This document shows positions 1-64,000 of a DNA stretch of 64,000 nucleotides, one piece after another; the first letter of the stretch is position 1; each line of letters opens with the position of its first letter. Source of the DNA: Hyphomicrobiales bacterium (GTDB lineage: Bacteria; Pseudomonadota; Alphaproteobacteria; Rhizobiales; Beijerinckiaceae); NCBI GenBank assembly GCA_900470095.1, contig UBZM01000047.1:19752-83751 (forward strand), written 5' to 3'. The position numbers and the translations under genes were made by a program. The notes below the pieces were generated by a model. The model was not told the DNA's origin. It searched no databases and was given only the letters and a program-made list of their open reading frames with translations.

Positions 1-926
1 CACTGGCTCGCCGCCTTGCCCGGCAGGCGGGGCTCGATACGGCAGCGATAGTTGGCACGGGTCCGGGAGGTCGAATCAAGAGTCGCGATATCGAGCGGAT
101 CTTGGCGGAGCACAGTCCCGAGCCAGTGCAAGTCAGCTCCACGCTTCGGCAGGAGCTTCGACCCGCTCGGCACAATGGCGGCGGCCCTCTTCCAATTGTC
201 TTCATTCATGGCTTTGGGGCCAATTCGGGCGCCTGGAACAGCGTCCGTGCATATCTCGACCCCACCATGCCGTCATTCGCTCCAGATCTGCCCGGCCACG
301 GCCGCGCCGCGGCCGCAGCCATCCCGAGCCTGAACGCGCTGCTGGATGCAACGCTCGCCTATCTCGAGGACAGCGGCCTGACAGAATGCCACCTCGTCGG
401 GCACTCCCTTGGTGGCGCTGTCGCAGCCACCATCGCAGCGAATTCAGCAATTCGCGCGCGATCCTTGACCCTGATTGCGCCAGCAGGCCTCGGTCCGGAC
501 ATTGACGGTCGATTTCTGGAGGGCTTCCTGGCAGCCCGCTCGCCAGCCAGTCTGCTCCCCTGGCTGGAGCGCCTCGTCGCCGCCCCTTCCCGGCTTCCAC
601 AGAGCTATGCCGAATCGGTCATGCGGGAACGGTCGCGGCTTGGCGTGGACACGCCGCAACGGGAACTCGCAGCGCGCCTGTTTCCAGACGCAACCCAGAC
701 CATTCACATCGGGGATGCAATCGCGTCGCTTCACGTCCCGACTCGCGTGATATGGGGCCAAGCCGATGGCATCATTCCGGTCTCCCACAGCAGAGGCCTG
801 CCGGGCTTCGTCGCCCTTCACCTGCTCGCCGACATCGGACACATGCCGCATGTCGAAGCTCCCGAACTGATCTCTCGACTCATCGTGCAAACGGCCAGGA
901 GCGCGAACCTGGAGGCCGGGCTGTAA
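1..926 (+). CDS. acoC: Acetoin dehydrogenase-type E2 (AcoC-like), C-terminal part, 5' truncated by window edge
   Basis: The frame is open from base 3 to the TAA at 924-926 and has no convincing start inside the window, so the gene begins upstream. The first ~38 visible residues (LARRLARQAGL, then GTGPGGRI) form a peripheral-subunit (E3)-binding domain of 2-oxoacid dehydrogenase E2 proteins. The rest is an alpha/beta hydrolase: oxyanion HGFG, nucleophile elbow GHSLGG (Ser135 of the visible part), Asp255 in GQADG and His280 in IGHMPH. A binding domain followed by a hydrolase fold instead of the usual acetyltransferase core is the AcoC architecture of acetoin dehydrogenase complexes. A lipoyl domain is expected upstream but cannot be seen. 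A TTG at 102 would give a hydrolase-only product, but it would cut through the binding domain. Confidence 0.8.
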   Translation, partial: LARRLARQAGLDTAAIVGTGPGGRIKSRDIERILAEHSPEPVQVSSTLRQELRPARHNGGGPLPIVFIHGFGANSGAWNSVRAYLDPTMPSFAPDLPGHGRAAAAAIPSLNALLDATLAYLEDSGLTECHLVGHSLGGAVAATIAANSAIRARSLTLIAPAGLGPDIDGRFLEGFLAARSPASLLPWLERLVAAPSRLPQSYAESVMRERSRLGVDTPQRELAARLFPDATQTIHIGDAIASLHVPTRVIWGQADGIIPVSHSRGLPGFVALHLLADIGHMPHVEAPELISRLIVQTARSANLEAGL

Positions 927-1092
927 GTCCTTCATCACGACCTTCCACCCCGCGCGCGACCGCGGGAGGCAAAGCTTTGCCGGGCGCGCGAGGGTGGCCT
1001 CTGCGGGCGGCCCAGATGCGCAGGACGCCCCGTCAACACCCAAGCCGGGAATGGTTCTCGCGAGCGCGTAGTTCCAGCAACCGCGGACGCCC

Positions 1093-1110
1093 GAGTGCCC
1101 GCGGGCACTC
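1093..1110. other. 18-bp perfect palindrome in the acoC/tRNA intergenic stretch
   Basis: GAGTGCCC followed by its exact reverse complement around a central GC gives an 18-bp perfect palindrome. It lies in the stretch 927-1186, where I see no gene. No T-run follows on either strand, so it is not a classical intrinsic terminator. It may still form a cruciform or hairpin at the end of the acoC transcript. A second short palindrome, ggcaaagctttgcc, lies at 968-981. Confidence 0.4.
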
Positions 1111-1133
1111 AGGCACCGCTTTGTCCGAAACGC

Positions 1134-1157
1134 AAAAAGCGCCGAGAAACCCGGCGC
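1134..1157 (-). terminator. Intrinsic terminator of tRNA-Gly
   Basis: Read on the minus strand, a 6-bp GC stem (GCGCCG / CGGCGC) with a 7-nt loop is followed directly by TTTTT. It starts about 30 nt after the CCA end of the tRNA, as expected for a rho-independent terminator of the single-tRNA transcript. Confidence 0.7.
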
Positions 1158-1186
1158 CTGCGGCAGTCTTGGTTGGGAAGAATGTC

Positions 1187-1261
1187 TGGAGCGGGCGAAG
1201 GGATTCGAACCCTCGACCCCAACCTTGGCAAGGTTGTGCTCTACCCCTGAGCTACACCCGC
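1187..1261 (-). tRNA. tRNA-Gly (GCC anticodon)
   Basis: The minus strand folds into a full cloverleaf. The acceptor stem GCGGGTG pairs with CGCCCGC with one G-U pair. The D arm starts TAGCTCAG, the anticodon loop CTTGCCAAG carries GCC, and the T arm contains GGTTCGAATCC. The discriminator is U and the 3' CCA is encoded. The length with CCA is 75 nt. A terminator follows immediately. Confidence 0.95.
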
Positions 1262-1455
1262 ATCCGGACATTGGCGCGCCAAGCGGCGCGTGGCGGGCTT
1301 ATTGCCCAAAGCGCTGCGAAGCGCAAGCGCCTTGTTGCAAAGTTTTTCGCCGAGGCCCCGATTAGCGCCCCGTCGGCCCTGGATCAGCACCCTTGCGGTG
1401 ATGCCGTCCGGCGGGCTAGGCAACGCCAAGAACTCTTTGTTTCCGTCGAGTTACA

Positions 1456-1980
1456 ATGACCGCGCCACTGACACCCGACGAGCTCTGCTCCCATCTGACC
1501 ACCCAGGGCATACCTTTCCACAGGCTCGATCACGAGGCGGTCTTCACCGTCGCCGAATCGAAGTCCCTGCGCGGCACGATCGACGGGCACCACACCAAGA
1601 ACTTGTTTCTCAAGGACAAGAAGGGCCGGCTCTTCCTGGTCTCGGCCCTGGAGAGCACCCGAATCGATCTGAAGCGGCTGCATCAGGCGCTGGGAGCCAG
1701 CGGCAGGCTCTCTTTCGGCTCGGCTGAGTTGCTGGAGGAGAAGCTCGGCGTGACACCCGGTTCGGTCACCGCGTTTGCCGTGATCAATGATCGCGCCTGT
1801 GATGTAACGATGGTGCTGGACGCCAATCTGATGAGCGGCGAGGCGATGAATTTCCACCCGTTGATCAACACCGCGACACTGCGCATCGCCCGCGACGACA
1901 TGCTGGGCTTTCTGCGCGGCACCGGACATGAGCCGCTGATCGTCGATTTGCCAGTACCGGTCGATGGACAGAACGACTGA
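1456..1980 (+). CDS. ProX-type prolyl-tRNA deacylase (YbaK/EbsC-like domain)
   Basis: This 174-residue single-domain protein belongs to the YbaK/ProX editing superfamily, which hydrolyses mischarged Ala-tRNAPro in trans in the cytoplasm. Family features seen are the N-terminal HRLDHEAVFTVAES, then HHTKNLFLKDKKG with the conserved Lys-Asn-Leu-Phe-Leu strand, and the C-terminal MNFHPLINTATL segment typical of free-standing ProX/PrdX proteins. The length matches the stand-alone family (about 165-175 residues). The ATG start follows a poor Shine-Dalgarno. Nothing else is co-directional within about 100 bp, so it is probably monocistronic. The region 1262-1455 upstream holds no gene I can recognise. 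Confidence 0.88.
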   Translation: MTAPLTPDELCSHLTTQGIPFHRLDHEAVFTVAESKSLRGTIDGHHTKNLFLKDKKGRLFLVSALESTRIDLKRLHQALGASGRLSFGSAELLEEKLGVTPGSVTAFAVINDRACDVTMVLDANLMSGEAMNFHPLINTATLRIARDDMLGFLRGTGHEPLIVDLPVPVDGQND

Positions 1981-2096
1981 ACCTCCCCATCTATGTGGCG
2001 CGCGGCCCATGGTCATGCGCCCGTTTTCGTATGCCCGACCGTGATCGGCCCCAGAGTGGCCGCGGTCGACCCAGTTGACGAGATGAAGGAAGAGCC

Positions 2097-2996
2097 ATGC
2101 TGCTCAACAGCGATGCGGCCGAGCAACCCGGCCTGATCAAGGATACGACGACGCAGGGCTTTCGGCAGGATGTCGTCGCCGAATCGATGAACCAGCCTGT
2201 TCTGGTCGATTTCTGGGCGCCGTGGTGCGGCCCCTGCAAGCAGCTGACCCCGGTCATCGAGAAGGTGATCAAGGCGGCCGGTGGCAAGGTCAAGCTCGTC
2301 AAGATGAACATCGACGAGCACCCGCAGATCCCGGGCCAGCTCGGCATCCAGTCGATCCCTGCCGTCATCGCCTTCCAGCGCGGCCAGCCGATCGACGGTT
2401 TCATGGGCGCCCAACCGGAAAGCCAGATCAAGGCCTTCATCGAGAAGCTCGTCGGGCCGATGGGCCCGGGCGCAACCGAAGAGCTGATCGCCGCCGCGCA
2501 GGAAGCGCTCGAGGCCGGCGACGCGGCAGGCGCGGGTGAACTCTACGCCAATGTGCTGGCGCTCGAGCCCGAGAATGTTGCCGCACTCGCCGGACTGGCG
2601 CGCCTGCATCTCGACATGGGCGATCTCGACGGCGCCAAGGGCATCCTTGCCGCGGCCCCCGAAACGAAGGCGTCCGATCCGGCCCTGACCGCGGTACGTG
2701 CCGCGATCGAGCTTGCGGAACAGGCCGCCTCGCTCGGTGATACCGCCGAACTCGAAGCAAAGGTTGCGGCCAACCCCGGCGATCATCAGGCTCGCTTCGA
2801 TCTGGCGCTGGCGCTGAATGCCCATGACAAGCGGGAGGAGGCCGTCGACCAACTGCTTGCCATCATCAAGGCTGACCGGACGTGGAACGACGACGGCGCC
2901 CGCAAGCAGCTGCTGCAGTTCTTCGAGGCCTGGGGCCACATGGACGACGCCAGCGTTGCGGGGCGCCGCAAGCTCTCGACGCTGCTGTTTTCATAG
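2097..2996 (+). CDS. Thioredoxin-TPR protein, CnoX-like chaperedoxin
   Basis: This 299-residue protein has an N-terminal thioredoxin domain (about 15-125) with an intact WCGPCK active site (Cys44 and Cys47) and the cis-Pro in SIPAVIAF. Alpha-helical TPR-like repeats rich in Ala and Leu follow (about 130-299). This is the architecture of CnoX/YbbN, which protects cytoplasmic proteins and hands them to GroEL. Because the CxxC is intact, disulfide reductase activity is expected too, unlike E. coli CnoX. The ATG start has a good upstream GAAGGAAG. Only 9 bp separate it from the next gene, so the two are probably co-transcribed, an order I know from other alphaproteobacteria. Confidence 0.9.
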   Translation: MLLNSDAAEQPGLIKDTTTQGFRQDVVAESMNQPVLVDFWAPWCGPCKQLTPVIEKVIKAAGGKVKLVKMNIDEHPQIPGQLGIQSIPAVIAFQRGQPIDGFMGAQPESQIKAFIEKLVGPMGPGATEELIAAAQEALEAGDAAGAGELYANVLALEPENVAALAGLARLHLDMGDLDGAKGILAAAPETKASDPALTAVRAAIELAEQAASLGDTAELEAKVAANPGDHQARFDLALALNAHDKREEAVDQLLAIIKADRTWNDDGARKQLLQFFEAWGHMDDASVAGRRKLSTLLFS

Positions 2997-3005
2997 GGTG
3001 CCGGG

Positions 3006-3698
3006 ATGGAAGGGAGCGACACGCCCATGGGCATGAATGCCGTCTATAACGGAGCCCAGGACTGCCCGTTGGTGATCCCGGTCTTCCCGTTGGCCGGTGC
3101 GCTCCTCCTGCCGCGTGGGCAGATGCCGCTCAACATCTTCGAGCCGCGCTATATCGCCATGGTCGACGATGCGCTGCGGGACCACCGCACCATCGGCATG
3201 ATCCAGCCCGAACCGGAAAGCGGCCGCCAGGCCGCTACGCCCGGCCTGCTGCAGGTCGGCTGCCTCGGCCGGATCACGCAGTTCGCCGAGACGGGCGACG
3301 ACCGCTACATCCTGACGCTGACGGGTATCGCGCGCTTCCGCATCGTCGAGGAACTCTCGGTGACGACGGCCTATCGCCAATGCCGTGTCAGCTATGACGA
3401 CTTCGCCATCGATTTCACCGCCCGCGCGGGTGAGGATGAGGTCGACCGCAACAGCCTGCTCAGGGCGCTTCGGTCCTTCGCCAAGGCCAATGACCTCAAG
3501 ATCGATTGGAAGGGTATCAACGAAGCGCCGAACGAAGCGCTGGTCAACGCGCTCTCGATGATGTGCCCCTTCGGTCCGCGCGAGAAGCAGGCGCTGCTCG
3601 AGGCCTCCAGCCTGAAGAACCGCGCCGATGTGCTGGTCGCGATCACCGAAATCGAGCTGGCGCGCGGCGGCAGCGATCCCGAAACGACCCTGCAGTGA
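3006..3698 (+). CDS. Lon N-terminal (LON substrate-binding) domain protein
   Basis: This 230-residue protein consists of a LON-SB/PUA-like domain without the ATPase or protease parts of Lon. Recognisable elements are the first strand LVIPVFPLAGALLLPRG, the MPLNIFEPRY motif and GCLGRITQF. It probably binds peptides or misfolded protein in the cytoplasm, but the substrate of stand-alone versions is not established. It follows the CnoX-like gene by 9 bp, which suggests a proteostasis operon. Its TGA overlaps the GTG start of the next gene (GTGA at 3695-3698). Confidence 0.88.
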   Translation: MEGSDTPMGMNAVYNGAQDCPLVIPVFPLAGALLLPRGQMPLNIFEPRYIAMVDDALRDHRTIGMIQPEPESGRQAATPGLLQVGCLGRITQFAETGDDRYILTLTGIARFRIVEELSVTTAYRQCRVSYDDFAIDFTARAGEDEVDRNSLLRALRSFAKANDLKIDWKGINEAPNEALVNALSMMCPFGPREKQALLEASSLKNRADVLVAITEIELARGGSDPETTLQ

Positions 3699-5101
3699 AC
3701 ATTTCCCACGCGCCTGCGGCGGTTATCGCGCCCGTCACGTATCCGCCGCGCCGGGCCGTCACGGCCTGGCTGTTCTTCGATTGGGCCGCACAGCCGTTCT
3801 TCACGCTGGTCACCACCTTCGTCTTTGCGCCCTTCTTCGCCTCCGCCCTTGCGGCGGACGCAGCAGAGGGACAGGCGCTCTGGGGCTATGCCACGGGCTT
3901 CGCGGGTCTCTGCATCGCCCTGCTCTCTCCCCTGCTCGGCGGCATCGCTGATCGCACGGGCCCGCGCAAGCCCTGGATTGCGGCCTTCGGCGCGCTGCTC
4001 GTCATCGGCTCGGCCCTGCTCTGGTTCGCAAGGCCCGGCTCGCCCGCCGCCGTTCCGATTGCGCTCGCAGGCTTCATCATCGCCACGATCGGCGCCGAAT
4101 TCGCCACCATCTTCAACAATGCAATGATGACGCGGCTCGTGCCACCGGAGCGGCTCGGCTGGCTCTCCGGCACGGGCTGGGCCATCGGCTATCTCGGCGG
4201 TCTGATCTCGCTTGCGATCACGCTGGCGCTGCTCGCCGCAGATCCGCTCACGGGCAAGACGCTGGCTGGCCTCACGCCGATCCTCGGCCTCGACGCAGCA
4301 GCGCGCGAGGGGGACCGCGCCTCGGGGCCGCTCACCGCGCTCTGGTTCGTCATCTTCGTCACGCCGATGTTCCTGCTGACGCCGGATTCACCGGGAACCG
4401 GGATGCGCCTCAAGGAAGCTGCACAGGGCGGCCTATCGCGCCTGAAGGCGACCATTGCCGAGCTGCCACGCCTGCCCTCGCTCGGGCGCTTCCTGCTCGC
4501 CAACATGATCTATCAGGACGGCCTTGTGGCGCTCTTCGCCTTCGGCGGCATCTACGCGGCCGGCGTCTTCGGATGGCAGACCATCGAACTCGGTATCTTC
4601 GGGATCCTGCTCACCATCACCGGCACGCTGGGCGCTTGGTGCGGCGGCAAGCTCGATGACCGCATTGGCGGCAAGCCCGTGGTCCTGGGCGCCATCGCCT
4701 GCCTGCTCTTTGCCTGCCTCGGCATCCTCTCGCTCGGGCCGGACCGGATCTTCTTCGTGCTGCCAGCCACGCCCCCCGCTGCGGGAGACGGGTTGTTCGC
4801 CTCGATGCCCGAGCGGATCTATCTCGCTCTTGGCCTGCTGATCGGCCTCGTCGCCGGCCCGCTCCAGGCCTCCTCGCGCAGCCTGATGGCCCGTCTCGCA
4901 CCGGCGGGCCGGCATGGCGAATTCTTCGGCCTCTTCGCGCTATCGGGCAAGGTGACCTCGTTCATGGGCCCGACCTTCGTGGCGCTGGCGACGACCGTAT
5001 TTGCCAGCCAGCAGGCGGGGCTGGCGGTGCTGATCGCCTTCTTCCTCGTGGGCGGCGCGCTGCTCGCAGGCGTTAATGTGAAACAAGGGCTGGCGAAGTA
5101 G
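3695..5101 (+). CDS. MFS transporter, UMF1/YxiO-like family
   Basis: The product is a 468-residue integral membrane protein with about 12 hydrophobic segments. The family signature near the N terminus is AWLFFDWAAQPFFTLVTTFVF, of which the DWA and following aromatic residues are typical for UMF1-type permeases. DRTGPRKPW is the loop 2-3 motif. The start is GTG at 3695, giving a GTGA overlap with the preceding stop. The frame stays open further upstream, but only antiparallel to the N terminus of the family. The substrate is unknown. Translation is probably coupled to the LON-domain gene although no functional link is obvious. Confidence 0.85.
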   Translation: MNISHAPAAVIAPVTYPPRRAVTAWLFFDWAAQPFFTLVTTFVFAPFFASALAADAAEGQALWGYATGFAGLCIALLSPLLGGIADRTGPRKPWIAAFGALLVIGSALLWFARPGSPAAVPIALAGFIIATIGAEFATIFNNAMMTRLVPPERLGWLSGTGWAIGYLGGLISLAITLALLAADPLTGKTLAGLTPILGLDAAAREGDRASGPLTALWFVIFVTPMFLLTPDSPGTGMRLKEAAQGGLSRLKATIAELPRLPSLGRFLLANMIYQDGLVALFAFGGIYAAGVFGWQTIELGIFGILLTITGTLGAWCGGKLDDRIGGKPVVLGAIACLLFACLGILSLGPDRIFFVLPATPPAAGDGLFASMPERIYLALGLLIGLVAGPLQASSRSLMARLAPAGRHGEFFGLFALSGKVTSFMGPTFVALATTVFASQQAGLAVLIAFFLVGGALLAGVNVKQGLAK

Positions 5102-5102
5102 A

Positions 5103-5124
5103 GCGCGGGCCGCTCTGCCCGCGC
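5103..5124. terminator. Hairpin between convergent MFS and E1 genes
   Basis: GCGCGGGC and GCCCGCGC form a perfect 8-bp stem with a 6-nt loop just past the MFS stop and 64 bp before the end of the converging E1 gene. There is no U-run on either side, so termination is inferred from position and stem strength only. Confidence 0.4.
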
Positions 5125-5187
5125 ACTTCACCATCCAACAGCCGCGGCTCTTTCTCCTTACGGGAGGGGGAGCTGCACCCTTCTCGC

Positions 5188-7581
5188 TTACGGCAACGCC
5201 TTCAGATAGCGGACTGGTCGGCCCGGCGCCGCTGCCTGTGCCGCGTGCACAATCGCGTTCGCGTCGATCCCGAAATGCCGATAGAGGTCGGCCACGGTGC
5301 CGGTCTGACCGAAATGCTCGACGCCAAGCGCCTTCTGCTTGTGCCCGTGCACGCTGCCAAGCCAGGCCAGTGTCGCGGGATGTCCGTCGAGCACCGAAAC
5401 GATACCGCAATCGCGGGACAGTTCGCCGAGCAGCCGCTCGATATGACTGGTCGCGCCATGATTGCCGCGCTGTCGAGCCCGTTCGGCCGCCTGCCAGCCG
5501 GCATTGAGCCGATCGGCCGAGGTGATGGCGAGCAGGCCGACATCGCGCCGATCTTCGCCGAGCAGCCCCACAGCCTCGATCGCCTCCGGCGCAACCGCAC
5601 CGGTATAGGCGATGACGACGGAGGCGTTCGGGCCGGGCTTCCTGAGCCAATAGGCGCCATCGATGATGTCGCGCTCGAGATCGGGCGTCATTGTCCGCTT
5701 CGGCTGCTCGACCTGCCGCGTCGAGAGCCTGAGATAAACCGAGCCGCCGGTCTCGTCGCGCAGCCAGGTGCGCTCGTCGGGATCGCCCTCCCCGTCCTTC
5801 TGCAGGTATTCGAAGGACCAGCGCATCATCACGGCGAGTTCGTCGACGAAGGCCGGCTCGAAGGCGCAGAGCCCGTCCTGGCTCATGCCGATCAGCGGTG
5901 TCGCGATCGACTGATGCGCGCCGCCCTCGGGCGCCAGCGTCACACCCGATGGCGTCGCGACCACCATGAAGCGCGCATCCTGGTAGCAGGCATAGTTCAG
6001 CGCATCGAGCCCGCGCGAGATGAAGGGATCATAGAGCGTGCCGATCGGGATCAGCCGTTCGCCGAAGATCGAATGCGACAGGCCAAGCGCCGAGAGATTG
6101 ATGAAGAGATTCATTTCGGCGATGCCGAGCTCGATATGCTGGCCCTTCGGAGAGAATTCCCATTTCTGCATCGAGGGAATGCGCTCGTCCTTGAAGGTAT
6201 CGGCCATCGAGGCGCGGGCGAACAGGCCGCGCCGGTTCACCCATGGCCCGAGATTGGTCGAGACGGTGACGTCCGGCGCGGTGGTGACGATGCGGTCCGC
6301 CAGCGGCCCGCCGAGCTTCGCCAGCTCGTCCAGGACCTTGCCGAAGCCCATTTGCGTCGACATCGTCGCCTGGATGCCGGCCTCGAGTTTCGCAGGCACG
6401 GGCAGGGACGGCGCCGAGAAGCGACGGCGCCCTTGGGAAAAGAACGGCACCTTGTCGAGATAGCCGCGGAGCTCGGCTTCGGGCAGCGACAGCCCCTCGA
6501 ACAGGTCCCATTCATGGCCGGGGCAGATCGTGTTGGCTTGCTTGAAGCCTTCCATCTGCTCCTTGGTCATCAACCCGGCATGATTGTCCTTGTGCCCGGC
6601 GAGCGGCAGGCCAAAGCCCTTGACGGTATAGGCGAGGAAACAGACCGGCCGGTCGTGATCGATGCCCTCGAAGGCTTCGAGCAGCGAGGGCAGGTCGTGG
6701 CCGCCGAGATTGCACATCAGCTTCGAGAGCTCGGCGTCGGAGCGGCTCTCGATCAGCGTCGTCACGGGCCCCTGGTCGCCGAGATCATCCATCAGACGCT
6801 TGCGCCAGGCCGCGCCACCCTGGAAGGTCAGGGCCGAATAGAGCTGGTTCGGGCAGGAATCGATCCAGGCCTTCAGCCGCTCGCCGCCCTTCTCCTTGAA
6901 GGCGGCTTGCTGCAGCGAGCCGTATTTCAGCGTCACGACATCCCAGCCGAAATTGCGGAACATCGTCTCGAAACGGTCGTAGAGCCCCTCACGGATCACG
7001 GCATCAAGCGACTGGCGGTTATAGTCGATCACCCACCAGGTGTTACGGACACCGTGCTTCCAGCCCTCCATCAGGGCCTCGAAGATATTGCCCTCGTCGA
7101 GCTCGGCATCACCGATCAGCGACACCATGCGCCCATCCGGCCGGCTTGCGCCCCAGCCATGGGCCTTCACATAATCCTGGGTCAGCGAGGAGAAGAGCGT
7201 CTGCGCGACGCCGAGGCCGACCGAGCCGGTCGAGAAATCGACATCGTCGATATCCTTGGTGCGCGAGGGATAGCTCTGGGCGCCCTTGTATCCACGAAAA
7301 TTCTCGAGCTTCTCGCGGGTCTGCAGGCCCATCAGATAGTTGATGGCATGGAAGATCGGCGAGGCATGCGGCTTCACCGCAACCCGGTCCTGTGGCTTCA
7401 GGGCCGCCATGTAGAGCGCCGTCATGATCGTCGCCAGCGACGCGGACGAAGCCTGATGCCCGCCCACCTTCATCCCATCGCCGTTATCGCGCAGGTGGTT
7501 GGCGTTATGGATCGTCCAGGAGGCGAGCCAGAGAATCTTCTTCTCCAGTTCGGCGAGAATCGGCAGACGGGGATCGGTCAT
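5188..7581 (-). CDS. Homodimeric thiamine-diphosphate 2-oxoacid dehydrogenase E1 (AceE/MdeB-like)
   Basis: This 797-residue protein is often labelled transketolase, but its whole length and layout match single-chain (alpha2) pyruvate dehydrogenase E1. The N-terminal part carries the HxxSxAS region (VGGHQASSASLATIM) and the ThDP motif GDAELDEGNI...DYNRQSLDAV. The central pyrimidine-binding domain includes QHIELGIAEMNLF and APEGGAHQSI, and a transketolase C-terminal domain ends the protein. It would decarboxylate pyruvate or 2-oxobutanoate and pass the acyl group to a lipoyl E2, but no E2 or E3 adjoins it. It is divergent from an Lrp/AsnC regulator. This arrangement recalls mdeB/mdeR of methionine catabolism, so 2-oxobutanoate is a possible substrate. 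ATG start with GAGAGAAG upstream. Confidence 0.85.
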   Translation of the reverse strand: MTDPRLPILAELEKKILWLASWTIHNANHLRDNGDGMKVGGHQASSASLATIMTALYMAALKPQDRVAVKPHASPIFHAINYLMGLQTREKLENFRGYKGAQSYPSRTKDIDDVDFSTGSVGLGVAQTLFSSLTQDYVKAHGWGASRPDGRMVSLIGDAELDEGNIFEALMEGWKHGVRNTWWVIDYNRQSLDAVIREGLYDRFETMFRNFGWDVVTLKYGSLQQAAFKEKGGERLKAWIDSCPNQLYSALTFQGGAAWRKRLMDDLGDQGPVTTLIESRSDAELSKLMCNLGGHDLPSLLEAFEGIDHDRPVCFLAYTVKGFGLPLAGHKDNHAGLMTKEQMEGFKQANTICPGHEWDLFEGLSLPEAELRGYLDKVPFFSQGRRRFSAPSLPVPAKLEAGIQATMSTQMGFGKVLDELAKLGGPLADRIVTTAPDVTVSTNLGPWVNRRGLFARASMADTFKDERIPSMQKWEFSPKGQHIELGIAEMNLFINLSALGLSHSIFGERLIPIGTLYDPFISRGLDALNYACYQDARFMVVATPSGVTLAPEGGAHQSIATPLIGMSQDGLCAFEPAFVDELAVMMRWSFEYLQKDGEGDPDERTWLRDETGGSVYLRLSTRQVEQPKRTMTPDLERDIIDGAYWLRKPGPNASVVIAYTGAVAPEAIEAVGLLGEDRRDVGLLAITSADRLNAGWQAAERARQRGNHGATSHIERLLGELSRDCGIVSVLDGHPATLAWLGSVHGHKQKALGVEHFGQTGTVADLYRHFGIDANAIVHAAQAAAPGRPVRYLKALP

Positions 7582-7664
7582 TTGGCTTCTCTCGATGCGG
7601 CAAAGCCATCATGCACGCTTCCAGCAGCGATTTTTGCCAAAGATCGCCGGCGATGCTTTCCATC

Positions 7665-7681
7665 TTAGCGCTTTCCGCTAA
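7665..7681. promoter_or_regulatory. Inverted repeat, candidate Lrp operator
   Basis: TTAGCG-CTTTC-CGCTAA is a perfect 6-bp dyad 24 bp upstream of the Lrp start codon and 84 bp upstream of the divergent E1 gene. Position and symmetry suit an autoregulatory Lrp-family site controlling both genes. Function is inferred. Confidence 0.5.
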
Positions 7682-7705
7682 TTCTGCGAACGAAAGTGAG
7701 ACAAG

Positions 7706-8188
7706 ATGCCAGACTACAAACTCGACGATATCGACCGGCGTATCGTCCAGGCTCTCCAGGCCGACGGACGCATGAGCAATCAGGACCTGGCCGAAAGAGT
7801 CGGGCTTTCGCCCTCACCCTGCGCAAGGCGGGTTCGCCTGCTGGAGGAGGCCGGCATCATCGAGGGTTATGTCGCGGTCGTGAACCAGGACAAGCTCGGC
7901 CTGCCGGTCTCGGTCTTCGCCTCGATCAAGCTGGAGCGCCAGCGCGAGGAAGAGCTCGACCGCTTCGCGGCGGCGGTGACGCGCTGGCCGGAGGTGGCCG
8001 ACTGCTACCTGATGACCGGCCCGCGCGACTATCTGCTCCGCATCATCGTCAGCGACCTCGCCGCCTATGAGCGGTTCCTGAAGGACAAGCTGACACGGCT
8101 CGACAATGTCGCCTCGATCGAATCGAGCTTCGCGCTCGGGCAGGTCAAGCGCTCCTTCTCTGTGCCGGTGGAGCTGGGGCGCGCATAG
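7706..8188 (+). CDS. Lrp/AsnC-family transcriptional regulator
   Basis: This 160-residue regulator has the standard Lrp layout. The N-terminal winged helix (LDDIDRRIVQALQADGRMSN, then LAERVGLSPSPCARRVRLLE) binds DNA. The C-terminal RAM/AsnC ligand domain (from about residue 65) includes the conserved TGPRDYLLRIIVSDL stretch. It is transcribed away from the E1 gene across a 124-bp gap containing a perfect inverted repeat. It probably senses an amino acid and controls E1 and itself; the effector cannot be read from sequence. Confidence 0.92.
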   Translation: MPDYKLDDIDRRIVQALQADGRMSNQDLAERVGLSPSPCARRVRLLEEAGIIEGYVAVVNQDKLGLPVSVFASIKLERQREEELDRFAAAVTRWPEVADCYLMTGPRDYLLRIIVSDLAAYERFLKDKLTRLDNVASIESSFALGQVKRSFSVPVELGRA

Positions 8189-8275
8189 ACAGGCCAGCTA
8201 CCAGCCACGCCGGCGGATTGATCATGTCCTCTGGATATCCTTCCGGCGGCCCCCCGAGGCCACGCTGGGACATCT

Positions 8276-9043
8276 CTATTCGCCCGGCAGGAACGCGACG
8301 CGCCCCTCGCCGTCCCGCACCGTCTCGATCCCGACGCCGTAGAGCTCCATCAGACGTGCCGGAGTCAGCAAATCCTTCGCGATCCCGCTCGCCAGCATCC
8401 GGCCCTCGCGAATCATCATGACGCGGTCTGCATGCCGCAGCGCCTGATTGGGATCGTGCGTGGTGAAGAGCACGCCCAATCCTTCGGCCGCGAGGCGCCC
8501 GATCTGCGCCATCACCTTGCCCTGGTTGCCGAAATCGAGGCTTGCGGTCGGCTCGTCGAGAATGACGTAGCGTGGTTCCTGCGCCAGCGCCCGCGCGATC
8601 AGCACGAGCTGGCGCTCGCCACCCGAGATCTGCGTGTAGGGGCGCTCGGCCAACTCTAAGATGCCAAGACGCTCCAGCATGACCATCGCCACCTCGCGAT
8701 CATGCCGCGAGGGCGCGGCGAACAGCGCGCCATGAGCGGTGCGCCCCATCAGAACAACGGTGAAGACCGAGAAGGCGAAGGTTCCGGCATGTGCCTGCGG
8801 CACGTAGCCCAGCGCCCGCGCCCGCTCCGAGACTGTCAGGCCGGCAAGCGGCTTCTCGTCGAGCGTCAGCCCGCCGGCTTGCGGAGGCAGGAGGCCGAGA
8901 AGGGTTTTCAGCAGGGTCGTCTTGCCGCGGCCATTCGGCCCGAGCAGGGCAAGCACCTCACCCGCCCGCAGGGCCAGCGTGATCGCCCGGCCGATCTGGC
9001 GCTCAGGATAGCCATAGGCGAGATCGACGGCACTCAGGCTCAC
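8276..9043 (-). CDS. ABC importer ATPase, MolC/FecE/BtuD type
   Basis: This 255-residue ATP-binding subunit of a class II (BtuCD-like) importer has Walker A GPNGRGKTT (Arg replaces the usual Ala or Ser), Q-loop VPQAHAG, signature ISGGERQL, Walker B YVILDEPTASLD and switch His in TTHD. Its start overlaps the permease stop by 4 bp (9040-9043). It is the last gene of a minus-strand operon that also carries a ModA-like protein. This favours molybdate or tungstate (MolABC-like) over siderophore or cobalamin as substrate, but the subunit itself does not decide that. Confidence 0.88.
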   Translation of the reverse strand: MSLSAVDLAYGYPERQIGRAITLALRAGEVLALLGPNGRGKTTLLKTLLGLLPPQAGGLTLDEKPLAGLTVSERARALGYVPQAHAGTFAFSVFTVVLMGRTAHGALFAAPSRHDREVAMVMLERLGILELAERPYTQISGGERQLVLIARALAQEPRYVILDEPTASLDFGNQGKVMAQIGRLAAEGLGVLFTTHDPNQALRHADRVMMIREGRMLASGIAKDLLTPARLMELYGVGIETVRDGEGRVAFLPGE

Positions 9044-10053
9044 GACCAGCCTCCGCGGGCGGACGCGAGCAGCCAGATGAAGAAGGGCGTGCCGATCACC
9101 GCGGTGAGGATGCCGAGCGGCGTCTCGACCGGGCCGATCGTTCGCGCCAGCGTGTCGATGATCAGCAGGTAGCCGCCGCCGAGGATCGCGGAGGTCGGCA
9201 CGAGCTTGCCGAAATCGGGCCCGACAAGGAACCGCGCGAGATGCGGCACGACGAGGCCGACCCAGCCGATGATCCCGGCCGCCGCAACGCTCGCTGACGT
9301 AACCAGTGTCGCTGCCGCGACGATGGTCAGGCGCAAGGGGCCAGTGTTCAGTCCGAGCGCCCGCGCCTCCTCCTCCGGCAGCGACATGACATTCATGCGC
9401 CAGCGCAGGGCGATCAGAACCACGGAGCCGAGGGCGACCGGGCCGAGCAGCGGCAGGAGATCGGGCTTTGCGGCCCCGGCAAGGCTGCCCAGCAGCCAGA
9501 AGGTCATGGCTGGGAGCTGGTTATAGGGATCGGCCCAGTATTTCACGAGGCCGATCCCGGCGCCAAGCAGCGAGCCGATGACGACGCCGGTCAGGACGAG
9601 CGCCAGCACCGGGTCGCCGCGCCGGATGGTCGAGCCTACGACACAGACGGCGCCGACCGCGATCAACCCACCGATGAAGGCTCCGAGCTGGATGCCGACG
9701 ATGCCGAGCGAGAAATAGATGCCGACAACCGCGCCGAGCGCCGCGCCAGACGAAGCGCCGAGGATATCGGGTGAGACCAGCGGGTTGCGGAATAGCCCCT
9801 GAAACGCTGTGCCGGCGACCGCGAGCGCTGCCCCGCAGAGCATGGCCGCAATCACGCGCGGGCCGCGGATATTCCAGATCACCGTTTCCAGTTGCGGCGG
9901 CAGGCCCGACGGCTGACCGCTCACCCCCGCCCAGAGGATGCGCAGAAGATCACCGGGTCCGACCGGGAAGCGCCCAAGTGCGAAGGCAAGCACGACGCCG
10001 AGCGCGAGCAGGCCTACGGCGAACAGGTTTCCGCGCGCGGAGGATGGCGACAA
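9040..10053 (-). CDS. FecCD/BtuC-family ABC permease, MolB-like
   Basis: This 337-residue polytopic permease has the FecCD signatures: RGPRVIAAMLCGAALAVAG, FQGLFRNPLVSPDILGASSG and the late WVGLVVPHLARFLVG coupling segment. About ten hydrophobic helices are visible. The start is TTG at 10053, four bases past the TAA of the binding-protein gene; no better in-frame start is nearby. It forms the membrane channel for the adjacent ATPase and binding protein. Confidence 0.88.
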   Translation of the reverse strand: MSPSSARGNLFAVGLLALGVVLAFALGRFPVGPGDLLRILWAGVSGQPSGLPPQLETVIWNIRGPRVIAAMLCGAALAVAGTAFQGLFRNPLVSPDILGASSGAALGAVVGIYFSLGIVGIQLGAFIGGLIAVGAVCVVGSTIRRGDPVLALVLTGVVIGSLLGAGIGLVKYWADPYNQLPAMTFWLLGSLAGAAKPDLLPLLGPVALGSVVLIALRWRMNVMSLPEEEARALGLNTGPLRLTIVAAATLVTSASVAAAGIIGWVGLVVPHLARFLVGPDFGKLVPTSAILGGGYLLIIDTLARTIGPVETPLGILTAVIGTPFFIWLLASARGGWS

Positions 10054-10057
10054 GGGG

Positions 10058-11092
10058 TTAGCCTCGCCCGGTCAGGATACGGTCGAGTTGCGCGTCGGTC
10101 GGCCTCACCTGATAGAACAGCGTGTGGAATTCCCGTGCGAGCGGTCGGATATCCTCCGGGAACTGCGCGGGATAGAGCAGCTTCGCCAGCCACCACAGCC
10201 CGATCATCCGGTTGACCGAAGGCGGGAAATCGACCCAGCCAAAGGGCAGCTTCGGGGAGAGATGCACGCGGTGATCGCGCACCGCCCGGACATTCGCCCA
10301 GGCAGGATCGCTGGAGACGCCATCGGCGAAGACGGGATCGATGGTGACGATCACCTCTGGATTCCAGGACAGGATCTGTTCGAGCGAGACATTCGCAAGA
10401 CCGCTGCCCGGCGTCTCGGCCGCGACATTGCGCGCCCCGAGGAAGGACAGTGTCTCGACATTGATCGAGCCGCCGAGCCCCGTCTCCAGCCCGCGCGGTC
10501 CGCGCGCGTAATACACCGAGGGACGCTTCTCCCAGGGAATCGTCGCGATACGCCCCTTGATCATCGCCATTGCGGTCTCGCACCAGCGCGCCAGCGTCTC
10601 GGCCCGTTCGCCGCGTCCGGTCAGCTGGCCGAGGATGCGATAGCTTGCCGGAATCTGCTCGAAGCGACCGTCGAGCAGCGCATAGGGGATGCCGGTCTGC
10701 TCCTGGACCCGCATCGCCAGCTCGACATAGGTCCTGCCCGTCGAACCGGCATCGACAATCAGGTCCGGCTTGAGGCCGAGCACCGCTTCGAGATTGGCGC
10801 TGTTGCCGCGCCCTGTGATCCGACCGACTTCCGGCCTGTCGCCAATTCCAGGCAGCAGGAATTCGCGCTCCTCCGCGCGATTGGCGCGCGGCCAGCCGAG
10901 CAGCAGGTCGGGCGCAAGCGTATAGAGCGTGATGGCGGCCGGTGGCCCCGCCGGAAAGACGCGTTCGACCCGGGCCGGAATGGCGATCTCGCGCCCGGCG
11001 CCGTCGTGCACGGTTGCGGCACGCGCAATGCGCGGCGCGGCCAGCGCCGCGGCAAGGCCGCCCAGAACGGCACGACGGTCAGGTCCGCGCAT
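10058..11092 (-). CDS. Periplasmic metal/oxyanion-binding protein (class III, MolA/BtuF-like)
   Basis: This 344-residue protein has a cleavable N-terminal export signal; RRAVLGGLAAALAAPRIARA contains a twin Arg and an ARA cleavage site. The mature part is a TroA/BtuF-type two-lobe fold joined by a long helix, with ANLEAVLGLKPDLIVDAG and LSWNPEVIVTIDP marking the two lobes. It delivers ligand to the FecCD-type permease downstream. Its ATG lies 14 bp inside the preceding TrmO-like gene, so translation is coupled. Relatives bind ferric siderophores, cobalamin, or molybdate/tungstate (MolA); operon context favours the last. Confidence 0.82.
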   Translation of the reverse strand: MRGPDRRAVLGGLAAALAAPRIARAATVHDGAGREIAIPARVERVFPAGPPAAITLYTLAPDLLLGWPRANRAEEREFLLPGIGDRPEVGRITGRGNSANLEAVLGLKPDLIVDAGSTGRTYVELAMRVQEQTGIPYALLDGRFEQIPASYRILGQLTGRGERAETLARWCETAMAMIKGRIATIPWEKRPSVYYARGPRGLETGLGGSINVETLSFLGARNVAAETPGSGLANVSLEQILSWNPEVIVTIDPVFADGVSSDPAWANVRAVRDHRVHLSPKLPFGWVDFPPSVNRMIGLWWLAKLLYPAQFPEDIRPLAREFHTLFYQVRPTDAQLDRILTGRG

Positions 11093-11579
11093 GATGATGC
11101 TCCGTGCCGGCGCCCGATTGCGGGCAACGGTTCGGTTTTATGTCGAGAAGCGGCGTACCATCGACACAGTCGAGCCCGCGCACCCGCAGCGCGCCCTCCT
11201 CGACTCCGATGAGCCTGACCCGCGACAGGGCGATCGGGTTGGGGCGGACCGGCGAGCGCAACGCAAAAGTGCCGAGGAGCCGGCCGCTGGATTTCGGGCT
11301 CTGGGTCAGCAGATCCCTTCGGGCCAGGTTCATCCAGTACAGCAGGTCGAGATACGCGCAGGCTTCGACCCCGGCCAGCGCCGGCCACCAGGTCGCATCG
11401 ATTTCGACATGGCAGATCGGCCCCGATTCCGGGTCTCCACGCCGCGGGCATTGATCGCGTGAGGCGAAGGGCGTGCGCAGCCGGCCGATGAAGACGAGAT
11501 GCGCGTCCTGCCGATCGGGCAAGGCAGCGATGGTCTCGCCCGGTCGCGTCGCCTGCCAATCCATTGCTTGCTCCGTCAC
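11079..11579 (-). CDS. TrmO/TsaA-like tRNA (N6-threonylcarbamoyladenosine-37) methyltransferase family protein
   Basis: This 166-residue protein has the beta-barrel TsaA/TrmO domain. The signature TFALRSPVRPNPIALSRV matches the family motif FATRSPxRPNPIG with a conservative change, and DGTPLLDIKP follows. TrmO uses SAM to methylate t6A37 in tRNAThr(GGU). Copies embedded in metal-transport operons are known, and their real role is uncertain. It overlaps the ModA-like gene by 4 bp and the binding-protein gene by 14 bp, so it belongs to this transporter operon. A Cys-rich stretch (DQCPRRGDP, PICHVEI) could bind metal, which is speculative. Confidence 0.82.
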   Translation of the reverse strand: MTEQAMDWQATRPGETIAALPDRQDAHLVFIGRLRTPFASRDQCPRRGDPESGPICHVEIDATWWPALAGVEACAYLDLLYWMNLARRDLLTQSPKSSGRLLGTFALRSPVRPNPIALSRVRLIGVEEGALRVRGLDCVDGTPLLDIKPNRCPQSGAGTEHHHART

Positions 11580-12364
11580 TTCGACCCGCTATTCGGAAGA
11601 ACCGGCGCGGCAAAACCGTGTTTCGCCAGAATCTCCTGCCCCGCCTGCGACAGGATGAACATGGCAAGCCGATAGCCGTTTGGCGAGGCCGCGCTCATCA
11701 CGGTCAGCCCATAATCGGCCCCGACCGCGAGGGCGAGCGGCAACCGGACCAGCGTCACTCCGGGCTGCTCCCGGGCGAGCGGTTGGGCATTGGTGCAATA
11801 GGCCAGGAAGATATCGGCCTCGCCACGGGCGAGCTTGTGGCCATAGGCGTTGACGCCGTCAGGGGCGGCGACGCTGCTGGGACCGCCCGTCAGCTGCAGC
11901 GCCTTGGCTTCGAGCGCCGCCCTTGCACCGGGCTTCAAGGCTTCGGCCCGGGCGAAAACCTCAAAGGCGTAATCGCCGGAGGGATCTGCCTTCGGCGTCG
12001 AGGTGCCGAGCCTGATGGATGGATCGAGCATCCGCTCCAGCACTGTCTCGGCAGTGACCATCAGGCCCGGCCGAACGAAGGCGCAGAGTTCGTTGCGCGC
12101 GAAGAGCACGACCGGCCCGGCCAGGCCCGCTTCCGCCAGTGCAGCCGGGTGGTCCATGTTGGCGGAAGCGAACACCTCCGCCGCTTGGCCCTTGGCCAAC
12201 CGCTCGCGCAGCAATCCCGAAGGGGCATAGGCAGGTTCGACCTGAACCCCGGTCAGGGTTTCGAAAGCCTGGGCCACCTCGGTCAAGGCCGCGCGCAGGC
12301 TCCCGGCGGCATGGAGCAGGACCGGCTGCCGCCGTGGAGCCGCCGGGAAAGTGTCCTGCGCCAT
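11576..12364 (-). CDS. ModA-like molybdate-binding protein without signal peptide
   Basis: This 262-residue type II binding protein resembles ModA: LLHAAGSLRAALTEVAQAFE, then the ligand-loop region EVFASANMDHPAAL and the YGLTVMSAAS / LAMFILSQAGQEIL C-terminal part. The N terminus (MAQDTFPAAPRRQ) has no hydrophobic leader, and extending the frame upstream adds none. The product therefore looks cytoplasmic, unlike classical ModA. It may serve as a cytoplasmic molybdate/tungstate carrier or sensor coupled to the importer. The ATG overlaps the stop of a possible small ORF (TGATG at 12362-12366). Confidence 0.75.
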   Translation of the reverse strand: MAQDTFPAAPRRQPVLLHAAGSLRAALTEVAQAFETLTGVQVEPAYAPSGLLRERLAKGQAAEVFASANMDHPAALAEAGLAGPVVLFARNELCAFVRPGLMVTAETVLERMLDPSIRLGTSTPKADPSGDYAFEVFARAEALKPGARAALEAKALQLTGGPSSVAAPDGVNAYGHKLARGEADIFLAYCTNAQPLAREQPGVTLVRLPLALAVGADYGLTVMSAASPNGYRLAMFILSQAGQEILAKHGFAAPVLPNSGSK

Positions 12365-12501
12365 CAGCAGCTCGACGACGATGGGAGGGCGGATTGGCTC
12401 ATGCGCCGGCCTGCGTCGTAATGGCGAAGAAAGGCCATGAGCGCGGCGCCCTGCAATTCGGTGGTCGCGGTCTGCCCTTCGGCGCTGATCAGCTCTTTCA
12501 C
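12364..12501 (-). CDS. Possible 45-residue small ORF between methyltransferase-like and ModA-like genes
   Basis: A GTG at 12501 opens a 45-codon frame ending in a TGA that shares its A with the ModA-like ATG. The predicted peptide begins VKELISAEGQTATTELQG and contains GAALMAFLRHYDAGRR, which has a plausible helical, protein-like composition up to about residue 32. The Ser-rich tail looks less natural. The Shine-Dalgarno is weak. It fills the only gap in an otherwise overlapping operon. I do not recognise a family, and no function can be assigned. Confidence 0.35.
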   Translation of the reverse strand: MKELISAEGQTATTELQGAALMAFLRHYDAGRRMSQSALPSSSSC

Positions 12502-12507
12502 GGTAGC

Positions 12508-13434
12508 CTATCGATCATTGATCGTCTCACGCAGGTGCTCGGCCGAGGCCCGCCAGGATGACACGGTACTGGATGAGACGGTACCGATCGAGCAGCGACT
12601 TGTCGCCTTCGACGACGATGGCACAGCGCTCGCCCAGCCAATGCCTTCAGTTTCGCGCGCCTGGAAATTTCTCCAGGCGCAGACGCGGTGGACATATTCG
12701 CGGTCCCTTTCAGCTTCGCCAAAGGGCGCGACAAGCCAGTCCCAGCGTTCGTCAGGCGGCGGGAGCGGGACCCCGCGCGCCAGATCCAATTGGTCCCTCA
12801 CCGTGCCATCGCGGTCATGCTCGCGCATCTCGACATCGCTGATCAGGCAGACGCGCCCCGCGAAACGCGCAAGATCCTGGAGGTGCCAGGCGATGCAGCG
12901 CGCCGGCAGATCATCCGGGAGGGCGGCTGCGCGGTCCCCGTTCTCCTCGAGCCAGTCCTCGACCGGCCAGGCGAGCTGCGACATCAGGTTGGCCGAGATC
13001 ACCAGATCGACCTCCGTGTCCGCACTGAAATCGGCCAGCGGGTCGCTACGCCCCTGGCGCTCCCCCGCCAGCCAGCCCATGACGCCAGTCAGATCGCGCG
13101 TCACCAGTTCGGCATTTCGGCGCAATGCCATGCGCAACCGGACCTGGGGCAGGTGCACCGCATCGATCAGCACGACACGCTGAAAACGAGCGCAGAGCAG
13201 ATCGAGCGGCACGTCGCGCACCAATCCCGAGCCAAGCACGACGGCCGTGCGGTGCCGTTCGAGCTCGCCGACGATCTGCGTCACGACCGCCTGGCAGCGC
13301 TGGTGGTGCGGCGCCCAGCTCTCGCGCTGGCGCAACCCCCGCGCCCAGAGCGCCGTGCTCTCCCGCAACAGGCCGAGCTGCCGCGTCATCCGTCCGACCG
13401 GGGTCGCAAGGGTCAGCAGGAACTCAGCCAGCAT
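12508..13434 (-). CDS. SAM-methyltransferase-like protein, probable frameshift near the C terminus
   Basis: The product starts MLAEFLLTLATPVGRM; ATG 13434 is preceded by ACAAGG. It contains a Rossmann-like block TAVVLGSGLVRDVPL...VVLIDAVHL typical of class I SAM methyltransferases, then LVISANLMSQLAWP. The final ~40 residues in this frame are Ser/Thr-rich and unlike the rest. From about 12640 the adjacent frame instead reads natural-looking protein (LGERCAIVVEGDKS, then RYRLIQYRVILAGLGRAPA) and stops at 12527. A lost base, or loss of one CTGG unit in GGCTGG(CTGG)G near 12631-12641, would explain this. The gene heads the Mo-like transporter operon. Substrate unknown. Confidence 0.6.
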   Translation of the reverse strand: MLAEFLLTLATPVGRMTRQLGLLRESTALWARGLRQRESWAPHHQRCQAVVTQIVGELERHRTAVVLGSGLVRDVPLDLLCARFQRVVLIDAVHLPQVRLRMALRRNAELVTRDLTGVMGWLAGERQGRSDPLADFSADTEVDLVISANLMSQLAWPVEDWLEENGDRAAALPDDLPARCIAWHLQDLARFAGRVCLISDVEMREHDRDGTVRDQLDLARGVPLPPPDERWDWLVAPFGEAERDREYVHRVCAWRNFQARETEGIGWASAVPSSSKATSRCSIGTVSSSTVSSWRASAEHLRETINDR

Positions 13435-13497
13435 CGGACCTTGTGTCCGAAAAGATGAAGCGGCTTCCGGACGCAATCATGCGCGGCCTCGGTGTCT

Positions 13498-14631
13498 TCA
13501 GGTCAGTGCGCCGCGCCCCGCAACCGGCCAGAGCGTCTCGACATGCGCATCCGGACCGTGCAGCCCGCGCACGCCGACATACCAGTCATGCAGGTTCACC
13601 GTCGGGTCGCAATGGCCGGGAACGAGCAGGATGCGGTCGCCGCGATGCGGCAGGGCGATCGGATCGCCCGTGAGGACGCCATGCTCGTCGGAGGGTTTGG
13701 TATAAATCACGCCGTCGCGCTGGAACGGCATCGGCATGCCGGAATCGACCGCCGCCGCCTTGTGCCCGGCATCGACGATGGCGCGATCCGGCACGGGCTT
13801 GCTCATCACCCCGGCGAGGACGAAGAGTGCGTGTTCGAACGACCTGAAGGGGGTGCCGTCCGCCTGTCGATTGCGGGCGTAATCGGCATCCATGAAGATG
13901 TAGGAGCCGGCCTGGATCTCGTTCCAGATGCCGGACTGGCTTTCGAGCTCATAGGTACCTGTGCCGGCGCCGCTGACATATTCGCAGTTGAGGCCCGCCT
14001 GGGCGAGACGCTCCACCGCATTGCGGGCGAGCAGCCCGGCACGCTCGATCGCCTCGCGCCGCTCGTCGATCGAGCGCATATGCTGGGCAGAGCCATGATA
14101 GGCCTGAACGCCCGTGAAGCGCAGCGAGTTGCTCCGCGCGACCGCCTCGGCGATCCGGACCGCTTCGCCGACGGCCACGCCGCAGCGGCGCCCGCCAATA
14201 TCGAGCTCGACCATGACATCGAGCATCACGTCGTGCCGCGCCGCCGCCTCCGCTGCCTCGCGCACGCCCTCGGGATGGTCGACGCAAAGGCCGATCCGTG
14301 CGTTGCGCGCCAGCTTGGCGAGCCGGTCGAGCTTGGCCGGACCGACGATCTCGTTGGTGACCAGAACATCGCCGACACCGCCCGCAACGAGAATCTCGGC
14401 TTCGGAGACCTTCTGGCAGCACTGGCCGACGGCGCCATGCGCGATCTGTAGCAGGGCGATATCCGGGCTCTTATGGGTCTTGGCATGAGGACGAAGACGT
14501 ACGCCATGGGCCTGCGTATAGGCGGCCATGGCGACGAGATTCCGCTCGAAGGCGTCGAGATCGAGAACGAGCGCTGGCGTGTCGATCTCGGCGAAGCTCT
14601 GGCCGATCTGGGCCGGCGGGGGCGCGGGCAT
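13498..14631 (-). CDS. DSD1-family PLP enzyme (D-threonine aldolase / D-serine dehydratase-like)
   Basis: This 377-residue protein has an alanine-racemase-like N-terminal barrel with the PLP lysine motif RPHAKTHKS (Lys within about residues 50-53) and a C-terminal beta domain containing the metal-binding His and Cys in PGHCDPTVN. This is the fold of D-threonine aldolase, 3-hydroxy-D-aspartate aldolase and eukaryotic-type D-serine dehydratase. It cleaves or dehydrates D-3-hydroxy amino acids in the cytoplasm. The exact substrate cannot be decided. It is divergent from the ABC exporter gene, with 143 bp between them. Confidence 0.85.
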   Translation of the reverse strand: MPAPPPAQIGQSFAEIDTPALVLDLDAFERNLVAMAAYTQAHGVRLRPHAKTHKSPDIALLQIAHGAVGQCCQKVSEAEILVAGGVGDVLVTNEIVGPAKLDRLAKLARNARIGLCVDHPEGVREAAEAAARHDVMLDVMVELDIGGRRCGVAVGEAVRIAEAVARSNSLRFTGVQAYHGSAQHMRSIDERREAIERAGLLARNAVERLAQAGLNCEYVSGAGTGTYELESQSGIWNEIQAGSYIFMDADYARNRQADGTPFRSFEHALFVLAGVMSKPVPDRAIVDAGHKAAAVDSGMPMPFQRDGVIYTKPSDEHGVLTGDPIALPHRGDRILLVPGHCDPTVNLHDWYVGVRGLHGPDAHVETLWPVAGRGALT

Positions 14632-14774
14632 GGGTGTACGCTATCTCCGGAATCAGTTGCAGCACTGTGGCTATGGGACGCCAGCTTCTTGTCTGGAACA
14701 AGACCGGAGCGCGAAGAGCCACCCCGCCGCCGTGCCAGTGGCATATCGCGGTCGACCATGTTAGGCCCCGCGCC

Positions 14775-16595
14775 ATGAAGATCGGCCGCGTTACCGACGA
14801 CACCTTTGCGCTCTTCGCCCGCGTCTGGCGCGAGCGCGTCAACGCCTACCTGCCCCAGATGGCGATGATCCTGGCACTTGTGGTGGTGATCGCCGCGACA
14901 ACCAGCTTCTACCCGCTGCTCATCAAGGCGGCCTTCGACGCCTTCGCCGACCCCCTATCGGCGGAAGCGACGGGCTTCGTGCGCCGAATGGAGCGTCTCG
15001 TCTCAAAGTCGATCGGCATCGAAATCGGCGTGGTCAATGCCGTTGCCGTCGTCGTCGTCATCGTTACGGCGATCAAGGGCTTCTCGCTGCTCACGCAGAC
15101 CGTGATGACCAATAGCGTCGTCAGCCGAATCGAAGCGGATATGCAGTCCGCGCTCTACGCGCATCTGATCGATGCCGACCTTGCACAGCTCCAGCGCGAA
15201 AACCCCGCGTCGCTGACCCAGCGCTTCACCACCGACTTCACCTATGTGAAGGAGGCATTGACCCGGATCATCAACATTGCCGTGCGCGATGTCATGACCT
15301 CCATCGCACTGGTCGGGGCCCTTCTCTGGATCGATTGGCAGATGACCCTTGTCGTCCTGCTGATCGCGCCGATCGTCGCGCGCCCGATCGGCCGGATCGG
15401 CAAGAAATTGCGCCGCATGGCGATGTCGCAGCAGGAGCAGACAGGCATCATGGCAAGCCTCGTCACCGAGAGCTTGCAAGGTGCCCGCGTCGCCAAGACG
15501 GATTCGCTCGAGCCCTATCTCAAGGCGCGCGCCGCGCATGCCTTCGAGACGATCCGCTCCCTCAAGATGAAGGCTGCCAATGCCCGCGGCCGGCTCGATC
15601 CTCTGCTAGAGGTCGCCGGTGGCATGGCGGTCGCTGGCGTCCTCGCCGCCATCGGCGTCAGGATCACTGCGGGCACCAGCACGATCGGCGATTTCACCGG
15701 CTATGTCTCGGCGCTGCTGCTCGCGGCGCAGCCGATGCGTTCGCTCGGCAACCTCAACGCCATCCTGCAGGAAGCCGGAGCCTCGCTGAAACGCTACTAT
15801 GCCCTGATTGACGAGAAGCCTTTGGTCACCGAGCGGCCCGGTGCGCAGCCCCTCAAGGTCGGCGCCGGCGAGATCGCCTTCCGGCACGTTCGCTTTCGCT
15901 ATCGCGATGATGCCCGCGCCCTGGAGGGCATCGATCTCGTCGCACAGGGTGGCAAGATGACGGCGCTGGTCGGTCGCTCCGGCTCCGGCAAGTCGACGCT
16001 GCTCACGCTCGCGCCGCGCCTTTACGACCCGAACGAGGGCCGCATCGAGATCGACGGGCAGGATCTGCGCGACGTCACGCTCGCCAGCCTGCGGGGCCAG
16101 ATCGGCGTCGTCAGCCAGGATGTCATGCTCTTCGACGATACGGTGCGGGCCAATATCGCCTTTGGCCGACCGGGAGCGAGCGAGGCCGAGATCATGGCCG
16201 CCGCCAGGGACGCAGCAGCGCATGATTTCATCATGGCCATGCCCGATGGCTACGATACGCAGGTCGGTGAGCGCGGTTCGAAGCTGTCAGGCGGCGAACG
16301 CCAGCGTGTCGCCATTGCTCGGGCCATCCTGAAGGATGCGCCAATCCTGCTGCTCGACGAGGCGACGAGCGCACTCGACACCGAGTCAGAGCGGCTCGTC
16401 CAGCAGGCGCTCGCCCGGCTGATGAAGAACCGCACGACGCTGGTGATCGCCCATCGCCTCTCGACCGTGCGCGAGGCCGATCTCATCGTCGTGCTGGAAG
16501 AGGGCCGGATCGTCGAGACCGGTAGCCATGACGCCCTGATCGAGCATGATGGCACCTATGCCCGGCTGCACCGGCTGCAATTCACCGAGAACTGA
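14775..16595 (+). CDS. ABC exporter, fused membrane and ATPase domains (MsbA-like)
   Basis: This 606-residue half-transporter has an N-terminal six-helix type IV exporter domain (about 25-330) and a C-terminal nucleotide-binding domain. The latter carries Walker A GRSGSGKST, Q-loop GVVSQDVMLFD, signature LSGGERQRVAIAR, Walker B ILLLDEATSALD and the H-loop IAHRLST. It would homodimerise in the inner membrane and export lipid or hydrophobic substrates. The start ATG 14775 (MKIGRVTDD) is chosen because upstream in-frame sequence lacks exporter character. No accessory gene adjoins it. Confidence 0.9.
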   Translation: MKIGRVTDDTFALFARVWRERVNAYLPQMAMILALVVVIAATTSFYPLLIKAAFDAFADPLSAEATGFVRRMERLVSKSIGIEIGVVNAVAVVVVIVTAIKGFSLLTQTVMTNSVVSRIEADMQSALYAHLIDADLAQLQRENPASLTQRFTTDFTYVKEALTRIINIAVRDVMTSIALVGALLWIDWQMTLVVLLIAPIVARPIGRIGKKLRRMAMSQQEQTGIMASLVTESLQGARVAKTDSLEPYLKARAAHAFETIRSLKMKAANARGRLDPLLEVAGGMAVAGVLAAIGVRITAGTSTIGDFTGYVSALLLAAQPMRSLGNLNAILQEAGASLKRYYALIDEKPLVTERPGAQPLKVGAGEIAFRHVRFRYRDDARALEGIDLVAQGGKMTALVGRSGSGKSTLLTLAPRLYDPNEGRIEIDGQDLRDVTLASLRGQIGVVSQDVMLFDDTVRANIAFGRPGASEAEIMAAARDAAAHDFIMAMPDGYDTQVGERGSKLSGGERQRVAIARAILKDAPILLLDEATSALDTESERLVQQALARLMKNRTTLVIAHRLSTVREADLIVVLEEGRIVETGSHDALIEHDGTYARLHRLQFTEN

Positions 16596-16607
16596 AACGC
16601 GCCGATC

Positions 16608-17177
16608 TCAGGGCTCGCGGGCGAGCGCGTCCACGGCCGACTGAAAGCCCTTGAACGAGAAGGGCAGCACAACGGCGCGATTGGCGCCATCCTGATAGCG
16701 CAGCTGGCCGGCTTCGCTATAGCCGCGCCAGCGCTTCAGCAGCTCGTCGCTCACGTTCACCTCGGCGAAGCAGCCGCCGGGAAGGCAGCGCTGGAAGTCG
16801 GCAAGCGTCCCCTCGTCCTTCTCTCCGAGCGCAAGGCGGATACCGGCCTTGGCGCCGAGGCTCACATTCGGCGGCACCTGCACCACCAGCTTGTAGGGCT
16901 CATTGCGCACCGGCCGCCCGAGCGCGATCAGCGCCACCGGGCCGCGCTGCCCCTGCACCTCGAGCGTCTGCACGATCTCGCAGATCCGGGTCCCGACGCC
17001 CTGCTGGCAGCGATGTGTCCAGTCGCCATAGGTCGCCGTCGTATTGTCCGGCTGCGAAACGCCCCCAGGAACGGCCGGAGACGGTGCATTCGCGGAGGGG
17101 CGCTGCGCCTGGGCATGGGCTGCGCCACTGAAGATCACGACGGAAACGAACGCGAGAGGCCGAAGCTTCGAAATCAC
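16608..17177 (-). CDS. Invasion-associated locus B (IalB) family periplasmic protein
   Basis: The product is 189 residues from the GTG at 17177, which follows AAAGGGGGAC at good spacing and begins directly with a signal peptide (VISKLRPLAFVSVVIFSG, cleavage after AHA). A longer frame exists upstream but would bury the signal. The mature protein has the IalB pattern TYGDWTHRCQQ...RICEIVQ, the pairs of Cys (RCLPGGCF), and ALGRPVRNEPYKLVVQVP. IalB-type proteins are small secreted or periplasmic proteins first tied to invasion in Bartonella, but they are widespread in free-living relatives. Function here is unknown. Confidence 0.85.
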   Translation of the reverse strand: MISKLRPLAFVSVVIFSGAAHAQAQRPSANAPSPAVPGGVSQPDNTTATYGDWTHRCQQGVGTRICEIVQTLEVQGQRGPVALIALGRPVRNEPYKLVVQVPPNVSLGAKAGIRLALGEKDEGTLADFQRCLPGGCFAEVNVSDELLKRWRGYSEAGQLRYQDGANRAVVLPFSFKGFQSAVDALAREP

Positions 17178-17291
17178 CTGACAAGTCCCCCTTTGACGGC
17201 ACCCAAGACTTAGACGGTGGCGTGCGTTTCCACGCAAGCCGTTTGCAGCTCGCTGGGAACGGTGGTCAACAACACCGTGGCAAATCACGGG

Positions 17292-18341
<1,050 letters not shown>

Positions 18342-18380
18342 TCAGTAGTGGGCCGCGGGCCGAAGGGCAATGCGGGCGGC

Positions 18381-19247
18381 TCACGCGGCAAGCCGTGGAG
18401 CGGCCATTTCTTCGCGAAGCGCCTGTGCAAAGCGCCGGGCCGCGAGACTAGGGCTAGGCGCGACGATGAGACCGACCGAAAGCTCGAAGAGCGGTGGCAG
18501 GCCCTCAGCCGCGCCAAGCCGCCGCAGACTCGGCGGCACCGCGCTTTCGGTGATCGCCGTGACACAGAATCCGGCCTCGACCGCGGAGATCACACCTGCC
18601 GTATGCGAGGAGGAAAAGACCAGCCGATGCGCCCGCCCTGCTCCGGTGAGCGCCGCCAGGACACGCGGGCGCGCCCGGCAGCCCTCGGAAAACAAGGCCA
18701 GCGGCAGAACCTCCTGCAATTCCGGGCGATGACCGCGCGCCGCGACCCAGACCAGCGGCTCGCGGCGCAGCGTCTCTCCCCTTGGCCGCACCGGATCCTG
18801 CGTGATCACGGCGATATCGAACTCGCCGGCCGCAAGCGCGGGCTCGATCCGTTTCGAGAGATCGCAACGCAGTTCCAGCTCGACGCGCGGATGCTCGGCC
18901 GCAAACCGTGCGATCAGCGGTCGCAAATAGGCGTCGACATAATCGTCGGGCACGCCGACGCGCAGTCGCCCCGTGGCTGCCTCGCCGCCCAGATCAGCCA
19001 GAGCCTCGCGCTCGACTGCGAGCAGGCGCCGGGCATGACCGATCAGCCGTTCGCCGGCATCGGTCGGCGTCACCCCACGCCGCGAGCGCTCGAGCAGCTT
19101 CTGGCCCAATTGCGCTTCAAGATCCTGGATGCGGACAGAAACCGCCGATTGCGTGCGGCCGAGCCTGACGCTCGCAGCCGTGAAGCCGCCGGTCTCGGCG
19201 ACCGTCACCAGCATATCCAGCGCCGCCAGATCGAAATGAGTCGCCAT
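18381..19247 (-). CDS. LysR-family transcriptional regulator
   Basis: This 288-residue regulator has an N-terminal winged HTH (LDMLVTVAETGGFTAASVRLG, then RTQSAVSVRIQDLEAQLGQ) and a periplasmic-binding-like effector domain from about residue 90. I chose ATG 19247 (MATHFD); an ATG 12 bp upstream is also possible. It is divergent from the EamA transporter gene across about 95 bp, the standard arrangement for a LysR protein and its target. The effector is unknown. Confidence 0.9.
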   Translation of the reverse strand: MATHFDLAALDMLVTVAETGGFTAASVRLGRTQSAVSVRIQDLEAQLGQKLLERSRRGVTPTDAGERLIGHARRLLAVEREALADLGGEAATGRLRVGVPDDYVDAYLRPLIARFAAEHPRVELELRCDLSKRIEPALAAGEFDIAVITQDPVRPRGETLRREPLVWVAARGHRPELQEVLPLALFSEGCRARPRVLAALTGAGRAHRLVFSSSHTAGVISAVEAGFCVTAITESAVPPSLRRLGAAEGLPPLFELSVGLIVAPSPSLAARRFAQALREEMAAPRLAA

Positions 19248-19342
19248 CGCCTCACCCATCGGAAATTCGAATGGAACGATGAGAATAATCCGTTTTTCCG
19301 ATTGAAGGAAGCGCCCTATATCGCCGGCACTGCCCGTCGCGG

Positions 19343-20263
19343 ATGACCCTGATGACCACCCCGAGCCTCGCCTTGTCACGTCCGACCGCACCCGGCCTCG
19401 CCATGTTCGTCGCCCTGATGACGGGCGCGACCTGCATCGGCTTTTCCGGCATCTTCGTGCGTTATGCCGATGTCGGACCGGCCGCCGCCGGCTTCTGGCG
19501 CATGCTCTTTGCCCTGCCGGTGCTCGCAGCCTGGACCGCGTTCGAACGGCGCAAGGCCATATCAGGTGCCGCGCGGTCTCATGGGTGGTGGCCCATCGCA
19601 CTGGCCGGGTTCGCCTTCGCCGTCGACGTGACGCTCTACAATGCCTCGCTTGGCTTCACGACGATCGCCAACGCCTCGCTGCTGGGCAATCTCTCGCCGG
19701 TCGTCGTTGTTCTGGCAGCCTGGCTCCTGCTCGGTGAGAAGCCGACCGGGCGCATCCTCGGCGCGCTGTTGCTGGCGATCGGCGGCGCGTTGATGCTGGT
19801 GCTGCCGAAATTCACGTCCTCTACGGCCGCGGCCAGTCCGGGCAGCATTTTTGGCGACAGCCTGGCAGTCGGAGCGGCCTTCTCCTACGCCGTCTACATC
19901 ATCGCCATTCGCCGGGCCCGCGACTTTGCCGATGCGGGGCGCATCGGCCTGATCTCCAGCGCGCTCTGCGCCGTCTTCTGCATCGCGGTCGCGATCCTGC
20001 TTGGCGAGACCATCCTGCCGCAGAGCCTGCAGGGTTGGCTCGCGGTGATCGCGCTCGGCCTCGTCTCACATGCACTGGGCCAGGGACTGATCACGCTGGC
20101 GCTCGGCCAATATGGCGCCAGCGCCGCCTCGCTGGTGATGGTCTGGCCGGCGCTGGTCAGTGTTCTCGCTGCCTGGGCGATCTTTGCCGAGCAGCCCTCG
20201 CCCGCGCAGGCCTTTGGCGGCGTGGCGATTCTGGCAGCGGTTCTGCTCGTGCGGAAGGGCTGA
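19343..20263 (+). CDS. EamA/DMT-family transporter
   Basis: This 306-residue inner-membrane protein has ten hydrophobic segments in two EamA repeats. The first contains FSGIFVRYADVGPAAAGFWR and the second GDSLAVGAAFSYAVYIIAIR. LLLGEKPTGRILGALLL is the typical end of repeat one. Substrates of the family are metabolites and amino acids; none can be assigned. It is probably controlled by the divergent LysR gene. Confidence 0.88.
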   Translation: MTLMTTPSLALSRPTAPGLAMFVALMTGATCIGFSGIFVRYADVGPAAAGFWRMLFALPVLAAWTAFERRKAISGAARSHGWWPIALAGFAFAVDVTLYNASLGFTTIANASLLGNLSPVVVVLAAWLLLGEKPTGRILGALLLAIGGALMLVLPKFTSSTAAASPGSIFGDSLAVGAAFSYAVYIIAIRRARDFADAGRIGLISSALCAVFCIAVAILLGETILPQSLQGWLAVIALGLVSHALGQGLITLALGQYGASAASLVMVWPALVSVLAAWAIFAEQPSPAQAFGGVAILAAVLLVRKG

Positions 20264-20363
20264 GGTTCGTTGCCACGCTTGGGGCCGCCCCTCTGAACTG
20301 GCCTGAGATTGCGCCCCCTGTTGCGAAGTGCAGCAGGTTCTGCGGCCCAATCTCGAAGCCATC

Positions 20364-20391
20364 GACGGAGCCGCTTCCGCTCGGCTCCGTC
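20364..20391. terminator. 10-bp-stem hairpin between convergent EamA and RND genes
   Basis: GACGGAGCCG and CGGCTCCGTC form a perfect 10-bp stem with an 8-nt loop in the 141-bp gap where the EamA gene and the efflux operon converge. It lies 14 bp past the RND stop. There is no T-run, so a bidirectional terminator role is inferred from position. Confidence 0.45.
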
Positions 20392-20404
20392 CCGCGCTTC
20401 GGCC

Positions 20405-23400
20405 CTATTCCGCCGCCAATCGCGGCGGCGGCAGCTTTCCACTCATCGCCATGGCGCTGGCTTCGCCGGGCGATTCCTCATCCCCCATGGGCTCCCAGGC
20501 CGATTCATCTTCCGGCTTGCTGAAGAAGCGGCCGAAGAGCCAGCTGAAACCACGGCCGACATCGTCCATCACCGTGTAGAACGATGGCACGAAGACGAGG
20601 CTGAGCACGGTCGAGACGATCAGACCGCCGATCACCGCGATCGCCATCGGCGCGCGGAACTCGCCGCCGTCGCCGACGCCATAGGCTGAGGGCAGCATGC
20701 CGGCTGCCATCGCGATCGTCGTCATCACGATCGGCCGGGCCCGCTTGCGCCCGGCCTCGAGCAGCGCCGTGATCCGGTCCTTGCCGCGGGCGACCTCCTC
20801 CACCGCGAAATCGACCAGCATGATCGCGTTCTTGGTGACGATGCCCATCAGCATCAGCAGGCCGATATAGACCGGCATCGAGACCGGATTATTGGTCGCG
20901 AGCAGCGCGATCACCACGCCGCCGAAGGAGAGCGGCAGCGAGAGCAGGATGGTCACCGGCTGGGCGATCGAGCCGAACAGCAGGATCAGCAGCGCAAAGA
21001 CCAGCATCAGGCCAGTGGTCATCGCCGTGATGAAGCCCTGCACGACCTCGCCCTGGATCTCGGCGTCACCGGTAGCGGCAATCTTGACGCCGGCCGGCAA
21101 TCCGACCTCTTTGACGATCTCGTTGAAGGTATCCTGCGCGGTGCCGAGTTCGAAACCGCGTTTCAGATCGGCGCCGATCGCAGCCCGTCGGACGCGATCA
21201 TAGCGGTCAATCGAGCTCGGCCCCTCGCCGAAGCCGATATCGGCCACCGCCGTCAGCGGAATCGAGACGCCGCTGGTATTGGTGACACGCAGGGCCGCAA
21301 TGTTGCGGATGTCGGCGCGGGCAGCCTCATCGAGCTGGACACGGATCGGCACCAGCCGGTCGCCGGCATTGAACTTGGCGAGATTGGCACCCGCATCACC
21401 GATCGTCGCGATGCGCACCGCTTCCGAGATTGCCTCCGGCGTAACGCCGAGGGTTGCCGCCTGCTCGAGCTTCGGGGTGACGCGCAGCTCTGGCCGGCTG
21501 AGCGAGCCGGCAGTCGCGACATTGAGGTAGCCGTCGACCTGGCGCATGCGCGCTTCGATCCGGGCCACCGCCTCGTCGAGCGCATCGCCGTCCTTGGAGA
21601 GAATCGAGAACGCCATCTCGCGCTCGCCGCGCTCATTGACATACCAGGCCCGGGCATCGGGGACGCTGGCGAGCTTCTCTGCGATGACGACCTTCAGGTC
21701 CTTTTGCTTGATCGCCCGGTCGCCCTTTGGCGTCAGCATGACCGTGACCGAGGCACGCCGGACCTCCCGCTGTCCGGTGGGCGAAGCGCCACCGAGCACG
21801 AAGACATGCCTGACCTCGGGAATCGTCCTCAGCGCGTCGACGATCTGGTCGGTGGTGACGCGCGTTTCTTCCAGCGTGGCGCCCGGCGGCAGCTCGACGC
21901 TGGCGACGACACGCGCAGTGTCCTCCTCCGGGAAGAAGCCGGTCGGCAGCAAGGCCGTCGCCTGGATCGAGCCGAACAGGAAGATGAAGCCGACCACCAG
22001 GGTCAGATAGGCCATGTTGAATGGCAGTTTGCGCCAGCGCCCCGTGCCGTCGAAGCGTGGCAGCAGCGGCAGGCGAATCCGCGCAAGCGTGAGCCGCAGC
22101 AAGCCGACATAGCCGCGCATGAACGGGCCGGGCTTGTCATCCTCGTGCTTCACCGGTCGCATCAGATAGGCCGCCATCATGGGCGTGATCAGCCGCGCCA
22201 CCAGCAGCGAGAACAGCACCGCGATGGCGACCGTCAGGCCGAACTGGCGGAAATACTGCCCAGCGATACCGCCCATGAAGGAGACCGGCGCGAAGATCGC
22301 GACGATGGTCAGCGTGATCGCGATGACCGCCAGGCCGATTTCATCGGCCGCCTCCATCGCCGCGCGATAAGGCGATTTGCCCATCTTCATATGGCGCACG
22401 ATGTTCTCGATTTCGACGATCGCGTCGTCGACCAGGATGCCGGTGACGAGTGTGATGCCGAGCAGGCTGACGAGATTGAGCGAGAAGCCCAGCATCTGCA
22501 TCGCCCAGAACGTGGGAATGGCCGAAAGCGGCAGGGCGATAGCGGTGATCAGCGTCGCGCGCCAGTTGCGCAGGAAGAGGAAGACGACGAGCACGGCCAG
22601 CGCCGCGCCCTCGAACAGCGTCTCCATCGCCGACTGGTAGTTGCCGTGGGTATAGGCGACGGCATCGTCGATCAGCTTCAGCTCGATCGACGGGTAGCGC
22701 TTGTTCAGCTCGTCGATGCGCGCTGCAACCACCTGCTTGACCGAGAGCTCGCTCGAGCCCTTGGAGCGGAACACCGCGAAGGTGACGACGGGCTGCTTGT
22801 CCAGGCGGCTGAAGGAGCGCGGTTCGGAATTGGAATCCTCGACCCGGCCAAGCTCTTTCAGCCTCACCTCGCGACCGCCGGTGAGCGAGATCTTGGTCTC
22901 GGCCAAGTCGGCCACCGTGCGTGCGCCGGCGAGCGTACGAATCGCCTGTTCCTGGCCGCCAACCTCGCCGCGCCCGCCGGCGAGGTCGACATTGGTGGCG
23001 CGAATCTGCCGGTTGACTTCACCAGCCGTGGTGCCGAGCGCCAGCAGCCGGTCGGGATCGAGCGAAATCCTGATCTCGCGATCGACGCCACCGTAGCGAT
23101 CGACGCGGCCAACACCCTTCAGCCCCTGCAATTCGCGCGCAACGACATCGTCGACATGCCAGGAGAGTTGCTCGAGCGTCATGCCGGGCGACGATGCGCC
23201 ATAGCTCAGGACCGACTGGCCCTCGACATCGATGCGCTGGATCACCGGCTCGTCGATGGTGCGTGGCAGGTCCGCTCTGACCTTGGCGATGGCGTCCTTG
23301 ACGTCGTTGACGGCCCGGTCGGTGTTCACCTCCAGCCGGAACTCGATCAGGGTGAGCGACTGGCCGTCGGTCAGCGTCGACATCACATGCTTGACGCCAG

Positions 23401-23629
23401 TGATGTTGGCGACCGCATCCTCGATGCGCTTGCTGACCTGGCTTTCGAGCTCCGCCGGCGCTGCGCCGGCCTGGGTCACCGAAACCGAGACGAAAGGCAC
23501 GTCGATATTCGGCATCCGCGTCACCGGCAGCGTCGAAAACGACATCACCCCGAGCACGCAGAGCACTACGAAAAGCAGGATGGCCGGGACCGGTTTGCGG
23601 ATCGACCAGGCCGAGAAATTGATGTTCAT
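20405..23629 (-). CDS. RND efflux permease (HAE1/AcrB-like)
   Basis: This 1074-residue inner-membrane pump starts MNINFSAWSIRKPVPAILLF, the classic first helix of RND permeases. Two large periplasmic loops each follow TM1 and TM7. TM4 has the proton-relay pair in GILVDDAIVEIENI and the C-terminal half ends GGLIVSTVLSLVFVPSFY. It works as a trimer with the MFP encoded just upstream (13-bp gap) and an outer-membrane channel not encoded here. An in-frame extension upstream of 23629 lies over the MFP gene and is discounted. Control by the TetR gene of the operon is likely. Confidence 0.93.
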   Translation of the reverse strand: MNINFSAWSIRKPVPAILLFVVLCVLGVMSFSTLPVTRMPNIDVPFVSVSVTQAGAAPAELESQVSKRIEDAVANITGVKHVMSTLTDGQSLTLIEFRLEVNTDRAVNDVKDAIAKVRADLPRTIDEPVIQRIDVEGQSVLSYGASSPGMTLEQLSWHVDDVVARELQGLKGVGRVDRYGGVDREIRISLDPDRLLALGTTAGEVNRQIRATNVDLAGGRGEVGGQEQAIRTLAGARTVADLAETKISLTGGREVRLKELGRVEDSNSEPRSFSRLDKQPVVTFAVFRSKGSSELSVKQVVAARIDELNKRYPSIELKLIDDAVAYTHGNYQSAMETLFEGAALAVLVVFLFLRNWRATLITAIALPLSAIPTFWAMQMLGFSLNLVSLLGITLVTGILVDDAIVEIENIVRHMKMGKSPYRAAMEAADEIGLAVIAITLTIVAIFAPVSFMGGIAGQYFRQFGLTVAIAVLFSLLVARLITPMMAAYLMRPVKHEDDKPGPFMRGYVGLLRLTLARIRLPLLPRFDGTGRWRKLPFNMAYLTLVVGFIFLFGSIQATALLPTGFFPEEDTARVVASVELPPGATLEETRVTTDQIVDALRTIPEVRHVFVLGGASPTGQREVRRASVTVMLTPKGDRAIKQKDLKVVIAEKLASVPDARAWYVNERGEREMAFSILSKDGDALDEAVARIEARMRQVDGYLNVATAGSLSRPELRVTPKLEQAATLGVTPEAISEAVRIATIGDAGANLAKFNAGDRLVPIRVQLDEAARADIRNIAALRVTNTSGVSIPLTAVADIGFGEGPSSIDRYDRVRRAAIGADLKRGFELGTAQDTFNEIVKEVGLPAGVKIAATGDAEIQGEVVQGFITAMTTGLMLVFALLILLFGSIAQPVTILLSLPLSFGGVVIALLATNNPVSMPVYIGLLMLMGIVTKNAIMLVDFAVEEVARGKDRITALLEAGRKRARPIVMTTIAMAAGMLPSAYGVGDGGEFRAPMAIAVIGGLIVSTVLSLVFVPSFYTVMDDVGRGFSWLFGRFFSKPEDESAWEPMGDEESPGEASAMAMSGKLPPPRLAAE

Positions 23630-23642
23630 TCCGCCGGCCCCG

Positions 23643-24866
23643 TCAATTCGCCGCGATCGGCGTAACCGCGTCGCCGTCGCGCACGAAAGTGCCGGCGCGC
23701 GCGACCACGGTCTCACCTTCGGCAAGGCCGGAGGTGATCTCGATCCGGCCATTTCCGGTCAGTCCCAGCGTCACCTTCTTGGTGCTGACCTTGCCGTCCT
23801 TGACACTCTGCACCAGCGCTCCATTGCGCGAATAGGTGATGGCGGAGAGCGGCAGGGTGATGCTCGTCTTGCGGCCGGTTTCGATCACGCCACGCGCAAA
23901 GGAGCCAAGCGCGACCGGCGGATTGTCCCTGAGAGCGATCCGCACGCGCCCGAGCCGAGACGCCTTGTCGACCTGCGGCGCAATCAACCTGATCTCACCG
24001 ACAAGCGGCTTCTGGGCGCCCGCCGGCGTGACTGCGACCCTCTGGCCGAGCCTGAGCGAAGCAAGCTCGACTTCCGCGACATCGGCCTCGAGTTCGATCG
24101 CGCCATCCGCGATGATGCGGAAGAGGGGCTCGGTGGCGGCCAGCGGAGCCATGGCGCCAAGCTTGGCGCGGCGCTGGCTGACGATTCCGGCTGCGGGAGC
24201 CTTGATCTCCGTACGCGCGAGCTTCACGGCAATATCGCGCTCCTGCGCCTTGGCGAGCGCAAGATCGGCTGTCGCGATGGCAAGCGCGTGCTGCGCCGAG
24301 TTGACCCGGGCGACTGTCGTCCTCGCCGCGGCAGAACGCAGGTCGAAGGTCTCGACGCTGGCATTGCCCGAATCGCGCAGGGCCTTGGTCCGCTCGAACG
24401 CGTTCTCGGCCTGGACTCGATTGGCCTCCGCTTCGGTGACCTGGGCCTTGGCCTGGGCGATCGTTGCTTCGGCGCGCGCGATCTGTGCTTCGTTCTGGGT
24501 GTGAAGGACGTCAAGCGTCGTCCGCGAGAGGCGCGCCAGCACCTGGCCCGCCGTCACGCGGTCCCCCTCCTCGGCCAGGATCTCGACGAGCGCAAAGCCA
24601 TCGATCTCTGGCGAAACCAGAACCTCGTCGCGCGCGATCATCGAGCCGGAGACCACGACGCTCTGTACGATTTCCGCGGTCCTGGCCGGCGTAACCGTCA
24701 CGGCCGGGCCATGAGCAGGAGCCGTTGCCTGCGCGGCTGCGCTGGCCGGTGTCTGGGCCGAGGCCGAGAGTGTTGGCAGCAGCGCCAGGGTCAGCAGGGA
24801 CAGGGCAGCCAGGCGCGTCAGCGCGAGGGGAAGCGGCAACATGGTGATAACCTTCGAATCAGTCAT
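23643..24866 (-). CDS. RND membrane-fusion protein (periplasmic adaptor)
   Basis: This 407-residue adaptor has an N-terminal hydrophobic export signal (LAALSLLTLALLPTLSASAQ), a split lipoyl/barrel-sandwich domain around a long Ala/Glu-rich coiled-coil hairpin (about residues 105-195), a beta-barrel with VSQRRAKLGAMAPLA, and a membrane-proximal C-terminal domain (GRIEITSGLAEGETVVARA). It bridges the permease to an outer-membrane channel. ATG 24866 overlaps the TetR stop (ATGA at 24863-24866), so translation is coupled to the regulator. Confidence 0.92.
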   Translation of the reverse strand: MTDSKVITMLPLPLALTRLAALSLLTLALLPTLSASAQTPASAAAQATAPAHGPAVTVTPARTAEIVQSVVVSGSMIARDEVLVSPEIDGFALVEILAEEGDRVTAGQVLARLSRTTLDVLHTQNEAQIARAEATIAQAKAQVTEAEANRVQAENAFERTKALRDSGNASVETFDLRSAAARTTVARVNSAQHALAIATADLALAKAQERDIAVKLARTEIKAPAAGIVSQRRAKLGAMAPLAATEPLFRIIADGAIELEADVAEVELASLRLGQRVAVTPAGAQKPLVGEIRLIAPQVDKASRLGRVRIALRDNPPVALGSFARGVIETGRKTSITLPLSAITYSRNGALVQSVKDGKVSTKKVTLGLTGNGRIEITSGLAEGETVVARAGTFVRDGDAVTPIAAN

Positions 24867-25519
24867 GGCTGATTTGTGTCTGGGGATTGCAGGCGCATTG
24901 CCTGGGCCAATCCGCGCATCGCGGTGAACATCGTCTCGGCAGCTGCTTCGGTGTCGAAATTCGGATCCAAGGCGCGCCGGCAGAAGAAGCCGTCGGCAAG
25001 CATCGACATCGCCTGGAGGAAGCGGACTTCGTCGAGATCGGCCGGCAGCTCGCCGCCGTCCTTGGCCGCGGCGACCGCTGCCGTCAGGCCCGTCATGACC
25101 ATGCCGTCGATATCGGCGCACATCGCCGCCATTTCCGGATTGCGCGCGGCTTCCGCCCAGATCTGCAACGCGATGATGGCCTTTTCGCGCGGCTCATCGA
25201 CGAGATGACGCCGCGCAAGTGCCTCGAGCTGGTTAAGGAGGTTGCCGGCGCGCGGATCAAGTGCCGCGAAATCAGCGACGATCGAGGCCCGGTCCCGCTC
25301 GGCCATCCCCGCGATGATCACGTCCTTGGAAGCGAAGTAGCGGTAGAGATTGCCCGGGCTCATGCCGGCCTCGGCCGCAACGTCATTCATCGTTGCGGCA
25401 TGGAAACCGGCGCGCGCGAAGACGTGCTCCGCCGCATCGAGGATGCGCGAATGGCGCTCCGTCAGGACGCGCTCGGAGGAGGCGAAGGCAAAGGGCGGCG
25501 GCAAATGAGGGACCCACAA
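24863..25519 (-). CDS. TetR-family repressor of the efflux operon
   Basis: This 218-residue regulator has the TetR HTH in its first ~65 residues (ILDAAEHVFARAGFHAATMN, then AEAGMSPGNLYRYFASKD) and a helical ligand domain. The start appears to be TTG at 25519, which falls on the edge of a 24-bp perfect palindrome, so repressor binding would block initiation directly. It is the first gene of TetR-MFP-RND. Inducer unknown. Confidence 0.9.
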   Translation of the reverse strand: MWVPHLPPPFAFASSERVLTERHSRILDAAEHVFARAGFHAATMNDVAAEAGMSPGNLYRYFASKDVIIAGMAERDRASIVADFAALDPRAGNLLNQLEALARRHLVDEPREKAIIALQIWAEAARNPEMAAMCADIDGMVMTGLTAAVAAAKDGGELPADLDEVRFLQAMSMLADGFFCRRALDPNFDTEAAAETMFTAMRGLAQAMRLQSPDTNQP

Positions 25520-25542
25520 TGAGAATGAACGTTCATTCTCAT
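25519..25542. promoter_or_regulatory. 24-bp perfect palindromic TetR operator
   Basis: The half-site ATGAGAATGAAC is followed directly by its exact reverse complement GTTCATTCTCAT, with no spacer. The core GAATGAACGTTCATTC is a common TetR-family operator type. It touches the predicted TTG start of the TetR gene, so it should mediate autorepression of the whole efflux operon. Confidence 0.85.
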
Positions 25543-25622
25543 GACCTATCGTGAACTTGAAGTCAAGAAGCGTGCGCTCCTGGCGGAATCAGGGCGCCGC
25601 CATGCAGAAAACACCTGCGCGT

Positions 25623-25641
25623 CATGCGCTCTTGGCGCATG
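25623..25641. other. Short hairpin upstream of the amidotransferase gene
   Basis: CATGCGC-TCTTG-GCGCATG is a 7-bp perfect dyad in the 199-bp gap between the TetR operator and the amidotransferase start. It could be a regulatory site or a leader hairpin. The rest of the gap shows nothing recognisable. Confidence 0.3.
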
Positions 25642-25741
25642 AATTGCTTGCTCGGTCCCGCATGGAACCGCATTGTCAGTCCATGGATGGACGTTGCGCC
25701 ATTGGGCGCGACCTTGGCGCGTGAGCGATCCGAAGCCCGTG

Positions 25742-26545
25742 ATGAACGATCAACCTTTTCGTCTCAGCGCTGCCCGCAAGCTCCGCTCCCCCCTCCGCCC
25801 CCGCAGGAACAGGCCGGCACCAAAGCCTGTCCTGATCGTCCTCCACCAGGAACATTCGACCTCCGGCCGAGTCGGCCGCCTTCTGGCGGCGCGAGGGCAC
25901 GCGCTCGATATCCGCAAGCCGCGCTTCGGCGATCCACTCCCGGCGACCATGCGCGATCACGCCGGCGCCGTGATTTTCGGCGGCCCGATGAGCGCCAACG
26001 ACCCCGATGATTTCGTCAAAGCCGAGATCGACTGGATCGGGACCTGCCTGAAGGAGGAGGCCCCCTATCTCGGCATCTGCCTGGGCGCCCAGATGCTCAC
26101 GAGGCATCTCGGCGGCACCGTCTACACGCATCCGCAGGGCCGGGCCGAGATCGGCTATTACGATCTTGCGCTGACGGAAGCCGGCCATTCGCATGCAAGC
26201 GAGGCCGGCTTCGCCTGGCCCACGACCGTGTACCAATGGCATCGTGAAGGCTTCGACTGCCCAAACGGCGCCGAATGCCTCGCAACCGGGGGCGATTTCC
26301 CGGTCCAGGCCATTCGCTCGGGCCCCAAGGCCTATGGCATCCAGTTTCATCCCGAGGTCACCCCGGCGATGATGTGCCGCTGGTCGGTGCGCGCCCATGA
26401 GCGCACCCTGATGCCCGGGGCCCAGCTGCGCCATCAGCATCTCGAAGGCTGGTATCGCTATGATCCCGCCGTCAGGGCCTGGCTCGACGGCTTCCTCGAC
26501 CACTGGCTGCACGTGCCGGTGGATGGAGAGACCTCCCTCGCATGA
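25742..26545 (+). CDS. Class I glutamine amidotransferase-like protein
   Basis: This 267-residue protein has the GATase1 fold. The nucleophile elbow is YLGICLGAQML (Cys113), and the catalytic His and Glu are in QFHPEVTP (His203, Glu205). The oxyanion region is VIFGGPMSAND. It resembles GuaA-N-terminal-like free-standing amidotransferases of amine metabolism (gamma-glutamyl hydrolase or ligase types). Its ATGA overlap with the downstream D-amino-acid dehydrogenase indicates joint work on amino-acid or amine nitrogen. ATG 25742 is preferred over an ATG at 25673 because the fold begins near residue 28. Confidence 0.82.
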   Translation: MNDQPFRLSAARKLRSPLRPRRNRPAPKPVLIVLHQEHSTSGRVGRLLAARGHALDIRKPRFGDPLPATMRDHAGAVIFGGPMSANDPDDFVKAEIDWIGTCLKEEAPYLGICLGAQMLTRHLGGTVYTHPQGRAEIGYYDLALTEAGHSHASEAGFAWPTTVYQWHREGFDCPNGAECLATGGDFPVQAIRSGPKAYGIQFHPEVTPAMMCRWSVRAHERTLMPGAQLRHQHLEGWYRYDPAVRAWLDGFLDHWLHVPVDGETSLA

Positions 26546-27783
26546 CCCGTACCTCGCTTGTCCTCGGCGCCGGCATTGTCGGCGTATCCTGTGCGCTCGC
26601 GCTGCAGAAACGCGGCTTCATGGTCACTCTGATCGACCGGCGCGAGCCCGGCAGCGAAACCTCCTACGGCAATGCCGGCGTGGTCAGCCCGACCTCCGTC
26701 GTCCCGCTCAACAATCCCTCGCTCTGGAAGAGCCTGCCGAACTATCTCGGCAACCAGCACGCTGCCGTGCACTATCGCTGGAGCCACCTGCTGCGGAATC
26801 CCGGCTGGCTCCTGCGCTTCCTCGCCGAGGCCCGCCCATCGCGTCTCGCGCCGCGCGTTGCCGCACTCCAGGGTCTGACCGCTCAGGCCCTGACCTTGCA
26901 CAAGGCGTGGATGGCAGAGGCTGGAATCAGCCATCGCCTGCGTGAAACCGGCACGCTGAAGCTCTGGCGCAGCGAGGCCGGTCAACAGGCTGCCCGCACC
27001 GAGCAGCAATGGCTCGAGGATCATGGCTTTCGTGCCGACTATCTCGACCGGCAGGCCCTTTCCGCAGTCGAGCCCGATCTCAACCCGATCTTTTCGGCCG
27101 GTCTGTGGTTGCGCGACAACGGCTCGGTCGACTGGCCGCAGGCCGTGGTCGCAGCCTATGCGGCGCTCTTCGTGGCACGCGGCGGCAAGATCATCAGCGC
27201 CGCGGCCTCAGGGCTCTCCAAGACGTCCCAGGGTTGGCGCGCTATGACCGATTCCGGCAGCTTCGATGCCGATCTTGCGGTAGTCGCGCTCGGCCCATGG
27301 AGCGCCGACCTGCTGCGCCCGCTCGGGCTGAGCGTCCCGCTCAATGTCGAACGCGGTTATCACCGTCATTACAAAGCAGGCGACGGACGCAGCCTTTCGC
27401 GCCCGTTCTACGACGTCGAATCCGCTTACTTCCTCGCTCCAATGGAGAAAGGCTACCGGCTGACCAGCGGTGTCGAGCTCGCCAACCGCGATGCGCCTTC
27501 GAATTTCGCGCAGATCGACGCCGTCCTGCCGCGGGCGAAGGAGGCATTCAAGCTGACTGAGGCGACCGAAGCCACGACCTGGCGCGGAGCCAGGCCGACC
27601 CTGCCCGATTCATTGCCGATGATCGGGGAAGCACCGCGAAATCCCGGTCTCTGGCTCGCCTTCGGCAGCCAGCATATCGGCTTTGCGACCGGGCCGGTGA
27701 CCGGCGAAATCCTGGCTGCGCTGATCTGCGGCGAGAAGCCGATCGCCGATCCGGCGCCGTTCGCGCCAGCACGATATCTCTGA
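26542..27783 (+). CDS. FAD-dependent D-amino-acid dehydrogenase (DadA/DAO family)
   Basis: This 413-residue oxidoreductase begins with the Rossmann FAD motif VLGAGIVGVSCALALQKRG and SETSYGNAGVVSP, the N-terminal pattern of DadA-type enzymes. The C-terminal block TLPDSLPMIGEAP and GSQHIGFATGPVTGEIL completes the FAD site. It would oxidatively deaminate D- or N-substituted amino acids and pass electrons to the respiratory chain. It is translationally coupled to the preceding amidotransferase. The substrate is not decided by sequence. Confidence 0.87.
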   Translation: MTRTSLVLGAGIVGVSCALALQKRGFMVTLIDRREPGSETSYGNAGVVSPTSVVPLNNPSLWKSLPNYLGNQHAAVHYRWSHLLRNPGWLLRFLAEARPSRLAPRVAALQGLTAQALTLHKAWMAEAGISHRLRETGTLKLWRSEAGQQAARTEQQWLEDHGFRADYLDRQALSAVEPDLNPIFSAGLWLRDNGSVDWPQAVVAAYAALFVARGGKIISAAASGLSKTSQGWRAMTDSGSFDADLAVVALGPWSADLLRPLGLSVPLNVERGYHRHYKAGDGRSLSRPFYDVESAYFLAPMEKGYRLTSGVELANRDAPSNFAQIDAVLPRAKEAFKLTEATEATTWRGARPTLPDSLPMIGEAPRNPGLWLAFGSQHIGFATGPVTGEILAALICGEKPIADPAPFAPARYL

Positions 27784-27945
27784 TCCCAACGATCCGGTCG
27801 CGCACCGAGGCGCGTCCGACAGCGCCGATGTCAGCCCCCGTCGCAACGGGCGAGACCCGAAGCGTCTCCCCGAAATGCGCCCAGGACGCGTAAGCCAGCG
27901 CAGGCCATCACGTCAGACGGCCGCACCGGTCGAATAGGTGGCGCC

Positions 27946-28731
27946 TCAGACCTGGCGCGCCACCATCATCTTCTTGATCTCGGCGATCGCCTTGGCCGGG
28001 TTCAGGCCCTTCGGGCAGGCATTGGCGCAGTTCATGATCGTGTGGCAGCGATAGAGCCGGAAGGGGTCTTCCAGGTCGTCGAGACGCTCGCCGGTGGCCT
28101 CATCGCGGGAGTCGATCAACCAGCGATAGGCCTGAAGCAGCACGGCAGGACCGAGGTAGCGGTCGCCATTCCACCAATAGCTCGGGCAGGATGTCGAGCA
28201 GCAGGCGCAGAGGATGCACTCATAGAGGCCGTCGAGCTTCTCGCGGTCCTCCTTGCCCTGCGCCCATTCCTTCTCCGGCGCCGGCGTCGTGGTCTTGAGC
28301 CAGGGCTCGACCGAGGCATGCTGGGCATAGAAGCGAGTAAGATCCGGCACCAGATCCTTGATCACGGGCATATGCGGCAGCGGATAGATCGCGACCTTGC
28401 CCTTCGCGCCGCATTCATCGATGCCGGTGGTGCAGGCCAGCCCGTTCTTGCCGTCCATGTTCATGGCGCAGGAGCCGCAGATGCCTTCGCGGCAGGAGCG
28501 CCGGAAGGTCAGCGTCGGGTCGATCTTGTTCTTGATCCAGATCAGCGCGTCGAGGACCATCGGTCCGCAATCCTCGCGGTCGACATAATAGGTGTCGGTG
28601 CGTGGATTCGCGCCGGTATCCGGGTTCCAGCGATAAACCTTGAACTCTGTCAGCTTCTTGGCGCCGGCCGGCTTCGGCCAGGCCTTGCCTTCGGTCAGTC
28701 GTGAGTTCGCGGGGAGATTGAATTCGGCCAT
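27946..28731 (-). CDS. sdhB: Succinate dehydrogenase iron-sulfur subunit
   Basis: This 261-residue subunit carries three Fe-S clusters: [2Fe-2S] in [12 protein letters not shown] plus CTTG, [4Fe-4S] in [15 protein letters not shown], and [3Fe-4S] with [17 protein letters not shown]. It transfers electrons from the flavin of SdhA to ubiquinone in complex II on the inner membrane. It is the last gene of the sdhCDAB operon, 14 bp after sdhA. The 162-bp stretch after it (27784-27945) holds nothing I recognise. Confidence 0.97.
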
Positions 28732-28745
28732 CGGTCAGATCGTCC

Positions 28746-30578
28746 TCAATACACCCGCGCCTTGGGCTTGATGTACTCGATATCGTTCGAGAGCGTGTAG
28801 GTATGGACCGGGCGGTCGTCGAGCGTGACGGTCCGCTTCTCGTCATCGATCCAGGACAGGGTGTGCTTCATCCAGTCCTTGTCGTCGCGCTCCGGATAGT
28901 CCTCGCGGGCATGGGCGCCGCGGCTTTCCGGACGGTTCAGCGCCGAATCCATGGTGACGACGGCCTGGGTGATCAGGTTGTCGAACTCGAGCGTCTCGAC
29001 CAGATCCGAGTTCCAGATCAGCGAACGGTCGGTGGTTGCGATATCGGAGGCACCGGCCCAGACCTCATGGATCAGCTTGTGGCCTTCCTGCAGCGTCTCG
29101 CCGGTGCGGTAGACGGCGCAGTTGTCCTGCATCGTCTTCTGCATGCGGTTGCGCAGCTCCGCCGTGGGCGTGCCGCCCGATGCGTTGCGGAACTTGTCGA
29201 GGCGGGTCAGCGCGAGATCTGCCGAAGTCTTCGGCAGCTCGGGCTGCTTTTCGCCGGGAGTCACGATCTCCGCGCAGCGCAGGCCGGCAGCGCGGCCGAA
29301 GACGACCAGATCGATCAGCGAGTTCGAGCCGAGGCGGTTGGCGCCATGCACCGAGACGCAGGCCGCCTCGCCGATCGCCATCAGGCCCGGCACCACCGTG
29401 TCGGGATTGCCGTCGACCTTGGTCAGCACCTCGCCATGATAGTTCGTCGGGATGCCGCCCATGTTGTAGTGCACGGTCGGCAGGACCGGGATCGGCTCGC
29501 GGGTGACATCGACGCCGGCGAAGATCTTGGCGCTCTCCGAGATGCCCGGCAGGCGCTCGTGCAGGATCTTCGGGTCGAGATGGTCGAGATGCAGGTAGAT
29601 ATGGTCGCCGTTCTTGCCGACGCCGCGTCCACCACGAATCTCCATGGTCATCGAGCGCGAGACGACGTCGCGCGACGCCAGATCCTTGGCCGAGGGTGCG
29701 TAGCGCTCCATGAAGCGCTCGCCCTCGGAATTGGTGAGATAGCCGCCCTCGCCGCGGGCCCCCTCGGTGATGAGGCAGCCGGCGCCATAGATGCCGGTCG
29801 GGTGGAACTGCACGAATTCCATGTCCTGCAGCGGCAGGCCGGCGCGCAGCACCATGCCGCCACCGTCGCCGGTGCAGGTATGAGCCGAGGTCGCGGAGAA
29901 ATAGGCGCGGCCATAGCCGCCGGTCGCCATGATCGCCATCTTCGAGCGGAAGCGATGCAGCGTACCGTCATCGAGCTTGAGCGCGATCACGCCCCGGCAG
30001 ACGCCATCCTCGTCCATGATCAGGTCGATGGCGAAGTACTCGATGAAGAACTCGGTATTGTAGCGCAGCGCCTGGCCATAGAGCGTGTGCAGCATGGCGT
30101 GGCCGGTGCGGTCGGCGGCAGCGCAGGTGCGCTGGGCCGGAGGACCGTTGCCGAAATCGGTGGTCATGCCGCCGAAGGGGCGCTGATAGATCTTGCCGTC
30201 CTCGGTGCGCGAGAAGGGCACGCCCCAATGCTCGAGCTCATAGACGGCCGCCGGCGCATTGCGCACGAGATACTCGATCGCATCCTGGTCGCCGAGCCAG
30301 TCCGACCCCTTGACGGTGTCGTACATGTGCCACTGCCAGGTGTCCTTGCCCATGTTGCCAAGCGAAGCGGCAACGCCGCCCTGCGCCGCGACGGTGTGCG
30401 AACGGGTCGGAAACACCTTGGAGATGCAGGCCGTCCTCAGGCCCGCCTGCGAGCAGCCGACCGTCGCGCGCAGTCCCGCGCCGCCGGCGCCGACGACCAC
30501 GACGTCGAAGGTGTGATCGGTGATCGGATAGGCCTGGCCTGTATAGGCCGGGACCGATTGGGCTCTGGTGATCGCCAT
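28746..30578 (-). CDS. sdhA: Succinate dehydrogenase flavoprotein subunit
   Basis: This 610-residue catalytic subunit starts at ATG 30578 ([14 protein letters not shown]) and contains [20 protein letters not shown] (FAD-binding), the covalent-FAD His in [10 protein letters not shown] and the active-site region [11 protein letters not shown], with [11 protein letters not shown] nearby. The length is typical. It oxidises succinate to fumarate in the TCA cycle. Flavinylation probably involves SdhE and the SDHAF4-like protein encoded at 58.5 kb. Confidence 0.97.
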
Positions 30579-30583
30579 CGGGT

Positions 30584-30976
30584 TCAGCCTCCGAAAGAGA
30601 GTTTCAGGATCGCAAAGACGCAAGCCGCGCCGATCGCGATCGCAAAGAAGGTGTTGGCCATCACGGCGAGGATCTTCAGCCCCTCGTGGTGGACATAGTC
30701 CTCGATCACGACCTGCATGCCGAGGCGCATATGGACCGCGCCCGACAGCGTGAAGAGCAGCATCAGGATCGCGACCAGCGGGTGCGACAGCGTTGCGACC
30801 GCAGCCACATAGGGCTTGCCGAAGAGCGAGATCACAACGCCGAGGAAGACGATCGTCAGGAAGACGTTCGCCACGGCAGTGACGCGCTGCAGCCAGAAAT
30901 GGCCGGTGCCGGACTTGGCCGAACCGAGACCGCGAACGCGGCCGAGCGGGGTACGCATCGAAGAATTTGACGACAT
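30584..30976 (-). CDS. sdhD: Succinate dehydrogenase membrane anchor, SdhD
   Basis: This 130-residue protein has three hydrophobic helices. [18 protein letters not shown] in helix 1 and [20 protein letters not shown] in helix 2 carry the conserved His, Arg and Asp-Tyr of SdhD that contribute to heme and quinone binding. It lies 11 bp after sdhC and 5 bp before sdhA. Confidence 0.95.
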
Positions 30977-30987
30977 GACGAACCTCC

Positions 30988-31383
30988 TCAGCGCATCGCG
31001 TAGGCGACGACCCAGAGCAGGATCGTCAGGCCCGCCGAGACGAAGACGCTGTACTTCGCCATATTCGTGCGCGTCTCGGGCTCGTAGCCGTGCCCCATGT
31101 CCCAGACGAAATGGCGCAGGCCGCCGACCATGTGGTGCAGCAGCGCAAAGGAATAGCCGAACAGCACGAGGCGTCCCAGGAAGGAGCCGGCAATCGCCTG
31201 AGCCGTTTCATAGGCACCCGGGCCGGAGGCTGCAGCCACGAGCCAGGCGGCGATGAGCACCGTGCCGGCATAGAGCGCCGTGCCGGTGACGCGATGCGCG
31301 ATCGACATCGCCATGGTCCAGGACCAGCGGTAGATTTGCAGATGCGGCGAAAGCGGGCGCGCGATCGGTTTGGTTTCGGCCAA
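30988..31383 (-). CDS. sdhC: Succinate dehydrogenase cytochrome b556 subunit, SdhC
   Basis: This 131-residue three-helix anchor contains the family motifs [23 protein letters not shown] and [15 protein letters not shown]; the His residues include the heme ligand. The start is TTG at 31383, supported by GGAGAG seven bases upstream and by the fixed distance to [10 protein letters not shown]. It is the first gene of sdhCDAB. Confidence 0.94.
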
Positions 31384-31454
31384 GGTGAACTCTCCGACTC
31401 TGCGGCCCGCCGGGGGCCCGATCCATTTGGGAATGGTTCTAGAGTGATTGGGTC

Positions 31455-31481
31455 TCTATAGAAACCATTCCGGCGCTGCAA
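31455..31481 (-). promoter_or_regulatory. Candidate sdhC promoter
   Basis: On the minus strand TTGCAG is followed after 15 bp by TATAGA, about 70 bp upstream of sdhC. The spacing is slightly short for a sigma-70 promoter, so this is only a candidate. It lies in the 156-bp gap after the MaoC-type gene. Confidence 0.3.
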
Positions 31482-31501
31482 TGCGAGGCAGCGAATCGGT
31501 G

Positions 31502-31525
31502 GTTACATAAATCGCAAATTGTAAC
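31502..31525. promoter_or_regulatory. AT-rich dyad upstream of sdhC
   Basis: GTTACA and TGTAAC are perfect inverted arms separated by 12 bp, just upstream of the candidate sdh promoter and inside a locally AT-rich patch. This looks like a binding site for a dimeric regulator. The regulator is unknown. Confidence 0.4.
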
Positions 31526-31539
31526 TTTATGCTTACGCC

Positions 31540-32613
31540 TCAGCGTGGCAGCAGCACCCAGTAATCCAGATCGAGGATGACGCCACCGGCATATTGATCG
31601 CCCAGCTTCAACGGGTACTCCGTGCAAGGCAGGTTCTTGGTCGCGACGAGTCGCAGGCGCAGGGCACCGACATCGCTTCGGCCCGGCAATTCGGCCTTCT
31701 CCAGCACCTCGCTCCAAGCATAGACGGTATCACCGGCGAAAAGTGGCGCGACATGCCTTCCACCGTTGATCGCCGCGATGTGAAGGCCGTTTCCGAGACC
31801 GTTGAACGATAGGGCACGGGCCAGGCTGATGACATGGCCGCCATAGATCAGCCTCTTGCCGAAACGCGTCTCGCGCGCGCCATAGGCATCGAAATGCACC
31901 TTTGCAGTGTTCTGGTAGAGACGGGTGGCAAGCTGATGCTCTGCCTCTTCCACCGTCATGCCGTCGACGTGGTCGATGCATTCGCCGACCGCATAATGGC
32001 CCCAGCGAAACGCCGAGCCTGCAAGCGCATCGTCATAGGCGGTGAGATCGAGAGCCGGGCAGCCCTCCCCGAGCTGTTCGGGACCAACAACCTTCGGCAG
32101 TTCGGGCACCTGCTCGGCATGAGCCGAGGCTCGCGGCTCGCGCTTGCGCACCAGCACCCAGCGCGCATAGCTCAGCACGATTTCGCCACGCTGGTTGCGG
32201 CCGATCGAGCGGACATAGACGATGCCGGCATCACCCGCCGAGGTCTGCTTCAGGCCGATCACCTCCGAGGTGGTCGACAAGGTGTCGCCCGGATAGACCG
32301 GCCTGAGGAAGCGTCCATCCGCATAGCCAAGATTGGCAACGGCATTCAGCGAGACGTCCGGCACCGTTTTGCCGAAGACGATATGGAAGACCAGCAGATC
32401 ATCGACCGGCGCCGCGGGATAACCGACCGCGCGTGCAAAGCTGTCCGACGACTGCACCGCGAAGCGCGGCCCATAGAGCGCCGTATAGAGCGAGACATCG
32501 CCGCTGGTCACAGTCCGCGGCGTGGCATGGACGATCGTCTCGCCCAGCCGGAAATCCTCGAAAAAGCGGCCCGGGCTGGTTTTGGAAGCGGGCAGCGTCG
32601 CGGTCTGGGACAT
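31540..32613 (-). CDS. MaoC-family double-hotdog hydratase, mesaconyl-CoA hydratase-like
   Basis: This 357-residue protein starts at ATG 32613 (MSQTATLPASK) and has two hotdog domains. The first contains FFEDFRLGETIVHATPRTVT and the second the MaoC-type KVHFDAYGARETRFGKRLIYGGHVISLARA. Length and layout match mesaconyl-CoA hydratase (beta-methylmalyl-CoA dehydratase) of the ethylmalonyl-CoA pathway. A malyl-CoA-lyase-type gene 2 kb away, on the other strand, could act on its product. Other enoyl-CoA hydratase substrates remain possible. Confidence 0.75.
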   Translation of the reverse strand: MSQTATLPASKTSPGRFFEDFRLGETIVHATPRTVTSGDVSLYTALYGPRFAVQSSDSFARAVGYPAAPVDDLLVFHIVFGKTVPDVSLNAVANLGYADGRFLRPVYPGDTLSTTSEVIGLKQTSAGDAGIVYVRSIGRNQRGEIVLSYARWVLVRKREPRASAHAEQVPELPKVVGPEQLGEGCPALDLTAYDDALAGSAFRWGHYAVGECIDHVDGMTVEEAEHQLATRLYQNTAKVHFDAYGARETRFGKRLIYGGHVISLARALSFNGLGNGLHIAAINGGRHVAPLFAGDTVYAWSEVLEKAELPGRSDVGALRLRLVATKNLPCTEYPLKLGDQYAGGVILDLDYWVLLPR

Positions 32614-32775
32614 CGGCGTCTCGCGTCTGGTCAGGCTGGCGGATTGTGCGCTGCCGTGAGAGCCTGCGTCCAGCCCCGCCCCACTGCGACGATGGGGTAA
32701 GGCGCAGGCCCGGAATGGTCGGCCGAGCGCACCCCGCGGCTGTCCGCTGCGCCGCAACAGGAAACGGCGCGAAGC

Positions 32776-34488
32776 CTACGCCACAATCGCCTGCAGCTTG
32801 GCGAGATCGACATTCGCGCCGCAGACCAGCACGCCCAGGCGCTCGCCCGCAGCAGGCTTGTAGGCTCCCGAGATCAGCGCGCCGAAGGCGGCGGCCCCAC
32901 CGGGCTCGACGGCCAGACGGAAATCGCGCCAGAGCCGCGCCTGGGCCTCGGTGATGGCGGCATCCGGCACGAGCGCAACGTGATCGACCGTGTCCTTGCA
33001 GGCGTCATAGACCAGCTGGCCGACATTGCGGGCGCCGAGCGAATCCGCCGCCACCGAGGCGACATCGACCGCGACCGGTCCCTTGGCTTCCAGCGCCGCC
33101 TGCAAGGCACGCGAGCCGGCGGGTTCGACGCCGACCACCTTGACCTTCGATCCAGCGAACCAGGAGGCGATTCCCGAGATCAGGCCGCCGCCGCCGACCG
33201 CGACAAGCACGGTATCGAGATCTGGCTCCTGCAAATCCCACTCGCGCCCGAGCGTGCCCTGGCCGGCTATGGTCTCGACAGCAGCGAAGGGATGGATCTT
33301 GAGCGCGCCGGTTTCCGCGACGAAGCGATCGCAGGCAGCCTGCGCATCGTCATACTGCGCGCCGCCGACCACGGCCTCCGCGCCGAAACGCCGGATGGCC
33401 TCGATCTTGGCCGCGGGCGAAATCTCCGGCACGAAGATCGTCGCCTTCACGCCCCGTTCGCGCGCCGCATAGGCCACTGCCGCGCCGTGGTTGCCGCCGG
33501 AAGCCGCCGAAACCCCGGCAGCAGGCACCGGCAGGGACAGCAGGTTGTTGAAGGCGCCGCGCGTCTTGAAGGACCCTGCGTGCTGCAGGCATTCGAGCTT
33601 GAGCGAGATGTCCCCCACGGATCCGAGCGCCCCCTTGCCCAAGCGCATGATCGGCGTGACGCGGGCATGGCCGGCGATGCGCGCGGCAGCCGCCTCGATC
33701 ATGGAATGGGACACCGGACGGTCGGACATGGCGCGATCCTGAGAGGCTGGGCGATCCGGCGCGAAAGTCCAGATCGCGATGGGAAGCCCGTGGCTATCGC
33801 GTCCCGGCGGATCAGGGAAGGGCTTTCCACGCCCTCCCCGGATGTGTCTGGCGACGATCAGCGCCGCGAACGCATCCAGCATATCGTCTGCCGCAGCCCC
33901 GCGCGGCGGCCTTGCGTGAACGCCATTCGCCGATAAGCCTTCCGCGATCAGGAGTGCCCGTCGTTCGGCCATGCCCTCAGGATTGATCGCGCCCCGGACC
34001 TTCTTCGGGTTCACCAGAGGAGCGCCGCGCATCGTCCGAAAGGCAAGCTCGGGATGGGTTTCATAGACGCGCTCGCGCCAGGCTGGCTGCTGCCGCAACA
34101 AGCCGTCGATCTCCCGGATCTTTGGAAACAGGAAGAAACCCTGCTTGGAGACCTTGCGCGGCGGCTCGGAGGTCGCGACCGCCACACCGCAGGCTTCGAG
34201 GTACTCCGCAGCCTGGACTGCCGAGCGCGAGGGAATCGAGAACACCGAAGATTGCCGCTCGCCAAGCAGGCTGCGCACCGCCTGTTCGGGGCCGCGCCCG
34301 GATCCGACAATCCGATCCGGCAGGCCGATCGGCATATCGACGGCCACGACGTCAGGTGGCTCCGATCCCTCAAAAAGCTCGGAGAAATGCGAGATCACCC
34401 GCAACTGCGGACGCCGGGGCGTAGCGTCGCCCAGGATCGCAACGATCCAGCCCGCCTTGCAGCCGTCGACACCGGCGATCCAGCCCAT
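32776..34488 (-). CDS. Fusion of DUF429 domain with PLP threonine/serine dehydratase
   Basis: One uninterrupted 570-residue frame joins two normally separate proteins. Residues 1-~245 are DUF429, an RNase H-like domain (GWIAGVDGCKAGWIV, VVAVDMPIGLPD, YETHPELAFR, AADDMLDAFAAL). Residues ~253-570 are a fold-type II threonine dehydratase with PLP Lys in QHAGSFKTRGAFNNLL, SGGNHGAAVAYAA, the Gly-rich AVGGGGLISG and no ACT domain. The joint contains ATG 33729 (MSDRPVSH) preceded by AGGA at 7-8 nt, so a separate 317-residue dehydratase could also start internally. A genuine fusion, two products, or a lost stop codon are all possible. Confidence 0.75.
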   Translation of the reverse strand: MGWIAGVDGCKAGWIVAILGDATPRRPQLRVISHFSELFEGSEPPDVVAVDMPIGLPDRIVGSGRGPEQAVRSLLGERQSSVFSIPSRSAVQAAEYLEACGVAVATSEPPRKVSKQGFFLFPKIREIDGLLRQQPAWRERVYETHPELAFRTMRGAPLVNPKKVRGAINPEGMAERRALLIAEGLSANGVHARPPRGAAADDMLDAFAALIVARHIRGGRGKPFPDPPGRDSHGLPIAIWTFAPDRPASQDRAMSDRPVSHSMIEAAAARIAGHARVTPIMRLGKGALGSVGDISLKLECLQHAGSFKTRGAFNNLLSLPVPAAGVSAASGGNHGAAVAYAARERGVKATIFVPEISPAAKIEAIRRFGAEAVVGGAQYDDAQAACDRFVAETGALKIHPFAAVETIAGQGTLGREWDLQEPDLDTVLVAVGGGGLISGIASWFAGSKVKVVGVEPAGSRALQAALEAKGPVAVDVASVAADSLGARNVGQLVYDACKDTVDHVALVPDAAITEAQARLWRDFRLAVEPGGAAAFGALISGAYKPAAGERLGVLVCGANVDLAKLQAIVA

Positions 34489-34588
34489 CCGCCCCCCTCT
34501 TCACCTTTCGATGAACTGTCGTTGCATTGCGGTCGCGTCTAGTGTGCATTGCAGCGAAATCCGATCGGCCGTCGTTAAGGAGTTTCCC

Positions 34589-35464
34589 ATGACAGCGATC
34601 CGCCCACGCCGCAGCGTCCTCTATATGCCTGGTTCGAACGCCCGTGCGCTCGAAAAGGCTCGCGAGATTGCCGCCGACGCGCTGATTCTGGATCTGGAAG
34701 ATGCGGTGGCCCCGGATTCCAAGGACGTGGCGCGCGAGCAGGTCTGCGCCGCGGCGAGGGCCGGAGGCTATGGTCGGCGCGAACTGGTCATTCGGGTGAA
34801 TGGCGTCGACACGCCCTGGTTCGAAGCAGATCTTGCCGCAGCGACCGAGGCCAAGCCCGACGCGATCCTGATCCCGAAAGTGTCGGCCCCCGAAACCTTG
34901 ATCGAAATCGGCCACAAGCTGACCGGCCTTTGGGCGGATCCGGCGATCCGGATCTGGGCGATGATCGAAACGCCGCTCGCCGTCCTGGACGCCGCGCGCA
35001 TTGCCGCCGCGGCGAAAGATCCCTCGACGCGGCTTGCCTGCTTCGTGATGGGCACGAACGATCTCGCCAAGGAAACCCGCGCCCGCTTCGTGCCGGGCCG
35101 TGCGCCAATGCTGCCTTGGCTGGTGACGGCCATCCTCGCGGCCCGTGCCCATGGCATCGACATCGTCGACGGCGTCTACAACGATCTCAAGAACGAGGAT
35201 GGCTTTGCGGCCGAATGCGCGCAGGGCCGCGATCTCGGCTTCGATGGCAAGACGCTGATCCATCCCTCACAGGTCGCTGTGGCCAACGCCGCCTTCGCGC
35301 CGGATGATCATGAGCTTGCCCGCGCCAAGGCGATCATCACCGCCTTCGAACAGCCGGAGAATGCCGACAAGGGCGCGATCCAGCTCGACGGCCGCATGGT
35401 CGAGCGGCTTCATGCCGAGATGGCCAGGCGCATCGTGGCGCTGAGTGAGGCAATCGCGGCGTAA
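34589..35464 (+). CDS. HpcH/HpaI-family CoA lyase (malyl-/citramalyl-CoA lyase, CitE-like)
   Basis: This 291-residue TIM-barrel enzyme begins RPRRSVLYMPGSNARALEKA and has the Mg-binding ILDLEDAVAPDSKD, IRVNGVDTPW, WAMIETPLAVLD and FDGKTLIHPSQV. These are signatures of CitE/Mcl-type lyases and malyl-CoA thioesterases. Its length is closer to CitE-like and (3S)-malyl-CoA thioesterase proteins than to the longer Mcl1. With the mesaconyl-CoA hydratase-like gene nearby it may serve the ethylmalonyl-CoA pathway. ATG 34589 follows a strong TAAGGAG. Longer frames upstream overlap the divergent gene and are discounted. Confidence 0.82.
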   Translation: MTAIRPRRSVLYMPGSNARALEKAREIAADALILDLEDAVAPDSKDVAREQVCAAARAGGYGRRELVIRVNGVDTPWFEADLAAATEAKPDAILIPKVSAPETLIEIGHKLTGLWADPAIRIWAMIETPLAVLDAARIAAAAKDPSTRLACFVMGTNDLAKETRARFVPGRAPMLPWLVTAILAARAHGIDIVDGVYNDLKNEDGFAAECAQGRDLGFDGKTLIHPSQVAVANAAFAPDDHELARAKAIITAFEQPENADKGAIQLDGRMVERLHAEMARRIVALSEAIAA

Positions 35465-35491
35465 TCCGCGCCGTGCCCGGCCTTGCGCCGG

Positions 35492-35550
35492 GGGCCCGCC
35501 CCGATCTGGGCGACGGGACGGGATCATGGCCGGGGCGGGCCCGGCCATGA
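35492..35550. terminator. Overlapping alternative hairpins between convergent genes
   Basis: Two inverted repeats share bases. GGGCCCGCCCCG (35492-35503) pairs with 35531-35542, and TCATGGCCG (35524-35532) pairs with CGGCCATGA (35542-35550). The second hairpin competes with the right arm of the first. They sit in the 108-bp gap between the lyase and pyrophosphatase genes, which converge, so a bidirectional terminator or a REP-like element is likely. Confidence 0.45.
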
Positions 35551-35572
35551 GGGAAAATACCGGGCGCTGGCC

Positions 35573-36109
35573 TCAGGCCTTGGCCTTCTTTGCCCGCTCC
35601 ATCGCCTCGACGATGAGCTGCTTTGCCTTGGTGGCGTCACCCCAGCCGGTGAGCTTCACCCATTTGCCGGGCTCGAGATCCTTGTAGTGCTCGAAAAAGT
35701 GCTGGATCTGATCGAGGGTGATCTGCGGCAGATCGGTGTAGTTGTGGACGTTCTCGTAGCGCTTGGTGAGCTTGGGCACCGGCACCGCGATGATCTTCTC
35801 GTCGCCGCCGCCCTCGTCCTCCATCATCATCACACCGATGGGACGGACCGCGATATACGAGCCCGGAATCAGCGGCCGTGTATTGGCGACCAGCACATCG
35901 CAGGGGTCGCCATCTTCCGACAGCGTATGGGGAATGAAACCGTAGTTCCCGGGATAGCGCATCGGGGTGTAGAGGAAGCGATCGACGAAGAGCGTGCCGG
36001 CTTCCTTGTCCATCTCGTACTTGATCGGCTCGCCACCAATGGCCACCTCGATGACCACATTGACTTCGTCGGGCGGATTCTTGCCGATGGAGATGGCATC
36101 TAGGCGCAT
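35573..36109 (-). CDS. ppa: Inorganic pyrophosphatase, family I
   Basis: This 178-residue soluble enzyme has the family I signature [10 protein letters not shown] with its three metal-binding Asp residues, plus [14 protein letters not shown] and [12 protein letters not shown]. It hydrolyses PPi to phosphate and works as a hexamer in bacteria. The ATG is preceded by a 150-bp non-coding gap. The gene is apparently monocistronic. Confidence 0.97.
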
Positions 36110-36260
36110 GGGTCATACCTGTTGAGACAAAAAACTGGCGCGCCTTATGCGCGCTGTAGCGCAAAAGTCCAAGCCCGACCTTTAGGCGGACGGGGCATCA
36201 GGGTTTGCGCATGGCCCTTCCCACTGATATCGGGCTGCAGATGATCAAGCATGGAACTTT

Positions 36261-36986
36261 GTGGTGTTGAACCTGCTGCGCCGCAACGATCAGCGTTATG
36301 CGAGGCGCATGGCACGCATCGCGCGCTGGGACCGGCCGCTTACCGGCCGGGTCGACCGGCTGCGCGCCTGGGCCAACATGCTGCTGGTCGATCATGGCAT
36401 CTTCCGCCTGGCCTATCTCAATGCCCACCGGGTCACGCCGCGCCTTTGGCGCGCCGCCCAGCCCGCGCCCACCGACATCGCCTGGTTCGCCCGTCAGGGC
36501 GTCAAGACGATCGTCAACCTGCGCGGAGGCCGCGAGCACGGCGCCTGGCCGCTGCAGCGCGAAGCCTGCGAACGCCACGGCATCGCACTGGTCGAGTTCG
36601 TCCTGCGTTCGCGCGGTGCACCTGACCGCGAAACAATCCTCGGCTCCAAGGCCTTCTTCGAGGGCCTGAAGGAACCTGCGCTGGTACATTGCAAATCGGG
36701 CGCGGACCGGGCTGGCTTTTTCTCGGTGCTCTATCTGCTGGTGCACGAGAATCGCCCGCTCGACGAAGCCATGAAACAGCTCTCGTTGCGCTACGGCCAT
36801 TTCCGCTTCGCCAAGACCGGGATTCTCGACGCGTTCTTCGAAGCCTATGCCCGCGAGGGCGAGGCCAAGGGCATCGCCTTCCTCGACTGGGTCGAGCGCA
36901 GCTACGATCCCGAGGCGCTTGAGAGAGACTTCAAGACGGGCTTTCTGTCTTCTCTGATCGCCGACCGCCTGATCCGGCGCGAGTAG
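36261..36986 (+). CDS. Tyrosine/dual-specificity phosphatase-like protein
   Basis: This 241-residue protein contains the Cys-based phosphatase loop LVHCKSGADRAGFF (Cys144, Arg150) and the upstream strand VKTIVNLRGGREHG. This is typical of the PTP/DSP-like family that includes Siw14-type enzymes and bacterial beta-lactamase-hydrolase-like DSPs. Substrates in bacteria include phosphotyrosine and inositol pyrophosphates; none can be chosen here. GTG start at 36261. It converges with the flippase gene (6 bp between stops), so a shared role is not implied by operon structure. Confidence 0.8.
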   Translation: MVLNLLRRNDQRYARRMARIARWDRPLTGRVDRLRAWANMLLVDHGIFRLAYLNAHRVTPRLWRAAQPAPTDIAWFARQGVKTIVNLRGGREHGAWPLQREACERHGIALVEFVLRSRGAPDRETILGSKAFFEGLKEPALVHCKSGADRAGFFSVLYLLVHENRPLDEAMKQLSLRYGHFRFAKTGILDAFFEAYAREGEAKGIAFLDWVERSYDPEALERDFKTGFLSSLIADRLIRRE

Positions 36987-36992
36987 ACCTGC

Positions 36993-38435
36993 TCAACGCG
37001 CCGTACGCGGCAGGGCAGGAGCGCCCCCCATCCGCGTCCAGGTAAACTGGATATGCGCCATCATGCGCGCGAACGAAACGCATCCGATCGCGGTGAGCAG
37101 CGCGACCGACAAAGTCCCGAACCACCACATAACCAGCGCGGCACCGGCCAGCGAAATCGCATTCGTCATCATCTGCCGTCGCGGATACAGCGACAGTGAA
37201 CCGATCTCGTGCAGCGGTCCGACCAGGGTACTGCAGCCATAGAACAGCGAGAGCAGCGCCATGATCTCGCCGACCCCTTCCCATTGTGTGCCCTCGAGCA
37301 CGTAGTCGGCCCCGATTGCGGCGATGGCCACGCCCGCGAAGAGCACGACGACAATGGCGACCATACCCATGGTGATCCGACGGGCCCAATGTTGCCGATC
37401 CGCTCCCTCGCGCTTGCGCAGATCGTTCATCGCCAGCGGAGTGACCGCTGCGTTGAACAATTGCATCGGCATTTCCAGCAGGCGCATGGCGAGCGCGACA
37501 TGCGCCGCCAGGAGGGCGTTACCGGCGAAGGGCAACGCCAGCAGCGGCGCCACCATGAAACCGAAGGACAGCAGCGCCGAGGGCAGTAGATAGGTTGGCG
37601 CCGTGCGCCAGCGTATCGCCGACTCCACCAGTTCCCGCTGTGACCAGTAACGCAGCCTCACGAAGCCGATCAGCGCCTTGCGACGGCGCCAGAACAGATA
37701 AATCGCAGCCACCGCGTGGCCGAAGGCATCGGCGGCGAACAGCGCGAGCGCCGTCGGGCCGAGCGGCCAGATCAGCAGGATCATCATGGCCGGCTGGACA
37801 ATCGCCTGCACGACATTGCTGTTGCCGATCGTCGTGAAATCACCCTCCGCGGTCGCCTCGGCGGTGATCAGCCTGATGGCCGCGCGGCTGGCCAACGAAA
37901 TCAGGAAGAGCGCACCAAAGCCGCGCAGAACCCAGCCCGCGGACGCCGCGAACAGGATTGCCGCAGTCATCCCGGCAAGAAAAACGATCCCCGCAGCGAG
38001 GGCCAGTCGAAACGCCTTGCCGAGACGCACCCTGTCATGGCTCTGGAAGAACACGGCCTCGAAGCGCAGCAGAACCGCGATCGCGACGAAATTGGCCAGC
38101 GCCGAAAAGATCGCGAAATCCGCGAAGACCTTGGGCGGGCACAGGGCCGCTGCGAAGAGCAGGCCCCATACCGAAAGAATCCGTGCCTGGATGAAGCGCA
38201 GCGCCAGCATCAAGCCGTTGCGGAGACCCGTGCGCCTGACGGGAGAGCCATCGGCGGCGATCGGCTCGGCCGGGACGGGCACCGAGGCGGCCGCGGCAAA
38301 GCCGCCCCTGTCCAGTGCGAGTTGCGCAGCCATATCCACGTCCCCGGTCGGGATGTCGGGCAGGTCGTCTTCGCTCGGCCGGGGGCCGTGGCGCTCGCCT
38401 GCCGGAGTTCGCTCGCGATCAACCCCTTCGATCAC
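36993..38435 (-). CDS. Polysaccharide flippase-like protein (Wzx/MOP superfamily)
   Basis: This 480-residue membrane protein has a polar N-terminal extension of about 70 residues and then about 12 hydrophobic helices (for example ILSVWGLLFAAALC, ITMGMVAIVVVLFAGVAIAA, LAGAALVMWWFGTLSVALL). Helix layout and the early KVFADFAIFSALANFVAIAV resemble Wzx/MurJ-type lipid-linked oligosaccharide flippases. No glycosyltransferase cluster adjoins it. The start is GTG 38435. Assignment is by topology rather than by a strict motif. Confidence 0.68.
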   Translation of the reverse strand: MIEGVDRERTPAGERHGPRPSEDDLPDIPTGDVDMAAQLALDRGGFAAAASVPVPAEPIAADGSPVRRTGLRNGLMLALRFIQARILSVWGLLFAAALCPPKVFADFAIFSALANFVAIAVLLRFEAVFFQSHDRVRLGKAFRLALAAGIVFLAGMTAAILFAASAGWVLRGFGALFLISLASRAAIRLITAEATAEGDFTTIGNSNVVQAIVQPAMMILLIWPLGPTALALFAADAFGHAVAAIYLFWRRRKALIGFVRLRYWSQRELVESAIRWRTAPTYLLPSALLSFGFMVAPLLALPFAGNALLAAHVALAMRLLEMPMQLFNAAVTPLAMNDLRKREGADRQHWARRITMGMVAIVVVLFAGVAIAAIGADYVLEGTQWEGVGEIMALLSLFYGCSTLVGPLHEIGSLSLYPRRQMMTNAISLAGAALVMWWFGTLSVALLTAIGCVSFARMMAHIQFTWTRMGGAPALPRTAR

Positions 38436-38606
38436 GTCGCTTCACTCCGCAGGTTGCACGCTGCGCCGGTATGGTTAACGCAAGGTAAATCTGGCAGCAC
38501 TTTCGCTGGTCGCGCCGGGGAGGGTTCTCGCTACCACGCAGGTTGTGGCGGAAAAGTGGCAAAACCCGTCATTTATCAGCGTTCTAACCGAGCTCCATTG
38601 TCATCT

Positions 38607-38618
38607 GGGGACGTCCCC
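38607..38618. other. 12-bp palindrome in leader of cyclodeaminase-like gene
   Basis: GGGGACGTCCCC lies about 40 bp upstream of the start codon of the cyclodeaminase-like gene, in a 220-bp divergent gap. It could be an operator. Nothing else recognisable lies in the gap. Confidence 0.3.
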
Positions 38619-38655
38619 GTCAGTGTTTCCCTCGCAGATCGAGAGGCTTGATCCC

Positions 38656-39663
38656 ATGACGCGCGCCCCCATCCACATCGATTTTCTGAATGCGTTGGAC
38701 GTCGAGGCACTCGGGTTGACCGACCAGGAGATCATCTCCGCAGTGGAGGCCGGACTGGCGGCGCAAGGACGCGGGGAAACCGTGATCGAACCGCGCATGC
38801 ACCTGATTCCAGGAGGCAGCAGCGGTCATTTCAACGTGCTGAGGGGTGCATTTCGTGCGCCGATCAGCCTGGCGGGCGTCAAGGTGATCGGAGACTTCGT
38901 CGACAACTACAAGGAAGGCCTGCCCTCGGAACTCGGCCTGCTCCTGTTGATGGACCCGTCCAATGGCGTGCCAAGAGCCATCATCGACGGGAGCCATCTC
39001 ACCGATATGCGCACCGGCGCAGTCACGGCCATCGGCGCGAAATACCTCGCACGCAAGGGTGCCAGGGTACTGAGCCATATCGGAGCACGCGGCACGGCCT
39101 ACTGGAACGTACGCCTGCTCGACTCCCTGTTCGACTTCGACGAGATCCGCGTGCATTCCCGGCGGCGCGAAAGCCGCGACGCATTCGCAGCACGGCTCTC
39201 AGCTGATCTCGGCAAGCCCGTCACAGTGACAGAGGACTGGCGTTCCTGCGTCGACGGCGCCGATATCGTTGTTGAAGCCTCGCGCCTCGACGCGCCCGAA
39301 CCGCTGCTGAAAACGGACTGGATCAAGCCCGGCGCCTTCGTCGTGCCCTATGGCACGATGAGCGCCGTCGAGCTTTCGCTCACCGATATCATGAGTAAGC
39401 TCGTCGTCGACGACTGGGGCCAGTGCCGGTCAGGCCAGTTCGGCTCGCTACGCGCCCATGTCGAGGCCGGCAAGCTCTCGGAGGCGACCCTCTATGCCGA
39501 GATGGGTGAAATCGTCGCCGGGCTGAAGCCCGGCCGCGAAGGCGACGACGAGACCATCCTGTTCTGGCATCGCGGCCTCTCGCTCTCCGACATCGCGCTT
39601 GGTCATTTCATGCTGGAGAAGGCCGGGCGCATGGGGATTGGTCAGAGGCTGCGGTACGCATGA
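38656..39663 (+). CDS. Ornithine cyclodeaminase / mu-crystallin family protein
   Basis: This 335-residue protein begins IDFLNALDVEALGLTDQEII and contains the substrate-binding region RMHLIPGG and the dinucleotide-binding stretch VLSHIGARGTAYWNVRLLDS. The usual GxGxxA fingerprint is altered to IGARGTA, which deserves caution. Members act as ornithine cyclodeaminase, ketimine reductase or alanine dehydrogenase. ATG 38656 follows GAGAGG. It overlaps the next gene by ATGA, so its substrate may relate to a ligand bound by the PhnD-like partner. Confidence 0.8.
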   Translation: MTRAPIHIDFLNALDVEALGLTDQEIISAVEAGLAAQGRGETVIEPRMHLIPGGSSGHFNVLRGAFRAPISLAGVKVIGDFVDNYKEGLPSELGLLLLMDPSNGVPRAIIDGSHLTDMRTGAVTAIGAKYLARKGARVLSHIGARGTAYWNVRLLDSLFDFDEIRVHSRRRESRDAFAARLSADLGKPVTVTEDWRSCVDGADIVVEASRLDAPEPLLKTDWIKPGAFVVPYGTMSAVELSLTDIMSKLVVDDWGQCRSGQFGSLRAHVEAGKLSEATLYAEMGEIVAGLKPGREGDDETILFWHRGLSLSDIALGHFMLEKAGRMGIGQRLRYA

Positions 39664-40484
39664 CGAATCCTGCCGCCCCGCACCTTGTCGCCAATGCGCG
39701 GATGTATGCCGTCAACCCGACGGTTCGTGCTGCCTGGACAGATCTCTTCGCCTGGATCTCCAGTCGGTCGGGGGTTCCGCTGACTGTCGTCGATCATGCA
39801 GCACCGGCTCCATTGGAGGACCTCTGGCAACGCGGCGATCTCGGCCTCGCCTTCATCTGCGGCTATCCCTTCGCAAGCGGCAGCTTCCCCGTGCAGCCGA
39901 TCGCGGCCCCGATCCCGGCTTCGGCGTTGGCGGGCGGGCGGCCCCTCTATGCAACTCATCTCGTCACCCGCACCGATAGCCCGATCGCCACGCTCGCCGG
40001 GAGCTTCGGCCAGCGCCTTGGCTGGACGGTCGAGCACTCGCAGTCCGGCTTCAACGCCTTGCGCTGTCACCTGCTCCCGCATGGGAAGACAGGGCCGCTC
40101 TATCGGCAGAGCATCGGCCCGCTCCTGACGCCGCGCCGGGTCATTGCCGCGCTGCTGAACGACGAAATCGATATTGGTCCGCTCGACTCGTATTTTCACG
40201 ACCTGTTGCTCGCGCATGAGCCTGAAACGGCTGCACGGCTGCGGATCATCGAGACCACACTCCCGAGACCGATGCCGCTCCTGGTCGCCTCCGGCACGCT
40301 GGAAGCGGCTCCACTTGCAAACCTTCGCGATGCGCTGCTCGAGGCTGCAGCCCTGCCGCAGGCGCAGGCTCTGCTGGCTCGCCTCAAGCTCTCCGGTTTC
40401 GCCGTTGTTGAACACGGCACGTATGACGTGCTGCTTCAGGACGCCCGCAGGGCGGAAGCCGCCGGCTATGGTCGGCCGGGCTAG
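39660..40484 (+). CDS. PhnD-like periplasmic-binding-fold protein without signal peptide
   Basis: This 274-residue type II binding-protein domain has PhnD-family traits: LVANARMYAVNPTVRAAW, LGLAFICGYPF, VEHSQSGFNALRCHLLP and the IDIGPLDSYFHDLLL segment. There is no N-terminal signal sequence, so it is probably cytoplasmic, and no PhnC or PhnE genes adjoin it. It is translationally coupled to the cyclodeaminase-like gene. Its TAG overlaps the TAG of the convergent OpuCA-like gene in the palindrome CTAG (40481-40484). Confidence 0.72.
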   Translation: MTNPAAPHLVANARMYAVNPTVRAAWTDLFAWISSRSGVPLTVVDHAAPAPLEDLWQRGDLGLAFICGYPFASGSFPVQPIAAPIPASALAGGRPLYATHLVTRTDSPIATLAGSFGQRLGWTVEHSQSGFNALRCHLLPHGKTGPLYRQSIGPLLTPRRVIAALLNDEIDIGPLDSYFHDLLLAHEPETAARLRIIETTLPRPMPLLVASGTLEAAPLANLRDALLEAAALPQAQALLARLKLSGFAVVEHGTYDVLLQDARRAEAAGYGRPG

Positions 40485-41437
40485 GGTTCGGCCGGACGCC
40501 CGGCACTACGCGCCCGGATCGCCGCAAGCGTGATACGCCCCAGCGGCCGGCTCTCGTCGTCGACGATGGTCGCCCCGTCCCGCCCCTCGGTCAGAAGCGC
40601 CGAGAGCACGTTGCGCAGATTGGCCGATGCCGGAAGCCGCAGGTCGGAACTCTCTGGCGCTCCCTCTTCGACCGCATCCGCCGCGCTGACCAGAGAGAGG
40701 CGCCGCAGGGCAGCGTCGGCACCGACAAAATCAGCGACGAATGCGTCGGCCGGAGCCGCCAGCAAGCGGTCGGGTGTGTCATACTGCACCAGTCGGCCGT
40801 CCTTCATGATGGCGACGACATCGCCCATGCGGATCGCTTCATCGATGTCATGGGTGACGAAAATCACCGTCTTCTTCAGCCGACGCAGGATCGCGACGAA
40901 TTCCTCCTGCAGGCGCCCTCGCACCACGGGATCGACCGCACCGAACGGCTCGTCCATCAGCATGACCGGCGGGTCGGCCGCCAAGGCGCGCGCCACCCCG
41001 ACTCGCTGGCGCTGCCCCCCCGAGAGATGGCGCGGGTAGCGCGAAAGAAACTGCGCCGGTTCCAGCCCGACCAGGGCCAGCATCTCCTCCGAGCGCGACC
41101 TGATCTTCTCGGCCGGCCAGCCCAGCAGTTTTGGCACGGTCGCAACATTCTCGGCGATGGTCATGTGCGGGAACAAGCCGACCTGCTGGATGACATAGCC
41201 GATGCGGCGGCGAAGCAGCACGGGATCGGCCTGCGTTACATCCTCACCCTCGACGATGATCCGGCCGGAACTCGGTTCGATCAGCCGGTTCACCATCCGC
41301 ATCGTCGTGGTCTTGCCGCAGCCGGAGGGGCCGATCAGCACGCAGGTCCGGCCTTCGGGCACAGAAAGATCGAGGCTGTCGACGGCGGCGCGCGCGATGC
41401 CCGCGAACAGTTTGCTGACATTCTCGAGACGGATCAT
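40481..41437 (-). CDS. Quaternary-amine ABC importer ATPase (OpuCA/ProV-like, one CBS-like region)
   Basis: This 318-residue ATPase starts MIRLENVSKLFAGIARAAVD. It has Walker A GPSGCGKTT, Q-loop YVIQQVGLFPHM, signature LSGGQRQRVGVARAL, Walker B PVMLMDEPFGAVDP and switch His in VTHDIDEAIRMG, all of the OpuCA type. The C-terminal ~70 residues carry a CBS-like segment (DGATIVDDESRPLGRITL) that in OpuCA senses ionic strength or nucleotides. It is the last gene of a five-gene operon and shares one base with the preceding permease (TGATG). Confidence 0.9.
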   Translation of the reverse strand: MIRLENVSKLFAGIARAAVDSLDLSVPEGRTCVLIGPSGCGKTTTMRMVNRLIEPSSGRIIVEGEDVTQADPVLLRRRIGYVIQQVGLFPHMTIAENVATVPKLLGWPAEKIRSRSEEMLALVGLEPAQFLSRYPRHLSGGQRQRVGVARALAADPPVMLMDEPFGAVDPVVRGRLQEEFVAILRRLKKTVIFVTHDIDEAIRMGDVVAIMKDGRLVQYDTPDRLLAAPADAFVADFVGADAALRRLSLVSAADAVEEGAPESSDLRLPASANLRNVLSALLTEGRDGATIVDDESRPLGRITLAAIRARSAGRPAEP

Positions 41438-42069
41438 CAGGCCCCCATTCGCGCGGAACGCGTCATCACCCGCTCGACGCTCGCAAAACCGATTTCGACC
41501 AGGAGCGCGAGCAGGGCGACCGCTACCGCTCCGGCAATCAGCTGCGGAAAATTGAAATTCGCCATACCGGCGGTGATCAGCTCGCCAAGGCCGCCGCCGC
41601 CAATGAAGGCGGCGAGCGTCGCCGCCGAGACGACCTGCACGGCAGCCGTGCGGATGCCGGCAAAAATCACCGGCAGCGCCAGCGGGATCTCGATCCGCGT
41701 CATGACTTGCACATCCGAAAGTCCCTGCCCGCGCGCCGCCTCGACGATGTCGCGGTCGACCTCGGTCAAGCCCGTATAGGTGTTGAGCAGCAGAGCCGGC
41801 AGGCCGTACAGCGTCAGCGCCACCACTGAGGGCAGGAAGCCGGTGCCGAGCACGGGCAGCATGATGACGAGCAAGGCCAGGCTCGGCACGGTGCGCAGGA
41901 TGTTGACGATCGCGATCGCCGAATTGGCGAGGCTGCGATGGCGCGTCAGCGCGAGCCCGAGTGGCAGCGCGATCAGCATCACGGCGAGAAGTGCCACGCC
42001 CGAGAGCCAGAGATGGTTCTCGACCGCTGTCCAGAAGATGCGGGGATTGGCAGAAATCCAGTCGAGCAT
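41437..42069 (-). CDS. OpuCB/OpuCD-type ABC permease (1)
   Basis: This 210-residue permease of the quaternary-amine uptake family has LWLSGVALLAVMLIALPLGL, the IVNILRTVPSLALLVIMLP stretch, and the cytoplasmic EAA-type loop DIVEAARGQGLSDVQVMTRI for ATPase contact. It pairs with the second permease immediately upstream; both share a base with their neighbours (TGATG at 42069). The heterodimer would import a betaine-like solute. Confidence 0.9.
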   Translation of the reverse strand: MLDWISANPRIFWTAVENHLWLSGVALLAVMLIALPLGLALTRHRSLANSAIAIVNILRTVPSLALLVIMLPVLGTGFLPSVVALTLYGLPALLLNTYTGLTEVDRDIVEAARGQGLSDVQVMTRIEIPLALPVIFAGIRTAAVQVVSAATLAAFIGGGGLGELITAGMANFNFPQLIAGAVAVALLALLVEIGFASVERVMTRSARMGA

Positions 42070-42698
42070 CAGGCCCCCTCCGCCTGGGCCGCCCGCAGGC
42101 CGAGTTCAAGCCGGCGCAAGATCTCGTCGCAGGCGATGGCCAGCAGCGAGGTCATGATCGCGCCGACCACGACCTTCTCGCCGAAATCCTGGGTGATGCC
42201 CTGGAAGATGATGTCGCCAAGGCCGCCTGCATTGATGAAGGCCGCCACCGTCGCGACCGAGACCATCGTGACGACCGTGATGCGGATGCCCGCGATGATC
42301 ACCGGCAGCGCCAGCGGAAGCTCGATGGCGAAGAGCCGGCGCCATCGGCCGTAGCCCATGCCGTCGGCGGCATCCAGAATCTCGGGCGCGATCTCGCGCA
42401 GGCCGGTTGCCGTGTTCCGGATGATGATCAGCAGGGCATACATCACGAGCGCCACGATCGCCGGACCGAAGCCCAGCCCGAGGATGGGAATCAACAGCGC
42501 AAAGATCGCCAGTGCCGGCACCGTGTAGAGCGCCCCCGAAATCAACAGCACGACGAGGTAGAAGGTCGGCCGCCGCGCCGAGACGATCCCGAGCGGCAGG
42601 CCGATGACGAGCGAGATCGCGAGCCCGATGCCGACGAGCTGGATATGCTCCCAGAGCGCGATCAGCAGGCGGTCGTAATTCTCCAGCGTCCAGGTCAT
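42069..42698 (-). CDS. OpuCB/OpuCD-type ABC permease (2)
   Basis: This 209-residue partner permease begins MTWTLENYDRLLIALWEHIQ and contains LVGIGLAISLVIGLPLGIV and the coupling loop EILDAADGMGYGRWRRLFAI. It overlaps the lyase stop by 4 bp and the first permease by 1 bp. Two permeases without a fused binding domain, plus a separate binding protein, make this an OpuC/YehYWXZ-type system. Confidence 0.9.
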   Translation of the reverse strand: MTWTLENYDRLLIALWEHIQLVGIGLAISLVIGLPLGIVSARRPTFYLVVLLISGALYTVPALAIFALLIPILGLGFGPAIVALVMYALLIIIRNTATGLREIAPEILDAADGMGYGRWRRLFAIELPLALPVIIAGIRITVVTMVSVATVAAFINAGGLGDIIFQGITQDFGEKVVVGAIMTSLLAIACDEILRRLELGLRAAQAEGA

Positions 42699-44227
42699 GC
42701 CGGCAGGCCCGATAGGGCAGCGGCAAGCTCTCCTGCCGTCAGCCGTTCGGCGAGCGCCTCGAACTCGCGCCCCATTGGCCGGTCATCGTCGAGCCGAGCG
42801 ACATGGGCGCGGACGAAACCATGCGCGAGGCCGGTACCAGCACCGAGCCGGATGCCGTCGCGCTGATCCGCCGCCTCGGCCGCCACGACGAGTTCGATCG
42901 CAGCAAGCCGCAACAGGTGCTCGGCGATCACGGCCGTCTTTGCGACGATGCGCGGCGTCATCGGGGCATAGTCCTCGACACCATCGGCAACCGGCATGGT
43001 CATCGGGCCAAGCGGCAGGGCGAGATGGCGGATCTCCGCTTCCAGCGCTGCTGTCGTCTTCTGCGTGGTCGCAAAACCGGCATGCGTGCCGCCATGGCGG
43101 GTCAGGAAGCGCGGCAGCTCACTGGACGCAGGCGACATCAGCTTGGTGACGCGGAACGCCGAAATCGTCGCGGCGTGGGCGGCCGCCAGTCCGAGCCCTT
43201 CGAGCGCGAGCGCAAGTGCCGTGGTGTCGAAATTGACCGTCGAACGCAGGACATCCTCGGTGATGAGCACCGCCGGGCTGTCGGCGGCCGCGTTAAGCTC
43301 GACTTCGACGAGCTTGCGCGCCGTATCGAGCGCGGCGCATGCGGCTCCATTCACGGGCGCCAGGCAGCGAAAGGACAGCGGGTCCTGCACGCGCCGGGCG
43401 GCGCCCTCGTCAAGGAGATCGCTCCCGGCCAGGAGTTCGCGCAGCTTCGCCGCGCCGGCGACATGGCTCGGCACCGGCCGAAGGGCGACCAGATTGCTGG
43501 CGATGGGCGAGAGATTGGCGCGGTAAGCCTCCAGCGAGAGTGCGCCTGCTGCCGTCAGCGCCTGCAGCGCCATTGTCATGGCGCGAAGCGCCAGCGCAGC
43601 CAGGCCGGCGCTCTCGGCGTTGGCATTGAGCAATGCGAGCCCATCCTTCGGCCCAAGGGCCGGAAGCGCTATGCCGGCCAGGCGCATCGCCTCGGGACCA
43701 AGTCGAATCTGCCCGTCGAATTCAGCCTCGCCCTCTCCAGCCAGCGGTAGAAAGAGCTGGGCCAGCGAGCTGAGATCGGCCTCCCCCAGCGAACCGATGC
43801 GTCGGACGACAGGGTGAACGCCGGAGTTGAGCATCGCAACGAGTGTCCCGACAAGACCCGGCGAAATCCCCGACGCGCCCTGAGCAAGACCGGCAAGCCG
43901 TGCCAGCAGCATCGCCCGCACCTCGGCCCGCGACAGGCGAAGCCCGACGCCGACGGCCCGCGCCCGAACCGCCCGCTGCTGGAAGGCGGCGATCTGATCC
44001 GCCGCCAGTCGCGTGTCGACAGCGGCCCCAAGGCCGGTCGTCAAACCGTAGACGGCCTCGCCGCGTTCAAGGCTGCGCTCGACCACCGCGCGAGCGCCGC
44101 TCAGCCGCTCCAACAGTGCGGGAGCCAGCGCGACCCGCTCAGCACCATGCGCGACGGCATGAACCTGTTCGATCGAAAGCAGCCCGACACCGATGACGAC
44201 GGCAGGGGCCGCTTGCACCAGCTCCAT
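42695..44227 (-). CDS. Histidine-ammonia-lyase homologue lacking the MIO triad; ergothionase-like candidate
   Basis: This 510-residue aromatic-ammonia-lyase-fold protein starts at ATG 44227 (MELVQAAP). Tyr60 sits in YGLTTGLG, matching YGVNTGFG of HAL. At the MIO site HAL reads GSVGASGDLAPL; here it is GSLGEADLSSL (145-155), so Ala-Ser-Gly is replaced by Glu-Ala and MIO cannot form. The ASG at 118-120 aligns with the GYSGVR region of HAL and is not the MIO site. The HAL selector pair SH is AR (89-90), and QDPYSLRC is QDPLSFRC (Tyr to Leu at 284). Asn201 and Glu418 are kept. It lies inside a quaternary-amine importer operon, suggesting MIO-free elimination of trimethylamine from a histidine betaine. 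This is inference. Confidence 0.8.
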   Translation of the reverse strand: MELVQAAPAVVIGVGLLSIEQVHAVAHGAERVALAPALLERLSGARAVVERSLERGEAVYGLTTGLGAAVDTRLAADQIAAFQQRAVRARAVGVGLRLSRAEVRAMLLARLAGLAQGASGISPGLVGTLVAMLNSGVHPVVRRIGSLGEADLSSLAQLFLPLAGEGEAEFDGQIRLGPEAMRLAGIALPALGPKDGLALLNANAESAGLAALALRAMTMALQALTAAGALSLEAYRANLSPIASNLVALRPVPSHVAGAAKLRELLAGSDLLDEGAARRVQDPLSFRCLAPVNGAACAALDTARKLVEVELNAAADSPAVLITEDVLRSTVNFDTTALALALEGLGLAAAHAATISAFRVTKLMSPASSELPRFLTRHGGTHAGFATTQKTTAALEAEIRHLALPLGPMTMPVADGVEDYAPMTPRIVAKTAVIAEHLLRLAAIELVVAAEAADQRDGIRLGAGTGLAHGFVRAHVARLDDDRPMGREFEALAERLTAGELAAALSGLPA

Positions 44228-44243
44228 CCGCGGACCGCCCGCC

Positions 44244-45143
44244 TTAGCGAACAAGACCCTTGGCTTTCAGGAAGGCGGCGGCGACAACACGCGGCTCCTT
44301 CTTGTCGACTTCGACCTGTCGGTTCAGCTCCTGCATCGTCGCATTGTCGAGCGCCGCCCCGACCTTCTCGAGGATTTCGACGACCTTGGCGTTGCCGGCA
44401 ATCTCCTGACGCACGACCGGGGCGAGGAAATAGGGCGGGAACAACGACTTGTCGTCGTCCAGTGCCACGAATTTCTCTGCCGCGATCTGCCAGTCGGTGG
44501 AGAAGCCGTTGGCGATGTCGACCTGCTTCTGGTTCAGCGCCTCGTAGCGCAGCCTGAGCGCAGCGAACTGCTTGAACTCGGCAAACTCGGCGCCATAGAC
44601 CTCCTTGAGGCCCGCGATACCATCCCGACGGTCGACGAATTCGGTGCCGGCCCCGAGCCGGAGCTTGGACGAGACCTTGCCGAGATCGGTCAGGGTCTTG
44701 AGGTTGTATTCCTTCGCTGTCTCAGGCCGCACCACGATGGCATAACCGTTATTGATACCGGAGGGCTTCAGCCAGGTCAGGTTGAATTCCTTCTCGTAGA
44801 AGGCCTTGACCATGCCGCGCACCTTCTCCGGGTCGGTCTCGGTCACGCCCTGCGCCTTCATCACGGCGTTGAGGCCAGTCCCGGTATATTCCGGATAGAG
44901 GTCGATCGCGCCGCTCTTCAGGGCCTCATGCGCCACCAGCGTACCGCCGAGATTGATCTTGCGCTCAACCTTGAAGCCAGCCCCCTCCAGGGCCGCGGCA
45001 TAGAGCTCGGCAACAATGAACTGCTCCGTGAAATTCTTGGAACCGATCTTGATCGTCTGGGCCGCCGCCGCCGACAGCCCCACCAAGATCATGGCGGCAA
45101 CAGTACAAACCGTCTTCGCGAAGCGCATGCTGATGAGTTTCAT
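44244..45143 (-). CDS. Quaternary-amine-type substrate-binding protein (OpuCC/YehZ/EgtU-like)
   Basis: This 299-residue exported protein has the signal TVCTVAAMILVGLSAAAA and then the family hallmark IKIGSKNFTEQFIVAELYAA, GGTLVAHEALKSGAIDLYPEYTGT and DIANGFSTDWQI. These mark the glycine-betaine/carnitine/choline-binding group, which also includes the YehZ and EgtU ergothioneine proteins. It has a very good AGGAGG ribosome site and is the first gene of the operon, so it should be the most abundant product. It lies 16 bp before the lyase ATG. Confidence 0.9.
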   Translation of the reverse strand: MKLISMRFAKTVCTVAAMILVGLSAAAAQTIKIGSKNFTEQFIVAELYAAALEGAGFKVERKINLGGTLVAHEALKSGAIDLYPEYTGTGLNAVMKAQGVTETDPEKVRGMVKAFYEKEFNLTWLKPSGINNGYAIVVRPETAKEYNLKTLTDLGKVSSKLRLGAGTEFVDRRDGIAGLKEVYGAEFAEFKQFAALRLRYEALNQKQVDIANGFSTDWQIAAEKFVALDDDKSLFPPYFLAPVVRQEIAGNAKVVEILEKVGAALDNATMQELNRQVEVDKKEPRVVAAAFLKAKGLVR

Positions 45144-45169
45144 GGCAGCCTCCTGTGATGGCTCAAGGG

Positions 45170-45201
45170 GTTAGCTAACGAGGGATCGAACAGCGATGCA
45201 A
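45170..45201 (-). promoter_or_regulatory. Candidate promoter/operator of the OpuC-lyase operon
   Basis: On the minus strand TTGCAT (-35 like) is followed after 18 bp by TAGCTA (-10 like), about 27 bp before the binding-protein ATG. The -10 lies within the perfect palindrome GTTAGCTAAC (45170-45179), so a regulator bound there would block RNA polymerase. Confidence 0.4.
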
Positions 45202-45272
45202 GTTTTGGGCGTGCGAAGGAAAAACGCGCCTTTGCGATTCCGGTGCGGGGCATGAACGCCCTGCGCAATCGC

Positions 45273-45956
45273 TCAACTGAGGGGATTTCGCTCGCCTGCA
45301 CGGATGGCGGCAGGCAGGCGATTCTCGATGGGCGACAACGGGCAGACCCAGGCCTCGGAATAGGCGCAGGACGGGTAATAGGCGAAATTGAAGTCGAGGA
45401 TCGTCCGCCCCTCCGATGTCGCGCCGAGATCGGCGCTCTTGATCGTATCGAGCAGGTAGCGGCCGCCGGCAAAGGTCTCCTCGCCATTGCTCGCATCGCC
45501 AAAGGGCAGGAAGGTCCCACCGCCATAGCCCTCGATCCAGTAGAGCGTCAGCTCCCGACCGAGCGCGCCCTCCAGCCCATCGGTCAGCGCGTAGGGCCTG
45601 AGCACCATGGCGCCGTCCTTTCCGGCTTCGACCCGGATGGTTTCGCGCCCGATTGCGGGCCGCGAGCCGACCTCAAAGCGCAGCGCCGGATCGTAGGGGA
45701 AATAGCGGATGCCCCTGAAGCGTTGCCGCCGGGCGGCCGCAAGCGGCGACTGCCGATGCTCGCGAAACAGCCGGTCGCGCACAGTGCGCCACTGCGCCCA
45801 GCCCGCTTCCGCCGGCATCGCCCGCACCGCCGCGTAGAGATCAGCCACCTGCCGACGCCAATCCTGGAGCGAGGTTGTGTTCTCGAGCACCGCGTTCGCA
45901 GACGGGCGCGCTCCTGTTCTGGTGGATGCGGCTCCGGCAATGATCTGGTTTTTCAT
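45273..45956 (-). CDS. DUF1684 domain protein
   Basis: This 227-residue protein of the DUF1684 family is recognised by WRRQVADLYAAVRAM near the N terminus, RFRGIRYFPYDPALRFE, FLPFGDASNGEETFAGGRYL and the C-terminal LDFNFAYYPSCAYSEAWVCP with two Cys. The family is uncharacterised and widespread in bacteria. ATG 45956 (MKNQIIAG) is chosen over an upstream frame of basic composition. Its role is unknown. It is co-directional with the OpuC operon but separated by 129 bp containing that operon's candidate promoter. Confidence 0.82.
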   Translation of the reverse strand: MKNQIIAGAASTRTGARPSANAVLENTTSLQDWRRQVADLYAAVRAMPAEAGWAQWRTVRDRLFREHRQSPLAAARRQRFRGIRYFPYDPALRFEVGSRPAIGRETIRVEAGKDGAMVLRPYALTDGLEGALGRELTLYWIEGYGGGTFLPFGDASNGEETFAGGRYLLDTIKSADLGATSEGRTILDFNFAYYPSCAYSEAWVCPLSPIENRLPAAIRAGERNPLS

Positions 45957-46146
45957 GGAGTGCAGCCTTCGGTTCGACTGAACGGGATCGCCTCGGCACG
46001 GGAGCCGCCGCGACCGGTCAACGCGTCGGCGACGCAGGCGTTCCCACATCGCCCATTGTGCCGACCATCCTGTCAGGCCGTGTCAGCGTTCCCAGCGGTG
46101 CCGGCAAAAATCGTCGCATCGAGGCACAAAGCCAAGGCCAATGAAG

Positions 46147-46180
46147 AACGCCGCCGTCACGAGATCGCGACGACGGCGTT
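46147..46180 (-). terminator. 12-bp hairpin after hutX
   Basis: AACGCCGCCGTC and GACGACGGCGTT can pair over 12 bp with one mismatch and a 10-nt loop, 29 bp past the hutX stop on the minus strand. It lacks a strong U-run. The rest of 45957-46208 shows no gene. Confidence 0.4.
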
Positions 46181-46208
46181 GAGCTGGCGGATCGAGGCCC
46201 CGAGCTGA

Positions 46209-46751
46209 TCAGGAAAACTGCGTCTTCAGGCCTTCGAAGAGCGCAACCTGCTCGGCAATCAGCGCGCGCTTCTCGTCGCGCCGCACGAAGACCTTGAACA
46301 TCGCTTCCCCGGCAGCATTGAAGAACTGGACCGAACAGGAGCGGCGGCCATGGAACTGCCGATCGACCAGGTAGATCGCCGTGCAGTTGCCAGCCTTGAT
46401 ATGTCCGCCGATCGGGCTGTCGCCATGAATGTTGTAGTAGCCATGGCCGAAGGACCCGACGGGCAGCGACCCTTCACATTCCAGCACGATATCGGCGGTG
46501 TGGACGATGAAGAGCACATCGCCCCAGGTCGAGAGCGCCTGCCACAGCGCCTCGAAGCGCTCGGCAGCGATGAAATGGCGCTGGTCGGCCGGCGCTGCCT
46601 CGAGCACCGCGAGCGTCGGCACGCCGACCTCGCGGGCGATGGCCTCGATCACGCCATCCGGCTTGGCTGCCAGCGCCTGCCTGACGCGCTCCATCGGGTC
46701 TGCCTGTGACGGGTCCTGGACCGCCGCGGCACTCGCCTGCGAGATCGACAT
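46209..46751 (-). CDS. hutX: Intracellular heme carrier HutX/ChuX family
   Basis: This 180-residue cytoplasmic protein has the HutX/ChuX pattern: VGVPTLAVLEAAP, FEALWQALSTWGDVLFIVHT, ECEGSLPVGSFGHGYYNIHG and GNCTAIYLVDRQFHGRRSC. It binds imported heme and hands it to degrading enzymes. ATG 46751 is preceded by GGGAGGA at ideal spacing; a GTG 15 bp upstream is less likely. It is 11 bp downstream of the heme monooxygenase gene, in the same operon as the receptor. Confidence 0.9.
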   Translation of the reverse strand: MSISQASAAAVQDPSQADPMERVRQALAAKPDGVIEAIAREVGVPTLAVLEAAPADQRHFIAAERFEALWQALSTWGDVLFIVHTADIVLECEGSLPVGSFGHGYYNIHGDSPIGGHIKAGNCTAIYLVDRQFHGRRSCSVQFFNAAGEAMFKVFVRRDEKRALIAEQVALFEGLKTQFS

Positions 46752-46762
46752 GCCGTCCTCCC

Positions 46763-47116
46763 TCACTCTGCCGCCTGGCGGGGCAAATGCGGATTGGCCT
46801 CGCTGAGCACCGTCTCGAAACCTTCGAATTCGGGATGCCCGAGATACATCGGCGTAGCCCGGGGCTGGCCGGCATTGCGGTGCGATTCGCGGAACTGGTC
46901 GGACTTCGTCCAGGCCGTGAAATCATCCTTCGAAGCCCAGGTCGTGTGCGAGGAATAGAGGGTATGGTCCTCCTTCTCCGGCCCCTTGAGCAGATGGAAG
47001 GCGATGAAGCCCTTCATCTCGTCGAGACGGGTCTTGCGCGAGGACCAGACCGTCTCAAAGGCGGCCTCCTCTCCCTTGACGACCTTGAAGCGATTCATGG
47101 CGATGAACATGGTCAT
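46763..47116 (-). CDS. Heme-degrading ABM-fold monooxygenase (HmuQ/IsdG-like)
   Basis: This 117-residue antibiotic-biosynthesis-monooxygenase-fold protein keeps the IsdG-type catalytic trio: Asn8 (MFIAMNRF), Trp69 (DDFTAWTKSD) and His79 (FRESHRN). It opens the heme ring in the cytoplasm to release iron. The ATG at 47116 is preceded by GAGGAT. It lies between the heme receptor and hutX, as hmuQ-type genes do in rhizobia. Confidence 0.88.
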   Translation of the reverse strand: MTMFIAMNRFKVVKGEEAAFETVWSSRKTRLDEMKGFIAFHLLKGPEKEDHTLYSSHTTWASKDDFTAWTKSDQFRESHRNAGQPRATPMYLGHPEFEGFETVLSEANPHLPRQAAE

Positions 47117-47189
47117 TATCCTCAGTTGGCTGGCTGTTGGCTGGCTTGGTTGAACGGGAAGCGGGCAATGTCGCGCGGCATTGCAGTCC

Positions 47190-49262
47190 TCATGTGCCGA
47201 AACGCGTGGAGAAGCCGATCTTGCCGACGAAGCCTGGGCTGTTGTCGCCGTCGCGGTAGCGGCGATAGCGAACGTCACCGACATTCTCGAGCGAGAGATA
47301 GGCGCGGGCATCCGGCGTGATCTTGTAGTCGGCGTAGAGATCGACCAGCGCATAGGCCTTGCTGGCAATCACCTGCGATCCAGGCGGCAGGCGCTTCTGA
47401 TCGTCGACCAGCGTCAGCCGGGCGCCGACCGTCAGCTTCTCCTCGAAGAAGCGCAAACCGCCGTTGAGGACCAGCTTATCGGGATAGATCGACTGCAGCG
47501 GCTGGTTCAGTGTCCGGTTGTCGCCGCGGATGGTCGAGCCGGCAAGGGTCATGAACCAACGCTTCGCGTCATAGCCGAGCTCGGCCTCGAAGCCGGTGAT
47601 GCGCGCCTTGGCGACGTTCTCGTAGGTGAAGAAGGCGTCGTTGCAGGCCCCGGGGATCGGCGCGCCGCAGGGTGCGCCGGGATCGACGAAGACGCCGTCG
47701 ATATAGTTCTTCACGTCGTTCCTGTAGATCGCGAGCTTGCCGCGGAAGCGGTCGCCCTCGCTCAGGATGTCGTCATATTTCAGATTGATGCCGGCCTCGA
47801 GCGTCTTGCCCACTTCCGGCTTCAGGTTCGCGTTCGGCCGGAAGATGAAGCTGGCCGGAGCGGGATGGGGCCCGTCGACCAGCGTCTCGGTCACCGACGG
47901 CGCCCGATAGCCCTCGGCATAGGTGCCGTAGACCTGCAGCCCCTGCAGCGGCGTGACGCCGAGCGTCAGCTTGGGCGAGATGCGGTTGCCGTCGGAGGAG
48001 GTGCGCCCGCCGCTGAGCTCATAGGCGTCGTAGCGGAGCGCGCCGATCAGGTCGAAGATTGAGTACTTGACGTGGCTCTGCACGAAGCCGCCATAGACGC
48101 TGCGCTTGCCGGACGGCGTCGTCTCGTCGCCATTACCGATCGGATCGCTGGTCCTGACGCGATCCTCGAACCAGTCGGCACCATAGCTCAGGTTCAGCGC
48201 CGCCGCGCCGAGGTCGAACTTCATCGTGTTGTGGATGTCGAACCCGGTGGTCTGGACCTTGAAATAGCGCTTCGCGCCAAGAGCCGCGCCCGTACCTGAG
48301 ATCTGGGTCTGGTCGGTGTCCGTCGAGGTCGAATAGGCACTGATGTTCAGGTTCAGCCACGGGATGTCGGGCCGCGAGAAGCTGTAGCGCGCCGTGTAAT
48401 TCTGCGTCGTGACCTCGTTGTCGCGACGCGGAGCCGTCGCAGTGCCGACGCCGTTGGAGAAGTCGTAACGCTGGTACTGGCCACCGAGCTTGAGCTCCTG
48501 GCCTTCGCCCGGCGTGATCACGATCTTGCCGAGACCTGAAACCAGGTCCTGGCCGCTATCGGCGATCTTCGTGCCGCCGCCGTCGCGATAGGGATTGAGC
48601 GAGCGGAAGGAAAGCCCGACCAGGCCTTCGACGACATCATTCGCGCGGAAGGCGCCGATGGCATTGCCGAAGGCGCCGGACTGGCGGGCGAGCACGCCGG
48701 TCCCGCCGATCTCGAGCGCAGCGCGCTCGCCCGGCCTGAGGACATCCTTGGGATCGACCGTCTCGAAGGACACGACACCACCGATCGCGCCTGAACCGTA
48801 GATGTTGGCAACCGGGCCGCGCGTCACGTCGATGACGCGCACGAAGGCGGGATCGAGGAAGAAGGCGCCATTGGCATTATGGCCGGAACGCTGGAAATTC
48901 TGGCGCGCGCCGTCGATCGTCACCGCGACGCGGCCGAAATCCTGCAGACCACGAATATTGATCGCGGTTGCCGGATCATTCGGGTTTTCCTGCGTCGACA
49001 CGCTGGGCATCTGGTTCAGGAGAGTGCCGAGCCTTTGCGGCTGCTGCGAGCGGATCTCGTTGCGCGTCATCACCGAGACCGAGGCGAGCGCATCGATCGC
49101 GCGCTCTTCCTGCTTGCTCGCCGTTACGGTGATCTCGTCCAGCGCAATCGGCGCAGCGGGGGCGGTCAGCGCCGGCTGGGATTGAGCCTGAGCGCCAAGC
49201 GACCACAGTGCGATCGCCGCCACGGAAACGGAAGCGCGCAACAGCGCGGCGTGAGAATTCAT
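47190..49262 (-). CDS. TonB-dependent heme/hemoglobin receptor
   Basis: This 690-residue outer-membrane receptor has a signal peptide (VSVAAIALWSLGAQA), a TonB-box-like ALDEITVTAS, a plug domain with INIRGLQDFGRVAVTIDGAR and a 22-strand barrel. The heme-receptor motif pair YRAPSVTE (FRAP-like) and FRPNANLKPE (NPNL-like) is present, and the protein ends in a terminal Phe-rich strand (GFSTRFGT). It is divergent from hmuTUV. It imports heme into the periplasm using ExbB/ExbD/TonB encoded elsewhere. Confidence 0.92.
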   Translation of the reverse strand: MNSHAALLRASVSVAAIALWSLGAQAQSQPALTAPAAPIALDEITVTASKQEERAIDALASVSVMTRNEIRSQQPQRLGTLLNQMPSVSTQENPNDPATAINIRGLQDFGRVAVTIDGARQNFQRSGHNANGAFFLDPAFVRVIDVTRGPVANIYGSGAIGGVVSFETVDPKDVLRPGERAALEIGGTGVLARQSGAFGNAIGAFRANDVVEGLVGLSFRSLNPYRDGGGTKIADSGQDLVSGLGKIVITPGEGQELKLGGQYQRYDFSNGVGTATAPRRDNEVTTQNYTARYSFSRPDIPWLNLNISAYSTSTDTDQTQISGTGAALGAKRYFKVQTTGFDIHNTMKFDLGAAALNLSYGADWFEDRVRTSDPIGNGDETTPSGKRSVYGGFVQSHVKYSIFDLIGALRYDAYELSGGRTSSDGNRISPKLTLGVTPLQGLQVYGTYAEGYRAPSVTETLVDGPHPAPASFIFRPNANLKPEVGKTLEAGINLKYDDILSEGDRFRGKLAIYRNDVKNYIDGVFVDPGAPCGAPIPGACNDAFFTYENVAKARITGFEAELGYDAKRWFMTLAGSTIRGDNRTLNQPLQSIYPDKLVLNGGLRFFEEKLTVGARLTLVDDQKRLPPGSQVIASKAYALVDLYADYKITPDARAYLSLENVGDVRYRRYRDGDNSPGFVGKIGFSTRFGT

Positions 49263-49429
49263 GCGTCCAGCCCCGAACCTGACCTGAAGATTTTGCAGCG
49301 ACTGGCTGGCTGGACGCGGGCTGCGTGTGGCTGGCTGGCGCGGGCGGTCGCACCGTCCCGGCGCGCCGCTCTTGACCCTTTGTAGTAAAGCTGAATATCA
49401 CCGTCAACAACGCTTAAGCATTATTGTTT

Positions 49430-49446
49430 CTTAGAATAATTAAAAA
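49430..49446. promoter_or_regulatory. ICE/Irr-box-like element in the heme divergent promoter region
   Basis: CTTAGAATAATTAAAAA keeps the TTAGAAT half and the TT..AAA part of the rhizobial Irr-type iron control element (TTTAGAA / TTCTAAA), matching imperfectly. It lies in the AT-rich 301-bp gap 49263-49563 between the receptor gene and hmuT, which has no other recognisable feature apart from a GCTTAAGC palindrome (49412-49419). Confidence 0.4.
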
Positions 49447-49563
49447 CTGATGACTGCTTTATATTACCTTCAGATGACGAGATGTCGCGCACTCTTGGGT
49501 AGACGAGATCGATTCCGATCCCGTCTTCCATTGAGGCGCAACCCGGGAAGCGGAGAGACCATC

Positions 49564-50520
49564 ATGCCAAGCCCCCTGGCGCCTGCAAGGCCGCTCGGCG
49601 CACGGCCCCATCGACGCGAGCTGAGCGCGGCGATCGGATTGACCCTTTTGGCCGCCGCCGGCCTCGTTGCCCCATCCATGCTCCCCAGCCCGGCCCAGGC
49701 ACAAACTCCGGATCGCATCGTTGCTGTCGGTGGCGTGATCACCGAGGTGCTCTATGCTCTGGGCCTGCAGGATCGGATCGTCGGTGTCGACACCACCAGC
49801 CAGTTCCCGCCCGAGGCCCTGCGCGACAAGGCGAGCGTCGGCTATGTCCGTGCGCTTTCGGCCGAAGGCGTGCTCTCCCTCAAGCCCTCGCTGGTCATTG
49901 CCCTCGAAGGCGCCGGGCCACCCGGTGCGGTCTCTTTGCTCAACGAAGCCGGGCTGCGCCTCGCCAGCATCCCGGAAGACAACTCGCCTGATGGTGTCGT
50001 CACCAAGATCCAGGCGATTGGCGCCGTGGCTGGTGCAGCCGAACCCGCCGCTCGCCTCGCACAGCAGACGAAGCTGCGTTTCGATGAACTTCTGACGCTA
50101 CGTTCCGGCCTGCCGGCCAAGAAGCGCGTGCTCTTCGTCCTGTCGCTCCAGAACGGTCGCGTGCTGGTCGGCGGCCGCAACAGCTCCGCCGATGCGATCA
50201 TCCAGATGGCTGGCGGCGTCAACGCCGCGACTGCGGTCGAGGGCTTCAAGCCCCTGAACGACGAGGCCATCATCGCCGCGGCGCCCGACGTGATCCTGAT
50301 GATGCGCAACAGCAGCAGTCATAATGCATCGCCGGAAGAGGTGTTCGCCATGCCGACCTTCTCGCAGACCCCGGCCGCAGCGAAGATGGCGCTCGTCAGG
50401 ATGGATGGCCTCTACCTGCTCGGCTTCGGGCCGCGCACACCGGCGGCAGCCCGCGACCTGATGGCAGCGCTCTATCCCGAGGCCGCGATTCCGCCGCTCA
50501 AAACCGCCGCCGCGCCATGA
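49564..50520 (+). CDS. hmuT: Periplasmic heme-binding protein HmuT
   Basis: This 318-residue class III binding protein has a basic N terminus and a hydrophobic leader (AIGLTLLAAAGLVAPSML) ending AQA. Family traits are IVAVGGVITEVLYALGLQDR, VGYVRALSAEGVLSLKPSLV and GRNSSADAIIQMAGGVNA. It passes heme to HmuUV. ATG 49564 follows GGAGAG; a longer in-frame extension upstream would precede the signal and is discounted. It overlaps hmuU by ATGA. Confidence 0.92.
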   Translation: MPSPLAPARPLGARPHRRELSAAIGLTLLAAAGLVAPSMLPSPAQAQTPDRIVAVGGVITEVLYALGLQDRIVGVDTTSQFPPEALRDKASVGYVRALSAEGVLSLKPSLVIALEGAGPPGAVSLLNEAGLRLASIPEDNSPDGVVTKIQAIGAVAGAAEPAARLAQQTKLRFDELLTLRSGLPAKKRVLFVLSLQNGRVLVGGRNSSADAIIQMAGGVNAATAVEGFKPLNDEAIIAAAPDVILMMRNSSSHNASPEEVFAMPTFSQTPAAAKMALVRMDGLYLLGFGPRTPAAARDLMAALYPEAAIPPLKTAAAP

Positions 50521-51620
50521 CGCTCGCCGTCCGTCCGACCGGCGCGATGAGCGCGCTCGTCAGCTTCGCGGCCGGACAAAGGCGGCAGGCCGCTCTGGTC
50601 GTTGCCGGCCTTGTCCTGCTCTGCGGCCTGTTGATGATCATGGCCGTTGGGCAAGGCGCGTTCTCGATTCCGCCTGGCCGGGTCGCCGAGATCCTCTGGG
50701 CCAGGCTGACAGGCGAGACCGCCCTGCTGGAAGGGCGCGACGCGCTCGTCGTCCTCAATATCCGCCTGCCGCGCGTGCTGCTCGGCGCCCTCGTTGGCGC
50801 CGCACTCGCGATTTCGGGAGCTCTGATGCAAGGGCTCTTCCGTAATCCCCTCGCGGATCCCGGGCTCGTCGGCGTCTCCGCCGGCTCCGGCCTAGCGGCG
50901 GCCGCGACGATCGTGCTCGGTGACCGGCTCCTCGCCGGTTTGACGATGAAGCTGCCCTTTGCAGCCCTCCCATTCGGCGCCTTCTGCGGCGGCCTGATCT
51001 CGACGCTGACCCTCTATCTGATTGCGACCCGCCAGGGTCGGACTTCGGTCGCAACCATGTTGCTCGCCGGGGTCGCGCTCGGCGCGTTGGCGGGCGCGCT
51101 CACCGGCGTCCTCGCCTTCATTTCCGACGACCGACAGCTGCGCGACCTGACCTTCTGGTCGCTCGGCAGCCTTGGCGGAGCGAGCTGGACAAAGCTCGTG
51201 GTCATCGCGCCCATCGTCTTGCCGCTGCTGCTGGCGGTGCCCCTGCTGGCCCGCGGGCTGAACGCCTTGATGCTTGGAGAGGCGGAAGCCTATCATCTCG
51301 GCATCCCGGTGCAGCGCATCAAGGCGTTGGCGATCGTGCTGGTGGCGCTGGCTGTCGGCGCCAGCGTCGCCTCGGCCGGCGTGATCGGCTTCGTCGGCAT
51401 CGTCGTGCCGCATCTGATCCGCCTCGCCATCGGCCCCGATCACCGGCTGTTGCTTCCCCTCTCGGCGCTCGGCGGAGCAACGCTTCTCGTCGCCGCCGAC
51501 ATCGTCGCACGCCTGATCGTCGCCCCGGCCGAATTGCCGATCGGCATCGTCACCGCGGCGCTCGGCGCGCCCTTCTTCCTGTGGCTCCTGCTGCGTCGCG
51601 CGGATGGTCTCGATGTCTGA
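50517..51620 (+). CDS. hmuU: Heme ABC permease HmuU
   Basis: This 367-residue FecCD-family permease has RLPRVLLGALVGAALAISGA, MQGLFRNPLADPGLVGVSAG and the late GVIGFVGIVVPHLIRLAIGP. About nine to ten hydrophobic helices are present. It overlaps hmuT by 4 bp and hmuV by 17 bp, or by 8 bp if the second ATG of hmuV is used. Confidence 0.93.
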   Translation: MTLAVRPTGAMSALVSFAAGQRRQAALVVAGLVLLCGLLMIMAVGQGAFSIPPGRVAEILWARLTGETALLEGRDALVVLNIRLPRVLLGALVGAALAISGALMQGLFRNPLADPGLVGVSAGSGLAAAATIVLGDRLLAGLTMKLPFAALPFGAFCGGLISTLTLYLIATRQGRTSVATMLLAGVALGALAGALTGVLAFISDDRQLRDLTFWSLGSLGGASWTKLVVIAPIVLPLLLAVPLLARGLNALMLGEAEAYHLGIPVQRIKALAIVLVALAVGASVASAGVIGFVGIVVPHLIRLAIGPDHRLLLPLSALGGATLLVAADIVARLIVAPAELPIGIVTAALGAPFFLWLLLRRADGLDV

Positions 51621-52446
51621 GCCGATCAATGGCGAGCCGATCCTGTCGGGTCGGTCCCTGAGCTTCGTGGCCGGCGGGCGGGCGCTGGTCAGTGAGGCTT
51701 CACTCGATCTCAAACCCGGCAAGACCACGATCCTGATCGGCCCCAACGGCGCCGGCAAATCGACCCTGCTCAAGCTGGTCACCGGCGAGCTGAAGCCTGT
51801 CAATGGTGAGGTCCTGCTCGACGGCGAGCGCCTCTCCGCGATCCCGTCCTGGCGCCTGGCCTGCCAGCGCGCCGTGATGGCGCAGCACACGCGGCTCGCC
51901 TTTCCCTTCAGCGTCTACGAGGTCGCTCGCCTCGGCGTGGACGGTGTCGGGCGCGCCTTGTCGCGTCAGCGCCGCGAAGCCCTCGTCGGAGAGTGCCTTG
52001 CCTCAGCCGGCGTCGCCGAACTCGCTGCACGGCGCTATCAGACCTTGTCAGGTGGCGAGCAGCAGCGCGTGCAGTTCGCCCGCGTGCTCTGCCAGCTCGA
52101 GGCCGGCCGCAGCGTCGCATCACGGCAGACACTCTTCCTCGACGAACCGATCGCCAGTCTCGATCTCTGCCATCAGCTCGCCCTGCTCGACATGGCACGT
52201 GCGATTGCGGCCCGCGGTGTGGCCGTTCTGATCGTGCTCCACGACATCAATCTCGCCGTGACCTATGCGGACCACCTCGTCGTGATGGACCGCGGTCGCA
52301 TCGTCGCCCAGGGAGCCCCTGCAGCGACGCTGGACGACGCCTTGCTGCGCAATGTCTTCAAGGTCGACCTCAGCTTCAGCCGCGCGCCGGCCGCCGGCCT
52401 GCCCTTCCTCCTGCCCCAGCAGCATCGCCCTACCGCAGCCGCTTGA
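51604..52446 (+). CDS. hmuV: Heme ABC importer ATPase HmuV
   Basis: This 280-residue ATPase has Walker A GPNGAGKST, VMAQHTRLAFPFSVYEV, typical of HmuV, signature TLSGGEQQRVQFARVL, Walker B TLFLDEPIASLD and switch LHDINLA. It completes the HmuTUV importer. Starts at 51604 and 51613 (ATG) are both possible, with both lying inside the end of hmuU. Confidence 0.93.
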   Translation: MVSMSEPINGEPILSGRSLSFVAGGRALVSEASLDLKPGKTTILIGPNGAGKSTLLKLVTGELKPVNGEVLLDGERLSAIPSWRLACQRAVMAQHTRLAFPFSVYEVARLGVDGVGRALSRQRREALVGECLASAGVAELAARRYQTLSGGEQQRVQFARVLCQLEAGRSVASRQTLFLDEPIASLDLCHQLALLDMARAIAARGVAVLIVLHDINLAVTYADHLVVMDRGRIVAQGAPAATLDDALLRNVFKVDLSFSRAPAAGLPFLLPQQHRPTAAA

Positions 52447-52451
52447 TCCCC

Positions 52452-52487
52452 CGGAGCAGTTATTTTAAGTTTGAAATAACTGCTCCG
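52452..52487. promoter_or_regulatory. Perfect 14-bp inverted repeat before the tryptophan dioxygenase gene
   Basis: CGGAGCAGTTATTT pairs exactly with AAATAACTGCTCCG across an 8-nt spacer. It lies 6 bp past hmuV and 17 bp before the dioxygenase ATG. AGTTATTT...AAATAACT resembles a MarR-type operator. As RNA it could also form a strong hairpin ending the heme operon or covering the ribosome site. Confidence 0.6.
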
Positions 52488-52504
52488 AACCGGGGTCCGC
52501 GATC

Positions 52505-53581
52505 ATGGCCGCTTCACCGCGCAGATTGTCCTACGGAAGCTATTTGCAGGTCGATGATCTGCTGGCCTGCCAGACCCTGGAGAGCGCGAAGGTCGGCACT
52601 CCGGCGCATGACGAGATGCTCTTCATCATCGTCCATCAGGCCTATGAGCTCTGGTTCAAGCAGATCCTGCATGAGCTCGACCGCATCCAGCTCGATTTCT
52701 CGGCGAGCCCGGTCGCCGACGAGAATCTTGGCCGCATCGTTGCGGGCCTCGGCCGCATTCATGAGATCCTGAAGCTTCTGGTCGGCCAGCTCGACGTGCT
52801 GGAGACGATGACGCCCGCCGGCTTCCTGGAATTCCGCGACCTGCTGACCCCGGCCTCGGGCTTCCAGTCCGTGCAGTTCCGGCTGATCGAGAGCCGTCTC
52901 GGTCTTGCCGATACACTCCGTCTCCGGATCGACGATCAGGGCATGCGCGAACGCCTGGCGCCCGAGGATCGGGCCAGGCTCGACGCCGCGCATAAGCCGT
53001 CCCTGCTGTCCCAGCTTGACGCCTGGCTCGCGCGCACGCCCTTCGTCGCACTGGGCGACTACAGTTTCCGCGAAAGCTATCGTGCCGCCGTGACCGCGGC
53101 GCTGCAGCGCGATGCGCGCAGCGTCGGCACCGACCCATCCTTGCCGGAAGCGCAGCGCCAGGCCGATGCCGCCGCGATCGAAACGGCGCTCGCCCGCTTC
53201 CAGGCCCTGTTCGAGCCGGACGCCGCCGGGACAACCTGGCACATGTCGGCGCGCGCGATCGAAGCGGCTCTGTTCATCGCGCTCTATCGCGACATGCCAG
53301 TGCTCCAGCAGCCCTTCCGGCTGCTGCAAAGCCTGATGGATATCGACGAGAGCCTGACGCTCTGGCGCCTGCGCCATGCGCTGATGGTCGAGCGCATGAT
53401 CGGCGTCCGGCCCGGCACCGGCGGCTCCTCGGGCTCGGGCTACTTACGTGCGACGGCCGAGAAGCACCGCATCTTCATCGACCTCTTCCATCTCTCCAGC
53501 TATCTGCTTGCCGCCCGGGACCTGCCGGCTTTGCCCGTGGGGGTACGCCGGCGCATGGGCTTCAGCTACGGAGCAGCCTGA
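52505..53581 (+). CDS. kynA: Tryptophan 2,3-dioxygenase
   Basis: This 358-residue heme enzyme opens the indole ring of L-Trp to N-formylkynurenine. The family motifs are YGSYLQVDDLLACQ, DEMLFIIVHQAYELWFKQ with the active-site His44, FQSVQFRLIESRLG with Arg126, the heme-ligand region TLWRLRHALMVERMIG (His291) and GTGGSSGSGYL. It is longer than many bacterial TDOs (about 280-300) because of an extra helical segment at about 200-245. It is joined to the kynureninase-like gene by TGATG. Confidence 0.92.
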   Translation: MAASPRRLSYGSYLQVDDLLACQTLESAKVGTPAHDEMLFIIVHQAYELWFKQILHELDRIQLDFSASPVADENLGRIVAGLGRIHEILKLLVGQLDVLETMTPAGFLEFRDLLTPASGFQSVQFRLIESRLGLADTLRLRIDDQGMRERLAPEDRARLDAAHKPSLLSQLDAWLARTPFVALGDYSFRESYRAAVTAALQRDARSVGTDPSLPEAQRQADAAAIETALARFQALFEPDAAGTTWHMSARAIEAALFIALYRDMPVLQQPFRLLQSLMDIDESLTLWRLRHALMVERMIGVRPGTGGSSGSGYLRATAEKHRIFIDLFHLSSYLLAARDLPALPVGVRRRMGFSYGAA

Positions 53582-54759
53582 TGCGCGGCGACTGGACAGC
53601 TCATTTCAGCCGTTTCCGGAGCGCGGCGCCGGAGCGGATCAACCTCGCGGCCCATAGCCATCACGACTGGCCCGATGTCAGTTTCGCGGCACAGGAACAG
53701 GCTTGGACCGATGCCGCCCGCCTTGCGGGCCATAAATGGAGCCTCGTCTTCGGCGAGCTGATTCCGGCGGTTCAGGCCGGAATTGCCCGCGAACTGAGGC
53801 TTCCCGATCCGTCGAGCATCGCCTTCGCGCCGAACACCCACGAATTCCTGCGTCGCCTGCTCTCCTGCCTGCCAACCGACCGCCCCCCTCGCGTCCTGAC
53901 AACGAACGCCGAATTCCACACGGCGCGGCGGCAGCTCGCGCGACTGGCCGAAGAGCGGCTGATCCAGCTCGACGAAATCAACGCAGAGCCCTTCGCCACA
54001 TTTCACGAGCGCCTCCGGACGGCGATCATCGCCGGTGGCCACGACCTGATCTATGTCAGCCAGGTCCTGTTCAATTCAGGAGCGACCTCCGGCGATCTCG
54101 CAGCACTTGCCGGCGCTGTAGCGTCCGAGGAAACCCTGGTCGCGATCGACGGCTATCACGGCTACCTCGCCCTGCCGACCGACCTTTCGGCGATAGCGGA
54201 CCGCGTCTTCTACATCGCCGGCGGCTATAAATACGCGATGGCCGGCGAGGGCTGCTGCTTCATGCACTGCCCGCCGGGTTATGGCCCGCGCCCGCGCGAC
54301 ACCGGCTGGTTTGCAGCCTTCGGCGCGCTCGCGGCTCCGCCCGGCAGCAATGTCGGCTACTCCGCCGATGGCGGCCGCTTCCTCGGCGCCACGTTCGATC
54401 CCAGCGGGCTCTATCGCATGCGAGCCGTGCTGGCGTGGCTAGAGGCCAATGGCCTCGCTGCGCATCACGTCCACGCGCACGCCCTCTCCCTGATGCGGCA
54501 ATTCCTCTCCGGCCTCGATGCGCTGACGATTCCCTGGCTATCCCCGGCGCAGCTCATCACGCCCCTTGGCAATCCCTCGGCACATGGCAATTTCCTGGCC
54601 TTCCGCACGCCCGAAGCCGGCGCGCTGGAGGCGGCACTGGCGAAGCGCGGCATCGCCACGGATCATCGCGGCGACGTGCTGCGTTTCGGCTTTGGCCTGG
54701 CGCTGTCGGACGGAGATGTGACTGAGGCGCTCAATCGGATGAAGGTCCTGAACGCCTGA
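53581..54759 (+). CDS. Kynureninase-like class V PLP enzyme
   Basis: This 392-residue fold-type I PLP protein has the cofactor Asp in LVAIDGYHGYLALP (Asp190) and the Schiff-base Lys in IAGGYKYAMAGEG (Lys217), with the C-terminal RHGIATDHRGDVLRFG-like pattern (RGIATDHRGDVLRFGFG). It is a class V aminotransferase relative of kynureninase. Tight coupling to tryptophan dioxygenase suggests it cleaves kynurenine or formylkynurenine to anthranilate and Ala. It is not a canonical KynU, so a related cleavage or desulfurase-type activity cannot be excluded. Confidence 0.75.
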   Translation: MRGDWTAHFSRFRSAAPERINLAAHSHHDWPDVSFAAQEQAWTDAARLAGHKWSLVFGELIPAVQAGIARELRLPDPSSIAFAPNTHEFLRRLLSCLPTDRPPRVLTTNAEFHTARRQLARLAEERLIQLDEINAEPFATFHERLRTAIIAGGHDLIYVSQVLFNSGATSGDLAALAGAVASEETLVAIDGYHGYLALPTDLSAIADRVFYIAGGYKYAMAGEGCCFMHCPPGYGPRPRDTGWFAAFGALAAPPGSNVGYSADGGRFLGATFDPSGLYRMRAVLAWLEANGLAAHHVHAHALSLMRQFLSGLDALTIPWLSPAQLITPLGNPSAHGNFLAFRTPEAGALEAALAKRGIATDHRGDVLRFGFGLALSDGDVTEALNRMKVLNA

Positions 54760-54790
54760 CCGAAATCATCGGAATGATCGATTTTACGCC

Positions 54791-54807
54791 GGATTCATCG
54801 TGAATCC
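54791..54807. other. Short dyad after the kynureninase-like gene
   Basis: GGATTCA-TCG-TGAATCC is a 7-bp perfect dyad 30 bp past the stop codon. It may act as a weak terminator or as a site for the next gene. Confidence 0.3.
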
Positions 54808-54887
54808 AGGCTTCACCATATCGCTCAACCGCCGGTTCACGGTCGCAGCGCCACATCTCCCGCAGAACCCGAAGCGGGAGATGAACC

Positions 54888-55418
54888 GTGACCAGACGCC
54901 TCGCCCCCATCGACCTGCTGCTTGCAGGCGCGATGTCCCTGCTGGCCCTTGCCTTCGCCGGCCGTCCCGCGCTCGCTCGCGAGCTCGTCCAGTTCCAGGA
55001 CCAGCGCTACTATCCCGGCACGATCGTGATCCGCACCGGCCAGCGCAGCCTCTATTTTGTCACGGCGCCGGGTGAGGCAATCCGCTACCAGATCGCCGTC
55101 GGCAAGGCCGGCAAGCAATGGCGCGGCGTCAAATATGTCGAGGAACTCGCCGTCGAACCGGCCTGGAGCCCCCCGGCCGAGGTCAAGCGCGCCCAGCCGA
55201 ACCTCCCCGACGTCATCGCCGGTGGCTCGCCGCGCAATCCGATGGGCGCCCGCGTCATCGGTCTCGGGCCGGGTGGTGAATACGCCATCCACGGCACCAA
55301 CGCGCCGGGCACGATCGGAACGGCAGCCTCCTTTGGCTGCTTCCGGATGCACAACCCCGACGTGATCGACCTCTATGCCCGCGTCCGCATGGGCACGCCC
55401 GTGGTGGTCCTGCCTTAG
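54888..55418 (+). CDS. L,D-transpeptidase (YkuD domain), exported
   Basis: This 176-residue protein has an N-terminal signal (LLLAGAMSLLALAFAGRPALA) and a YkuD catalytic domain with YAIHGTNAPGTIG (His135) and SFGCFRMHNPDV (Cys151). It forms 3-3 crosslinks in peptidoglycan or attaches proteins to it. GTG start at 54888 with CGGGAG eight bases upstream. Monocistronic. Confidence 0.92.
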   Translation: MTRRLAPIDLLLAGAMSLLALAFAGRPALARELVQFQDQRYYPGTIVIRTGQRSLYFVTAPGEAIRYQIAVGKAGKQWRGVKYVEELAVEPAWSPPAEVKRAQPNLPDVIAGGSPRNPMGARVIGLGPGGEYAIHGTNAPGTIGTAASFGCFRMHNPDVIDLYARVRMGTPVVVLP

Positions 55419-55480
55419 ATCATCTCATGTGATTGCATCGGCTGTCCAGAGAACCGCAATCCACTTTTCGGGCCGATGCC

Positions 55481-56428
55481 TTAGAGGGCAACCGGGGACA
55501 ATAATGGCTTTCCGGAGAAGAAGGCCGCGAGATTGCCGATGAGCAAATCCTGCTGGGCATGCTGCGCCGATTCCGCATTGGCGCCGATATGGGGCGTCAG
55601 CACCGCATTCTCGCAGGCCCGCAATCGCTCGGAGACGTGCGGCTCGTTCTCGTAGACATCGAGCGCCGCGCCCGCGATCACGCCCGTCTCGAGCGCGTCG
55701 CACAGCGCCGACTCATCCACGGCGATGCCGCGCGAGATATTGACGAGATGCCCTTGCGGGCCAAGCGCCTTCAGCACCTCCGCGTTGATCGCGTAGCGAT
55801 TTTCGGCACTGGCACGGACGGCAACGACCAGCAGGTCCGCCCAGTGAGCCAGCTCGAGCAGGCTGTCGTGATAGAGATAGGGCAGGTCCGCGCGCGGCGA
55901 ACGATTATGGTAGCCGATCGTCATGTCGAAGGCCGCAGCGCGACTGGCGATGCGGGCACCGATGGCGCCAAGTCCGTATATGCCCAGCTTGCGACCAGCC
56001 AGGCCAGGCACGTGCGCCATCCGCGCGACCGCATTGCCTTGCCATCGTCCGGCGCGCAGGAACCGGTCTCCGCTATTGATCTGCCGCGCGCTGGCCAGCA
56101 GCAGGCCCATGGCAAATTCCGCGACGCTTGTCGCATTGCTGTCGGCGGCATTGCTCAGCAGGATGCCGCGCTCCTTCGCGCGCAGCCTGTCGACCCCCTC
56201 GAAGCCCGTGCCGTAGCACGCGATCAGCCGCAGCTTCGGCAGGGCGTCGATCAACGCCGCATCCGTCTTGTGGCTGCCGATGGTCAGGAGGGCCTGAGCC
56301 TCCCCGGCCCCTTCTGGCAACGCGTCCGGAGCTGAGCGCGCCATCGGGCCAAGCAATGCGTAGCGTTCGTTCAGACGCGCGACGAGCCGATCAGGCAGAC
56401 GCGGCACCATCAGAATGGTCGGCTTCAT
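55481..56428 (-). CDS. D-isomer-specific 2-hydroxyacid dehydrogenase (GhrB/hydroxypyruvate reductase-like)
   Basis: This 315-residue NAD(P)-dependent dehydrogenase has the nucleotide-binding motif KLGIYGLGAIGARIASRA, the Arg in NISRGIAVDESAL, Glu in VYENEP and His in VLTPHIGANAESAQ. It reduces glyoxylate, hydroxypyruvate or similar 2-oxoacids. ATG 56428 (MKPTILMVPRLP) matches the start of the fold; in-frame sequence further upstream has no homology features. Confidence 0.9.
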   Translation of the reverse strand: MKPTILMVPRLPDRLVARLNERYALLGPMARSAPDALPEGAGEAQALLTIGSHKTDAALIDALPKLRLIACYGTGFEGVDRLRAKERGILLSNAADSNATSVAEFAMGLLLASARQINSGDRFLRAGRWQGNAVARMAHVPGLAGRKLGIYGLGAIGARIASRAAAFDMTIGYHNRSPRADLPYLYHDSLLELAHWADLLVVAVRASAENRYAINAEVLKALGPQGHLVNISRGIAVDESALCDALETGVIAGAALDVYENEPHVSERLRACENAVLTPHIGANAESAQHAQQDLLIGNLAAFFSGKPLLSPVAL

Positions 56429-56667
56429 CTGGAATCGAGCTCCGTGGCGGTGTTGCATCGCAACATCGAAAGGCAGCTCGCTCAACCCATTTCGGAGCGG
56501 GGACCGCCATCTCGCCGACGCAATGCAAGCGCTCCCGGCAGCTCGCCGAAAAACGGCACCCTCGCCTAGCGTAACCTCTCGCCTGCGACAAAGAAGCGCG
56601 TTAACGTTTGCCTGCACGACTTCAATCGCGCTCGGGCCTGAAGCACCGAGCCCAACAGGGGCTATCG

Positions 56668-56985
56668 ATGGATCATCTCGCCGACGTCAAGAAATACGCC
56701 AGGAAGGCCGTCAACGAAGCTGCCTTTGCCGGTATGTCCAAATCCTACGCGCTCGTCATGGGCAAGCCCGACACCCGCTTCGTCGCCTGCACGGATCCGG
56801 CCGAACTGGAGCGTGTCCGCGAGAACTTCCTGAAGAAGAAACTCGGTCTCAAGAGCGCCGATCTCGACGCATCCATCAAGGCAACCTGCGAGCACATGAA
56901 GGACGACAAAACCAAGTCGCGCCTGACCTTCTATTACCTGCTCGCTGAGCACTACGGTAAGCTCGATCTCTTCGTGAAGAAGTAG
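56668..56985 (+). CDS. DUF2853 family small protein
   Basis: This 105-residue cytoplasmic protein matches DUF2853: DHLADVKKYARKAVNEAAFA, KSYALVMGKPDTRFVACTDP, and the Lys-rich end RLTFYYLLAEHYGKLDLFVKK. It is highly charged and helical. Function unknown. ATG 56668 follows CAGGGG. The 239-bp gap upstream holds no recognised gene. Confidence 0.85.
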   Translation: MDHLADVKKYARKAVNEAAFAGMSKSYALVMGKPDTRFVACTDPAELERVRENFLKKKLGLKSADLDASIKATCEHMKDDKTKSRLTFYYLLAEHYGKLDLFVKK

Positions 56986-57000
56986 ACGCGCCCTGCGCGC

Positions 57001-57023
57001 ATGCCCGGGCACGACCCGGGCAT
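57001..57023. repeat. REP-like palindromic element
   Basis: ATGCCCGGG-CACGA-CCCGGGCAT has a perfect 9-bp stem and is followed by CCCTGGATCAC. Elements of this type are dispersed in Hyphomicrobiales genomes between convergent genes, as here (DUF2853 and cfa). It may double as a terminator. Only one clear copy is in this window. Confidence 0.6.
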
Positions 57024-57101
57024 CCCTGGATCACATGTTCAGTCCGGGACGAGATGGTCGGCTCCAGGCCGGCCATATTGCCTATCCGCTTATCGCCACG
57101 C

Positions 57102-58418
57102 TCAGCGATAGAGGTCGGCGCGCGTCAGCGGCAGACCAGATGGTCCCTTGCGCCGCTTCGAGACCAGCGTCTGGTTGATCAGCGCGCCACCGCGCTCGAA
57201 GGCGAGCGAACAGCCAGCCAGATAGAGCAGCCACATCCGCGTCCGCTCGGGACCGATCTCCGCCTCGGCCTCGGCCTTGCGTGCATTCAGCCGCTCGAAC
57301 CATAGGCGCGTCGTGCGCTGGTAATGCTCGCGCCAACCCTCGACATCATGCACCTCGAAGCCATGGCGCTCGAGATTGGCGATCGACATGCCGAGATGGT
57401 CGAGTTCACCGCCCGGGAAGATATAGCGCACCAACGCCCGGTACTCGGCCGGCATCTTGTTGAAGGCGCGCTCGGTCTTCTTGGCTCGCCGCGAGATCGT
57501 ATGGTGCAGGTAGAGACCGCGCGGCTTGAGCAGCCGGTTCACCGCCTGGAAATAGGCCGGGTGATTGCGGATGCCGACATGCTCGAACATGCCGATCGAG
57601 GAGATCTTGTCGAAGACCCCCTCCATCTCAGTGAAATCCTTGAGATGCAGCGTGACCTTGTCTTGAAGACCGAGTCGCTCGACCTTCTCGCGAGCCAGCG
57701 CGAGCTGCTCCTCGGCAAGCGTCACGCCATGCGCCTCGACGCCATAGTGCTGCGCAGCGTGGCAGATCAGCGCGCCCCAGCCGCAACCGATATCGAGCAA
57801 CTTCTCGCCGGGCTGCAGGCGCAGCTTGCGGCAGATCATGTCGAGCTTGTCGCGCTGCGCCCGCTCGAGATCGGTATGATCCTCGGTGAAATAAGCACAG
57901 GTGTAGACCATCTCCTCATCGAGGAAGAGCCGGTAGAAAGCGTTCGAAACGTCGTAGTGATAAGCGATATTGGCCTTGTTGGTGGCGGGCGCGCCATCGC
58001 GGGCCGCCTTGTCGCCCTGCAGGTGCTCGACGGCCTGCGGCGCGGCGCCGGGCGCGAACGCGAAACGCCGCACGACATCGAACACCGCCGATTTCGGGAT
58101 GCCGCGCGCCAGCCGGCCGACCTTGCCTTCCGGCCGCGCCGCCGCGAGATCGAAGATCGTTCCGTTCACGATCGCGATCCGGTCGGTGACATGCAGATGC
58201 AGCAGCGTGTCGAGCTTTGGCTTCCGGAGCAGGGCCGCGACGGCGCCGGAGTCTCGGATCGCGATCGCCAGGCCGTCCTGGGGCCACTCGGACGGGATGC
58301 GGCTCCCGTCCCATAATGCGAAGCCGAGCTTCAATCCGAGCTTCTGGTGCGCCTCGGTCAGAAGTCGCCGCAAGGCGGCGAGGCGTTTGGTGTCGCGATC
58401 CATGCGTGGCCGTTCCAT
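57102..58418 (-). CDS. cfa: Cyclopropane-fatty-acyl-phospholipid synthase
   Basis: This 438-residue SAM-dependent enzyme has an N-terminal substrate-binding domain and the methyltransferase core NIAYHYDVSNAFYRLFLD, YTCAYF, LLDIGCGWGALICHAA, SSIGMFEHVG and the late GGELDHLGMSIANLE. It adds a methylene across the cis double bond of membrane phospholipid acyl chains. ATG 58418 is preceded by AGGGCGGG; the more internal ATG 58403 is also possible. Confidence 0.92.
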   Translation of the reverse strand: MERPRMDRDTKRLAALRRLLTEAHQKLGLKLGFALWDGSRIPSEWPQDGLAIAIRDSGAVAALLRKPKLDTLLHLHVTDRIAIVNGTIFDLAAARPEGKVGRLARGIPKSAVFDVVRRFAFAPGAAPQAVEHLQGDKAARDGAPATNKANIAYHYDVSNAFYRLFLDEEMVYTCAYFTEDHTDLERAQRDKLDMICRKLRLQPGEKLLDIGCGWGALICHAAQHYGVEAHGVTLAEEQLALAREKVERLGLQDKVTLHLKDFTEMEGVFDKISSIGMFEHVGIRNHPAYFQAVNRLLKPRGLYLHHTISRRAKKTERAFNKMPAEYRALVRYIFPGGELDHLGMSIANLERHGFEVHDVEGWREHYQRTTRLWFERLNARKAEAEAEIGPERTRMWLLYLAGCSLAFERGGALINQTLVSKRRKGPSGLPLTRADLYR

Positions 58419-58467
58419 CCCCGTCCCGCCCTGTTTGACGGCAGGTGCGGAGCTTGGCAACCACCCG

Positions 58468-58731
58468 TCAGAAATCGCTTGCGATTCCCTTCACTTCCCA
58501 GTCGTCGTAGCGCACCGGGTCGAGACCGCCGCGACCGTTGAGCTCCTTGTCACGCTTTGCCGCCGCCGCCTTGGCGTCGATCTCGGCGCGCCGCTCCTGT
58601 GCTTCGGCCAGTGCGCGCTGCGCCGCCGGCGAAAGGCTCTTGGTCTGATCGGTCTCGCTCGTCGGGACCGCGGCTTGATCCTTGGCAAGGTCGTTCGGCA
58701 TCGGCGCAGTGCTCTCTTGCGGGATCGGCAT
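58468..58731 (-). CDS. DUF1674 / SDHAF4-type succinate dehydrogenase assembly factor
   Basis: This 87-residue protein has a low-complexity, charged N-terminal half and the conserved C-terminal signature [20 protein letters not shown] of DUF1674. In mitochondria the family member SDHAF4 binds flavinylated SdhA before complex II assembly. This gene is about 27 kb from sdhCDAB. ATG 58731 (MPIPQEST) or 58701 (MPNDLAK) may be used. It is divergent from htpX. Confidence 0.82.
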
Positions 58732-58814
58732 GGTCTTCACCACATAAGGCCGAAATCGGCATTCGGGGAGAGCCAATTCTCCATCCCGGCCTGCAACAGA
58801 CAAAGGGAACCAAG

Positions 58815-59741
58815 ATGAACTACGTCCGCACCGGCATCCTGATGGCCGGCCTCACCGCGCTCTTCGCCGTGGTCGGCTATCTGCTCGGCGGCGCGGGCGG
58901 CATGTTGATCGCGCTCGGCATCGCCGCCGCGACCAATCTCTACAGCTACTGGAATTCGGACCGGCTCGCGCTCGCCTCCCACAATGCCCATGAGGTCGAC
59001 GAGCGCAGCGCGCCCGAGCTCTATGGCATGGTGCGCGACCTCGCCGCGCGCGCCAATATGCCGATGCCGAGGGTTTACCTGATCGACGAGGAGCAGCCCA
59101 ACGCCTTCGCCACCGGGCGGAACCCGCAGAACGCAGCCGTCGCCGCGACCACCGGCATCCTGCGCACGCTGAGCTACGATGAGCTCGCCGGCGTGATGGC
59201 CCACGAGCTTGCCCACATCAAAAATCACGACACCCTGACGATGACCATCACCGCGACCATGGCCGGCGCGATCTCCTCGCTCACCACCTTCGGCATGTTC
59301 TTCGGCTCGCGTGAGAACCGGCCGGGGTTGTTGGTGCAGATCCTGATTTCGGTGCTCGCGCCGATGGCCGCGATGGTGATCCAGATGGCGATCTCGCGGT
59401 CGCGCGAATACGAGGCGGACCGGCTCGGCGGCGAAATCTGCGGCAATCCGGTCGCGCTCGCCGACGCGCTTGCCAAGATCGCGGGGGGTGTCGCGCATAT
59501 TCCGAACGAGACGGCGGAGGCCAAGCCTGCTACGGCCCACATGTTCATCATCAATCCCCTGAGCGGACGCGGCATGGATTCTCTGTTTTCGACCCACCCC
59601 GACACCGGCAATCGCATCGCCGCCCTGATGGAGCAGGCGCGCGCCATGGGTATCGGCCGAGGTCGCGATGCCGGCGGTTTCACCAGCCAGGCCGCACGGA
59701 GCCCGTGGAACGGCTCCCACAAGCCCGGCCCGTGGGGCTGA
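58815..59741 (+). CDS. htpX: Membrane zinc metalloprotease HtpX
   Basis: This 308-residue M48 protease has two N-terminal hydrophobic helices, [19 protein letters not shown], the zinc motif HELAH (His130, Glu131, His134), two further membrane segments and SREYEADR with the third ligand. It degrades damaged inner-membrane proteins on the cytoplasmic side. ATG 58815 follows AAAGGGAA. It is one base from rsmB (TGAgATG). Confidence 0.95.
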
Positions 59742-59742
59742 G

Positions 59743-61104
59743 ATGACTGAACAGGACAATTTGCGCCGCAAACCGGCGCCGGCTCCGGCACGGCCAGCTG
59801 ATGACGCACCGGGTCTGCCGGCGCGCCGCCTTGCGGCAAACCTGATCGACGAGGTGCTGAAGGCCGGCACCGCGCTCGACGAAACCTATGAGCGCATGAG
59901 CCCGGCCTTCGGGCTCGATGCAGCCGATGCGGCATTGGCGCGCGCCATCGCCATCACCGCCTTCCGTCGGCTCGGCACGATCCAGCACGCCATCAATGCG
60001 CGGCTCGAACGCGGCAGCCCGAAGAATTCCGGCCCGTTCGAGCCAATCCTGGTCGCCGCCGCGGCCCAGATCCTGTTCCTCGACGTGCCCGATCACGCCG
60101 CTGTCGATCTCGCGATCCGCCATCTCCACGAGGATGCGCGCTCGGCCCGCTACGTCGCGCTGGGCAATGCGTTGCTGCGCCGGCTCGCCCGTGAGCGCGA
60201 CGCCATCCTGACCGGAAGCTCCGCCCCCTTTGCCGATACCCCACCCTGGCTCGCCGAAAGCTGGCGCAACGCCTATGGCGATGAAACGGCCGCCGCGATC
60301 GCAGCAAGCCACGCCGACGAGCCACCGCTCGATCTGAGCGTAAAGGGTGACGCTGCAGGCTGGGCCGAGAAACTCGGCGGCATCGTGCTGCCGACCGGAT
60401 CGGTACGTCTGCGCGAACGCTCGCCGGTGCCGGGCCTGCCCGGTTTTGCGGAAGGCGAATGGTGGGTGCAGGACGCCGCTGCGGCACTGCCGGCGCTGCT
60501 GCTAGCGGCCAAGCCGGGCGAACGCATCGCCGATCTCTGCGCCGCCCCGGGCGGCAAGACAGCACAGCTCGCGGCAGCCGGCGCCGCCGTGACCGCAGTC
60601 GATCGTTCGGCGCCGCGCTTGCGCCGCCTGCGCGCCAATCTGGAACGGCTCGGGCTTACGGCCGAGATCCTGGCGACCGACGCCGCAAACTGGCAGGCCG
60701 AGCCCTTCGACGCGGTACTGCTCGATGCTCCCTGCAGCGCCACGGGCACGATCCGCCGCCATCCCGATGTCGCTTGGACGAAGACGCCCGAGGATCGCGA
60801 CAAGCTTGCCGCGCTCCAGGCCCGGCTCCTCGACGCGGCAGCGCGCCTGACGCGCCCCGGCGGCCGCCTGGTCTACTGCACCTGTTCGCTTGAACCGGAA
60901 GAGGGCGAACACCAAATCGACGCCTTCCTCGCCGCGAACCCGGACTTTACGCGCCTGCCGATCAAACCCGAGGAAATCGGCGGTCTTCCTGAGGCGATCA
61001 ACGCCGCCGGCGACCTTCGTACCCTGCCCCATCAGCTGCGCGGCGAAACTCCGCGGCTCTCCGGATGGACAGGATTTTACGCAAGCCGTCTGATCAGGCT
61101 ATGA
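59743..61104 (+). CDS. rsmB: 16S rRNA m5C967 methyltransferase RsmB
   Basis: This 453-residue enzyme has an N-terminal NusB-like RNA-binding domain (about 25-160) and a Rossmann methyltransferase domain. The latter has ADLCAAPGGKTAQL (SAM site), the catalytic Cys in LLDAPCSATGTIRRHP and the second Cys in VYCTCSLEPEEGE. ATG 59743 lies one base after the htpX stop. Together with the heparinase-like gene and purH it forms a conserved alphaproteobacterial order. Confidence 0.94.
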   Translation: MTEQDNLRRKPAPAPARPADDAPGLPARRLAANLIDEVLKAGTALDETYERMSPAFGLDAADAALARAIAITAFRRLGTIQHAINARLERGSPKNSGPFEPILVAAAAQILFLDVPDHAAVDLAIRHLHEDARSARYVALGNALLRRLARERDAILTGSSAPFADTPPWLAESWRNAYGDETAAAIAASHADEPPLDLSVKGDAAGWAEKLGGIVLPTGSVRLRERSPVPGLPGFAEGEWWVQDAAAALPALLLAAKPGERIADLCAAPGGKTAQLAAAGAAVTAVDRSAPRLRRLRANLERLGLTAEILATDAANWQAEPFDAVLLDAPCSATGTIRRHPDVAWTKTPEDRDKLAALQARLLDAAARLTRPGGRLVYCTCSLEPEEGEHQIDAFLAANPDFTRLPIKPEEIGGLPEAINAAGDLRTLPHQLRGETPRLSGWTGFYASRLIRL

Positions 61105-61176
61105 CGAAGCCGGGATTCGCAGGGCGCGACCACGTCCTCCGGGACGATTCGCATCGGGACGGGGTGAGCGGGGGCA

Positions 61177-62904
61177 TTGAACGGCTGGACTGAGCGTAGG
61201 GGGCTTGCCCAGGCGGCGATCGGTCGGGCTGCGCGGCGTACGCGTGGCCAGTTCGTCGGCGCCGCGCGCAGGCTCTGGCCTTTCGGCCATGTTCAGGCGA
61301 CCCGTCTGCTCTTTGCTCCGCATGATTTGCGCACGGCCGATCCGACCACGGCCGGCGATATCTATTCCGGGTATTATGCCTTTGCCGGACGCACGCTGAG
61401 AACCCATGGCGAATCGCCCTTCGACTGCCTGCCGCCGAGCGAGGGCTGGTCCGAGGCTCTGTACGGCTTCTCATGGCTTCGGCATATGCGCGCCGCCGAT
61501 ACCGCGATCGCCCGCGCCAATGCGCGCGCGCTGGTCGATGAGTTCATCGACAGGCGGCACGACCGCAGTGAGATCGCGAAGCTGCCGGCAGTCGCCGCGC
61601 GTCGACTGATCTCCTTCCTGTCGCATTCGCCGCTCCTGCTCGAGGGCGCAGATCACGCCTTCTACGAGCGCTTCATCCGCCATGTCGCGCGGCTGACGGA
61701 GCGGCTGACGCTGGCGCTGTCCGGCGCAGTCGATGGCGCAGCGCGGCTGCAATGCCTGATCGCGGTGACTTTCGCCGCGATTAGTCTCGACGGCCAGGAG
61801 CGCCGGCTGAGACGCGCCGAGGCCGCCCTGTCCGACGAGCTCGACGTCCAGATCCTGCCCGATGGCGGCCATCTCAGCCGTAATCCGGGGCTGATCATCG
61901 AGTTGCTGCTCGATCTCCTGCCCCTGCGCGAGACTTTTGTCGCGCGCGGGCTCGAGCCGCCGCGAAGCGTGCTCATGGCGATCGAGCGGATGATGCCGCA
62001 TCTGCGGCTGTTCCGGCATGGCGATGGTTCGCTCGCCCTTTTCAACGGCATGGGCATTACCCCGCCTGATCTGATGGCGACGCTCGCGGCCTATGACGAC
62101 GCGCGTGCCCGCCCGATCGAACATGCCGCCTATTCCGGCTATGACCGGCTCGGCGCCGGCCGCAGCACCGTGGTGGTCGATGCCGGTGCGGCGCCCCGTG
62201 GGGCCAACTCGGTCGAAGCCCATGCAGGCTGCCTGTCCTTCGAGTTCTCCAGCGGCAGCCAGCGCATCGTCGTCAATTGCGGTGCCAGCCGTTTCGGGCC
62301 TCCCGAGCTTCGGCTGGCCGCGCGCAGCACCGCAGCCCATTCCACGGTGATTCTGGCGGAGCGCTCCAGCGCCTCCTTCGGCCTCGTGCTCGGCGAGCAC
62401 CGCATCACCGCCGGCCCCTCCGACGTGCGGGTCGCGCGGCAGGACAGCGAGGCTGGCCATGAATGGGTCGCGAGCCACGACGGCTATCGCCGCACTCTCG
62501 GCGCGCTGCACACCCGCCGGCTGCTGCTCAGCAATGACGGCACGACGCTGACCGGCGAAGACGAGATTGCCCTGCCCAAGGAAACGGAAGCGCTGCCGGC
62601 CGTGGCGCGCTTCCACTTGCACCCCGGCATTCGTGCCAGCCTGATCCGCGAGGGCGAAAGCGCCTTGCTCGCACTGCCCTCTGGCGAAGTCTGGGAGTTC
62701 GAGGCCTCCGGCCTCGTGGTCACGATCGAAGAAAGCATCTTTCTCGCCGCGGCCGACGGCAAGCGGCGAACCGAACAGCTGGCGATCCACTTCGATGCTG
62801 CCGTGACGCCGCAAGTCACCTGGCAACTGACCCGCGTCGGAACGGCACCCCGAGCCACGCGGCCGCACGAACGAGGCGGACCCGAGGCACAACTGCTGCT
62901 TTGA
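61177..62904 (+). CDS. Heparinase II/III-family protein
   Basis: This 575-residue protein has an alpha-helical barrel N-terminal half ([34 protein letters not shown]-like [15 protein letters not shown]) and a C-terminal beta-sandwich Hepar_II_III domain with [20 protein letters not shown]. It may be a polysaccharide lyase, but no signal peptide is visible, which is common in this rsmB-linked group whose substrate is unknown. TTG start at 61177. Confidence 0.85.
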
Positions 62905-62940
62905 CGGCGGACAGGGCTTCGGGCACCGCACTTTGCATCC

Positions 62941-62963
62941 GGGGCCCAGCATGATAGGGCCCC
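62941..62963. other. Hairpin between heparinase-like gene and purH
   Basis: GGGGCCC and GGGCCCC form a 7-bp GC stem with a 9-nt loop in the 100-bp gap before purH. There is no U-run. It may attenuate readthrough into purH. Confidence 0.35.
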
Positions 62964-63004
62964 CGCCAAGCTGCCTTCATTGCACTGCACACCGGATTGT
63001 CCCG

Positions 63005-64000
63005 ATGCCGACTGAGCTTCGCCGCGTCGAACGCGCCCTTCTTTCCGTCTCCGACAAGACAGGGCTGATTGAATTCGCGCGCGCCCTTCACCGTCTCGGC
63101 ATCGCGCTGGTTTCGACCGGCGGCACTGCCAAGGCGATCGCCGGGGCCGGCCTGCCTGTCACCGACGTCTCCGATCTCACCGGTTTCCCGGAAATGATGG
63201 ACGGTCGCGTCAAGACGCTGCACCCCAAGGTGCATGGCGGCCTTCTCGCCATCCGCTCGCATCCGGAGCATCAGGCCTCGATGCTCGGCCACGGTATCGC
63301 GCCGATCGACCTGCTCGTCGTCAATCTCTATCCGTTCGAGGCGACCGTCGCCGCCGGCCGTTCCTATGACGACTGCATCGAGAACATCGATATCGGCGGC
63401 CCGGCGATGATCCGTGCCGCCGCCAAGAACCACAACGACGTCGCCGTCGTGGTGGATGCTTCGGATTATGCCGCCGTGCTCGGGGAACTCGAGAGCCAGA
63501 AGGGTGCGACCACGCTGACGCTGCGCCGCAAGCTCGCCCAGAAGGCTTATGCCCGCACCGCCGCCTACGACGCGGCGATCTCGAACTGGTTCGCCAATGA
63601 GCTGGCCGAGACATCTCCGGCTTACCGCGCCCTCGGCGGCAGCCTCGCCGAGACGCTGCGCTACGGCGAGAACCCGCATCAATGGGCTGCGTTCTACCGG
63701 ACTCCCGAGCAGCGTCCCGGCGTCGCCACCGCCCGCCAGGTCCAGGGCAAGCAGCTCTCCTACAACAACATCAACGACACGGACGCCGCCTTCGAATGCG
63801 TCGCCGAGTTCGACCCTGCAGTCTCGGCTGCCTGCGTCATCGTCAAGCACGCCAATCCCTGCGGCGTCGCCAGCGGCAGCTCGCTGCTCGAAGCCTATGA
63901 GAAGGCGCTGGCCTGCGACCCGGTCTCGGCCTTCGGCGGCATCGTCGCGCTCAACCGCAAGCTCGATGCTCAGGCCGCGAAGAAGATCGTCGAGGTCTTC
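63005..64000 (+). CDS. purH: PurH, bifunctional AICAR transformylase/IMP cyclohydrolase, 3' truncated by window edge
   Basis: The ATG at 63005 opens a frame that runs to the last base (332 codons visible of an expected ~530). It starts [20 protein letters not shown], with the MGS-like IMP cyclohydrolase domain ([44 protein letters not shown]). The start of the AICAR transformylase domain follows ([29 protein letters not shown]). It performs the last two steps of purine synthesis in the cytoplasm. Confidence 0.97.

Follow-up and report, generated by a model that had tools for sequence, protein, structure and literature searches.

A probable molybdate or tungstate importer with a TrmO-like accessory gene in a partly eroded operon of a Hyphomicrobiales bacterium

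Gene content of the locus

The window, i.e., the whole stretch of 64,000 nucleotides of contig UBZM01000047.1 from a Hyphomicrobiales bacterium which was analysed here, carries a string of five genes on the minus strand. In order they code for a ModA-like binding protein (11576..12364), a short-form TrmO_N (UPF0066) protein, a SAM-binding β-barrel (11079..11579; PF01980, 86.6 bits, cut-off 26.8), a MolA-like class III binding protein (10058..11092; PF01497), a MolB-like FecCD permease (9040..10053; PF01032, E 9e-83) and a MolC-like ABC ATPase (8276..9043; PF00005, E 3.7e-30). The ModA and TrmO genes overlap by 4 bp, those of TrmO and the binding protein by 14 bp, those of permease and ATPase by 4 bp; binding protein and permease are separated by 4 bp. 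To this extent the chain proposed in an earlier note on this DNA is real. The methyltransferase-like ORF (13434 or 13476 to 12508), which the note had included, does not belong to the chain as it lies 143 bp away from modA.

Upstream of these genes, on the same strand, lie a frame-broken relic (12365..12634), discussed below, an out-of-frame tail of the methyltransferase-like ORF which enters this relic (12508..12657), the conserved part of the methyltransferase-like gene (12658..13434) and, as context, a BhcC-like gene (13498..14631), identified by NF045642 (E 1.4e-141, below the curated cut-off) and by its adjacency in relatives. The sole Rfam or ARAGORN match in the window is a tRNA-Gly (gcc) at 1187-1261. 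A Mo-co riboswitch, for which the earlier note had advised a search in relatives, is absent from the window at Rfam gathering scores, and a palindrome which we take to be ModE-like had no match in the window.

A fuller cluster in relatives and the relic of tupA

Four relatives from the same genus carry genes for a regulator, tupB, an ATPase, tupA, modA and trmO; three of the four also possess molABC. The order in loci L033, L034 and L036 is an opposite-strand regulator (HTH_17 plus PBP_like), a TupB-like permease, an ATPase, a TupA-like protein, ModA, TrmO, MolA, MolB and MolC. L035 has the same order minus MolABC, and a MolA search of its genome at E up to 1e-40 was negative. The upstream genes of these relatives resemble the TupABC tungstate importer (TupA, NF041772, E 7.4e-74; TupB, NF041773, E 1e-45), yet both score below the curated model cut-offs. 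A tandem ModA-like duplicate is located between TupA and TrmO in L034 (6004-7567) and L036 (6362-7889).

Of the TupABC set the window retains a tupA relic only. Positions 12634-12365 align along their length with the 3' end of tupA and the modA leader of L033: 185 of 244 aligned bases are identical (75.8%) with 16 gaps, and the score of 172 compares with a maximum of 87 in 200 shuffles in blocks of two bases. Alignments with L034, L035 and L036 scored 114, 141 and 113, each higher than all of its own shuffles. The intact tupA ends of L033 and the other three loci are 82-83% identical and gap-free. A search of this genome for tupA found none; the same search, as a positive control, located tupA in all five other genomes of the genus to which it was applied and in the source of the query. 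Neither tupB nor the tup ATPase was found within the window, and no regulator was found in 12300-13500.

The methyltransferase-like protein is 63% identical to its L033 orthologue across 257 aa, and this homology ends at 12664. Hence the junction must be positioned somewhere from 12664 to 12634. The ORF tail, i.e., the last ~50 residues running into the tupA relic, does not stem from the methyltransferase-like gene itself. We infer a single deletion, seen in one draft assembly, which would have placed the 3' end of the adjacent methyltransferase-like gene directly before the last quarter of tupA. Subsequently the tupA remnant would have decayed, and modA would have lost its leader start codon. 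Most likely, the locus is a partly eroded copy of a Mo/W uptake cluster. The window shows that an operon may resemble a new gene combination while being a deletion scar.

The earlier note considered the methyltransferase-like gene part of the transport operon; it is a bystander. It adjoins the BhcC-like gene in all four other loci from the genus, and within flanks of at most ~1.5 kb no Mo gene was present at 25 methyltransferase-like loci except in the window and at L033, i.e., none was seen in other genera. Its membership in the operon is rejected on these grounds. No BhcC was found beside the gene in the 20 other loci returned from the family (flank up to ~1.5 kb). The name is equally without profile support: neither Pfam nor NCBIfam nor, using a 12-row profile, the Protein Data Bank sequences gave a match, and Rossmann-like motifs are discernible by eye only. 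A structure prediction without alignment had a mean pLDDT of 43 and was left unused. This family, nameless by Pfam, NCBIfam and PDB sequences, is present in 22 of 149 genomes of the bacterial family.

The ModA-like gene

The ModA-like protein scores above the cut-offs of two molybdate-binding protein profiles, NF002917 (327.8 bits, cut-off 264) and TIGR01256 (66.6 bits, cut-off 62.5), in a scan from 12415 onwards, which adds 17 codons ahead of the first start. It differs from a regular ModA in that no ModB or ModC gene adjoins and no signal peptide is readable. In the alignment, the codon opposite the L033 start has ceased to be a start codon; the first start in frame, at 12364, falls inside the former leader, and there is no upstream start codon that would supply a signal peptide. 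The stop codon of a short upstream frame overlaps the modA ATG, which would allow coupled translation.

Is this modA already dead and is the entire locus being lost? The missing start codon and leader as well as the relic state of tupA would agree with such a course of events. Yet the ORF is open for 262 codons, the mature domain is intact with 69-75% identity to relatives compared to 67-84% among the relatives themselves, and dN/dS (NG86) is 0.20 against L033 and 0.23 against L036. Further, the TrmO and MolABC genes are intact in the window and under purifying selection, with dN/dS values (NG86) against L033 and L036 of 0.16 and 0.26 for TrmO, 0.14 and 0.20 for MolA, 0.17 and 0.20 for MolB, and 0.22 and 0.19 for MolC. 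A dying locus is therefore rather unlikely in our opinion. The normal rate of change of ModA fits a protein which is still useful and tells against lost function: either the loss of the leader is recent or the leaderless protein continues to serve a purpose.

The TrmO-like protein

The window TrmO_N protein matches the sequence of 3okx (RPA0152) with E 1.5e-40. With the class VIII SAM methyltransferases TrmO/YaeB (E. coli TrmO, RPA0152, AF0241) it shares the TrmO_N barrel and three of four SAM-contact residues. It differs in being short, in its linkage to Mo/W uptake genes and in its score of 85.4 with the TrmO equivalog model TIGR00104, under the cut-off of 93.25. DPRxxY is a motif of γ- and β-proteobacterial and mammalian TrmO proteins; archaeal and other forms are devoid of it. 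The motif is absent from the window protein. In E. coli TrmO, mutation of DPRxxY abolishes activity, as reported in the pertinent section of PMC4132733. Taking the SAM contacts of AF0241 from the same paper, Arg82, Asp111 and Lys122 are kept in the alignment and Gln22 is replaced by Arg47. At the Gln22-equivalent site 137 of 199 TrmO rows have Gln and 15 have Arg. Conserved cysteines were considered as a metal-site signature of Mo-linked TrmO copies and rejected, since many Mo-linked copies have another residue in place of the first of the three, and possession of all three is not associated with Mo linkage (Fisher p 0.39).

What is the company of TrmO elsewhere? From 96 distinct TrmO places 81 loci were sampled and the neighbours within 6 kb clustered. 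ABC ATPases (19 loci), SDR-type proteins (16), MolB (10) and MolA (9) came out on top, followed by methyltransferase-like proteins (8), Mop (7), ModA (6) and ModB (6); the non-Mo clusters were named by eye. Nine loci were dropped because no single open frame in them matched at least 100 positions of the model. With fixed profiles, built from families first noticed beside TrmO, a Mo/W-uptake gene was located within 6 kb of 21 of the remaining 72 TrmO copies, against one of 40 arbitrary 12.5-kb control regions from 20 of the sampled genomes, the lone positive being a Mop domain (Fisher p 3.7e-4, a raw value which ignores kinship and for which the families were picked after neighbour clustering). 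Thus the tRNA-modification-type domain in a metal operon, for which the earlier note saw no clear explanation, is a recurrent partner of Mo/W-uptake genes, yet 51 of the 72 copies have no such gene within 6 kb.

The proportion varies with the sample. Among named close relatives it is 58 of 80, a value biased upwards because the search for them started from 15 aligned Mo-linked copies; among hand-picked regions at phylum level (40 regions, 39 rows) it is 4 of 39, and among eight plasmid regions picked from 176 records it is 2. TrmO is found in 67 of the 149 family genomes. Close MolA matches (E up to 1e-90) occur at 17 places, and all 16 genomes concerned also have TrmO (p 9e-7, kinship ignored), compared to 4 of 13 genomes with remoter MolA matches only. 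TrmO lies within 6 kb at 8 of the 17 places and does not at the other 9. A quick tree built from 197 TrmO rows places the window protein in a set of 10 rows, 9 of them Mo-linked (support 93), nested in a set of 112 rows, 74 of them Mo-linked (support 91). The Mo label requires 22 changes on this tree compared to 61.9 in shuffles, and none of 500 shuffles was as low; near copies among the rows favour such clustering, and the labelling missed small Mop genes (corrected count 85 of 199 rows).

The arrangements are varied. Indioceanicola (Rhodospirillales) has TupA-ModA-TrmO-MolABC together with a TOBE gene opposite; Rhizobium has MolABC-TrmO with Mop opposite; Paroceanicella has Mop-TrmO-MolABC, in which Mop is a profile call for a small gene annotated 'transporter'; Bosea and Mesorhizobium have Mop-TrmO divergent from ModABC; Bosea BK604 has TrmO-type II importer-ModA with a remote binding protein (28% identity); Methylobacterium has TrmO-ModA, and the betaproteobacterium Comamonas has tsaA-modA-modB-ATPase. 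This diversity speaks against mere inheritance of one block. The earlier note regarded a ModA-type and a class III binding protein in one operon as a rarity. The Indioceanicola locus demonstrates that the mixture is genuine; judged by these gene orders it is conserved and no accident. Of the gene set proposed in the note, this pairing and TrmO recur in three relatives from the genus and in Indioceanicola.

Could the TrmO-like protein be an ordinary tRNA-Thr m6t6A37 methyltransferase, co-transcribed with metal importers by chance? PF01980 above cut-off, the three preserved SAM contacts and the equally short archaeal TrmO forms would suit such an enzyme, as would the majority of sampled copies which reside away from Mo genes. 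Further, this genome has no TrmO match beyond two. However, the second copy (C88), closest to Bosea records, is situated beside Mop, ModABC and ModE, i.e., both copies adjoin Mo-transport genes. Together with the subthreshold equivalog score, the replaced fourth contact and the missing DPRxxY part needed by the E. coli enzyme (in the cited section of PMC4132733), this renders an ordinary tRNA enzyme unlikely. The kinship of C88 to Bosea suggests a Bosea-like host within Hyphomicrobiales. A record-level literature search returned no TrmO-molybdenum link. A weak lead comes from Pseudomonas simiae: in PMC6365646, tsaA and moaA stand together among the mutants that were set aside because their defects on deoxyribose were inconsistent. 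Growth on deoxyribose needs a Mo enzyme.

The importer and its probable ligand

Binding protein, FecCD permease and ATPase are united in one operon. The best PDB sequence matches of the binding protein are 4pag (E 8.7e-46), 4ovk (2.7e-25) and MolA from Haemophilus influenzae, 3psa (3.7e-20). According to PMC4031551, both molybdate and tungstate are ligands of MolA, and MolBC-A transports molybdate with low affinity. The window importer is like H. influenzae MolABC (HI1472-HI1470/71) in its composition of class III binding protein, FecCD permease and ATPase. It is unlike it in its remote sequence (best stretch of the binding protein, 147-329) and in the TrmO_N and ModA-like genes ahead. The Mo/W-type transport which the earlier note had suggested gains support from the MolA homology and from TupA/TupB, ModA, Mop, ModB, ModC or ModE neighbours in relatives; gene company and homology thus point to molybdate or tungstate as the ligand. 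That the importer carries a ferric siderophore, heme or cobalamin in an incidental Mo-gene neighbourhood is very unlikely: close homologues do bear the label 'iron ABC transporter' in plasmid records, and the best profile matches of ATPase and permease are to heme and B12 systems, below cut-offs. Yet the binding protein matches MolA; neighbours of the TupA, ModA, Mop, ModE, ModB and ModC kinds recur; and the operons inspected showed neither a TonB receptor nor a siderophore gene that could be recognised.

Proposed function

Most likely, the window harbours a type II importer for Mo/W, accompanied by a TrmO-like accessory protein which binds SAM, in an operon which was stripped of its tup part. 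The ancestral operon would have comprised the opposite-strand regulator, tupB, the ATPase, tupA, modA, trmO, molA, molB and molC, i.e., two importers, one of type I and one of type II (BtuCDF-like), served by three binding proteins. Here MolABC would be left as the working importer: MolA would catch molybdate or tungstate in the periplasm, MolB would let the oxyanion pass, and MolC would power this step with ATP. The TrmO_N protein would bind SAM in the cytoplasm as an accessory of this system. Its gene neighbourhoods suggest that it is most likely a methyltransferase which takes part in Mo/W handling and not a tRNA enzyme of the housekeeping kind.

More tentatively, the short alphaproteobacterial TrmO_N clade might as a whole be a SAM-dependent enzyme or sensor dedicated to the uptake of molybdate/tungstate, perhaps of other transition metals; we consider this possible though doubtful. 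A metal-uptake function is not known for the TrmO_N fold. The clade is annotated everywhere as tRNA methyltransferase, a label which may hide a role in metal supply. If the link holds, some 'tRNA (N6-threonylcarbamoyladenosine(37)-N6)-methyltransferase' members work in molybdenum or tungsten supply, and neighbouring importers labelled 'iron ABC transporter' are Mo/W importers.

Other settings of MolABC and TrmO genes

The annotation given to MolABC homologues in public plasmid records (L333-L335, L203) is that of iron ABC transporters. An Azospirillum MolABC locus has no TrmO or Mo gene in its annotation. L184, in a record named Mycobacterium sp. KBS0706, is a TrmO-MolAB locus of alphaproteobacterial type; the name or the assembly may be wrong.

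TrmO copies without Mo genes often adjoin an Nramp (MntH-like) transporter, i.e., at 10 loci (L163, L172, L175, L177, L179, L182, L189, L194, L195, L196), with PF01566 checked on L195 alone. On Phaeobacter/Tritonibacter plasmids TrmO leads an operon whose other genes code for a large binding protein of the ABC type, two permeases and an ATPase (L200, 5944-11397; L206, 5962-11536; L209), by eye a peptide or nickel system; in L209 two tandem TrmO genes precede the similar-looking ABC set. In a separate TrmO group (L228-L232, L242, L244, L245) the divergent neighbours are an ArsR-type regulator and a MetF-like gene, both named by eye. Finally, in a Klebsiella IncC plasmid (L201) the segment from qnrA6/ISVsa5 to ISCR1 includes genes for a binding protein and for TrmO.
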